A stretch of DNA of 26,218 nt, taken from IMG/VR virus record IMGVR_UViG_3300032241_002945, positions 1-26,218 of that record; one strand, 5' to 3'. A model generated the notes under the pieces. It worked only from the letters and a program-made list of their open reading frames with translations. It was not told the origin of the DNA and did not search any database. Of the stretch, positions 1 through 26,218 are shown in pieces; the stretch's first letter is position 1; each line of letters opens with the position of its first letter. The DNA comes from a virus. The translations under genes and the position numbers were made by a program.

Positions 1-1586
1 AGAGTAATCGCTTCAGCAAACTCAATAGAGAAGTATCGGAAGTATTGATTTCCTAGTGCACCATAAAGTGAGTTAAGAAGAATCTTACGAGCCATCTGCA
101 TGTTGTTGAAGCGTGCAATGTCATTGAACAGTTGCCTGGTCGGAGTCTTTTGATACTCCTTCTGAGCATCCTGCATCTTCTTCTTATACAGCTTACGTTC
201 AACCATCATCCTTTCGACAAGTGCAGGAAATGCTCCCTTTACACTTCTATCCCAAAGACAACTGTTAGCAGTGATAGCTACATCTTCTTTGTGCAGTTTG
301 TTTTGGATATCATCATCACCAAATGCACCCTTTAGCAGATCATCAATAGGGAAGTCCTGCTTGATCTTTCCTGCATAAGTCTCTGGTGAGATGTTATACT
401 GAACAATCAAAGAAGGATACAGAGAGTTGATATCAAATGATGTGACCCAGTTGTGTAGACCTATGATGGGATCTTTAACATATGCACCTGAGAACTGTGC
501 AGACTTTTCAGTAAACTTTCTAGGAGGAATAACAACCTTGTTTGCCATAAGGTAGTTATGAATGATAACCTCCCAGGTCTTAACAGGGCTGAAGATGTCA
601 TCATAAGTGATCTTAGCATCATAAGCAATAGTCAATGCCTGATCAATGAAGTTTAGTTTCTTATCTAGCTTATCAACGAGTTCAACGTCTTTAATGTTGT
701 AGTCAATAAATCTTTGATAATCTCGCTTATATAAGTCAAACAGATTATCAAAATCGGAATAATCATTTTTGCCCTCGCCAATTTCAATTGAACAGATATG
801 GTCTAGGCGATAGGATTCTTGATTGCTGTAAGTATACTTCTTGTATAGCTCTAGATAATCGAGAACACAGATGCCACGAATGTTGTAGATGTTTTGTGTC
901 TTAGTTTGTAATCTAACTTCTTTATCATGAACCATACCCCAGGGTGAGAGTTTCTTGACCCACTCTTTACCTAGTACACGCTCAATACGATTGATCAGGT
1001 AAGGAATATCAAAGAACTCAACGTTCCACCCTGTGATGACATCCAAGTCAAGCTTTTGCCATACGTCAATAAACTTAGCAAGTAGTTGCTCTTCGTCTTT
1101 ACACTTGATGTATGTTACACGTGGGTCACTTTTGGTATAGTCGCCACAACCTAAAACTAATATAGCATCTTTGACTTTGAGTGCAATTGCAGTAACTCTC
1201 TTGTCAGCCTTTTCAATACTCGGGAATCCTGAGTCGGACTCAACCTCGATATCAAGTGTGGCTACATTGATCTTATCTCTGTCAAAAACAATTTCTCCAG
1301 GATATGCATCATTTAGATAACAATACAAGAAGGTTTCAAAGCCATGGATCTCCATGCCCGCAACATCTTTGTAGTTGTTGATGAAGTCCTTTGCTTCACG
1401 AATATCACCAAAGACAACTTTGTCAACAGGCTTACCTGCTAGTGTAGAATATTCAGCGGTAGACCTTTTTGATGGAACAAAGAGATAAGGCCTATACTCA
1501 ATCCTGTCTTTGAACCTGCGGCCGTTTTCAATACCACGAACAAAAATATGATTACCTAATTGAAAAGCAGATGTATAGAAATTCAT
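1..1586 (-). CDS. 43: DNA polymerase gp43, family B, C-terminal part missing at left edge
   Basis: Replicative phage DNA polymerase with 3'-5' proofreading exonuclease. About 528 N-terminal codons are present and the frame is open to base 1, so the end of the gene lies outside the window. The exonuclease motifs are readable: Exo I TLDIEVESD, Exo II GWNVEFFDIPYLINR and Exo III YNIKDVELVDK. Polymerase motif A is SFDINSLYPSLI and motif B runs through ARKILLNSLYGALGNQYF. Motif C (DTD) would be beyond the edge. The start is ATG at 1586, preceded by GAGGTGCC. A consensus sigma-70 promoter lies just upstream. In T4, gp43 works with clamp gp45 and loader gp44/62, all encoded nearby. Identity is certain at family level. 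Confidence 0.97.
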   Translation of the reverse strand, partial: MNFYTSAFQLGNHIFVRGIENGRRFKDRIEYRPYLFVPSKRSTAEYSTLAGKPVDKVVFGDIREAKDFINNYKDVAGMEIHGFETFLYCYLNDAYPGEIVFDRDKINVATLDIEVESDSGFPSIEKADKRVTAIALKVKDAILVLGCGDYTKSDPRVTYIKCKDEEQLLAKFIDVWQKLDLDVITGWNVEFFDIPYLINRIERVLGKEWVKKLSPWGMVHDKEVRLQTKTQNIYNIRGICVLDYLELYKKYTYSNQESYRLDHICSIEIGEGKNDYSDFDNLFDLYKRDYQRFIDYNIKDVELVDKLDKKLNFIDQALTIAYDAKITYDDIFSPVKTWEVIIHNYLMANKVVIPPRKFTEKSAQFSGAYVKDPIIGLHNWVTSFDINSLYPSLIVQYNISPETYAGKIKQDFPIDDLLKGAFGDDDIQNKLHKEDVAITANSCLWDRSVKGAFPALVERMMVERKLYKKKMQDAQKEYQKTPTRQLFNDIARFNNMQMARKILLNSLYGALGNQYFRYFSIEFAEAIT

Positions 1587-1612
1587 GGCACCTCACTAGT
1601 AAAACATATTGC

Positions 1613-1641
1613 ATAATAAGTGGTTTAGCAATTAATGTCAA
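1613..1641 (-). promoter_or_regulatory. Sigma-70-type early promoter for gene 43
   Basis: On the minus strand: TTGACA (1636-1641), a 17-base spacer and TATTAT (1613-1618). Transcription should start near 1606, about 20 bases before the gp43 ATG. The -35 box is a perfect match, the -10 box is one off and the spacing is ideal. It lies between the M15 peptidase stop and gp43, so it can drive the polymerase gene on its own early in infection. Confidence 0.82.
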
Positions 1642-1645
1642 CTAG

Positions 1646-2134
1646 TTATTTTACTTGGTGCTTAAAAGGATCATATGTTGCATCAGGATACCATACTCCT
1701 TTGAACAATCGATTCTGATCTGCTACGGCAATACGCTGCACATGATCTAAGTCTCTGAAACTATGATGAATCTGCGGGGTTCCCCAATCACCTCCCCAGA
1801 CCACTCCAACCTGATCTGCAAGCAATCCAAGGAATGAATAATCGCCCTTGTAGGATGGCTGCCCATGATCCAAGAATACAATATCGGCTGCTAAGCCATA
1901 ATGATGTACACCAACATCTTTTAGCTGTGTTAGCTTTTGATCAAATAGATGCTGCTGACGTTCAGCGCTTCTATATGTCTCGATAACCTTCATGGGTCTA
2001 TTCTGTGCTTCTGCTGCTGCAAGAATTTTATTGACTAGAACTCTAAATGTAGGTTCTAGCATGTTAATGTCATCCACGATATTGACGCTATGAAACAGAG
2101 GGCTCTTTTGAATGACTTCAGTATAAAAACTCAT
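1646..2134 (-). CDS. M15-family D-Ala-D-Ala / L-Ala-D-Glu peptidase (probable endolysin)
   Basis: Zinc peptidase of the VanY/M15 type, 162 residues, the usual size for a single-domain phage endolysin. The metal-binding motif corresponding to SxHxxGxAxD is seen as VHHYGLAAD (His77, Asp84). The second part is seen as WGGDWG followed by PQIHHSF, giving the third ligand His123 or His124. It would cut peptide cross-links in the host cell wall. No signal peptide or membrane segment is seen, so it needs a holin, which is not in this window. The start ATG at 2134 has GGGGAG upstream. A T4-type late promoter just upstream fits a lysis role. Exact bond specificity cannot be told from sequence. Confidence 0.82.
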   Translation of the reverse strand: MSFYTEVIQKSPLFHSVNIVDDINMLEPTFRVLVNKILAAAEAQNRPMKVIETYRSAERQQHLFDQKLTQLKDVGVHHYGLAADIVFLDHGQPSYKGDYSFLGLLADQVGVVWGGDWGTPQIHHSFRDLDHVQRIAVADQNRLFKGVWYPDATYDPFKHQVK

Positions 2135-2150
2135 ATGTCTCCCCTAAATG

Positions 2151-2177
2151 AAAAGAGGGAGGATTTCTCCTCCCTCT
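2151..2177 (-). terminator. Hairpin after hsp20, terminator-like on minus strand
   Basis: Inverted repeat with arms 2154-2163 and 2168-2177 (core GAGGGAGGA / TCCTCCCTC) around a 4-base loop. On the minus strand it is followed by TTTTCATTT, so it looks like an intrinsic terminator for hsp20. A late promoter (2179-2186) sits immediately upstream, so the same hairpin would also be close to the 5' end of the late peptidase transcript. Confidence 0.7.
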
Positions 2178-2178
2178 C

Positions 2179-2186
2179 TATTTATA
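2179..2186 (-). promoter_or_regulatory. T4-type late promoter TATAAATA for the M15 peptidase
   Basis: An exact TATAAATA on the minus strand, the -10 sequence recognised by gp55 late RNA polymerase in T4. It overlaps the stop codon of hsp20 (the TAA is inside the box) and lies about 45 bases before the peptidase ATG. The gp55 gene is present in this window, which supports use of such promoters. Confidence 0.65.
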
Positions 2187-2661
2187 CCTTAAGATCTTCA
2201 GCCAAGAACTCTGGCGGTTTCGTCACATCATCATCAATCTTGATCTTCTTAGGTTTCTTGTTTTCAGGAATAACATGCTCTAGATAAATCTTTAGCATAC
2301 CATTAATCAGTTTTGCGTTTTTGATTTCAACGTTATCTGCTAAAGTGAATTGACGAGTAAACACTCTGTCAGCAATTCCTTTGTGAATAAAGGTCTTCTC
2401 TGTTCCATCTTCTAGAACTTTATCTAGGGTTTCATACTTACCCCTGACCTTTAGAATATTATCAGCAAGTTCAATCTCGATATCCTTTTTTCCAAATCCT
2501 GCAACAGCTAGTTCAATCAAGTAACGACTGTCATCTAGCTTGCTAATGTTATAAGGTGGATATCCAGTCAACTGTTTTGATACAGAAGATTGTGCTTCTT
2601 CTAAACGGCGGAAGGTTTCTTCAAAACCAATAAAGAAGGGGTATGAGTTAGTTAATAGCAT
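2182..2661 (-). CDS. Small heat-shock protein, Hsp20 / alpha-crystallin family
   Basis: 159 residues, typical of IbpA-like small heat-shock proteins, which hold unfolding proteins in a refoldable state. The alpha-crystallin domain runs from about residue 37 to 140. It opens with PPYNISKLDDSRYLIELAVAGF and then carries the beta-strand pattern DIEIELADNILKVRGK. A second strand group, FTRQFTLADNVEIKNAKL followed by GMLKIYLEHVIPE, ends with the IPE motif corresponding to the family IxI tail motif. Strong ribosome site AGGAGG before ATG 2661. It is flanked by two hairpin terminators and so is probably its own transcription unit. Hsp20 genes are common in marine T4-like phages. Confidence 0.93.
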   Translation of the reverse strand: MLLTNSYPFFIGFEETFRRLEEAQSSVSKQLTGYPPYNISKLDDSRYLIELAVAGFGKKDIEIELADNILKVRGKYETLDKVLEDGTEKTFIHKGIADRVFTRQFTLADNVEIKNAKLINGMLKIYLEHVIPENKKPKKIKIDDDVTKPPEFLAEDLKV

Positions 2662-2683
2662 ATTTGCCTCCTGTAAGCAAGGG

Positions 2684-2716
2684 ATAAAATCCAGGGTCCC
2701 GAAGCAACCCTGGATT
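2684..2716 (-). terminator. Intrinsic terminator after the regA unit
   Basis: Ten-base-pair stem with arms 2688-2697 (AATCCAGGGT) and 2707-2716 (ACCCTGGATT), and a 9-base loop containing TTCG on the minus strand. The downstream minus-strand bases give ATTTTAT. It lies between the small ORF ending at 2731 and the hsp20 ribosome site, so it should end the 45-44-62-regA transcript. Confidence 0.75.
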
Positions 2717-2718
2717 AA

Positions 2719-2747
2719 TATATATGATCACTACCGTCTTTTTTCAA
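2719..2747 (-). promoter_or_regulatory. Possible sigma-70 promoter for hsp20
   Basis: TTGAAA (2742-2747), 17-base spacer, TATATA (2719-2724) on the minus strand. The -35 box lies inside the last codons of the upstream small ORF. Transcription would begin inside or just before the terminator-like hairpin at 2688-2716, leaving it as a leader hairpin of hsp20. AT-rich matches like this arise by chance, so this is tentative. Confidence 0.4.
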
Positions 2748-2934
2748 CCGTATGATTGAGTTTTTTCCAACGACTACCTAAAAAAATTGATGTGCGAAGC
2801 CGTGTTAGCCAACTAACGTTTTTTGGTGTTCTAATAACTAGTAGATCTGGGTCACCGAATACCCAGCATTCCCATTTCAGGGCTCTATTTTTGATTTGTG
2901 TTTCATACCAAATAGGATCCCACGCTTCAGGCAT
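2731..2934 (-). CDS. Small hypothetical protein downstream of regA
   Basis: 67 residues, basic and tryptophan-rich, beginning MPEAWDPIWYE. I do not recognise a family. ATG 2934 starts one base after the regA stop codon and has GGAAAGAAG upstream, so it is probably translated with regA; a longer in-frame start inside regA is less likely. The central part (ECWVFGDPDLLVIRTPK) looks like a small beta-rich fold, and the C-terminus is rich in Arg and Lys. It is the last gene before a terminator. Confidence 0.6.
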   Translation of the reverse strand: MPEAWDPIWYETQIKNRALKWECWVFGDPDLLVIRTPKNVSWLTRLRTSIFLGSRWKKLNHTVEKRR

Positions 2935-2935
2935 T

Positions 2936-3331
2936 TCACTTCTTTCCAATATTGTACTTAGTAACAAGCTCCCAATCATTCTTTTCTTTGTAAGAAAGTA
3001 CTTTAATTTGACTTAAGGGTGTGACAGGTGATTCTGTCATCTTGGGATTTACTACAGTAATCAGGTTCCATTCAGCAAGTAGATTGATAATCGTGTTTCT
3101 ACGACCTTCATCAGTATCTGAAAAGTCGGTAGGTTTTCCATCAAGAGCAAAGAGCTCTTTAAAGTGTACGATGTAGTACTTCTTTTGCTTATGAAGAATG
3201 TGGCATGATTGATAAAGGATCTTGTCCTTACGTGAAGCAATGCCAATTCTAGTTAAGGTTTCTTTGACCTTCAAGAAGTCATCAGGTTCTTTGATGAGAA
3301 CTTCAACTAATGCGTCTACTGATAATTTCAT
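2936..3331 (-). CDS. regA: RegA translational repressor
   Basis: 131 residues (T4 RegA is 122). RegA binds AU-rich sites around the start codons of many early phage mRNAs and blocks translation. The segments DFLKVKETLTRIGIA and KDKILYQSCHIL followed by YYIVHFKELF match T4 RegA almost word for word as I recall it. An extra short N-terminal stretch (MKLSVDALVEV) precedes the conserved part. The ATG overlaps the gp62 stop as ATGA, inside an A-rich run that could itself be a RegA target, as with autoregulation in T4. Position downstream of gene 62 is the same as in T4. Confidence 0.96.
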   Translation of the reverse strand: MKLSVDALVEVLIKEPDDFLKVKETLTRIGIASRKDKILYQSCHILHKQKKYYIVHFKELFALDGKPTDFSDTDEGRRNTIINLLAEWNLITVVNPKMTESPVTPLSQIKVLSYKEKNDWELVTKYNIGKK

Positions 3332-3801
3332 TTTTTTAATCCACCTGTACTAAGTCTTCTTTTTAATTCTTTTATTTGTTCGGCGGATAACAACGATAGT
3401 GCTACTTCAGCTTTCTTTTGTGAATAACCGTAAACCTGTTTCACTAACTCGATATCACCTGGCTTCTTATCTTTTTTAGCCCATTTAGAAAAACGTTTCT
3501 TTGGGCTAACTGTATTTAGCAAATACATATACTGAAGTTTTTTGTCTAGGTGATAGCTGATATTATTTTCATTTGCTTGCTTCACTGTATCGTAGAAGTA
3601 AGAAAAGGCTTTGTTTACAATCCAGGGGTTGTATTCCTTCTCTACGATATCTGGAGAGTCTGTAGTTGCAAAGATATTTTTATTTGCATTGATACTATTG
3701 ACGTAGTCCCACACATCATTCAGTGGCTTGATAGTATAATCTTCTTCCTCTTCAGGTTCTACATCACTTGCTAATGTCATAACACTGAAAATATCAATCA
3801 T
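3328..3801 (-). CDS. 62: Clamp loader small subunit gp62
   Basis: 157 residues, slightly shorter than T4 gp62 (187). It is the non-ATPase subunit of the gp44/gp62 complex that opens the gp45 ring and places it on DNA. Conserved features are YNPWIVNKAFSYF in the middle, then SPKKRFSKWAKK, matching the RGKRYGKWAK segment of T4 gp62. The C-terminal helical part is LLSAEQIKELKRRLS. An acidic stretch EPEEEED near residue 16 is notable. The start overlaps the gp44 stop by four bases. The gene order 44-62-regA is that of T4 and strongly supports the call. Confidence 0.9.
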   Translation of the reverse strand: MIDIFSVMTLASDVEPEEEEDYTIKPLNDVWDYVNSINANKNIFATTDSPDIVEKEYNPWIVNKAFSYFYDTVKQANENNISYHLDKKLQYMYLLNTVSPKKRFSKWAKKDKKPGDIELVKQVYGYSQKKAEVALSLLSAEQIKELKRRLSTGGLKK

Positions 3802-4736
3802 CTGAAATTACACTCCAACATGATTTCTGCGAGACAAGCTACAATATTTATCTCTTGGTCTGCAACAAAGGCAGCCTTATATTGGAAATCTGCTAGTGTA
3901 TGGATCAGTAGAGGAACAGATGCTGGAGTGACAACTTCATTTACATTATCATATAGATGCCTAAAGATAGTTTGGCTATCAACATCTGCATTCTCGCCAA
4001 CCCACTTACGTACTGCTGGAAAGTTCTTATCCTTTAACGCAGAAACCAATGCGCCATAAGAATCACTAGACAGACTAGCAAGTATACTCGAGTTGATGTG
4101 GCCACTCGCCGAATGCCTTTGAAGTTCATTTAGAATACGTCTCCAATCTGGGAAGTGACGATTGATCAGTTCAGCAACAACTTCCTTTTCAAAAGAAACA
4201 TTCTCCTTTTGAAGGATTGCCGCAGTACGCTTCATGAATTGAACAGCAAGAACAGGCTTATCTTTCTTTGGAATCTTGAACTCAACTACTGAGCATCGTG
4301 AATGCAAAGGTGCGATAAGCCTGTTCTTGAAGTTGCAGGTTAGAATGAACCCGCAGTTACGACTAAACTCTTCCATGAAATTACGAAGAGATGGCTGAGT
4401 GCTCTGAGCATTCAGATAGTCAGCCTCGTCTAGGATTACATACTTTCTACCTCCCTTAAAGGAAACACTTGAAGCAAACTGCATGATCTCTCCACGCAGA
4501 GTATCAATGTTACCATTAAGAGAACCGTTGATTACAATATAGTCACAGTCAAGTTGCTCTAACATAGCACGAGCAACTGTAGTCTTACCAACCCCTGGTC
4601 CACCAGTTAGTAGAAGATTAGGAATATTTTTCTGATCAACAAACTGTTGGAATACAGATTTAAGGTTTTCAGGTAAGATACAATCTTCAATACACTTAGG
4701 TCTATACTTCTCTACCCATAGATAATCTTCTAGCAT
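3798..4736 (-). CDS. 44: Clamp loader ATPase gp44
   Basis: 312 residues from ATG 4736, which has GAGG six bases upstream; a TTG two codons earlier is less likely. AAA+ ATPase that loads the sliding clamp. Walker A is GGPGVGKTT (45-53), Walker B with DEAD box is YVILDEADYL (DEAD at 103-106), sensor 1 is ILTCNFKNRL, and the SRC arginine-finger motif is HSRCSVVEF (146-148). A C-terminal helical collar domain follows. The start lies inside the end of the upstream zinc-motif gene (35-base overlap), which suggests translational coupling. Acts with gp62 and gp45. Confidence 0.97.
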   Translation of the reverse strand: MLEDYLWVEKYRPKCIEDCILPENLKSVFQQFVDQKNIPNLLLTGGPGVGKTTVARAMLEQLDCDYIVINGSLNGNIDTLRGEIMQFASSVSFKGGRKYVILDEADYLNAQSTQPSLRNFMEEFSRNCGFILTCNFKNRLIAPLHSRCSVVEFKIPKKDKPVLAVQFMKRTAAILQKENVSFEKEVVAELINRHFPDWRRILNELQRHSASGHINSSILASLSSDSYGALVSALKDKNFPAVRKWVGENADVDSQTIFRHLYDNVNEVVTPASVPLLIHTLADFQYKAAFVADQEINIVACLAEIMLECNFR

Positions 4737-5055
4737 CTTCAACCTCTTTCACTTCAATTTCATAATTTAGGAACATCATCAATGTTGATGAAGGCTCAGT
4801 ATTGTCAATAGGACGTAATTTGCCTCTGTATTTGTTATGACAAATAACGCATTGACGTCTAACATGATTATCATTACGACGCTTTGCTTTTGAATCTAAA
4901 GGAAATGCAGAAGCAGGCCCAATATATCCACAAGTTACACATTCATGTGTAATAACAATATTTTTACCATATAAGTCACGGCCGACAAGATCCCGGGGCA
5001 ATTTTCTTGTCACTACCCCGGGAATGTCTTTCACTCTATATGTAGTATAATCCAT
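4702..5055 (-). CDS. Hypothetical protein with two CxxC zinc knuckles, between 44 and 45
   Basis: 117 residues. Two cysteine pairs, ECVTCGYIG and RRQCVICHNKYRGK, are about 30 residues apart with basic residues between them, as in a zinc ribbon or the zinc part of some HNH endonucleases. No complete HNH catalytic motif is visible, so I do not call it a nuclease. In T4, genes 44 and 45 are adjacent, so this is an extra gene inside the clamp/loader operon. There is no good ribosome site before ATG 5055. Its last codons overlap the start of gene 44. Function unknown; nucleic-acid binding is plausible. Confidence 0.72.
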   Translation of the reverse strand: MDYTTYRVKDIPGVVTRKLPRDLVGRDLYGKNIVITHECVTCGYIGPASAFPLDSKAKRRNDNHVRRQCVICHNKYRGKLRPIDNTEPSSTLMMFLNYEIEVKEVEDARRLSMGREV

Positions 5056-5062
5056 TGTGTTA

Positions 5063-5719
5063 TCAGTTGAAATTTGAAGTTGCCTCTACGGCAATCCAAT
5101 AGGTCAACTTGTCACTTGTGAAGCGAGAAATACCCTTTGATGAAAGAGATACTTCATAGTCATTAACAAGCATCTTAAGGTTCTCATTCTTGAAGATAGC
5201 ACAGAAGTTTTGTTCAGTGTCACCAATGATTGCACTATATGAATCTGCAGTTGGGTTCTTGCTATCGTATGCCTTTAGCGAGATGGTTGACCCATTGCCG
5301 ATAACAGCAATTTCTGGCAACTGAAGAACATTACCTGCACGCTGTACCTTTTGTAGATCTACAGTGCGTAGTGTAAAATCAACATCAGGGATAGGGAAAG
5401 TAACATCCTTCACAGGAGGTGTAGCAAATGTTGAAGGGTCAGCATAAACGTATACTAGCTTACGCTTGTCATCAACAATAGTTGCTTCCTTGTCACCTAC
5501 CACGATCTCAGGAGTGTCAAAAAGGGATAGGACACCTAGAAACCGTGGTAGGTCAAAGATGGCAAAGTCCTTTTCAAAAGTCTCATCGACTTCAGCCTTT
5601 GCCATGATTGTCTTTTGTGGCGAAATAGTACGAAGTACATTACCTTGCCGAAAAAGAATACTTGAATTGATTGAGGAGAAATTCTTTAATACTGTAATTG
5701 TTTGGTCACTGAATTTCAT
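5063..5719 (-). CDS. 45: Sliding clamp gp45
   Basis: 218 residues (T4 gp45 is 228). Trimeric ring that tethers DNA polymerase to DNA; in T4 it also activates late transcription with gp55 and gp33. The N-terminal part, LKNFSSINSSILFRQGN, and the second-domain pattern ending TYWIAVEATS follow the gp45 fold. Placement upstream of 44-62-regA is as in T4. AAGGAG precedes ATG 5719. Because gp55 is encoded at 17.8 kb, a coupled replication/late-transcription role is likely here too. Confidence 0.93.
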   Translation of the reverse strand: MKFSDQTITVLKNFSSINSSILFRQGNVLRTISPQKTIMAKAEVDETFEKDFAIFDLPRFLGVLSLFDTPEIVVGDKEATIVDDKRKLVYVYADPSTFATPPVKDVTFPIPDVDFTLRTVDLQKVQRAGNVLQLPEIAVIGNGSTISLKAYDSKNPTADSYSAIIGDTEQNFCAIFKNENLKMLVNDYEVSLSSKGISRFTSDKLTYWIAVEATSNFN

Positions 5720-5729
5720 TTATTACTCC

Positions 5730-6692
5730 TTAGGCCTTCTTGCCAAGCTTAGCAGGATCGGCTGTTGCAGCAGCACCTACGGCAGCAAGATCAGCGAGTG
5801 ATCCGCCAAATACATAGGTACCAACATGTTGTAGTTGAATCCAGGGGCAGAGCCATACCTTTAGGCCAACTTCACGAGCCCACTGACAGAACATGTAGTC
5901 TTCTGACAGATAACGATTGGAATACTCATGACCGAAAGCGCTATGCTTTGTGTCATCAATGAAGGCAATCGTTTCTTCTGGAGTTGCCCCTGGATTGTTC
6001 TTATAGAACTCACGAATCTCCTTGCCAATACGAGCGTGCTTATTGTCAATGAGTGCATCAAAGAATGCCATGATCTCACGTGAACCATCAAAGGCTGCTG
6101 TACGAACATGGTCAGGACGATACATTAGAGCAGGATACTGAGTACCCATCTTCTCTAGAGCTGAGCGACGGATCATCATGAACCCAGTGCCTGATTCTAG
6201 AACTTCTGCAGGCTCTGAGATACGAATCTCGCCAGAACCATTTGCGGGATTGAATACATAATCACCCACAAACTTCTCTAGGATATTAGCGTCCTGATCA
6301 GCAAAGCCCTTATCTACTGCTGTCTTGACCTTTTCCCATGAGATGCACTTCTTAGGATAAGGACCGCAGAGCACATCATATTCACTCTCATCTGACTGTA
6401 GAGCAAGCATGGTTAGGATATCTTGAGCATTGAATCCAATATCAGAGTCAATGAACATTAGATGAGTGCAATCTGAGCGTAGGAACTCATCGACACAATA
6501 GTTACGAGCACGTGTAATTAGTGACTCGTTGAATAGATAATAGTAACGCACTTCAATGCCGTAGTGTACAGCAAGTGCGGATAGATCATTTGTGCTACGG
6601 CAGAACATGCCTGCACAAGCACCACCATACATTGGAGTGGCGACAAACAGCTTGCGCTTACGTAGTTCTTCTACTGGTACTTTAACTTCCAT
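5730..6692 (-). CDS. GT-A fold glycosyltransferase-like protein
   Basis: 320 residues. The N-terminus KLFVATPMYGG opens a Rossmann-like half. It is followed by THLMFIDSDIGF, where Asp82-Ser-Asp84 is the DxD metal/nucleotide-sugar motif of GT-A enzymes. A later segment with SGTGFMMIRRSALEKMG and SEDYMFCQWAREVGLKVWLCP is typical of family-2-like transferases (acceptor and catalytic ED region). The C-terminus is an alanine-rich tail. CAGGAGA precedes ATG 6692; the gene sits between DUF3310/queC and the clamp gene. Sugar and acceptor are unknown: modified DNA base, virion protein or host surface are all possible. Confidence 0.8.
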   Translation of the reverse strand: MEVKVPVEELRKRKLFVATPMYGGACAGMFCRSTNDLSALAVHYGIEVRYYYLFNESLITRARNYCVDEFLRSDCTHLMFIDSDIGFNAQDILTMLALQSDESEYDVLCGPYPKKCISWEKVKTAVDKGFADQDANILEKFVGDYVFNPANGSGEIRISEPAEVLESGTGFMMIRRSALEKMGTQYPALMYRPDHVRTAAFDGSREIMAFFDALIDNKHARIGKEIREFYKNNPGATPEETIAFIDDTKHSAFGHEYSNRYLSEDYMFCQWAREVGLKVWLCPWIQLQHVGTYVFGGSLADLAAVGAAATADPAKLGKKA

Positions 6693-6695
6693 GCT

Positions 6696-7019
6696 TTAGT
6701 TCTCCTGATCATGCACGTAGAGTTGAATAATTGCGTAGTGGATCACCTTCATCATATCGTTTCGCCAATCTTCAGGTGATCCCTTACGGCCATAACGTTG
6801 AGCATACTTTAGAATATTACCAACACAAAATCCAGTACCATGCCCACCATCAATGATGAACTCAGTTGCTTGATATTTGTTTTGGGAGTAATGTTGCCCA
6901 TATGTGTTATCAATATAGGCACGGATTTCCTCGAGGGTTTGATCCTCGTGGTATTTATAGTCGTTGTCAGAGGTGGATGATGTAATATCTAATGTAATTT
7001 TATCGCCCTTTCTAATCAA
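6696..7019 (-). CDS. DUF3310-like protein (SaV-like domain)
   Basis: 107 residues. The C-terminal half has the pattern FCVGNILKYAQRYGRK, then DWRNDMMKVIHYAIIQ, which fits the DUF3310 family of small phage proteins of unknown function (often labelled nucleotide-kinase-related without proof). The start is TTG at 7019, overlapping the queC TGA as TTGA, with AAGGAG eight bases upstream; no ATG fits. A TATAAATA inside this gene on the minus strand is ordinary coding for Asp-Tyr-Lys-Tyr. It is the tail of the deazaguanine block and precedes the glycosyltransferase. Confidence 0.7.
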   Translation of the reverse strand: MIRKGDKITLDITSSTSDNDYKYHEDQTLEEIRAYIDNTYGQHYSQNKYQATEFIIDGGHGTGFCVGNILKYAQRYGRKGSPEDWRNDMMKVIHYAIIQLYVHDQEN

Positions 7020-7828
7020 GCTGCATACTCCTTAAGAACTTGTTCAACATGTGACTTGGCGGTTTCCCAAGATACGGGACCTGTTTCATCTGCATACGCT
7101 ACAGGATCTGGACGACCTAGCTTGATGAATGCTTCAATACGCTCAACAGACGATGCTGACTTGTAATCTGAATACCAGATGTTATTGTGTTGCATCGGCT
7201 TGTATGAGGTATTTGTGTTAGCATACACGGTATTGAAATTAATGTCAAGCTCTTCGCAAAGATTAACTCCGTCTTGTAGGATGCCAAACTTATCAATTTC
7301 TAGATAAGGTGTGTAATAAACTACACGTTCAGCATCCCAGTTGCCAATACGGAATGCAGCGTCATCTGCATCTCGGAATTCTTGACGGCAGTCAGGATAG
7401 ATCGCATGATCTCCTGCATGAATGCCAAGAGCAATTGAAACATCTTCTTGCCAAGCGCTTGCAACTGAAAGTGCGACTGCTTGTGTGATCGAAGAAAAGA
7501 TCTTGTTACGATTAGGAACAACTGTTGCCTTCATGTTTTCATGAGCATAGTGACCTTCAGGAACTTCATCTCCACCACGAACCAGAGAAGAATTTAGAAG
7601 TTCAGGAAGGCCTACCATCTGAATAGTTTGATGAAAGATGTTGTAACCACGGGTCTTAAGATATTCAACTAGAGCTTCTGCACGTTCTAGTTCAACGCTG
7701 TGCTTTTGACCATAGAAGAATGATAGAGCAGTAATAGTACCGTTGTTCTTCTTTGCTTGTGCTAGACAGTTTAGAAGAAGTGTGCTACTATCCATGCCAC
7801 CAGATAGTGATACGACGAAATGCTTCAT
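7016..7828 (-). CDS. queC: 7-cyano-7-deazaguanine (preQ0) synthase QueC, zinc cysteines absent
   Basis: 270 residues from ATG 7828, which has ATGGAG upstream; an ATG at 7840 lacks a ribosome site. QueC turns 7-carboxy-7-deazaguanine into preQ0 with ATP and ammonia. The PP-loop ATPase motif is SGGMDSS (9-15). Other family segments are SFFYGQKHSVELERA, VPNRN, IHAGDHAIYPDCR and YTPYLEIDK. The C-terminal zinc site, normally SCY followed by CGxCxxC, reads TSYKPMQHNNIWYSDYKSAS, then SVERIEAF. All four cysteines are replaced: Ser208, Asp221, Ser224 and Ser227 by my alignment. The rest of the region is conserved, so this looks like a divergent QueC and not a decayed gene. Last pathway step before QueF and DpdA, encoded just upstream. 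Confidence 0.92.
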   Translation of the reverse strand: MKHFVVSLSGGMDSSTLLLNCLAQAKKNNGTITALSFFYGQKHSVELERAEALVEYLKTRGYNIFHQTIQMVGLPELLNSSLVRGGDEVPEGHYAHENMKATVVPNRNKIFSSITQAVALSVASAWQEDVSIALGIHAGDHAIYPDCRQEFRDADDAAFRIGNWDAERVVYYTPYLEIDKFGILQDGVNLCEELDINFNTVYANTNTSYKPMQHNNIWYSDYKSASSVERIEAFIKLGRPDPVAYADETGPVSWETAKSHVEQVLKEYAA

Positions 7829-7863
7829 AATAGACTCCATAATAAAGACGGTATGTTGTTTAG

Positions 7864-7887
7864 AGTGGTTAGTCTCTTTGAACCACT
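7864..7887 (-). other. Hairpin in the queF-queC gap
   Basis: Perfect 7-base-pair stem (AGTGGTT / AACCACT) with a 10-base loop on the minus strand, starting at the queF stop codon and about 36 bases before the queC ATG. There is no following T-run, so it is not a typical terminator. It may stabilise or separate the queF and queC messages. Its AGTGGTTC opening recalls class I preQ1 riboswitches but the conserved loop and A-rich tail are not matched. Confidence 0.4.
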
Positions 7888-8818
7888 ATTGACGCAAGGT
7901 CTTTGAAGAAATAATTGTTGTATTTCTCAAACTACCTGCAATGTGAAGTAGATGGTTATGTGATGCTCGTACAGGATTAATATCAATCCCACCTCTACGA
8001 GTATATAGACATCCCACAAATAGCTCTTGTGGTTGAACTAGTGAATGTAGTCGTGTATAGATGCATTCACAAATTTCTTCATGGAAATGATTTTCCTTAC
8101 GCATAGAAACGATATACTGCAAGAGCGATTCTTTGGTAGGTAGTTCATCTGCCTTGATGTAGATGTAAACATCTCCCCAATCAGGTTGATTAGTAACACG
8201 ACAATTAGAACGTAGTGAAGGTGACCAAACATACATTAAGCCCTTTTCATTAGAGAGCTTAATGATATCAGGACTTTCATTATATGCACTAAAGTCAAGT
8301 GTTTCGTTTTCAACATCATCTAGCAATTCAAAGTCATACATTTCTTGAATTGGTTGAATTGGGAATACTGTATCGCTATCATTAAAATTTGCAGAATGCA
8401 ACATCACTTCAATATCAGTATTAAGTGCTGCTGATAGATCATTCTCAATGTATTCTCTTGCAAGTTCTAGTGCATCTTGCAAGTTAGTAGCAATCTTAAC
8501 CATGTTATAAGAGTTTAGATATAGCTTCAATGATTTTGATTCTACAATAAATTCACTGTCTGCAGGATAAGTGATCTTAGCAATACAGCTTACAGGATAT
8601 CCATTTGTAAGTAGAAATGATACTTCATAAGCATGCCATGTATCAAATCCAACAAAGGGAAGGTGATCTTCTTCAATGTTGTACTGTACACGATTTAGGC
8701 TACGTGGAATAGGAACTAGAAGTGAAGAATCAATCTTGTCAGGTGTGACATAGGGCTTTACTGCACTACCATCACCTGCTTTACCTAAGTGCACTCCTGC
8801 GATATCTTCAATCTTCAT
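7886..8818 (-). CDS. queF: preQ0 reductase QueF, long two-domain type
   Basis: 310 residues, like the E. coli-type enzyme (282). It reduces preQ0 to preQ1 (7-aminomethyl-7-deazaguanine) with NADPH. The QueF signature ESKSLKLY is at 93-100. The thioimide-forming Cys206 is in SNCRVTNQPDWG, with Asp213 as proton donor, and the substrate-binding pair His246-Glu247 is in HFHEEICE. The C-terminal YTRRGGIDINPVR is nearly identical to E. coli QueF as I recall it. All catalytic residues are intact. The ATG overlaps the dpdA stop as ATGA. Its presence predicts preQ1, not preQ0, as the end product delivered to DNA. Confidence 0.95.
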   Translation of the reverse strand: MKIEDIAGVHLGKAGDGSAVKPYVTPDKIDSSLLVPIPRSLNRVQYNIEEDHLPFVGFDTWHAYEVSFLLTNGYPVSCIAKITYPADSEFIVESKSLKLYLNSYNMVKIATNLQDALELAREYIENDLSAALNTDIEVMLHSANFNDSDTVFPIQPIQEMYDFELLDDVENETLDFSAYNESPDIIKLSNEKGLMYVWSPSLRSNCRVTNQPDWGDVYIYIKADELPTKESLLQYIVSMRKENHFHEEICECIYTRLHSLVQPQELFVGCLYTRRGGIDINPVRASHNHLLHIAGSLRNTTIISSKTLRQ

Positions 8819-10173
8819 GAAAAGAAATCCTCTAATGTTGTTAGTTCATTATTACGAATGATACGCTTAGATGCTACATGTGTCTTACGTTCACGCATCC
8901 ATCTTGCCATATCATCATTTGTTCTGACATTAAGCAAAGCATTCAGAGCAAGTTCTTTATCTTTAGGATGCTTTGAATACTTCTGGTATTCATCTGTCAT
9001 GACTTTATCTAGGTTAGTCACGAAGTTATGGATTTGAAAATACGTATGTGCTGCATTACACAATAGTGTAGAACATATTGCATCTTCATCATTTGTTTCA
9101 AGGACACGATTCTTGATAGTTGAAAACTTCCAGTCACCCATACCATCGCCAAATATATTCGTCATGAATTGTTCTTCAGTGACGTATTCTTCAAATGTAT
9201 CCTTAAATGTAGTATACACGTTTCTGAAATGTTTGTCAACCGCATATGTTTTATTAGTGCCGATTGATTTACAAGTTCCGTTTACCTTAAGTAATCCATA
9301 CTGGAAAGTTGATGTATGTGAACTAGAGTCATAAGAGATACGATCAAACTCGCTAAGATAACCTGACTTAAGAAGGTATAGGATAGGACGCATACGTGAA
9401 ATAGATCCTACACCAAGAACGTGTAGATGCTTTCTGACGTTCTCATGACAGAACTCACTGATCATCTTTGCTGCACGAAGCATCTCAATAGATTCTAGTT
9501 CACCGTTGCCCATGCACGTATCAGCGATTGCCATACCACCAATGTTTTCATAGTCAGAAGGCTCTAGGCGTGATGCAATGCCACGATAGTAAGCAACCAT
9601 GTCTTCTGCACAGTTGCCTTGCACAATGATGATAACCTTTGTCTTAGCACCTGATGACCTGAAGTAAGATGCTTGAGTCTTTACGTTTTCACCTGTAGCA
9701 AAAGCAGACTCTTCATGTTTATCAGCATGAAAGATCTTGTTACCTACGTTAGAACGCTCGTTACGTGTTCTAGTTAAAGAAACAGATGATAAAGGAATAA
9801 CATCAAAGCACATAGCATAATCTGAATACGCTTGTGTCTGGTATATTTGCTTCTTGATTTCTTCGGTGATTGATTTACCTGCGGTAACAATCTGTAGTCC
9901 ACCAGAGTCTGCATAGACGCTATTCGATCCTAGGTTTTCTAATCTTTTAAATTCTTCAACGTGATTTTTTTCAGTGTACGCATTATAAAGAGTTGAGATT
10001 AGTGGCTTAGTGTTGTGGCACGTTTCGTCAATACGCTTCTTGAGCGACTTCATCAATGATAGGGTGGCTCTCTTATAAAGAGGATACCAAGGTGCTTCAT
10101 GATCGGCGGTGAATACACCCATCATGCCCACAGCACTAACTACATAATCTAACTTTTTAATATTATCGGCCAC
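8815..10173 (-). CDS. dpdA: DpdA-like DNA 7-deazaguanine transglycosylase (TGT paralogue)
   Basis: About 452 residues from GTG 10173, with AGGAAAA upstream and 11-base overlap with folE; a TTG at 10206 is an alternative. Exchanges guanine in DNA for a 7-deazaguanine. Tracts matching bacterial TGT can be followed in order: YADSGGLQ (catalytic Asp of DSGGFQ, about residue 89), AMCFDVIPL, IIVQGN (VQGG), IGGMAIAD, HVLGVGS (YLMGVG) and FDRISYDSSS (second catalytic Asp, near 282). The C-terminal TGT zinc site (CxCxxC) is not apparent. The protein is longer than tRNA TGT and the tract sequences diverge, as expected of phage DpdA. Adjacent FolE and Que enzymes supply the base. Confidence 0.9.
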   Translation of the reverse strand: MADNIKKLDYVVSAVGMMGVFTADHEAPWYPLYKRATLSLMKSLKKRIDETCHNTKPLISTLYNAYTEKNHVEEFKRLENLGSNSVYADSGGLQIVTAGKSITEEIKKQIYQTQAYSDYAMCFDVIPLSSVSLTRTRNERSNVGNKIFHADKHEESAFATGENVKTQASYFRSSGAKTKVIIIVQGNCAEDMVAYYRGIASRLEPSDYENIGGMAIADTCMGNGELESIEMLRAAKMISEFCHENVRKHLHVLGVGSISRMRPILYLLKSGYLSEFDRISYDSSSHTSTFQYGLLKVNGTCKSIGTNKTYAVDKHFRNVYTTFKDTFEEYVTEEQFMTNIFGDGMGDWKFSTIKNRVLETNDEDAICSTLLCNAAHTYFQIHNFVTNLDKVMTDEYQKYSKHPKDKELALNALLNVRTNDDMARWMRERKTHVASKRIIRNNELTTLEDFFS

Positions 10174-10852
10174 CTGTAAACTTTTCCTGTAGTGCAATGT
10201 TGTCAAAAAATTCTTTCTTTACATCTGCATCATGAAACTGACCATTCAGTACAGTTGTTTGTGTTAGAGATGATCTTGCCATGATCCCACGATTCTCACA
10301 GCAGCCATGAGTTGCTGCAATGTACACACCCACATCTGTTGTATTTGTTGCATACATGATTTCTAGAGCAATGTCATTGCATAGTTGTTCTTGTAGAGTC
10401 CCACGACGAGCACACCACTGTGCTAGACGTGTATACTTAGACAACCCAATAACTGTATCGCCTGGGATAACACCAATGTAGCAAACGCCCTTCACAGGTT
10501 GATGGTGATGAGAGCAGATTGAATTGATTTCTGAACGAACAACAAGCATTCCTTCATATGCTTCATCACCTTCATTTGGAAAAGCAGTTACTTCAGGACG
10601 TGGATCATATCGCCCAGACATGATTTCATTGATGTACATCTTAGCAAGACGTCTTGCTGTATCCCTTGAATTGGGATCATCTTCTGTATCGATAACTAAA
10701 CTACGAAGAACTAACTCAAACATGATAGTTGCTTCTTTGATCAGATTTTCACGTTCTTCATCTGTGATATATTCAGAAATGTTATCACAAGCCCAATAAC
10801 GAATGTTTTCTTCGTTAAGTCTATTACGAATAATTTCAGAAGTCAATAGCAT
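10163..10852 (-). CDS. folE: GTP cyclohydrolase I FolE
   Basis: 229 residues. Makes 7,8-dihydroneopterin triphosphate from GTP, the first step towards 7-deazaguanines (and folates). The zinc site is SICSHHHQP (Cys113, His116) plus THGCCENRG (Cys184), matching the family pattern SxCEHHxxP and HxCMxxRG. PGDTVIGLSKYTRLAQWCARR matches the conserved substrate-binding segment and DTARRLAKMY the N-terminal one. The ATG overlaps the stop of a small upstream ORF as TAATG. In this context it most likely feeds QueD and not folate synthesis. Confidence 0.95.
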   Translation of the reverse strand: MLLTSEIIRNRLNEENIRYWACDNISEYITDEERENLIKEATIMFELVLRSLVIDTEDDPNSRDTARRLAKMYINEIMSGRYDPRPEVTAFPNEGDEAYEGMLVVRSEINSICSHHHQPVKGVCYIGVIPGDTVIGLSKYTRLAQWCARRGTLQEQLCNDIALEIMYATNTTDVGVYIAATHGCCENRGIMARSSLTQTTVLNGQFHDADVKKEFFDNIALQEKFTGGR

Positions 10853-11019
10853 TATGTTGGGTCCTTTTCCAGGGATGATTTCAATTTTCTTGATACAACA
10901 CCAGCTGGTTGCATTACATATTTTGCATGATCTCTATGCACTTGTGTTTTTTTCCATTTACCTATTTTTGTTTTATCAGATTTTGGTTTACTTATCTTTT
11001 GTGATAATGTATGTTTCAA
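10852..11019 (-). CDS. Putative small basic protein between queE and folE
   Basis: An open frame of 55 residues that fills the only sizeable gap in the que block. It runs from TTG 11019, overlapping the queE stop as TTGA, to a TAA that overlaps the folE ATG as TAATG. Both junction types occur elsewhere in the window, which is the main evidence. The product is very Lys/Arg-rich (KISKPKSDKTKIGKWKK near the N-terminus) and I do not recognise it. The ribosome site GGGG is only about three bases from the TTG, so the start is weak. Confidence 0.4.
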   Translation of the reverse strand: MKHTLSQKISKPKSDKTKIGKWKKTQVHRDHAKYVMQPAGVVSRKLKSSLEKDPT

Positions 11020-11603
11020 GTACCCCAAGCGTTTTTGTAAAGTGGAACTTGAATACGAGGACTAAATCTGAACCCGTTATCTCTACAGTAGTCAGCAACG
11101 TTACGTTCATTCTTTTCATAAGAAGTTGATGTGCCACCAACAGGCATCAGGTATACAGGAACATTTACATCAGATGCTGAATATGCAGCAACAGCTAACT
11201 TAGCATCAAGAATATCTTGTTCATCTGCTACAACAAACTTCAAATATACATTACTGTTAGGAACTTCTGTATATTGCTTAACTACATCAGGTTTAATTGC
11301 CTGACGCCATTCTTCACCTGATACAGGAAGTTTTGCTGAAACTGAAAAGGTAAACTTGATATCATTACAAATACCTTTGACGTATTCTTCAAATGCTGCT
11401 GTAAGATATTGTGTACCATTTGTTTCAAATGTAATATCTGTTAGGTTCATATGACGGCGAGCGATTTCATTGATAAGATCTGGATAGGCCTTTTGCCATC
11501 CTAGTAGAGGTTCGCCACCTGTGATGATCAGATGCTTATCAGGACCAAACTTTCCATCAGGAAGCATTTCTTGCATCTTGTCAACGATCTCAGAAATTTC
11601 CAT
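11016..11603 (-). CDS. queE: QueE, C-terminal fragment after in-frame stop
   Basis: 195 residues if started at ATG 11603, which has only a poorly placed AAGGAA. It is the main body of 7-carboxy-7-deazaguanine synthase, the radical-SAM enzyme that contracts the pterin ring. The SAM-binding motif ITGGEPLLGWQ, then ITFETNGTQ, VSAKLPVSGE, YLKFVVAD and VYLMPVGGT are all well conserved. It is in the same frame as the N-terminal fragment, 72 bases upstream including the stop codon. On its own it would lack the cluster cysteines and so be inactive. The coding between the two fragments is normal QueE sequence, so the gene is otherwise intact. Confidence 0.85.
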   Translation of the reverse strand: MEISEIVDKMQEMLPDGKFGPDKHLIITGGEPLLGWQKAYPDLINEIARRHMNLTDITFETNGTQYLTAAFEEYVKGICNDIKFTFSVSAKLPVSGEEWRQAIKPDVVKQYTEVPNSNVYLKFVVADEQDILDAKLAVAAYSASDVNVPVYLMPVGGTSTSYEKNERNVADYCRDNGFRFSPRIQVPLYKNAWGT

Positions 11604-11675
11604 GAAAGGAGAAAGTTCCTTGAACCGTGGATCCCATGATGCATAAGAGTCACATCCTGTATGAACAAGAGGTAG

Positions 11676-11873
11676 TTATTGATAGGACTTGTATGGATGA
11701 AACTCATGAAGTTGTGCTACAGTATCACGTTCACCCGATAGCTGTCCACGCTTCATTCCGAAACCAGAACATGTAAAATTACACCCAAAGGTTCTTAGAA
11801 AGACAGAAGGTACGCCAACAAACATACCTTCACCTTGCAAACTGTAAAACAGTTCTGATACTTTAATCTTCAC
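11676..11873 (-). CDS. queE: QueE, N-terminal fragment ending at in-frame TAA
   Basis: 65 residues from GTG 11873 (GAGGG nine bases upstream; TTG 11882 also possible). It holds the QueE N-terminus with SELFYSLQGEG, PSVFLRTFGCNFTCSGFGM and its CxxxC pair (residues 31 and 35). The frame stops at TAA 11676-11678 after YKSYQ and then resumes without shift as LPLVHTGCDSYASWDPRF. The cysteine in TGCDSY is the likely third cluster ligand and is downstream of the stop. Overlaps queD by 11 bases, the same overlap as folE/dpdA. This is either a real nonsense mutation, a sequencing error or readthrough. Confidence 0.82.
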   Translation of the reverse strand: MKIKVSELFYSLQGEGMFVGVPSVFLRTFGCNFTCSGFGMKRGQLSGERDTVAQLHEFHPYKSYQ

Positions 11874-12321
11874 GATGTCCAACCCTCATTGCCATGTTAT
11901 TATCTGTTTCGCGAACTTCTACCTTGCAGCACCATACTCTATCGCTCCAACCGTAGTCCTTAAGGAAACAATCATTCACGTAAGTATATAGAAAATCAGC
12001 AAGGCCTTCACACCCTGTCTTCTCAACCAAAGTGATTTTTGCCAGACCCTTGTCTCCTAATAGCAACAGGTCATCCTTATGAGGATCATCTTCTGCAACC
12101 AGAAGTGTATGATCGAACCACTCTTCTAGAAGTGCCTTGAGTGGCTTTAGACCACCGAAGTCAACTACCCAATTACGAGCGTCAAGTGTATCAGACTCAA
12201 ACTCAAAGTGAAATGATAGAGCATACCCATGGATTAGATTGCAGTGACTGTCTGCTCGCCATTGACGATATGCAACAGGACCTATCTGCTTATAAGTTTT
12301 AGTAGAAATATATTTTGCCAT
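11863..12321 (-). CDS. queD: 6-carboxy-tetrahydropterin synthase QueD, variant metal site
   Basis: 152 residues from ATG 12321, preceded by GGGAGT. It converts dihydroneopterin triphosphate to 6-carboxytetrahydropterin, between FolE and QueE. Family marks seen are WVVDFGGLK (as in VMDFGDLK), WFDHTLL with His71, and KTGCEGLADFLY with Glu105, equivalent to PTxEN. The catalytic Cys27 is in ADSHCNLIHGYALSF. In E. coli QueD this region reads CxxxHGH with zinc histidines. Here the second His of HGH is Tyr33 and a His26 precedes the cysteine, so the zinc site is rearranged or altered. PTPS fold call is firm; the exact reaction is inferred from the neighbours. Confidence 0.9.
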   Translation of the reverse strand: MAKYISTKTYKQIGPVAYRQWRADSHCNLIHGYALSFHFEFESDTLDARNWVVDFGGLKPLKALLEEWFDHTLLVAEDDPHKDDLLLLGDKGLAKITLVEKTGCEGLADFLYTYVNDCFLKDYGWSDRVWCCKVEVRETDNNMAMRVGHRED

Positions 12322-12323
12322 AA

Positions 12324-12782
12324 TTACTCCCAAGGAAATTGTACCCAACGCTTATCTTCATTACGATCAATAGTAACGCCGAAGTAATTAGCTTTTACAG
12401 GTTGTGATACATTATAAATCAGACATGCAGTCCTAATGTTGTCAGTATAAGGTGAAAAAGATAATTTGTCAAGTAGAGTCTGCATAGTTTTTCCAGAATC
12501 TATAATATCATCAACTATAAGAACATTACAATGTGCTTTTACAATCGTTTCTAGTTTTGCAAAGTTCCCATCTGTATCTACGATTGTGCCGTCTCTTGTA
12601 GATAAGTGTATCATCAATGTAGGTACATCAAGTGCATGTGACAAGTATACTGCAGGTACACACCCACCTCTTACAAGACCTACAATAATATCTGGAACCC
12701 AAGTATCTTCTTTCAGATCAATAGCAATTCTAAGAATGTCTGCTAGAAATTCTGGATGTTCATAATGTCTTAATTCACTCAT
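12324..12782 (-). CDS. Type I phosphoribosyltransferase, purine-like
   Basis: 152 residues. The PRPP-binding loop VLIVDDIIDSGKTM (87-100) is diagnostic, and the pyrophosphate loop is GLVRGGCVPA (35-44). The C-terminus DKRWVQFPWE resembles bacterial xanthine/guanine phosphoribosyltransferases, whose hood ends with a W(V/I)xFPWE segment. It would join a purine-type base to PRPP. The start overlaps the deformylase stop as ATGA and queD follows after two bases, so it is part of the que operon. It could salvage guanine for GTP supply or act on a deazapurine; the sequence does not decide. Confidence 0.87.
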   Translation of the reverse strand: MSELRHYEHPEFLADILRIAIDLKEDTWVPDIIVGLVRGGCVPAVYLSHALDVPTLMIHLSTRDGTIVDTDGNFAKLETIVKAHCNVLIVDDIIDSGKTMQTLLDKLSFSPYTDNIRTACLIYNVSQPVKANYFGVTIDRNEDKRWVQFPWE

Positions 12783-13291
12783 GTCTTGGTTCTCTTTAAG
12801 AGGCGATTATGTGCCTTGAGCATTCGCATAGCCTTTTCTTTATGAATAGGATTTGCTTGATCAATGTAGCATATTCCATTGAGATGATCTAGTTCATGTT
12901 GAAAACAACGAGCAGTCAATCCTTCAAACTTCATTGTTTCAGTTACACCATTAGGCATAGTAAACCTAACTTTTACGCTACGTGGCCTTTTGATCTTTAC
13001 AATAAGACCTGGATAGCTTAAACAACCCTCTTGCCAGTAAATTTGTTCAGGAGAAAAATCAACAATACGTGGATTAAAACAAGCGTATACTGTTTCACCT
13101 GTAAGTACAAAAACTCGATAAGGAAGTCCAACTTGATTTGCTGAAAGACCTATACCCTGATTAGCAATCATAGTTTCGGTCAGATCCTTTGCAAGTTGAA
13201 TAGGATCCGTTGGAGGGTTACTAAAGTCAAAGTGTAGAGCAACTTGCTTTAGTGCAGGATGATTGTCGTCAACTAGATCTAGAATTGCCAT
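12779..13291 (-). CDS. def: Peptide deformylase
   Basis: 170 residues, normal length. Removes the formyl group from new N-terminal methionines. All three motifs are intact: GIGLSANQVG (46-55), EGCLSYPG with metal ligand Cys90, and QHELDHLNG with His132, Glu133 and His136. Phage deformylases are known from marine T4-like phages, where they are thought to favour translation or photosystem turnover. The ATG overlaps the MazG-like stop as TAATG. It lies at the promoter-proximal end of the que operon but has no obvious pathway link to it. Confidence 0.96.
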   Translation of the reverse strand: MAILDLVDDNHPALKQVALHFDFSNPPTDPIQLAKDLTETMIANQGIGLSANQVGLPYRVFVLTGETVYACFNPRIVDFSPEQIYWQEGCLSYPGLIVKIKRPRSVKVRFTMPNGVTETMKFEGLTARCFQHELDHLNGICYIDQANPIHKEKAMRMLKAHNRLLKRTKT

Positions 13292-13659
13292 TAGAAGCTC
13301 TTCCCACCTTCTTTTTCTCTATTACTTAGCTGATGGTCAGCACGGGTACGATTATATTCATGCTTCTCAGCAATTGCCCCTGCAATATCAAACCCTTCTC
13401 GTTCTGCTAGATCTAGAATACGAATGATGCAATCAGCAAGCTCTACTTCGGCCATCTTTCGATGAGGTAGATGATCATCCATTAGATTCTTGCGGGCACC
13501 TTCTAGTGCTTCTGACAATTCTGAGTGACAGAGTGCAATCATAGTGCCGAACTCGCGGGGCTTGTTATGCCATCCCATTTCCTTAGCTTGAGCATGTAGC
13601 TTTGATTGAATATCCTGCAGACATGTAATTTCAAGATGATCTAGTGCATAATCAGACAT
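13291..13659 (-). CDS. MazG-like nucleotide pyrophosphohydrolase
   Basis: 122 residues from ATG 13659, with AAAGGA upstream. A longer frame back to 13719 would run through the promoter and is rejected. The helical pattern EFGTMIALCHSELSEALEGAR, then MAEVELADCIIRILDLAE, carries the MazG metal-binding EExxE/ExxD arrangement (SELSEA and ELADCIIR). Such enzymes hydrolyse NTPs, dNTPs or (p)ppGpp-like nucleotides, and phage versions are proposed to shift host nucleotide pools. First gene of the leftward que/def operon. Confidence 0.85.
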   Translation of the reverse strand: MSDYALDHLEITCLQDIQSKLHAQAKEMGWHNKPREFGTMIALCHSELSEALEGARKNLMDDHLPHRKMAEVELADCIIRILDLAEREGFDIAGAIAEKHEYNRTRADHQLSNREKEGGKSF

Positions 13660-13678
13660 AAGTTTCCTTTCATAAATA

Positions 13679-13690
13679 GAAGATATCTTC
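13679..13690. promoter_or_regulatory. Perfect 12-base palindrome at the que-operon transcription start
   Basis: GAAGATATCTTC reads the same on both strands. It abuts the -10 box (13691-13696) and covers the expected start site near 13684, the classic place for a repressor operator. No candidate repressor is identified. It could be chance: a 12-base palindrome is uncommon but not rare in 26 kb. Confidence 0.35.
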
Positions 13691-13719
13691 ATTATAAGCG
13701 ATGTGCGATTAAAAAACAA
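13691..13719 (-). promoter_or_regulatory. Sigma-70-type early promoter of the deformylase/que operon
   Basis: On the minus strand: TTGTTT (13714-13719), a 17-base spacer and a perfect TATAAT (13691-13696), about 25 bases upstream of the MazG-like ATG at 13659. It is the only clear promoter upstream of the chain of tightly coupled genes down to queC and probably beyond. Confidence 0.78.
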
Positions 13720-13739
13720 CTGTTATTTTGGAGATTGTC

Positions 13740-14132
13740 ATGGCTGATAATAAGCCCCCTTTAACCCTATCACAGAAGTTAGCAGATGCTGTTGCCATGG
13801 CTGTTGGGTCTTGGCGTTTTATTATCGTGCAATCCATGTTACTTATAGCTTGGATTTTAGCTAACATATATCTTCCTAAACAATTTCATTGGGATGAATA
13901 TCCATTCATTCTTCTAAATCTATTTCTTAGTTTCCAAGCTGCGTATACTGCTCCTATCATCATGATGAGTAGTAATCGTAAAGAAGATATTGATAGAAGA
14001 AGAAGTATTGCAATATACAATCTTGAAACAGAAGATCATATCATCCTTGCAAAGATGCTAGATCATATTGATAAGCACTTTGAGAATATCCATGGCCGAA
14101 TTGATGCTTTAGAGGCATCCAAAGATCTTTAA
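13740..14132 (+). CDS. DUF1003 membrane protein
   Basis: 130 residues from ATG 13740, with TTGGAG six bases before it. Two hydrophobic segments lie at about residues 24-45 (WRFIIVQSMLLIAWILANIYL) and 55-78 (YPFILLNLFLSFQAAYTAP). They are followed by the DUF1003 signature APIIMMSSNRKEDIDRRR and a charged helical tail, probably cytoplasmic. This family is found in many bacteria as inner-membrane proteins of unknown function, so capture from a host is likely. First plus-strand gene, divergent from the que operon. A near-match late box CATAAATA lies at 13671-13678. Confidence 0.88.
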   Translation: MADNKPPLTLSQKLADAVAMAVGSWRFIIVQSMLLIAWILANIYLPKQFHWDEYPFILLNLFLSFQAAYTAPIIMMSSNRKEDIDRRRSIAIYNLETEDHIILAKMLDHIDKHFENIHGRIDALEASKDL

Positions 14133-14136
14133 GAAT

Positions 14137-14144
14137 TATAAATA
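14137..14144 (+). promoter_or_regulatory. T4-type late promoter TATAAATA before the homing endonuclease gene
   Basis: Exact plus-strand TATAAATA, five bases after the DUF1003 stop and about 58 bases before the endonuclease ATG. Transcription would start near 14150, at the foot of a leader hairpin. T4 homing endonuclease genes such as I-TevI are also expressed from late promoters. Confidence 0.65.
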
Positions 14145-14147
14145 AAT

Positions 14148-14178
14148 GTAGGTCACGGGACTCGCACTCCCCACCTAC
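14148..14178 (+). other. Leader hairpin upstream of homing endonuclease gene
   Basis: Outer arms GTAGGT (14148-14153) and ACCTAC (14173-14178) enclose an inner GGGA (14157-14160) and TCCC (14168-14171) pairing with a 7-base loop. It sits between the late promoter and the ribosome site CGGGAG. It may limit translation from read-through transcripts or protect the 5' end. Locally GC-rich compared with the neighbouring DNA. Confidence 0.45.
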
Positions 14179-14202
14179 TCTAGAACCTCGGGAGATTCCA
14201 GC

Positions 14203-14847
14203 ATGACTATTTATTGCACATATCTAACAGTATATAAAGGCAACTTGCTTCCACCATTCTATATAGGTTATACTAATATAGAAAAGATTGCCATAGGATA
14301 TAACGGATCTGTTACTTCAAAAAAATATAGAATTCTATGGGAACAGGAACGTAAAGAAAACATACACCTATTCAAAACTGTTATTATAAAAACATTCAAG
14401 ACTAAAGATTTAGCAATTGAACATGAGAGATATTTACAGACATTTTTCAATGTTGATAAAAATCCTATGTACATAAATCAGGCAATTTCAAATATAAAGT
14501 TTAAAAATATAGGAGGTTATACCCTATCTAATAGAACTAAGAATAAGATGAAAAAACAAAAATCAGAACAGCATCGTAAAAAAATATCAAAATCTCAATC
14601 AGGTATACCATGTCCTAATAGGGGCATATCTAGAATAGGAGTCAAAAGAGAAGGTATAGGTGGTAGAAAAAGGGGGTGTTCTGCATGGAACAAAGATATA
14701 TCCCATTCTGATATGACCATATATCTTATACAGCAAAAAGCATTAAATAGAGAAAGAATACAATGTCTACATTGTAGTATTATTGTAACACCTGGAAACT
14801 TTGCAAGATGGCACGGTGATAATTGTAAGCTTAAACCCTCTGACTAA
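14203..14847 (+). CDS. GIY-YIG-like homing endonuclease with NUMOD-like repeats and zinc finger
   Basis: 214 residues, very AT-rich and lysine-rich. The N-terminal domain has TYLTVYKGNLLPPFYIGYTN, a GIY-YIG variant ending in YIG, then GYNGSVTSKKYRILW. The middle (HRKKISKSQSGIPCPNRG, GVKREGIGGRKRG, CSAWNKD) resembles NUMOD3-type DNA-binding repeats. The C-terminus CLHCSIIVTPGNFARWHGD plus NC forms a Cys2HisCys-like finger. It would nick or cut phage DNA lacking the element and spread by repair. It is free-standing, on the opposite strand, and its last 17 bases overlap the 3' end of gene 46. CGGGAG precedes ATG 14203. Confidence 0.82.
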   Translation: MTIYCTYLTVYKGNLLPPFYIGYTNIEKIAIGYNGSVTSKKYRILWEQERKENIHLFKTVIIKTFKTKDLAIEHERYLQTFFNVDKNPMYINQAISNIKFKNIGGYTLSNRTKNKMKKQKSEQHRKKISKSQSGIPCPNRGISRIGVKREGIGGRKRGCSAWNKDISHSDMTIYLIQQKALNRERIQCLHCSIIVTPGNFARWHGDNCKLKPSD

Positions 14848-16543
14848 AATTTTTTATCTTTTTGAACTGTATAACATTATCAAATTTGTCTACTAGTGCA
14901 TCTCCACGATGGCTTATGATGAATACATTGCTATTATCTGTCAAGTTTGATATCATTTTCATAAAATCTTCTATACCGTTCCCGTCTAAAGAAGAATCTA
15001 AAGTCTCATCAAAAATTAACAAGTTTGTACTTGCGCTATTACGTAGTTTTGCAATGGATCTCCATGTGAAAAGCAATGCTAAATCAATCCTGCTCTTTTC
15101 ACCTTCACTAAATGATGAGTATGAAAAATCATCACGAAATCTAGATCTAAGCCTTTCTTCAAATGATTCTGTGATTTCAAATTGAACAAAGAAATCCATT
15201 GCAGAAAGATACTTATTAATCAGCTTGTTCATGATAGGCACATACTGCTTGATGATCTTCGTCTTGATACCGCCATCCTTAAGAAGCATCGCTGCTGTAC
15301 TCAATAAGGTTCTGGTGTTTGTCAAAGTTTCTTTTTCTGACAACAACGATTCTAGTTCAATGTTTGCTTTGATTAATGCTTGATTGTTGGTATCTAATTT
15401 CTTCTGCTGTGTCTTAAGACCTTCGATCTCTGTCTTTAGGTTCTTGATATAGGTATCTATGTTTCTAATATCTAGCTCGTGTACCGAGAGTTCTTGACCG
15501 AGTAAATAATTGCCATCTCGTAGGTCAGATATCTCCACAACAGCCTTATACAGGTCTGCAATCTTTTCATCAATTTCCGCCAGTGCCTTTTCAGTTTCTA
15601 TTTTCCTTTCTCGGTTTTCATCCTGTATGTCAGAATGGAAGTTGTGATCTATGCCTTGCTTGCACATAGGACAACTTTTATTCTCATCATAGAACTTTAT
15701 TTCTGCTTCAATTTTATTTAGCTTAGCTTCAATCTGCTTTCTAAGCTTTACCATAGCATCATGCTTTTGTGACTTTGGCATAAGTTCATCAATGACACCC
15801 ATGTTATGTCTAAGGGTGTATTGTACCTTATCATATTCTAGTGTCTTCTGCAGAACTAGATCTTCTTGTTCTTGAATGATGTTTTCTTTTACTTTAATAA
15901 TGTCTTCTGTGTTTTGTCGTAGTTGTTCTAGATGTGATTTGCCTAGTTCAATCTTTTGTTCACACAGAGCAATGTTACTTGCATTGTTTAGCAATAGTTC
16001 TTTGTTCTCTATAATACGGTTCTTAAGCAACGTATTCATTGTGGAGAAAATTTGAATGTCCAGAAGATCTTCAATAAACTCTCTACGCATCTGTGCAGGC
16101 AACTGCATGAACGGAATAAACGTAGATGATCCTAGAGTAATGATTTGTGAGAATGACTTGTGTGTGAGACGTAGAATGTTCTTCTCTAGAATCTCTTGAT
16201 AATCTCTAACTGCTGCGTCTTGATTGAGTAACTGTCCATCGACAATGATCTCAAATACAGATGGCTTCAAGCCGCGGCGAACCATATACTCTTTCTTACC
16301 AATAGAAAACTCAATCTCAACCAAACAGTTCTTGTTGTTGATAGAATTGATAAGTTGTGGTTTATTGATCTTTCTAAAGGGCTTGCCGTATAGTGCAAAT
16401 GAAATTGCTTCAATGAAGGTTGACTTACCTGCACCGTTCTCACCTACAATCAAAGTAGCTTGAGATTCATTCAGTTTTACTTCAGTAAACGTGTTACCTG
16501 TACTGAGCAGGTTCTTCCATCGAACTACTTTAAAAATAATCAA
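14831..16543 (-). CDS. 46: Recombination nuclease subunit gp46 (Rad50/SbcC-like)
   Basis: 570 residues (T4 gp46 is 560). ATPase of the gp46/gp47 complex that resects DNA ends for recombination-dependent replication. Walker A GENGAGKST is at 34-42. A long coiled coil in the middle is split by the zinc hook SCPMCKQGI near residue 290. The C-terminal lobe has the signature FSEGEKSRIDLALLF, Walker B LLIFDETLDSSLD and the H-loop FIISHRGD. The start is TTG 16543 with GGAG six bases upstream. Its 3' end overlaps the opposing homing endonuclease gene by 17 bases without disturbing the reading frame. Confidence 0.96.
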   Translation of the reverse strand: MIIFKVVRWKNLLSTGNTFTEVKLNESQATLIVGENGAGKSTFIEAISFALYGKPFRKINKPQLINSINNKNCLVEIEFSIGKKEYMVRRGLKPSVFEIIVDGQLLNQDAAVRDYQEILEKNILRLTHKSFSQIITLGSSTFIPFMQLPAQMRREFIEDLLDIQIFSTMNTLLKNRIIENKELLLNNASNIALCEQKIELGKSHLEQLRQNTEDIIKVKENIIQEQEDLVLQKTLEYDKVQYTLRHNMGVIDELMPKSQKHDAMVKLRKQIEAKLNKIEAEIKFYDENKSCPMCKQGIDHNFHSDIQDENRERKIETEKALAEIDEKIADLYKAVVEISDLRDGNYLLGQELSVHELDIRNIDTYIKNLKTEIEGLKTQQKKLDTNNQALIKANIELESLLSEKETLTNTRTLLSTAAMLLKDGGIKTKIIKQYVPIMNKLINKYLSAMDFFVQFEITESFEERLRSRFRDDFSYSSFSEGEKSRIDLALLFTWRSIAKLRNSASTNLLIFDETLDSSLDGNGIEDFMKMISNLTDNSNVFIISHRGDALVDKFDNVIQFKKIKNFSQRV

Positions 16544-16546
16544 AGG

Positions 16547-17611
16547 TTACTCCACATGCAATGCTTCTTCATAGAGCGTTCTTAGTAATCCATCAAGTGC
16601 AGGTTTGTCTGTATCAAGCTCTAGATTTTCAATATACTTCTTAAGAATCGTGATTGTATCTTCTGCTTCGTCAACCAGATCTTCATCTGTTTCAATATTC
16701 AGATTCAAATTATCATCTACAACTTGAATATGCACAGCTTCTGCTTTCTCGAGTGCTTCGACGTATAAGTCAAACCAATAAGGATTTGTTTTATTTTTCA
16801 CAACAACTTTAACATACGTACCTTTATACTTCTCAAAGTCATGAGCGAGAAGTTCCTTCAAGGTAGTATTCGTGTCATCATAGAAAATTTTATAGAACAT
16901 CTTATATGGATTTTCAATAAATGTCAACTCTCTAGTTGCAAGATCCAAGATATGAAAGCCCTTTGGGTCATTATAATCTGACCAAGTCATCTCATAGGGT
17001 ACACCAAGATATGTGATGTTTCCTTTAGTTGACCTATGATGATAATGACCTGTTAGAACCATATCAAACTTGTTGAATAGTGCAGCATCCATACCATCGT
17101 TATGCACAGCACCTTTATACATTTCAAATCCACTAAGCTCCAAATGTCCTAGAAGGATTTGTGATGATGTGTTCTTCATATAATCAAAGGTTTCTACAAT
17201 ATTATCATCACAAATCCAAGGAAGCATTCCTGCTTTATACTTTCGATTAAAATAATAATCTAAAGGTGTGTCAATGATAGTGATGTTTTGATACTCATTG
17301 AGTAGTAGTTGTAGTGAGTTCACCTTAAGAGTGTTCTTATAAAAGATATCATGATTGCCTGGAAACACAATCATATTCAATCCACGCTTTTCTACTTTAT
17401 CAAAAAAATACTCACGACACAGGTGTAGTGTATTGAAGTTGATGTACTTCCTACGATCAAACAAGTCACCTACTTGAACAAAGGTTGTGATTTCATGTTC
17501 TTTTAGATATGGAAAGAATACGTTTTCAAAGAATCTTTTGAAATAAGAATGAAAAACTAGACTGTCATTACGAGCACCAAAATGAGTATCACCTAATACA
17601 GCAATCTTCAT
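16547..17611 (-). CDS. 47: Recombination nuclease subunit gp47 (Mre11/SbcD-like)
   Basis: 354 residues (T4 gp47 is 339). Calcineurin-like metallophosphoesterase that degrades DNA ends together with gp46. The five metal-binding motifs are present: GDTHFG (7-12), GDLFDRR (48-54), FPGNHD (84-88), GHLE around 155-158 and LTGHYHH (187-192). The C-terminal acidic half is typical of gp47. The ATG overlaps the preceding small ORF stop as TAATG, and gene 46 follows after three bases. The same order as in T4 apart from the absent small genes between them. Confidence 0.96.
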   Translation of the reverse strand: MKIAVLGDTHFGARNDSLVFHSYFKRFFENVFFPYLKEHEITTFVQVGDLFDRRKYINFNTLHLCREYFFDKVEKRGLNMIVFPGNHDIFYKNTLKVNSLQLLLNEYQNITIIDTPLDYYFNRKYKAGMLPWICDDNIVETFDYMKNTSSQILLGHLELSGFEMYKGAVHNDGMDAALFNKFDMVLTGHYHHRSTKGNITYLGVPYEMTWSDYNDPKGFHILDLATRELTFIENPYKMFYKIFYDDTNTTLKELLAHDFEKYKGTYVKVVVKNKTNPYWFDLYVEALEKAEAVHIQVVDDNLNLNIETDEDLVDEAEDTITILKKYIENLELDTDKPALDGLLRTLYEEALHVE

Positions 17612-17802
17612 TATGCACTCTTCTTGTTTGATTCTTGGTTACGTTGCTTGTCATACTCACTTAGAGCCATATCACAATAGGTCTTGATTGCTAGAAGTGT
17701 TCTCTTATAGTTCTCTCTGATGCCGCGTCTATTATTGTGATCGAACAGATTACGAGCGATATCTGTTACGATTGCAGGCACATTTTCTGCAGTCTGTTTC
17801 AT
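17611..17802 (-). CDS. Small hypothetical protein between 55 and 47
   Basis: 63 residues from ATG 17802, with AAGGAGAG upstream. The sequence reads as two helices (VPAIVTDIARNLFDHNN and NYKRTLLAIKTYCDMALSEYDK) with a basic C-terminus. I do not recognise it. It starts one base after the gp55 stop and ends in a TAATG overlap with gene 47, so it belongs to the 55-47-46 transcript. A role in late transcription or recombination is only suggested by position. Confidence 0.68.
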   Translation of the reverse strand: MKQTAENVPAIVTDIARNLFDHNNRRGIRENYKRTLLAIKTYCDMALSEYDKQRNQESNKKSA

Positions 17803-17803
17803 T

Positions 17804-18337
17804 TTACTCTCCTTCAATAAATGCTTCAAGACCCTTCTTTTTAGGAAGCTTTTTTTCTTCTAACTTCTTTTCATAGTCATTAACGAAAGCATTCATGTTA
17901 TCATTGATTGACATTTCAGTAGAATTTTTGCTATCTACATCATTCAAGTCTGCAACACCTCCAATAAGGACAGCGTGTTCATAGGCCTTGTACTTGATGT
18001 AGGTTTGCTTCTTTTCCTTCTGGATCCTGTGTACATATGCATTATACAGGATTCTTGTAAAATATGCAAACGGATTATTTGACTTATCTGGATTAAAATT
18101 GTGCATATAGTTAATGCAGTTCTCAATTCCATCACTAATCATTTCTTCTCTAAAAGAATAATTGACAAAGTTTCCTTTAGTAGAAAGTTTCGTTGCTATT
18201 TTGTAAATGCATACACCAATGTATTCTGGAATGCGAGGGATTTCTTTACCTGCTGCTTCTGCTTCTCTACATTGAGCTTTGTACGCAACTAATGCTGCAT
18301 AAAAAGATTTATTGTCAACATAATGTATTTTTGCCAT
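17804..18337 (-). CDS. 55: Late-transcription sigma factor gp55
   Basis: 177 residues (T4 gp55 is 185). Replaces the host sigma factor on RNA polymerase and recognises TATAAATA late promoters. Conserved parts are YIGVCIYKIATKLSTKGNF, then REEMISDGIENCINYMHNF and NPFAYFTRILYNAYVHRIQ, which correspond to the sigma region 2-like core. A lysine/glutamate-rich tail (EKKLEEKKLPKKKG) replaces the T4 C-terminus that contacts the sliding clamp. AAAGGA precedes ATG 18337. Exact late boxes seen upstream of the M15 peptidase, the tail tube gene and the homing endonuclease gene agree with its presence. Confidence 0.95.
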   Translation of the reverse strand: MAKIHYVDNKSFYAALVAYKAQCREAEAAGKEIPRIPEYIGVCIYKIATKLSTKGNFVNYSFREEMISDGIENCINYMHNFNPDKSNNPFAYFTRILYNAYVHRIQKEKKQTYIKYKAYEHAVLIGGVADLNDVDSKNSTEMSINDNMNAFVNDYEKKLEEKKLPKKKGLEAFIEGE

Positions 18338-18355
18338 TTTTGTTCCTTTTATGGG

Positions 18356-18383
18356 TTGACAGAATTGTAAACCTCTGTATAAT
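18356..18383 (+). promoter_or_regulatory. Consensus sigma-70 promoter facing rightwards, antisense to uvsW
   Basis: Plus-strand TTGACA (18356-18361), 16-base spacer, TATAAT (18378-18383): both boxes are perfect. It lies between gene 55 and the ORF ending at 18397, which are both on the minus strand, so a transcript from about 18390 would be antisense to that ORF and then to uvsW. No plus-strand gene follows closely. Confidence 0.6.
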
Positions 18384-18396
18384 CACTATGTGGAGA

Positions 18397-18771
18397 TCAA
18401 TTAATACTAGTATTTGAATTAGGTTCGAATGAATGAAGCAACTCGAGATCAGAGTAAGAATCACTATAGTATGATGCTTCATCAGATTCTTTCGTTTGCT
18501 TACGCTTCACATACTTTTCATAATAAGTAATAAAATCATCATCAACATTTGATTTAAGTATTACATGTCTCTTTTGAATAGTAGAAATTGTTTCACCTGT
18601 ATAGAATGGATTTAAAGAAGAAAGATATATCTGTGTTCTTGAGTTGTGTACATCATAAGTATAGTTTATGACCATAGGATAATCTAATGTATACGAATCT
18701 TCACTTTCAGTATCAAATCTTCCTACAACAATTTCAGAAGTAACAAGCTTTAACATAATGTGACTGTCCAT
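18397..18771 (-). CDS. Hypothetical phage protein, Sm-like fold possible
   Basis: 124 residues from ATG 18771, which has AAAGGATAG upstream; an earlier in-frame ATG lies inside uvsW and is less likely. The N-terminal 60 residues (HIMLKLVTSEIVVGRFD, then YTLDYPMVINYTY) have the strand pattern of small Sm/Hfq-like barrels seen in other T4-like phages. The C-terminus is Ser/Asp/Glu-rich and likely disordered. It starts just after the uvsW stop, in the uvsY-uvsW transcript. Fold assignment is tentative and function unknown. Confidence 0.65.
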   Translation of the reverse strand: MDSHIMLKLVTSEIVVGRFDTESEDSYTLDYPMVINYTYDVHNSRTQIYLSSLNPFYTGETISTIQKRHVILKSNVDDDFITYYEKYVKRKQTKESDEASYYSDSYSDLELLHSFEPNSNTSIN

Positions 18772-18775
18772 AGGA

Positions 18776-20227
18776 CTATCCTTTGATTTCAATGTTGTAA
18801 ACACGGTACTCAAAATTTTCTTCAGCATATATTTTCATTCTTTCTTTGAAATGTTCTAAGGTGTAGTTAGTTTTATTTTTCCAAGAAAGATCATCTGCAA
18901 TATCATATAGTGTTACAGAGTCTTTTGTATCTGATTTACGTAACCCTCTACCTATTGATTGTAGGGTCTTGATTTTAGACTTACTAGGTGAAGCAAAAAT
19001 GATGTTATGCAAGTTACGAATATTTACTCCTGTTGAGAATGTACCAGATGATGCAATGATGATTGCGTTCTTTTCTTTCTCAACTAACTTACGAATATCC
19101 TCTCTGGTGTCACCGTCAACTCCTCCATGAATGAAAAACACTTTACGATCTGGAGCTGAAGATTGAATGTCTTCGTATAGATCTTTTCCGTGTTTTTCAA
19201 CGTATTGGAATAGTAACAGTATATTACCTTTTAGAGATAATGTCAAGTTTTTTATGAATTTATTCCTACCTTGATGCCCTACTATAAAGTCAATCTCTTG
19301 CCTATAATCGTTCTTAGTGTTCTGTTTTTTCACATCATCTTGATACTTCAACATCAAGACTTTGATCTTTAGTTCAGCCAGATGCTTCTTCTCAATCAAG
19401 TCAGCAGTTGACGCAACTCGCTTGACAGATCCGAATAGACCTTCTAACACCAGCTTGTTTGTTTCAGACCCATCTAGGGTTCCAGTGAAACCAAATCTAT
19501 ACTTACAAGCAGTCAATTTTTCCATGATAGAAGAAAGCGACTTGGCTTTGAATAGGTGACACTCGTCGCCGATTACAACATCAAATTGTTGGAAAAATTC
19601 CTTAGGGAGTTTGTATATTGACTGCCATGTTGAGATTGTGATCTGTTCAGAAGTTTGTTTATCGATACCTGAAGAGACTCTATGTATTCGGCTAGGATCG
19701 ATAAAGCCATAATCGGCAAAATCAGAAGCCAATTGACTAACCAGAGAAACAGTTGGCACAATAATAAGAGTTCTAGCATTATAAAACCTCGTTAGTAGAT
19801 AGATGATAAGAGACTTACCGGATGCTGTAGGAGAGAGCAACAGCGCTCGGTTCTTTCGTACTCCATAGGCAAAAGCCTCCAGCTGATAATCTCGAGGGTC
19901 GAAGGGCAGTCTGAGCGTTTCTATGAAGGTCCTTGCTTCGACCAGAGAAAATTCAACATCATTGAAATCTGATGTACATTCAACTTCATATTCTCTAGAC
20001 TTTGCAAATTCTAAAATATTATTATAGAGTCCTGCATAGATCAACTTAGTCATGACGTTGAACAAGCGTATCTTTCCATCCCATACTTTATTTCTGTAAA
20101 GAGGATGAAACTTTGCATTAGGAACCATGAATGTGAAGTAATCAGATAGCTCCATAGCAAGTGATGCTTCGCAATCTACACGAAGGTGCACTTCATTTAG
20201 TTTTGTTATTCTTAAAACATCACTCAT
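18776..20227 (-). CDS. uvsW: UvsW helicase
   Basis: 483 residues (T4 UvsW is about 500). Superfamily 2 helicase that unwinds D-loops and R-loops and remodels branched DNA; in T4 it shuts off origin replication in favour of recombination-dependent replication. N-terminal domain LNEVHLRVDCEASLAMEL, then LYRNKVWDGKIRLF. The Q-motif-like FDPRDYQLEAF precedes Walker A SPTASGKS (132-139); the DECH box is at 221-224, FGFTGTLDG is motif III and SIGRGLRKSD is motif VI. ATG 20227 overlaps the uvsY stop as ATGA; a start nine codons earlier is not needed. Confidence 0.96.
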   Translation of the reverse strand: MSDVLRITKLNEVHLRVDCEASLAMELSDYFTFMVPNAKFHPLYRNKVWDGKIRLFNVMTKLIYAGLYNNILEFAKSREYEVECTSDFNDVEFSLVEARTFIETLRLPFDPRDYQLEAFAYGVRKNRALLLSPTASGKSLIIYLLTRFYNARTLIIVPTVSLVSQLASDFADYGFIDPSRIHRVSSGIDKQTSEQITISTWQSIYKLPKEFFQQFDVVIGDECHLFKAKSLSSIMEKLTACKYRFGFTGTLDGSETNKLVLEGLFGSVKRVASTADLIEKKHLAELKIKVLMLKYQDDVKKQNTKNDYRQEIDFIVGHQGRNKFIKNLTLSLKGNILLLFQYVEKHGKDLYEDIQSSAPDRKVFFIHGGVDGDTREDIRKLVEKEKNAIIIASSGTFSTGVNIRNLHNIIFASPSKSKIKTLQSIGRGLRKSDTKDSVTLYDIADDLSWKNKTNYTLEHFKERMKIYAEENFEYRVYNIEIKG

Positions 20228-20661
20228 ACTGCACCGTTTGTAAATCTTTGCCAATCAATGAAATTTTTCACAATGTATCCGCGTTCTGATATATTCTTGA
20301 TAATAGATTCAAGTAAGTTTATTTTTTCTTTTTGATAGGCAATCTTAAGTGTTAGATTGATGATATCTTGATCTGCATCAATGTGCATAGGAATATCTGA
20401 CTTTAGGATGCTGCGACGATTGGGTTGCCAACCATGATCATCTAATGTTTCTTTGTCTAAAGTACCTAGATAGTAATCATATTTCAACAGATATAGTTGC
20501 TTGTAATCTGCTTCTAGTTTTCTTAAAGACAATCTTTCTTGTGAAAAGACTTTGTAATATTTGTGATGTAGTTGAGGTATCTTGATAGCTTCTTGGTCAA
20601 TTGCAGCCGTATTCATCTCTGAGTCTTGAGCCCAGAGTTCATATATTTCATCTAGTTTCAT
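20224..20661 (-). CDS. uvsY: UvsY recombination mediator
   Basis: 145 residues (T4 UvsY is 137). Helps UvsX displace gp32 from single-stranded DNA and form the presynaptic filament. It is mostly helical. RLSLRKLEADYKQLYLLKYD matches the T4 region of similar spacing that leads to the DYYSG turn (here DYYLGTLDKE). The C-terminal SIIKNISERGYIVKNFIDWQ matches the T4 KSRGFAIKHIQDM pattern. AAAGG precedes ATG 20661. The order uvsY-uvsW followed by 55 is usual in marine T4-like phages. Confidence 0.9.
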   Translation of the reverse strand: MKLDEIYELWAQDSEMNTAAIDQEAIKIPQLHHKYYKVFSQERLSLRKLEADYKQLYLLKYDYYLGTLDKETLDDHGWQPNRRSILKSDIPMHIDADQDIINLTLKIAYQKEKINLLESIIKNISERGYIVKNFIDWQRFTNGAV

Positions 20662-20675
20662 GATGTACCTTTAAG

Positions 20676-21200
20676 TTAGACAACTCTTGTATATGTATAT
20701 TGCCTGTATTTGAAGGTTGCTGTAGCTGTAATGTAATTCACATCACCTTCCTTACTATCAAAGTTAAAGCCAGATATAGACACAGGTACTACATCATTGA
20801 AAGTGACTTTAATGATTGGATTCATAGTTCCATTTAAGATCAGCAAGTCGGCATCGACAATCGTTCCATAGCCAGAAGTTTCTGATTGAGCTGCAAGGGC
20901 GGCGTATTGATCGAATGATTCTGGAAAGCCTAGGCCTGTCATCCAGTCAACCAGCTCAAAGTAGCTGTACATATTTTCATCGATCTTGAAAGTCAGCGAG
21001 AAATCGCTATAGGTTAGGTGATCCCCTGCAATCATGATCTTATTGAAAGGTGTTTGTACGTCACCTGTGCGGTTTAGCGTAAGCTCTGGAAAATTGAAGC
21101 TCTGCACAAAGTATTCTAGGTTAGGTAGTTTGTTGATGACAAACTTGTAGCCTAACGGAGATAGAAAATTGATATCGGTTGGCTGACCTATGATGGACAT
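20676..21200 (-). CDS. gp19-like tail tube / baseplate tube protein
   Basis: 174 residues (T4 gp19 is 163). The layout follows the T4 gp19 family. LGYKFVINKLPNLEYFVQSF is followed by AGDHLTYSDFSLTFKIDEN, then ELVDWMTG, with a C-terminal beta section VVPVSISGFNFDS ending in TATATFKYRQY. Such proteins form the hexameric tail tube or its paralogues at the tail ends. TGGAGA precedes ATG 21200 and a perfect late promoter lies 23 bases further upstream, as expected for a virion gene. Whether it is gp19 itself or a paralogue such as gp54 cannot be settled here. Confidence 0.8.
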   Translation of the reverse strand: MSIIGQPTDINFLSPLGYKFVINKLPNLEYFVQSFNFPELTLNRTGDVQTPFNKIMIAGDHLTYSDFSLTFKIDENMYSYFELVDWMTGLGFPESFDQYAALAAQSETSGYGTIVDADLLILNGTMNPIIKVTFNDVVPVSISGFNFDSKEGDVNYITATATFKYRQYTYTRVV

Positions 21201-21222
21201 AAAAAATTCTCCAGATTTCTAT

Positions 21223-21230
21223 TATTTATA
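21223..21230 (-). promoter_or_regulatory. T4-type late promoter TATAAATA for the tail tube gene
   Basis: Exact TATAAATA on the minus strand, 22 bases upstream of the gp19-like ATG. It sits back-to-back with a plus-strand early promoter (21243-21270), so early accessory genes and late tail/uvsY genes diverge from this 100-base region. Confidence 0.75.
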
Positions 21231-21242
21231 TGAAAAAAATGG

Positions 21243-21270
21243 TTGTGTTATAATCCAGATATGCTATTAT
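21243..21270 (+). promoter_or_regulatory. Early promoter, copy 1, of the plus-strand accessory cluster
   Basis: TTGTGT (21243-21248), 16-base spacer ending in TGC, TATTAT (21265-21270). About 40 bases here are roughly 80% identical to a second copy at 22242-22269, including flanking AATTATGG downstream of the -10. It drives the genes at 21300, 21695 and 21888. Confidence 0.7.
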
Positions 21271-21299
21271 TAATTATGGAAATGAAAGAGGAAATGGCA

Positions 21300-21647
21300 A
21301 TGACGAAGTTCACGAAAGAAACGATCCTTGACTCGAGTGGCTGGCTGACCTATGCTCCGCAAGGAGTTGGCACTCATTGGAAGGAATGCAAATTCATTGC
21401 GAACTTCGCTAAGCGTGGTGGTGGAAAGGCTTCCTTCATCACGTTCCTGATCAAGAACTTCACTGTTGAAGAATACTTCGCTGGGATCGAAGCGGGTAAA
21501 GCTCCGCTTAAGATCGTTGAGGAGAAGGGTTATCTTCTGCCGCACATCAAGAAGTGGCTGAAGGAAGAAGGTTACCCCGTCAGCCGTGCTGGTTACGAGC
21601 AGTATATCGCCGACCGTGTTTCCTCTTATGAAAAGAAGGTTGCTTAA
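21300..21647 (+). CDS. Hypothetical early protein, GC-richer than neighbours
   Basis: 115 residues from ATG 21300 with AAAGAGG upstream; in-frame ATGs just before are too close to the ribosome site, and the longest open frame would start inside the promoter. The product begins MTKFTKETILDSSGW and has mixed charged and aromatic helices (LLPHIKKWLKEEGYPVSRAG). No family recognised. Its base composition (near 50% GC) and codon choice (CTG, GAC, AAG, CGT) differ from the AT-rich core genes, suggesting separate origin. Small early genes of this kind often act on host proteins. Confidence 0.75.
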   Translation: MTKFTKETILDSSGWLTYAPQGVGTHWKECKFIANFAKRGGGKASFITFLIKNFTVEEYFAGIEAGKAPLKIVEEKGYLLPHIKKWLKEEGYPVSRAGYEQYIADRVSSYEKKVA

Positions 21648-21694
21648 TCATGGAAATGTTTACGGCTACCACATACACCATTAAAGAGGAAAAG

Positions 21695-21886
21695 ATGACT
21701 GAGCAAGAACTGATCACAGATTTTATTAATAATCTTGAAAAGCGCGTTAGCATTCAAGAACCTACTTATATCAATGCATATAAAGCAGGCTATTTTGAAA
21801 CTTTTCTAGAATCTCTAATGCTGGAAATTCCAGAAGTACGTAAGATCGTTGAAGAGCGGCTGGCTTACATCAAGGGGGAAATTTGA
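21695..21886 (+). CDS. Small hypothetical acidic protein
   Basis: 63 residues from ATG 21695, with AGAGG five bases upstream; an ATG at 21650 in the same frame lacks a ribosome site. Helical, beginning MTEQELITDFINNLEKRV and ending in VRKIVEERLAYIKGEI. Not recognised. It overlaps nothing, and the next gene starts one base after its stop, so they are probably cotranslated. Confidence 0.65.
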   Translation: MTEQELITDFINNLEKRVSIQEPTYINAYKAGYFETFLESLMLEIPEVRKIVEERLAYIKGEI

Positions 21887-21887
21887 T

Positions 21888-22235
21888 ATGGGTACCAACT
21901 ACTTCATTCACGAACATAAGTGTGAGCATTGTGGTCATCAGAAAGAGCTGGTGCATATTGGCAAGTCTAGTGCTGGTTGGAAGTTTCTCTTTCATGCTAC
22001 TGATTTTGCAAAGTCTCAAGGTGACTGGGAAGCATGGCTGCTGAACTGCGCTATCATTGATGAATATGGTCGGTTTATCTCTCACCAAGACTTTTTTGAC
22101 ATGGTAGAGCTAAAGCAAAAGGGTTTTGATCACATCTCAGCTCCTAAAGAAGTTTGGGGTCCTTGGGATAGAGATAATGGCATCAACTATCTGGATCCTG
22201 ACGGGTATTATTTTGCTCGAGGAGAATTTTGTTAA
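21888..22235 (+). CDS. Hypothetical protein with N-terminal zinc-knuckle pair
   Basis: 115 residues from ATG 21888, with GGGGG upstream. The N-terminus HEHKCEHCGHQKELVHIGK is a Cys/His cluster that could bind zinc. Then come tryptophan- and aspartate-rich segments (GDWEAWLLNCAIIDEYGR, VWGPWDRDNG) and the end DPDGYYFARGEFC. It resembles unnamed small phage proteins found next to other early ORFs, but I cannot give a function. Last gene before the second copy of the early promoter. Confidence 0.72.
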   Translation: MGTNYFIHEHKCEHCGHQKELVHIGKSSAGWKFLFHATDFAKSQGDWEAWLLNCAIIDEYGRFISHQDFFDMVELKQKGFDHISAPKEVWGPWDRDNGINYLDPDGYYFARGEFC

Positions 22236-22241
22236 AACTGG

Positions 22242-22269
22242 TTGTGTTTAATTCCAGTTGTGCTATTAT
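22242..22269 (+). promoter_or_regulatory. Early promoter, copy 2, of the plus-strand accessory cluster
   Basis: TTGTGT (22242-22247), 16-base spacer ending in TGC, TATTAT (22264-22269), near-identical to the element at 21243-21270. It lies seven bases after the preceding stop and drives the gene at 22296, then the 22547 ORF and probably the two tRNAs. Confidence 0.7.
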
Positions 22270-22295
22270 GAATTATGGGATTGAAAGGGAAACAA

Positions 22296-22526
22296 ATGTT
22301 TGACGTTAAGCTTGGTGATCGAGTTCGTTGGTGCTCTGCTGCTGGTTGGCTGCGTGGCACTCTTGTTGCTGCTCAACTTGCTCCGAATGCTAAGAATGAG
22401 ATGATCGTTTGGTACACCATTGAAATGCTCAATGGACAGAAGCATCGCCTCTGTGGTAATGACGATTACCTCAAGATGATGAAGTTTACGGTAATCTTCC
22501 GTGATGGTGGGCTTGAAGCTGCCTAA
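22296..22526 (+). CDS. Small hypothetical protein, SH3-barrel-like
   Basis: 76 residues from ATG 22296, with AAAGGG upstream. The pattern KLGDRVRWCSAAGWLRGTLV, followed by VWYTIEMLNGQKHRLCGNDDYLKMM, is that of a small beta barrel (SH3 or KOW-like). This is common in phage proteins and not diagnostic of function. GC-richer than the core genes, like the gene at 21300. No close family recognised. Confidence 0.68.
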   Translation: MFDVKLGDRVRWCSAAGWLRGTLVAAQLAPNAKNEMIVWYTIEMLNGQKHRLCGNDDYLKMMKFTVIFRDGGLEAA

Positions 22527-22546
22527 ATATCTTTTTGGAGGTGAAT

Positions 22547-22783
<237 letters not shown>

Positions 22784-22787
22784 TTAT

Positions 22788-22872
22788 GCTCTCTTGGCGG
22801 AATTGGTAGACGCTGCAGACTTAAAATCTGTTGCCTTATGGCGTGCCGGTTCGATTCCGGCAGAGAGTACCA
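22788..22872 (+). tRNA. tRNA-Leu (UAA)
   Basis: 85 bases with the long variable arm of a class II tRNA. Acceptor GCTCTCT pairs with AGAGAGT, the anticodon loop CTTAAAA gives anticodon TAA, the variable arm is TTGCCTTATGGCG-like, the T-arm is GCCGG-TTCGATT-CCGGC and CCA is encoded. Reads TTA leucine codons, again fitting AT-rich codon use. Confidence 0.95.
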
Positions 22873-22888
22873 ACTTTAAGGATATGCC

Positions 22889-22978
22889 ATGGTTTGGCTT
22901 TTGATTTACTACGTGTATAGTGCTGGTGCAGACATTCCTACTCAACTTCCACATGAATATGTTTCTAAGACCCGTTAA
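22889..22978 (+). CDS. Possible 29-residue peptide after the tRNAs
   Basis: ATG 22889 has AAGGA six bases upstream and an open frame of 29 codons ending in TAA. The N-terminus MVWLLIYYVYSAGADIP is hydrophobic and could be membrane-inserting, followed by a polar tail. There is no family recognition and the length allows chance. The rest of 22979-23055 holds no gene; CTAAATA near 23030 is a partial late-box match upstream of the glycosyltransferase. Confidence 0.35.
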   Translation: MVWLLIYYVYSAGADIPTQLPHEYVSKTR

Positions 22979-23058
22979 CTTCATTAATATTTCATAAAAA
23001 ATTAACCCTTCTAAATCGTTAACGACCTAAATACAGTCATCTTGTCTAGGAGAGCATG

Positions 23059-24162
23059 ATGACAAAAATCCTATTTATTTTAAAATATAGAGAAAGTGAC
23101 TATGGAGATTGTTATTCACCCGTGAATGAAAAACAAGACTGGTCCTTCAAGAAAGGTCTTAGTAGCGGTCTCCTAAATTCAGCAAAGTTTGTTAACGATA
23201 TGCTGAACAAAGTAAAAGGTTTTGAAAGCAAATTAGTACAAGTTATCGACAATAACTGCATTGATAGAGAAGTAACTCAGTTCAAACCTGATATTGTCAT
23301 CATTGAAGCCTATTGGGTTGTTCCTGAGAAGTTTGATATTCTTGTCAAGCTACACCCTAATGTCAAGTGGGTTATTAGAAATCATAGTAATACACCTTTC
23401 TTAGCTAATGAAGGTATTGCTTTTGGTTGGAGTATCGACTATCTAGATAAGCCAAATGTATTCTTAAGCTGCAATCATATTAAAGCTTTGAAAGATATGC
23501 GTAAGCTTATCAAGAAAGTATATCATAAAGCTGCAGAAGAAACTATCGATAGACGCATACCATATCTTCCAAACTACTATCCATTAAACCACGAATATGA
23601 TATTAAAAAAGAAACAAAGGAACCTGGCGTACTAAACGTCGGGTGTTTTGGTGCAATTCGCCCTCTGAAGAATCAGATGATACAGGCAATTGCTGCTATT
23701 GAATATGCAAATCTTACAAAGAAGTATTTGAAGTTTCATATCAATGGAAATAGAATTGAAGGTAATGGCGGACCCATTCTAAAGAACCTACGTGATCTAT
23801 TTGCAAGAACACCTAATGCTGAATTAGTAGAACACACTTGGTTGCAGCATGGTGAGTTTCATGCTTTAATATCTAAGATGGATATTGGATTACAAGTTAG
23901 TTTCTCTGAAACATTCAATATTGTGGCTGCAGATTTTTCAGTTAATGATGTGCCTGTAGTTACTTGTAAAGAAATCGATTGGTCAAATAAGTACTTACAT
24001 GCAGACCCTACAGATTGTGAAAGCATTGTAGAGGCTATGTATAGAGCACAATTTCTACAAAAGTATACACAATTCTACAGACCTCATATTTGGGGTCTTG
24101 CACAATATAATAAGAAAAGTAAAAAGCAGTGGATTAAAGTGATCCGTTCACTTCTTAGATGA
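23059..24162 (+). CDS. GT-B fold glycosyltransferase (GT4-like)
   Basis: 367 residues from the second of two adjacent ATGs (23059; AGGAG is six bases upstream). The N-terminal half has a Rossmann-like FKPDIVIIEAYWV, then VKWVIRNHSN. The C-terminal half carries NVGCFGAIRPLKNQMIQAIA, the GT4 motif after which the nucleotide-sugar site begins, and MDIGLQVSFSETFNIVAADF with the E(x7)E-like segment SETFNIVAAD. It would transfer a sugar to an unknown acceptor. It is the last plus-strand gene before a terminator. With the GT-A protein at 5.7 kb this makes two different glycosyltransferases. Confidence 0.83.
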   Translation: MTKILFILKYRESDYGDCYSPVNEKQDWSFKKGLSSGLLNSAKFVNDMLNKVKGFESKLVQVIDNNCIDREVTQFKPDIVIIEAYWVVPEKFDILVKLHPNVKWVIRNHSNTPFLANEGIAFGWSIDYLDKPNVFLSCNHIKALKDMRKLIKKVYHKAAEETIDRRIPYLPNYYPLNHEYDIKKETKEPGVLNVGCFGAIRPLKNQMIQAIAAIEYANLTKKYLKFHINGNRIEGNGGPILKNLRDLFARTPNAELVEHTWLQHGEFHALISKMDIGLQVSFSETFNIVAADFSVNDVPVVTCKEIDWSNKYLHADPTDCESIVEAMYRAQFLQKYTQFYRPHIWGLAQYNKKSKKQWIKVIRSLLR

Positions 24163-24164
24163 TG

Positions 24165-24191
24165 AAAAGGGGACTTTCGCCCCCTTTTTTT
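24165..24191. terminator. Bidirectional terminator between convergent genes
   Basis: Stem AAAAGGGG (24165-24172) / CCCCTTTT (24181-24188) with an 8-base loop. The plus side runs into seven Ts. The minus side also ends in TTTT. It lies between the plus-strand glycosyltransferase stop and the minus-strand protease stop and can end both transcripts. Confidence 0.88.
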
Positions 24192-24954
24192 ATTTCCTGA
24201 TTGTCCAAGCATCAGATCCGAATGCAGGATTTTCCAGATACGCTGCTGGAATCCAGAAGTGCCCATTGTCACCCCAATCGGTTCCCCATGAGTTACGAAC
24301 CTCATAGTAGCACTGCTTTGATGAGAACATACCTGTTTTATAATTCTCATCATAACCAATAACAGTTACTGCATGTCCACCTAAGCATCTTTCAAAAGGT
24401 GTAGGCATAGGTACTACACCTGTATCAGTTACTTCTTGAGACTCGAAGCTATCATAAATCTGAATACCGATGATGAAGGGATATCCATCAGCAAGACACT
24501 GCTTATAATCTTGTCCATTTTCTAAACGTGAGTATTGAACAATTTTGTTTTGGGCAGCTTCATCGATTTCAACTTGAGTAGGCTGTTCTTTGAATCTTGA
24601 AATATCATAAGGCCAATCTTTTTCAAGACCAATACCTTGCTTGTTTAGTACTTGAATGGCATCACGAAGATAAGCTCCACTATCTTGATCAACAGTGCCT
24701 TCCATGGCACGTTCCCAATAATAAAGAGCAAGACGAGAATATGGCCCGCCGCCATGTTCAAAGGTAAACACTGCAGTGGCAGCTTGTGCTGAACAGCTAC
24801 CTAGTTCACCCTGATCATAAGGAGGCTCTTTAAACTTATCACGAAGGCTTACCTTTTCAGGTAACTCAATTGCTGTAGGAGCATGTACGGCACTGAATTT
24901 CCAATCTCTTGGATCTTCACGATCTCTTAAATAGCCATATACTCGTCTTGTCAT
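24190..24954 (-). CDS. Papain-like (C1A) cysteine protease
   Basis: 254 residues. A C1-family peptidase fold with the catalytic residues in order. DQGELGSCSAQAAT contains the oxyanion Gln48 and nucleophile Cys54 (the eukaryotic motif is QGxCGSCWA). LGGHAVTVIGYD gives His194 and RNSWGTDWGDNGHFWI gives Asn221. There is no signal peptide and little or no propeptide (about 45 residues before the Gln), unlike lysosomal cathepsins. The start has AAGGAG. It sits 15 bases downstream of a structural gene, so it may be a virion component or process virion proteins; a host-directed role is also possible. Confidence 0.92.
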   Translation of the reverse strand: MTRRVYGYLRDREDPRDWKFSAVHAPTAIELPEKVSLRDKFKEPPYDQGELGSCSAQAATAVFTFEHGGGPYSRLALYYWERAMEGTVDQDSGAYLRDAIQVLNKQGIGLEKDWPYDISRFKEQPTQVEIDEAAQNKIVQYSRLENGQDYKQCLADGYPFIIGIQIYDSFESQEVTDTGVVPMPTPFERCLGGHAVTVIGYDENYKTGMFSSKQCYYEVRNSWGTDWGDNGHFWIPAAYLENPAFGSDAWTIRK

Positions 24955-24969
24955 AGTTACTCCTTATGA

Positions 24970-26218
24970 TTAGGACATTGCTTCCTGGCCGACGATATGC
25001 ACGCCGACGTTAGAACCTGAAGTTCCTGTTGTAGTTACAGCAACTGTTATTACGTCTGTTAAGTTTCCTGCTACAGTATTGTATAGTGGGAAGAAGTATG
25101 ATAGGTCGATAACCTGTAGACCAGATCCACCAGCAGGAGCAGTAAAGGCAAACACCACTTCACCGCCACTTAATGCTGTGGCACTTACATCACGCATAGC
25201 AAATGAATAGTTTGATCCTAATCCACCAAAGTTAAGTGTAGACCCATTGGCTGCAGTTAATCCTGTAGCTTGCTGAGTGTTTCCTGCAACTGTAGTTGTA
25301 TATGTGATATTAGCTAAAGTATTCCATGCAGCACCAGTTAGTAAAATAGGTGATTGGGTTGTACTTGTGATAAGTTCAACAATACAGGTTGCATCAGCCG
25401 AAATAAACATTGTTTTTGGCAATAGCTGGCCGCGATTGATCAATCCAATTTGGAAAGGTGTACCAACCAATGAACTAGTGTTTGCAACTGATGAGTTTGA
25501 AACAATATCTGTAAAAGAAATTACTGTTGAATTACTTCCTGTAATACGACCTGTTACACCAGTGCTAGGAGTAGTTCTTGTTTCTTTTCCATAGTTATTA
25601 CCTTGTGCAGGAAAATAAATGTGACGCCCAACCAATGAATTTTGAGTATATGTATTGACTGTTGCACCCGTTGCAGTAGCTGTAGGTGTTGCATTAATAA
25701 TATATGCAGTTGAATTTACGTAAGTAACAGTAGCACTTGCAGGAATACCAGAAGTCGCTGAAGTTACATATTGACCCACAAATACGTTAGCTGTTGATCC
25801 TGATGTAACTGTAATTACGTTACTAGTAGTTGAAAAGTTTGCAGTTAATGATGATGATAGTACACCGTCATATGTGGTATTTGCCGAAGTTAATGTAATA
25901 GAAGATGAATTTGCTGCAGAAATTGCATTCCAGGAGCCGTTTCCGCTCATTTCAATTACACCCATTACACGTGATGCAATTGAAAGAACTGGATATCTAG
26001 TAACAGACGCTCCTGATCCTATCTGTCTACGAATAGTAGTGTTCGCCATTCCGTAAGAATATGTAAATCCACGCTGATCATCCTGGCCACCTTCGACAAC
26101 CACTGAAACCCCCCAGTGGTACATATCGTTTTGTGAAGATGTTGCAGATAGGTTTCTTTGTTCATAACGAACTGGGAGGTTACCTGTTCTTGACCATGGT
26201 GATACCTGATCAGGATAT
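24970..26218 (-). CDS. Large Ser/Thr-rich virion structural protein, N-terminus missing at right edge
   Basis: The frame is open through base 26218, so an ATG at 26124 is internal: 31 more in-frame codons precede it inside the window. At least 415 residues. An N-terminal conserved-looking part (LPVRYEQRNLSATSSQND, then MYHWGVSVVVEGGQDDQRG) precedes a long beta-rich region of low-complexity Ser/Thr/Asn/Ala sequence (TSGSTANVFVGQYVTSA and similar). It ends in VGVHIVGQEAMS. This composition is typical of head-decoration, tail fibre or neck appendage proteins. I do not recognise a named T4 homologue. A protease gene follows directly. Confidence 0.75.
   Translation of the reverse strand, partial: YPDQVSPWSRTGNLPVRYEQRNLSATSSQNDMYHWGVSVVVEGGQDDQRGFTYSYGMANTTIRRQIGSGASVTRYPVLSIASRVMGVIEMSGNGSWNAISAANSSSITLTSANTTYDGVLSSSLTANFSTTSNVITVTSGSTANVFVGQYVTSATSGIPASATVTYVNSTAYIINATPTATATGATVNTYTQNSLVGRHIYFPAQGNNYGKETRTTPSTGVTGRITGSNSTVISFTDIVSNSSVANTSSLVGTPFQIGLINRGQLLPKTMFISADATCIVELITSTTQSPILLTGAAWNTLANITYTTTVAGNTQQATGLTAANGSTLNFGGLGSNYSFAMRDVSATALSGGEVVFAFTAPAGGSGLQVIDLSYFFPLYNTVAGNLTDVITVAVTTTGTSGSNVGVHIVGQEAMS

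Follow-up and report, generated by a model that had tools for sequence, protein, structure and literature searches.

The kind, order and product of the operon described here are already known from Vibrio phage 6E35.1a and its relatives. Phage 6E35.1a (Schizotequatrovirus, Straboviridae; MW824377) is a T4-type phage that carries queD-folE-dpdA2-queF-queC on one strand, and mass spectrometry found about 15% of the dG in its DNA as dPreQ1 (PMC12028318). Vibrio phage nt-1 (NC_021529) encodes a DpdA2 homologue alongside folE, queD and queC, but its cluster lacks queF, and its DNA contains mainly dPreQ0 and some dADG and dG+, at low level (PMC6884629). Pseudomonas phage pf16 (NC_041881) has the arrangement queE..queD..folE-dpdA-queF-queC near gp43, and Enterobacteria phage 9g, which makes dG+ (PMC6884629), possesses a DpdA and a Gat-QueC of the same chemistry class.

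The DNA analysed here (the window) is the 26,218-base virus record IMG/VR IMGVR_UViG_3300032241_002945. It contains the T4-type core genes gp43, gp62, gp44, gp45, gp46, gp47 and gp55, a UvsW-like helicase gene and a tail-tube protein gene; gp44 shows at most 58% identity to its counterparts in Stenotrophomonas phage DLP6 and Methylophilales phage Melnitz. Like 6E35.1a, nt-1 and pf16, it carries a cluster of 7-deazaguanine genes, but several features set it apart: in 6E35.1a, queE lies outside the cluster, QueC retains four zinc cysteines, pdf and prt are not adjacent, and DpdA is about 31–35% identical to that of the window, while pf16 has a 30% identical DpdA and a canonical Cys4 QueC, and 9g has a DpdA without detectable similarity and a QueE with the canonical CX3CX2C motif. 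A close relative, IMG/VR contig 3300010885_026736 (L002), has the same operon and flanks (dpdA 98% and queC 96% identical), but its queE is intact. The first-pass annotation had called it notable that a full synthesis path and QueF occur together in a T4-type core; this combination has a precedent in 6E35.1a, with dPreQ1 measured in the DNA (PMC12028318).

Profile searches of the window found family matches for every pathway step, and the FolE, QueD, QueE, QueC, QueF and DpdA-like genes noted at first pass were all recovered on the minus strand at or near the positions then given. These matches and the homology to nt-1 DpdA2 support the earlier assignment as a 7-deazaguanine DNA-modification operon of a T4-type phage, and we consider it very probable that the operon is a DpdA2-type system producing dPreQ1 that blocks restriction. 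In such a system, FolE, the QueD-like protein, QueE and the QueC-like protein would convert GTP to preQ0, QueF would reduce preQ0 to preQ1, and DpdA2 would replace guanine in phage DNA with preQ1 through a TGT-like base exchange; the resulting dPreQ1 would protect the DNA from restriction enzymes. With it, an uncultured T4-type lineage would join the phages predicted to have dPreQ1 in their DNA.

The genes form a minus-strand chain in the order mazG, pdf, prt, queD, queE, a small ORF, folE, dpdA, queF and queC. The chain is headed by a MazG-like pyrophosphatase gene (13291–13659; phrog_5658, E 6e-52; 89% identical in L002), which starts at a short gap opposite a divergent gene, followed by a peptide deformylase gene (12779–13291; PF01327, E 5e-39), a purine-type (xanthine/guanine/hypoxanthine-like) phosphoribosyltransferase gene (12324–12782; PF00156, E 1e-15) and, as the fourth gene, queD (11863–12321). 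Once start codons had been re-set by comparison with relatives (queD ATG at 12321, queE GTG at about 11873, dpdA GTG at 10173), most neighbouring genes overlapped or almost touched. The chain of stop/start overlaps proposed previously therefore holds for most junctions but not for two of them, the 45 nt between queF and queC and the approximately 163 nt between queE and folE. The latter gap is filled by a small lysine-rich ORF of 55–58 aa (10852–11028, minus strand), an insertion relative to L002 with overlapping junctions at either side; L002 lacks it and has a TAATG junction between queE and folE. The gene order recurs in dozens of independent contigs, so it is not due to chance.

Expression from one consensus early promoter had also been proposed. 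A putative promoter is located on the minus strand in the gap between mazG and the divergent gene (13691–13719), with a perfect TATAAT −10 element (13696–13691), a 17-nt spacer and a −35-like TTGTTT (13719–13714), and it is conserved in L002. However, the −35 element matches at only 3 of 6 positions, and a scan for consensus promoters did not list this site and found sites in the region no more often than in shuffled sequences; a promoter upstream of mazG is thus plausible but weak.

The first-pass annotation described an intact pathway and overlooked three peculiarities: a stop in queE, a QueC without zinc cysteines and an altered zinc site in QueD. All pathway genes are present, but queE (11016 to about 11873, minus strand), which encodes a radical SAM CDG synthase and matches phrog_2076 on both halves, is not one open frame. 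The ORF list, direct reading of the DNA and alignment to intact homologues all place an in-frame TAA at 11678–11676, between cluster cysteines 2 and 3, which breaks the gene into two ORFs, one of 68 aa and one of 195 aa, so that queE as written in the record encodes no intact QueE. A frameshift was rejected, since the DNA reading shows an in-frame stop. Recoding of TAA was likewise rejected, since prt, queD and folE all end in TAA as their ordinary stop and neither of the two tRNAs found is a suppressor. A clean, unrecoded stop in an otherwise intact window is what would be seen if the stop were real and fixed; the phage's own preQ0 path would then be broken, and either DpdA2 and QueF would use CDG or preQ0 from the queuosine pathway of the host, a kind of host participation discussed for other phages (PMC6884629), or the system would have begun to decay. 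Against this, the codons 3′ of the stop show a dN/dS of about 0.23 relative to the uninterrupted queE of L002, indicating that queE was under selection until very recently and that any loss must be very recent. Moreover, the stop is a single-base matter in one assembled contig, it occurred in no other QueE homologue scanned over the cluster-cysteine stretch, and searching IMG/VR with a DNA pattern for this part of queE returned only the L002 contig, although the tool may skip the window's own record. We regard a fixed stop as possible but doubtful; the TAA may be a rare variant or an error of sequencing or assembly, and otherwise the phage would take CDG or preQ0 from the host queuosine pathway.

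All three [4Fe-4S] cysteines of QueE are present in the window, in the long-loop spacing CX3C-X38-C. The phage QueE family to which it belongs (about 86 loci) shows CX3C-X34..50-C, versus X2 between cysteines 2 and 3 in phage 9g. Our search of open-access papers found no description of a long-loop QueE, although one may exist.

The gene following folE encodes the predicted DNA 7-deazaguanine transglycosylase (about 8815–10173, minus strand). It is by homology a DpdA2: the protein belongs to phrog_10773 (E 3e-80), BLASTP gave 32% identity to nt-1 DpdA2 over 286 aa (E 1e-41), and the proteins of the window, nt-1 and 6E35.1a fall in one tree, while identity over its length to the protein of any cultured phage is only about 30%. 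Two short patterns retrieved at least 381 DpdA2-encoding stretches from IMG/VR, dozens of them with the layout of the window. The protein had no match in a Pfam search, profile searches against PDB sequences gave no real match, and 9g DpdA could not be usefully aligned with it.

The relationship to tRNA-guanine transglycosylases (TGTs) raises the alternative that the enzyme is a phage TGT acting on tRNA and that the operon serves to modify tRNA of the host or the phage. When a profile of 68 DpdA2 relatives was aligned with E. coli TGT (probability 94.5%, E 8e-8), ADSGGLQ coincided with the TDSGGFQ motif and CFD with the second Asp motif, and YDSSSHT fell close to the region of the nucleophile. 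D100, D135, Q196 and D293 (numbering of the 463-aa ORF) occupy TGT active-site positions, and D100, D135 and D293 are invariant across the 68 homologues, from which catalytic-type roles are inferred for these Asp residues. An AlphaFold model built from the 68-sequence input (pLDDT 91.2) has the TGT fold, and its best Foldseek matches in the PDB were tRNA TGTs (E 3e-8), with the DNA preQ0 insertase DpdA (7ui4) also matched (E 5e-6); the TM-scores of these matches were about 0.4, so they indicate superfamily rather than close kinship. On the other hand, the CxCxxC zinc motif of tRNA TGTs is absent, no queA-, queG- or queH-like gene was recognised within the window, and the protein belongs to the sequence family of the DpdA2 proteins of nt-1 and 6E35.1a, whose DNA carries dPreQ0/dG+ and dPreQ1, respectively (PMC6884629, PMC12028318). 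Clustering of the protein with tRNA TGTs had been named in advance as a finding that would count against a DNA-modification operon; in the profile part of this comparison, the Pfam TGT model PF01702 gave no match in the window at E ≤ 10 but hit 14 of 14 control genomes, and the earlier reading stands. A tRNA substrate is accordingly very improbable, and DNA is the predicted target of the DpdA2. As in other DpdA2 systems, dpdA adjoins preQ0 synthesis genes.

Directly downstream of dpdA, queF (7886–8818, minus strand) encodes a predicted bimodular NADPH-dependent preQ0 nitrile reductase, with QueF_N (PF14819, E 9e-32) and QueF (PF14489, E 2e-20) domains. The catalytic residues C206, D213 and H246 and the QueF motif ESKSLKLY are intact, and the protein aligns with Vibrio QueF nitrile reductase structures in the PDB. 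The nitrile-reductase model TIGR03138 matched with E 1e-69, but with 235 bits against a curated cut-off of 293. Among loci whose dpdA is at least 44% identical and whose sequence continues beyond dpdA, queF directly follows dpdA in 28 of 29. In the DpdA2 tree, queF was present in 32 of 37 rows on one side and 2 of 35 on the other, although absence could be scored only as far as the fetched DNA extended and some of the five queF-less rows on the queF-rich side are cut short; the label required 8 changes on the tree versus 24 in shuffles. The two members with measured DNA, nt-1 and 6E35.1a, are sisters in this tree. Since the nitrile-reductase residues are retained in QueF and the presence of queF follows the DpdA2 tree, and since dPreQ0 predominates in nt-1, whose cluster has no queF, and the queF-bearing sister 6E35.1a has dPreQ1, preQ1 is the best prediction for the main base in the phage DNA. 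The earlier expectation of preQ1- or preQ0-type bases is thereby narrowed mainly to preQ1, with preQ0 no longer the main prediction. The tie between queF and the tree also makes specialisation of DpdA2 clades on preQ1 or preQ0 testable. There is very little chance that the QueF-family protein is instead a QueF-L-like amidotransferase yielding dG+ (deoxyarchaeosine), for although a 2019 survey noted that sequence cannot always separate QueF from QueF-L (PMC6884629), the bimodular architecture, the ESKSLKLY motif, the TIGR03138 match and the alignment to nitrile reductase structures all argue against it, as do phages Dp-1, HVTV-1 and 6E35.1a, which have QueF-family genes and mainly dPreQ1 (PMC6884629, PMC12028318).

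In two T4-type relatives (L257:3351–4656 and L262:3504–4819), the place of dpdA2 between folE and queF is taken by another protein of 260 aa (phrog_19058, DpdA-like by eye) together with a formyltransferase-like gene, which suggests another final base. For the Dpd tailoring enzymes that were named later, a literature search turned up unrelated papers only.

The last gene of the chain, queC (7016–7840, minus strand; PF06508, E 4.5e-35), encodes a QueC-like protein with S, D, S and S in place of the four zinc cysteines, and these cysteines were replaced in 80 of the 80 nearest viral QueC homologues as well. The PP-loop SGGMDS (SGGxDS) and the YPDCRQEF motif (YPDCRxEF) are retained; TIGR00364 scored 118 bits, under its cut-off of 150. 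Phylogenetic analysis placed the cysteine-less QueCs, including those of marine group II archaea and planctomycetes, on one side of a branch (support 90/88) in a tree whose alignment included the cysteine columns themselves. The archaeal genes lie within folE-queE-queC-queD operons, and the cysteine-less protein was the sole full-length QueC match in all 20 genomes of marine archaea and planctomycetes that were examined, although most of these genomes are metagenome bins, in which a second QueC could have been missed. TGT was found in 19 of the 20, including all 15 archaea. Since it is the sole QueC in TGT-bearing genomes and retains the PP-loop and YPDCRxEF, a zinc-free preQ0 synthase is likely, and the protein of the window probably works like QueC.

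The distribution of the two QueC forms among the phages did not follow dpdA similarity. Relatives with 70–79% identical dpdA carry a Cys4 QueC at the same place that is only about 29% identical, whereas L116 and L118, with 45% identical dpdA, share the cysteine-less form at 71–72% identity to that of the window. This indicates that queC has been swapped in place, and comparison of these sequences shows an operon order that is conserved while single genes are exchanged. Loci of the cysteine-less clade are the window (7016–7840, minus strand), L002, L116, L118, L121, L173–L235 and L253–L332. Taken together, we lean towards the reading that the window QueC belongs to a zinc-free, preQ0-making branch that provides marine group II archaea and planctomycetes with their only QueC for tRNA modification and that has spread among phages, displacing ordinary QueC in place within otherwise conserved DNA-modification operons. 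Such a clade questions the assumption that QueC requires its zinc site and would affect annotation of the preQ0 pathway in phages, marine archaea and planctomycetes. No description of a zinc-less QueC was found in open-access papers, which does not prove that none exists.

Among the other synthesis genes, FolE (10163–10852, minus strand; PF01227, E 3e-37) is a GTP cyclohydrolase I with the zinc ligands C113, H116 and C184. The QueD-like 6-carboxytetrahydropterin synthase (PF01242, E 6e-15; phrog_2389, E 6e-40) has a PTPS domain in which the alignment located the catalytic Cys and the Asp-His pair, but the zinc ligands AAH...HGH are replaced by RQW and HGY. HGY was present in 123 of 125 QueD homologues, and most aligned rows have a conserved His ahead of the Cys; instead of being lost, the zinc site may have been rearranged. 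QueD-like proteins with HGY and without the AAH histidine are common to marine archaea too. Given a QueC without zinc cysteines and a QueD without HGH, family membership alone does not assure that the preQ0 path is active.

Phosphoribosyltransferase genes are located in or near the preQ0 cluster (queE/folE) in many phages; our guess is that the enzyme recycles guanine released by base exchange. Between queC and gp45, two minus-strand genes are conserved with the operon, one for a DUF3310 protein (6696–7019) and one for a phrog_1574 protein with a weak glycosyltransferase match (5730–6692). An ORF on the plus strand between gp46 and the divergent gene (14203–14847) resembles, by eye, a GIY-YIG homing endonuclease. 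Near the window end, a minus-strand gene for a papain-family cysteine protease (24190–24954; PF00112, E 5e-16) adjoins a probable structural gene.

Follow-up and report, generated by a model that had tools for sequence, protein, structure and literature searches.

The Locus and Its Genes

The window, by which is meant the whole stretch of DNA analysed here, is a virus record of 26,218 bases whose replication genes (clamp, clamp loader) are T4-like. One of its minus-strand genes encodes a protein resembling 7-cyano-7-deazaguanine synthase (QueC), and FolE, QueE, QueD, QueF, and a DpdA2-like gene lie within 5 kb of it (Table 1). The gene set of DpdA-based modification, a DpdA-type transglycosylase with FolE, QueD, QueE, and QueC, is present, with QueE interrupted. 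A homing or HNH endonuclease gene is found on the plus strand (14203-14847) amid the minus-strand replication genes.

Table 1. Features of the QueC locus in the window. Residue numbers refer to the window QueC.
Feature	Position	Strand	Basis
QueC without zinc ligands (7-cyano-7-deazaguanine synthase-like), 270 aa from ATG	7016..7828	minus	PF06508; fold match to 2pg3 and 3bl5; sequence
Former zinc site, T211-R234, TSYKPMQHNNIWYSDYKSASSVER replacing T-C-Y-x(7)-C-x-x-C-x-x-C-x-x-R	7139..7210	minus	alignment
YPDC motif, residues 148-151, intact	7388..7399	minus	alignment; motif from PMC13329287 (available text)
VPxRN motif VPNRN, residues 108-112, intact	7505..7519	minus	alignment; motif from PMC13329287 (available text)
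YxQxHxxE motif YGQKHSVE, residues 43-50, intact	7691..7714	minus	alignment; motif from PMC13329287 (available text)
PP-loop SGGMDS (SGGxDS), residues 13-18, intact	7787..7804	minus	alignment
QueF, bimodular NADPH-dependent preQ0 reductase	7886..8818	minus	Pfam; NCBIfam; alignment to E. coli QueF
DpdA2-like DNA guanine transglycosylase	8815..10206	minus	phrog_10773, 271 bits; tblastn; pf16 and KVP40-type context
FolE, GTP cyclohydrolase I	10163..10852	minus	profile match
QueE, interrupted by in-frame TAA at 11676-11678	11016..11882	minus	sequence
QueD	11863..12348	minus	profile match

The open frame of QueC reaches 7840 (7016-7840, minus strand, 274 aa), and residue numbers such as S212 are counted from there. 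The start at 7828 given in a preliminary description of this DNA is the better one, with GGAG at 7838-7835, 6 nt ahead of the ATG. The protein scores 121.5 bits against Pfam PF06508 (cut-off 22) and 117.7 bits against the NCBIfam equivalog TIGR00364, which is under the cut-off of 150.3; the archaeal and planctomycete QueC proteins without zinc ligands that are described below score 130.2 and 128.1 bits against the same model. The solved QueC structures 2pg3 and 3bl5 match the window protein by sequence and are the best structural matches of its predicted fold. The AlphaFold2 model (pLDDT 83.5), a check that the preliminary description had proposed, confirms the QueC fold.

Aligned to E. coli QueF, the window QueF has the ESKSLKLYLNSY motif and the equivalents of C190, D197, H229, E230, and E89. 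In the related contigs that carry a QueF, all catalytic and NADPH-motif residues are present, with changes around the catalytic Asp in a single contig (L058). The DpdA2-like protein is a relative of proteins of Vibrio phage KVP40 and phage pf16 that are encoded beside QueF and QueC. The in-frame TAA of QueE might be a sequencing error, a fresh loss, or a site of readthrough; the QueE copy of the close relative L003 is uninterrupted. The radical-SAM cysteine motif of QueE looks split in the window and in L003, L007, L009, L012, and L014, with CX3C followed after about 34-40 residues by GCDS, which has an apparent third cysteine.

A QueC with an Altered Zinc Site and a Complete Catalytic Signature

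Canonical QueC has a C(x)8CxxCxxC zinc motif, which is absent from the window protein. In an alignment with E. coli QueC (reference sequence from NC_000913), S212, D225, S228, and S231 stand at the positions of C188, C197, C200, and C203, just as the preliminary description had it: the stretch is alignable and its cysteines are replaced by Ser, Asp, Ser, and Ser. Within it, Tyr213 (E. coli Y189) and Arg234 (R206) are retained.

Has the zinc site moved elsewhere in the protein? The only cysteines of the window QueC are C25, which is not conserved, C151, which belongs to the catalytic YPDC motif, and C195. Thus, the site has not moved, and displacement of the cysteines, which the preliminary description had raised against its own reading, is ruled out. 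C195 (codon 7256-7258) has no equivalent in the canonical motif, and 80 of the 83 rows aligned for the window's phage clade (clade A) have it.

The PP-loop and the other motifs are all present in the alignment, as had also been described. A reference alignment of 93 proteins without the zinc site (71 cellular, 15 from clade A, and 7 from a second phage group, clade B) has 14 invariant positions, corresponding to E. coli Y35, Q37, H39, E42, P97, R99, N100, Y131, P132, D133, C134, K165, Y189, and R206; the sole exception is one ambiguous letter at R99. In the same alignment C197, C200, and C203 are lost in 93 of 93 proteins and C188 in all but two. Y189, which adjoins the first former ligand, is kept in every one. 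The substitutions Y35A, R99A, Y131A, and Y189A are each described in the available text of PMC13329287 as abolishing E. coli QueC function; R206 is outside the catalytic list given there, yet is equally conserved. As far as the alignment can tell, the metal site is changed and the active site is not.

Relatives of the Window QueC in Viruses

At least 598 relatives turned up when viral contigs were scanned, and 80 of them were fetched and read. All 80, together with the isolate Flavobacterium phage immuto, read TSYKP...(S/A)DYKSxxSxER and have no cysteine at the ligand positions; the alignment of phage QueC proteins suggested in the preliminary description thus gives a uniform replacement. With 81 relatives sharing it, sequencing error or a singleton is ruled out, and the replacement is far beyond chance. 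The immuto QueC is 64% identical to that of the window. In a 69-sequence alignment of phage QueC, 99 positions are invariant, S212, Y213, D225, S228, and S231 among them.

Zinc-less QueC in Archaea and Planctomycetes

Is the loss of the zinc cysteines confined to phages? Bacterial and archaeal genomes were scanned with the 69-sequence phage alignment. The cellular relatives, mostly 41-51% identical, belong to marine group II and III euryarchaeota and to Pirellulaceae, and nearly all are without zinc cysteines, typically reading TSYNPD..GRSSGKSGADVERILAF. Two (L148, L150) retain only the first cysteine, and two close relatives (L110, L151) retain all four. The zinc-less form is the sole strong QueC match in 28 genomes, where the other matches are weak PP-loop hits of about 19-29 bits; two Cys4 genomes from the same search likewise have one strong match each. 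TGT is found in 28 of these 30 genomes and a QueD-family protein in 29. QueF is present in the planctomycetes that bear zinc-less QueC. In the archaeal genome L125, one operon encodes FolE, QueE, zinc-less QueC, SelR, and QueD, and therefore holds the whole preQ0 pathway.

The zinc-less form is the only QueC in nearly all Poseidoniia (marine group II archaea) sampled. The cellular genomes in this analysis are mostly metagenome bins. In the class of archaeon L104, the best 30 QueC proteins by score comprise 29 zinc-less forms, one of them with the first cysteine, and one canonical form. That Cys4 copy (L218, in genome G174) stands in an otherwise zinc-less class and might reflect transfer or binning contamination. 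About a sixth of Pirellulaceae have the zinc-less form only. In 100 genomes of this family, 15 are of this kind (all read), while 76 have a high-scoring QueC and none of these a zinc-less copy; the best 30 of the 76 were read and are all Cys4. The two forms, occurring in separate genomes, thus replace each other.

The preliminary description had suggested that the missing cysteines might define a phage subclass. A coherent zinc-less phage clade does exist (support 100/99), but the trait is common to the chromosomal QueC of Poseidoniia and Pirellulaceae, and it has arisen again in another phage group. A trait restricted to phages is ruled out by the genome scan.

At Least Two Losses of the Zinc Site

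The second group, clade B, comprises QueC proteins of Pseudomonas phage Iggy, Rhizobium phage RHEph04, Dinoroseobacter phage R5C, Pseudanabaena phage Pan1, Microcystis phage Me-ZS1, Vibrio phage 83AMN, and a Stenotrophomonas phage (loci L092, L093, L097, and L182-L185). At the former zinc site they share the motif T(S/A)YDGxYPPxxxxHxxxLR. The replacements of the four cysteines differ by group: S/D/S/S in phage clade A, S/(S,H,D,N)/(S,T)/D in cells, and (A,S)/(T,V,I)/(D,N)/(T,N,S) in phage clade B.

In a QueC tree built without the motif columns, the clade B proteins come together (100/98) next to E. coli and CAjan QueC and well away from the window clade. The latter (100/99) joins the archaeal and planctomycete QueC proteins (100/99). 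Forcing all zinc-less QueC into one clade was rejected (AU p = 0.001), which rules out a single origin; forcing the window clade and the cellular forms together was not rejected (p = 0.27), with the Cys4 rows L110 and L151 falling among them. The zinc site has thus been lost at least twice, and possibly more often, finer placement in the tree being limited by long branches on several reference rows.

Product and Role of Zinc

What does a QueC without zinc ligands make? It is likely that the zinc-free enzyme makes preQ0 as usual and that, in this phage, preQ0 is converted to preQ1 and placed in DNA. FolE, QueD, and QueE would supply CDG; the zinc-less QueC would carry out the full reaction in two ATP-dependent steps, from CDG through ADG to preQ0; QueF would convert preQ0 to preQ1; and the DpdA2-like transglycosylase would swap preQ1 for guanine in the phage DNA, a modification that presumably counters host restriction. 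The interrupted QueE of the window counts against this reading. Cells that have only the zinc-less form carry TGT and, in planctomycetes, QueF, both of which depend on preQ0. Since this form is the sole copy in many marine archaea and some planctomycetes, QueC can probably do without zinc and probably still yields its usual product.

The window QueC sequence is most naturally read as having a metal-free site. Zinc in canonical QueC most likely holds the C-terminal fold together, and a loop rich in Ser and Asp, presumably packed in its place, could take over this part. The zinc knuckle would then be a support for the fold, exchangeable for such a loop provided that the catalytic Tyr (E. coli Y189) stays. 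Against a zinc-free QueC stands the statement, in the available text of PMC13329287, that QueC needs zinc to function. One may speculate that the scarcity of zinc in the ocean, and the sparing of it, drove the change in marine archaea and phages, but this would leave the Pseudomonas and Rhizobium phages unaccounted for.

It is unlikely that a metal is still bound through other residues, for example C195, Asp225, or conserved histidines. The frequency of C195 in clade A would fit such a site, as would the Asp and Ser at the old ligand positions and the His at one of them in some Pirellulaceae. However, the replacements vary between phage clade A, cells, and phage clade B, and clade A proteins have anywhere from 9 to 32 residues in the loop that separates the first two former ligands, features unlike those of a conserved metal site.

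We consider it quite unlikely that the reaction of the zinc-less QueC ends prematurely with the release of ADG, or that CDG is no longer turned over, leaving an amide or carboxyl base in the phage DNA. Bases of this kind exist, since 7-amido and other 7-deazaguanines are known in phage DNA (PMC6884629, PMC8306585), and most of the zinc-less-QueC phage records checked have no QueF match: of 26 records, immuto being one, QueF scores above the cut-off in 5 and a relative of the immuto DpdA is found in 23. The preliminary description had likewise allowed for an amide or carboxyl product. For the window phage this is unsupported, and a changed product seems unlikely there because the 14 signature positions, Y189 included, are invariant and the nitrile-reductase site of the adjoining QueF is intact. 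Such a QueF requires the nitrile preQ0. The TGT of archaea and planctomycetes whose only QueC is zinc-less, and the QueF of those planctomycetes, also speak against an early stop.

Campylobacter phage CP21 bears on the same question. Its QueC (L090) retains the full set of zinc cysteines, but its active-site motifs are altered, reading FPDC and YGS. CP21 is a relative of phages CP220 and CPt10. Both of these have been reported to carry dADG. Since CP21 keeps its zinc site, the amide product is not tied to zinc loss, and such a link is ruled out; where an amide product is expected, the difference lies in the active site, and these changes may underlie that product.

With so few QueF matches, the case for a preQ0 requirement in the QueF-less phages comes down to DpdA and the conserved residues. 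Their gene context leaves room for an altered product, against which the conserved residues argue. A changed outcome in QueF-less clade A phages, with ADG released or the product handed to DpdA and the freed, variable-length loop serving as a partner-binding surface, strikes us as improbable.

Decay of the phage gene, with the host QueC used instead, is very improbable. The in-frame stop in QueE of the same window would be in keeping with it, but the QueC frame is open and L003, at 96% identity, has an intact QueE. The active site is invariant over 69 sequences, among relatives that are 67-74% identical, and this indicates purifying selection, not decay. A new role for this QueC as a protein-modifying ligase, on the lines of Cap9 or QatC, is barely credible: such co-option is known in the QueC family (PMC13279940 and PMC13329287, available text), but the genomic setting here is one of preQ0 synthesis and DNA insertion, zinc cysteines are retained in Cap9 and QatC, unlike here, and no CD-NTase, qatABD, or qatB-type partner genes were noted among the scanned neighbours, which cover part of the window ORFs.

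Comparison with Known Systems

The 2026 family survey PMC13329287 treats the zinc motif as a hallmark of QueC, and no exceptions within QueC are mentioned in its available text. No mention of a QueC lacking the motif was found in the open-access literature, the scope of the search. The window protein resembles canonical QueC (PF06508 cluster 1; E. coli, B. subtilis 3bl5, 2pg3) in fold, in the PP-loop, YxQxHxxE, VPxRN, and YPDC motifs, in K165 and Y189, and in its linkage to FolE, QueD, and QueE. It differs in lacking all four zinc cysteines, in a diverged C-terminal half, and in falling under the TIGR00364 cut-off. Because one listed hallmark fails, it is classed as a zinc-less variant and not as a standard member. 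The Cap9 and QatC zinc motifs in the available text of the survey, CE(x)6CxxCxxCxD or C(x)19CGxCxxRR, are likewise absent from it.

The closest parallels lie in cells. The QueC of Poseidoniia and some Pirellulaceae is zinc-less at the same positions and has the same catalytic residues; unlike the window QueC, it is a cellular sole copy accompanied by TGT, its loop length is constant, and its motif is TSYxPD..GR(S/A)xGx(S/T)G(A/S)DVER where the phage has TSYKP..SDYKSASSVER. The clade B proteins (Iggy, RHEph04, R5C, Pan1, Me-ZS1) have also lost the zinc cysteines, kept the active site, and lie clustered with other preQ0 genes, but they have an independent origin and a motif of their own. In gene order the window resembles Pseudomonas phage pf16, where FolE, DpdA2-like, QueF, and QueC genes stand in a row, and the Vibrio phage KVP40 type, with DpdA2-like, QueF, and QueC genes; both kinds of QueC differ from that of the window in keeping all four cysteines. 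Cysteine zinc sites have been lost in some lineages of ribosomal protein S4 and GluRS (PMC3087516 and PMC4381286, available text), proteins unrelated to QueC that provide an analogy only.

A feature called a hallmark of QueC is thus probably dispensable: it has been lost at least twice around invariant catalytic residues, also in cells with no other QueC. The role of zinc can therefore be tested directly by setting zinc-less against zinc-bearing orthologues that occur naturally within a single bacterial family. Annotation by the zinc motif or by the current equivalog cut-off overlooks genuine QueC proteins of abundant marine archaea and of phages.

Within clade A, phage immuto encodes QueD, QueE, FolE, DpdA, and QueF. 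This enzyme set equals that of the window, but its DpdA is of another type and there is in addition a PurN-like formyltransferase. An immuto phage was reportedly analysed in a study of further phage 7-deazaguanines. The PurN-like gene lies at 7040-7567 of the immuto locus (L083), between DpdA and QueF, and suggests formylation of preQ1 in DNA.
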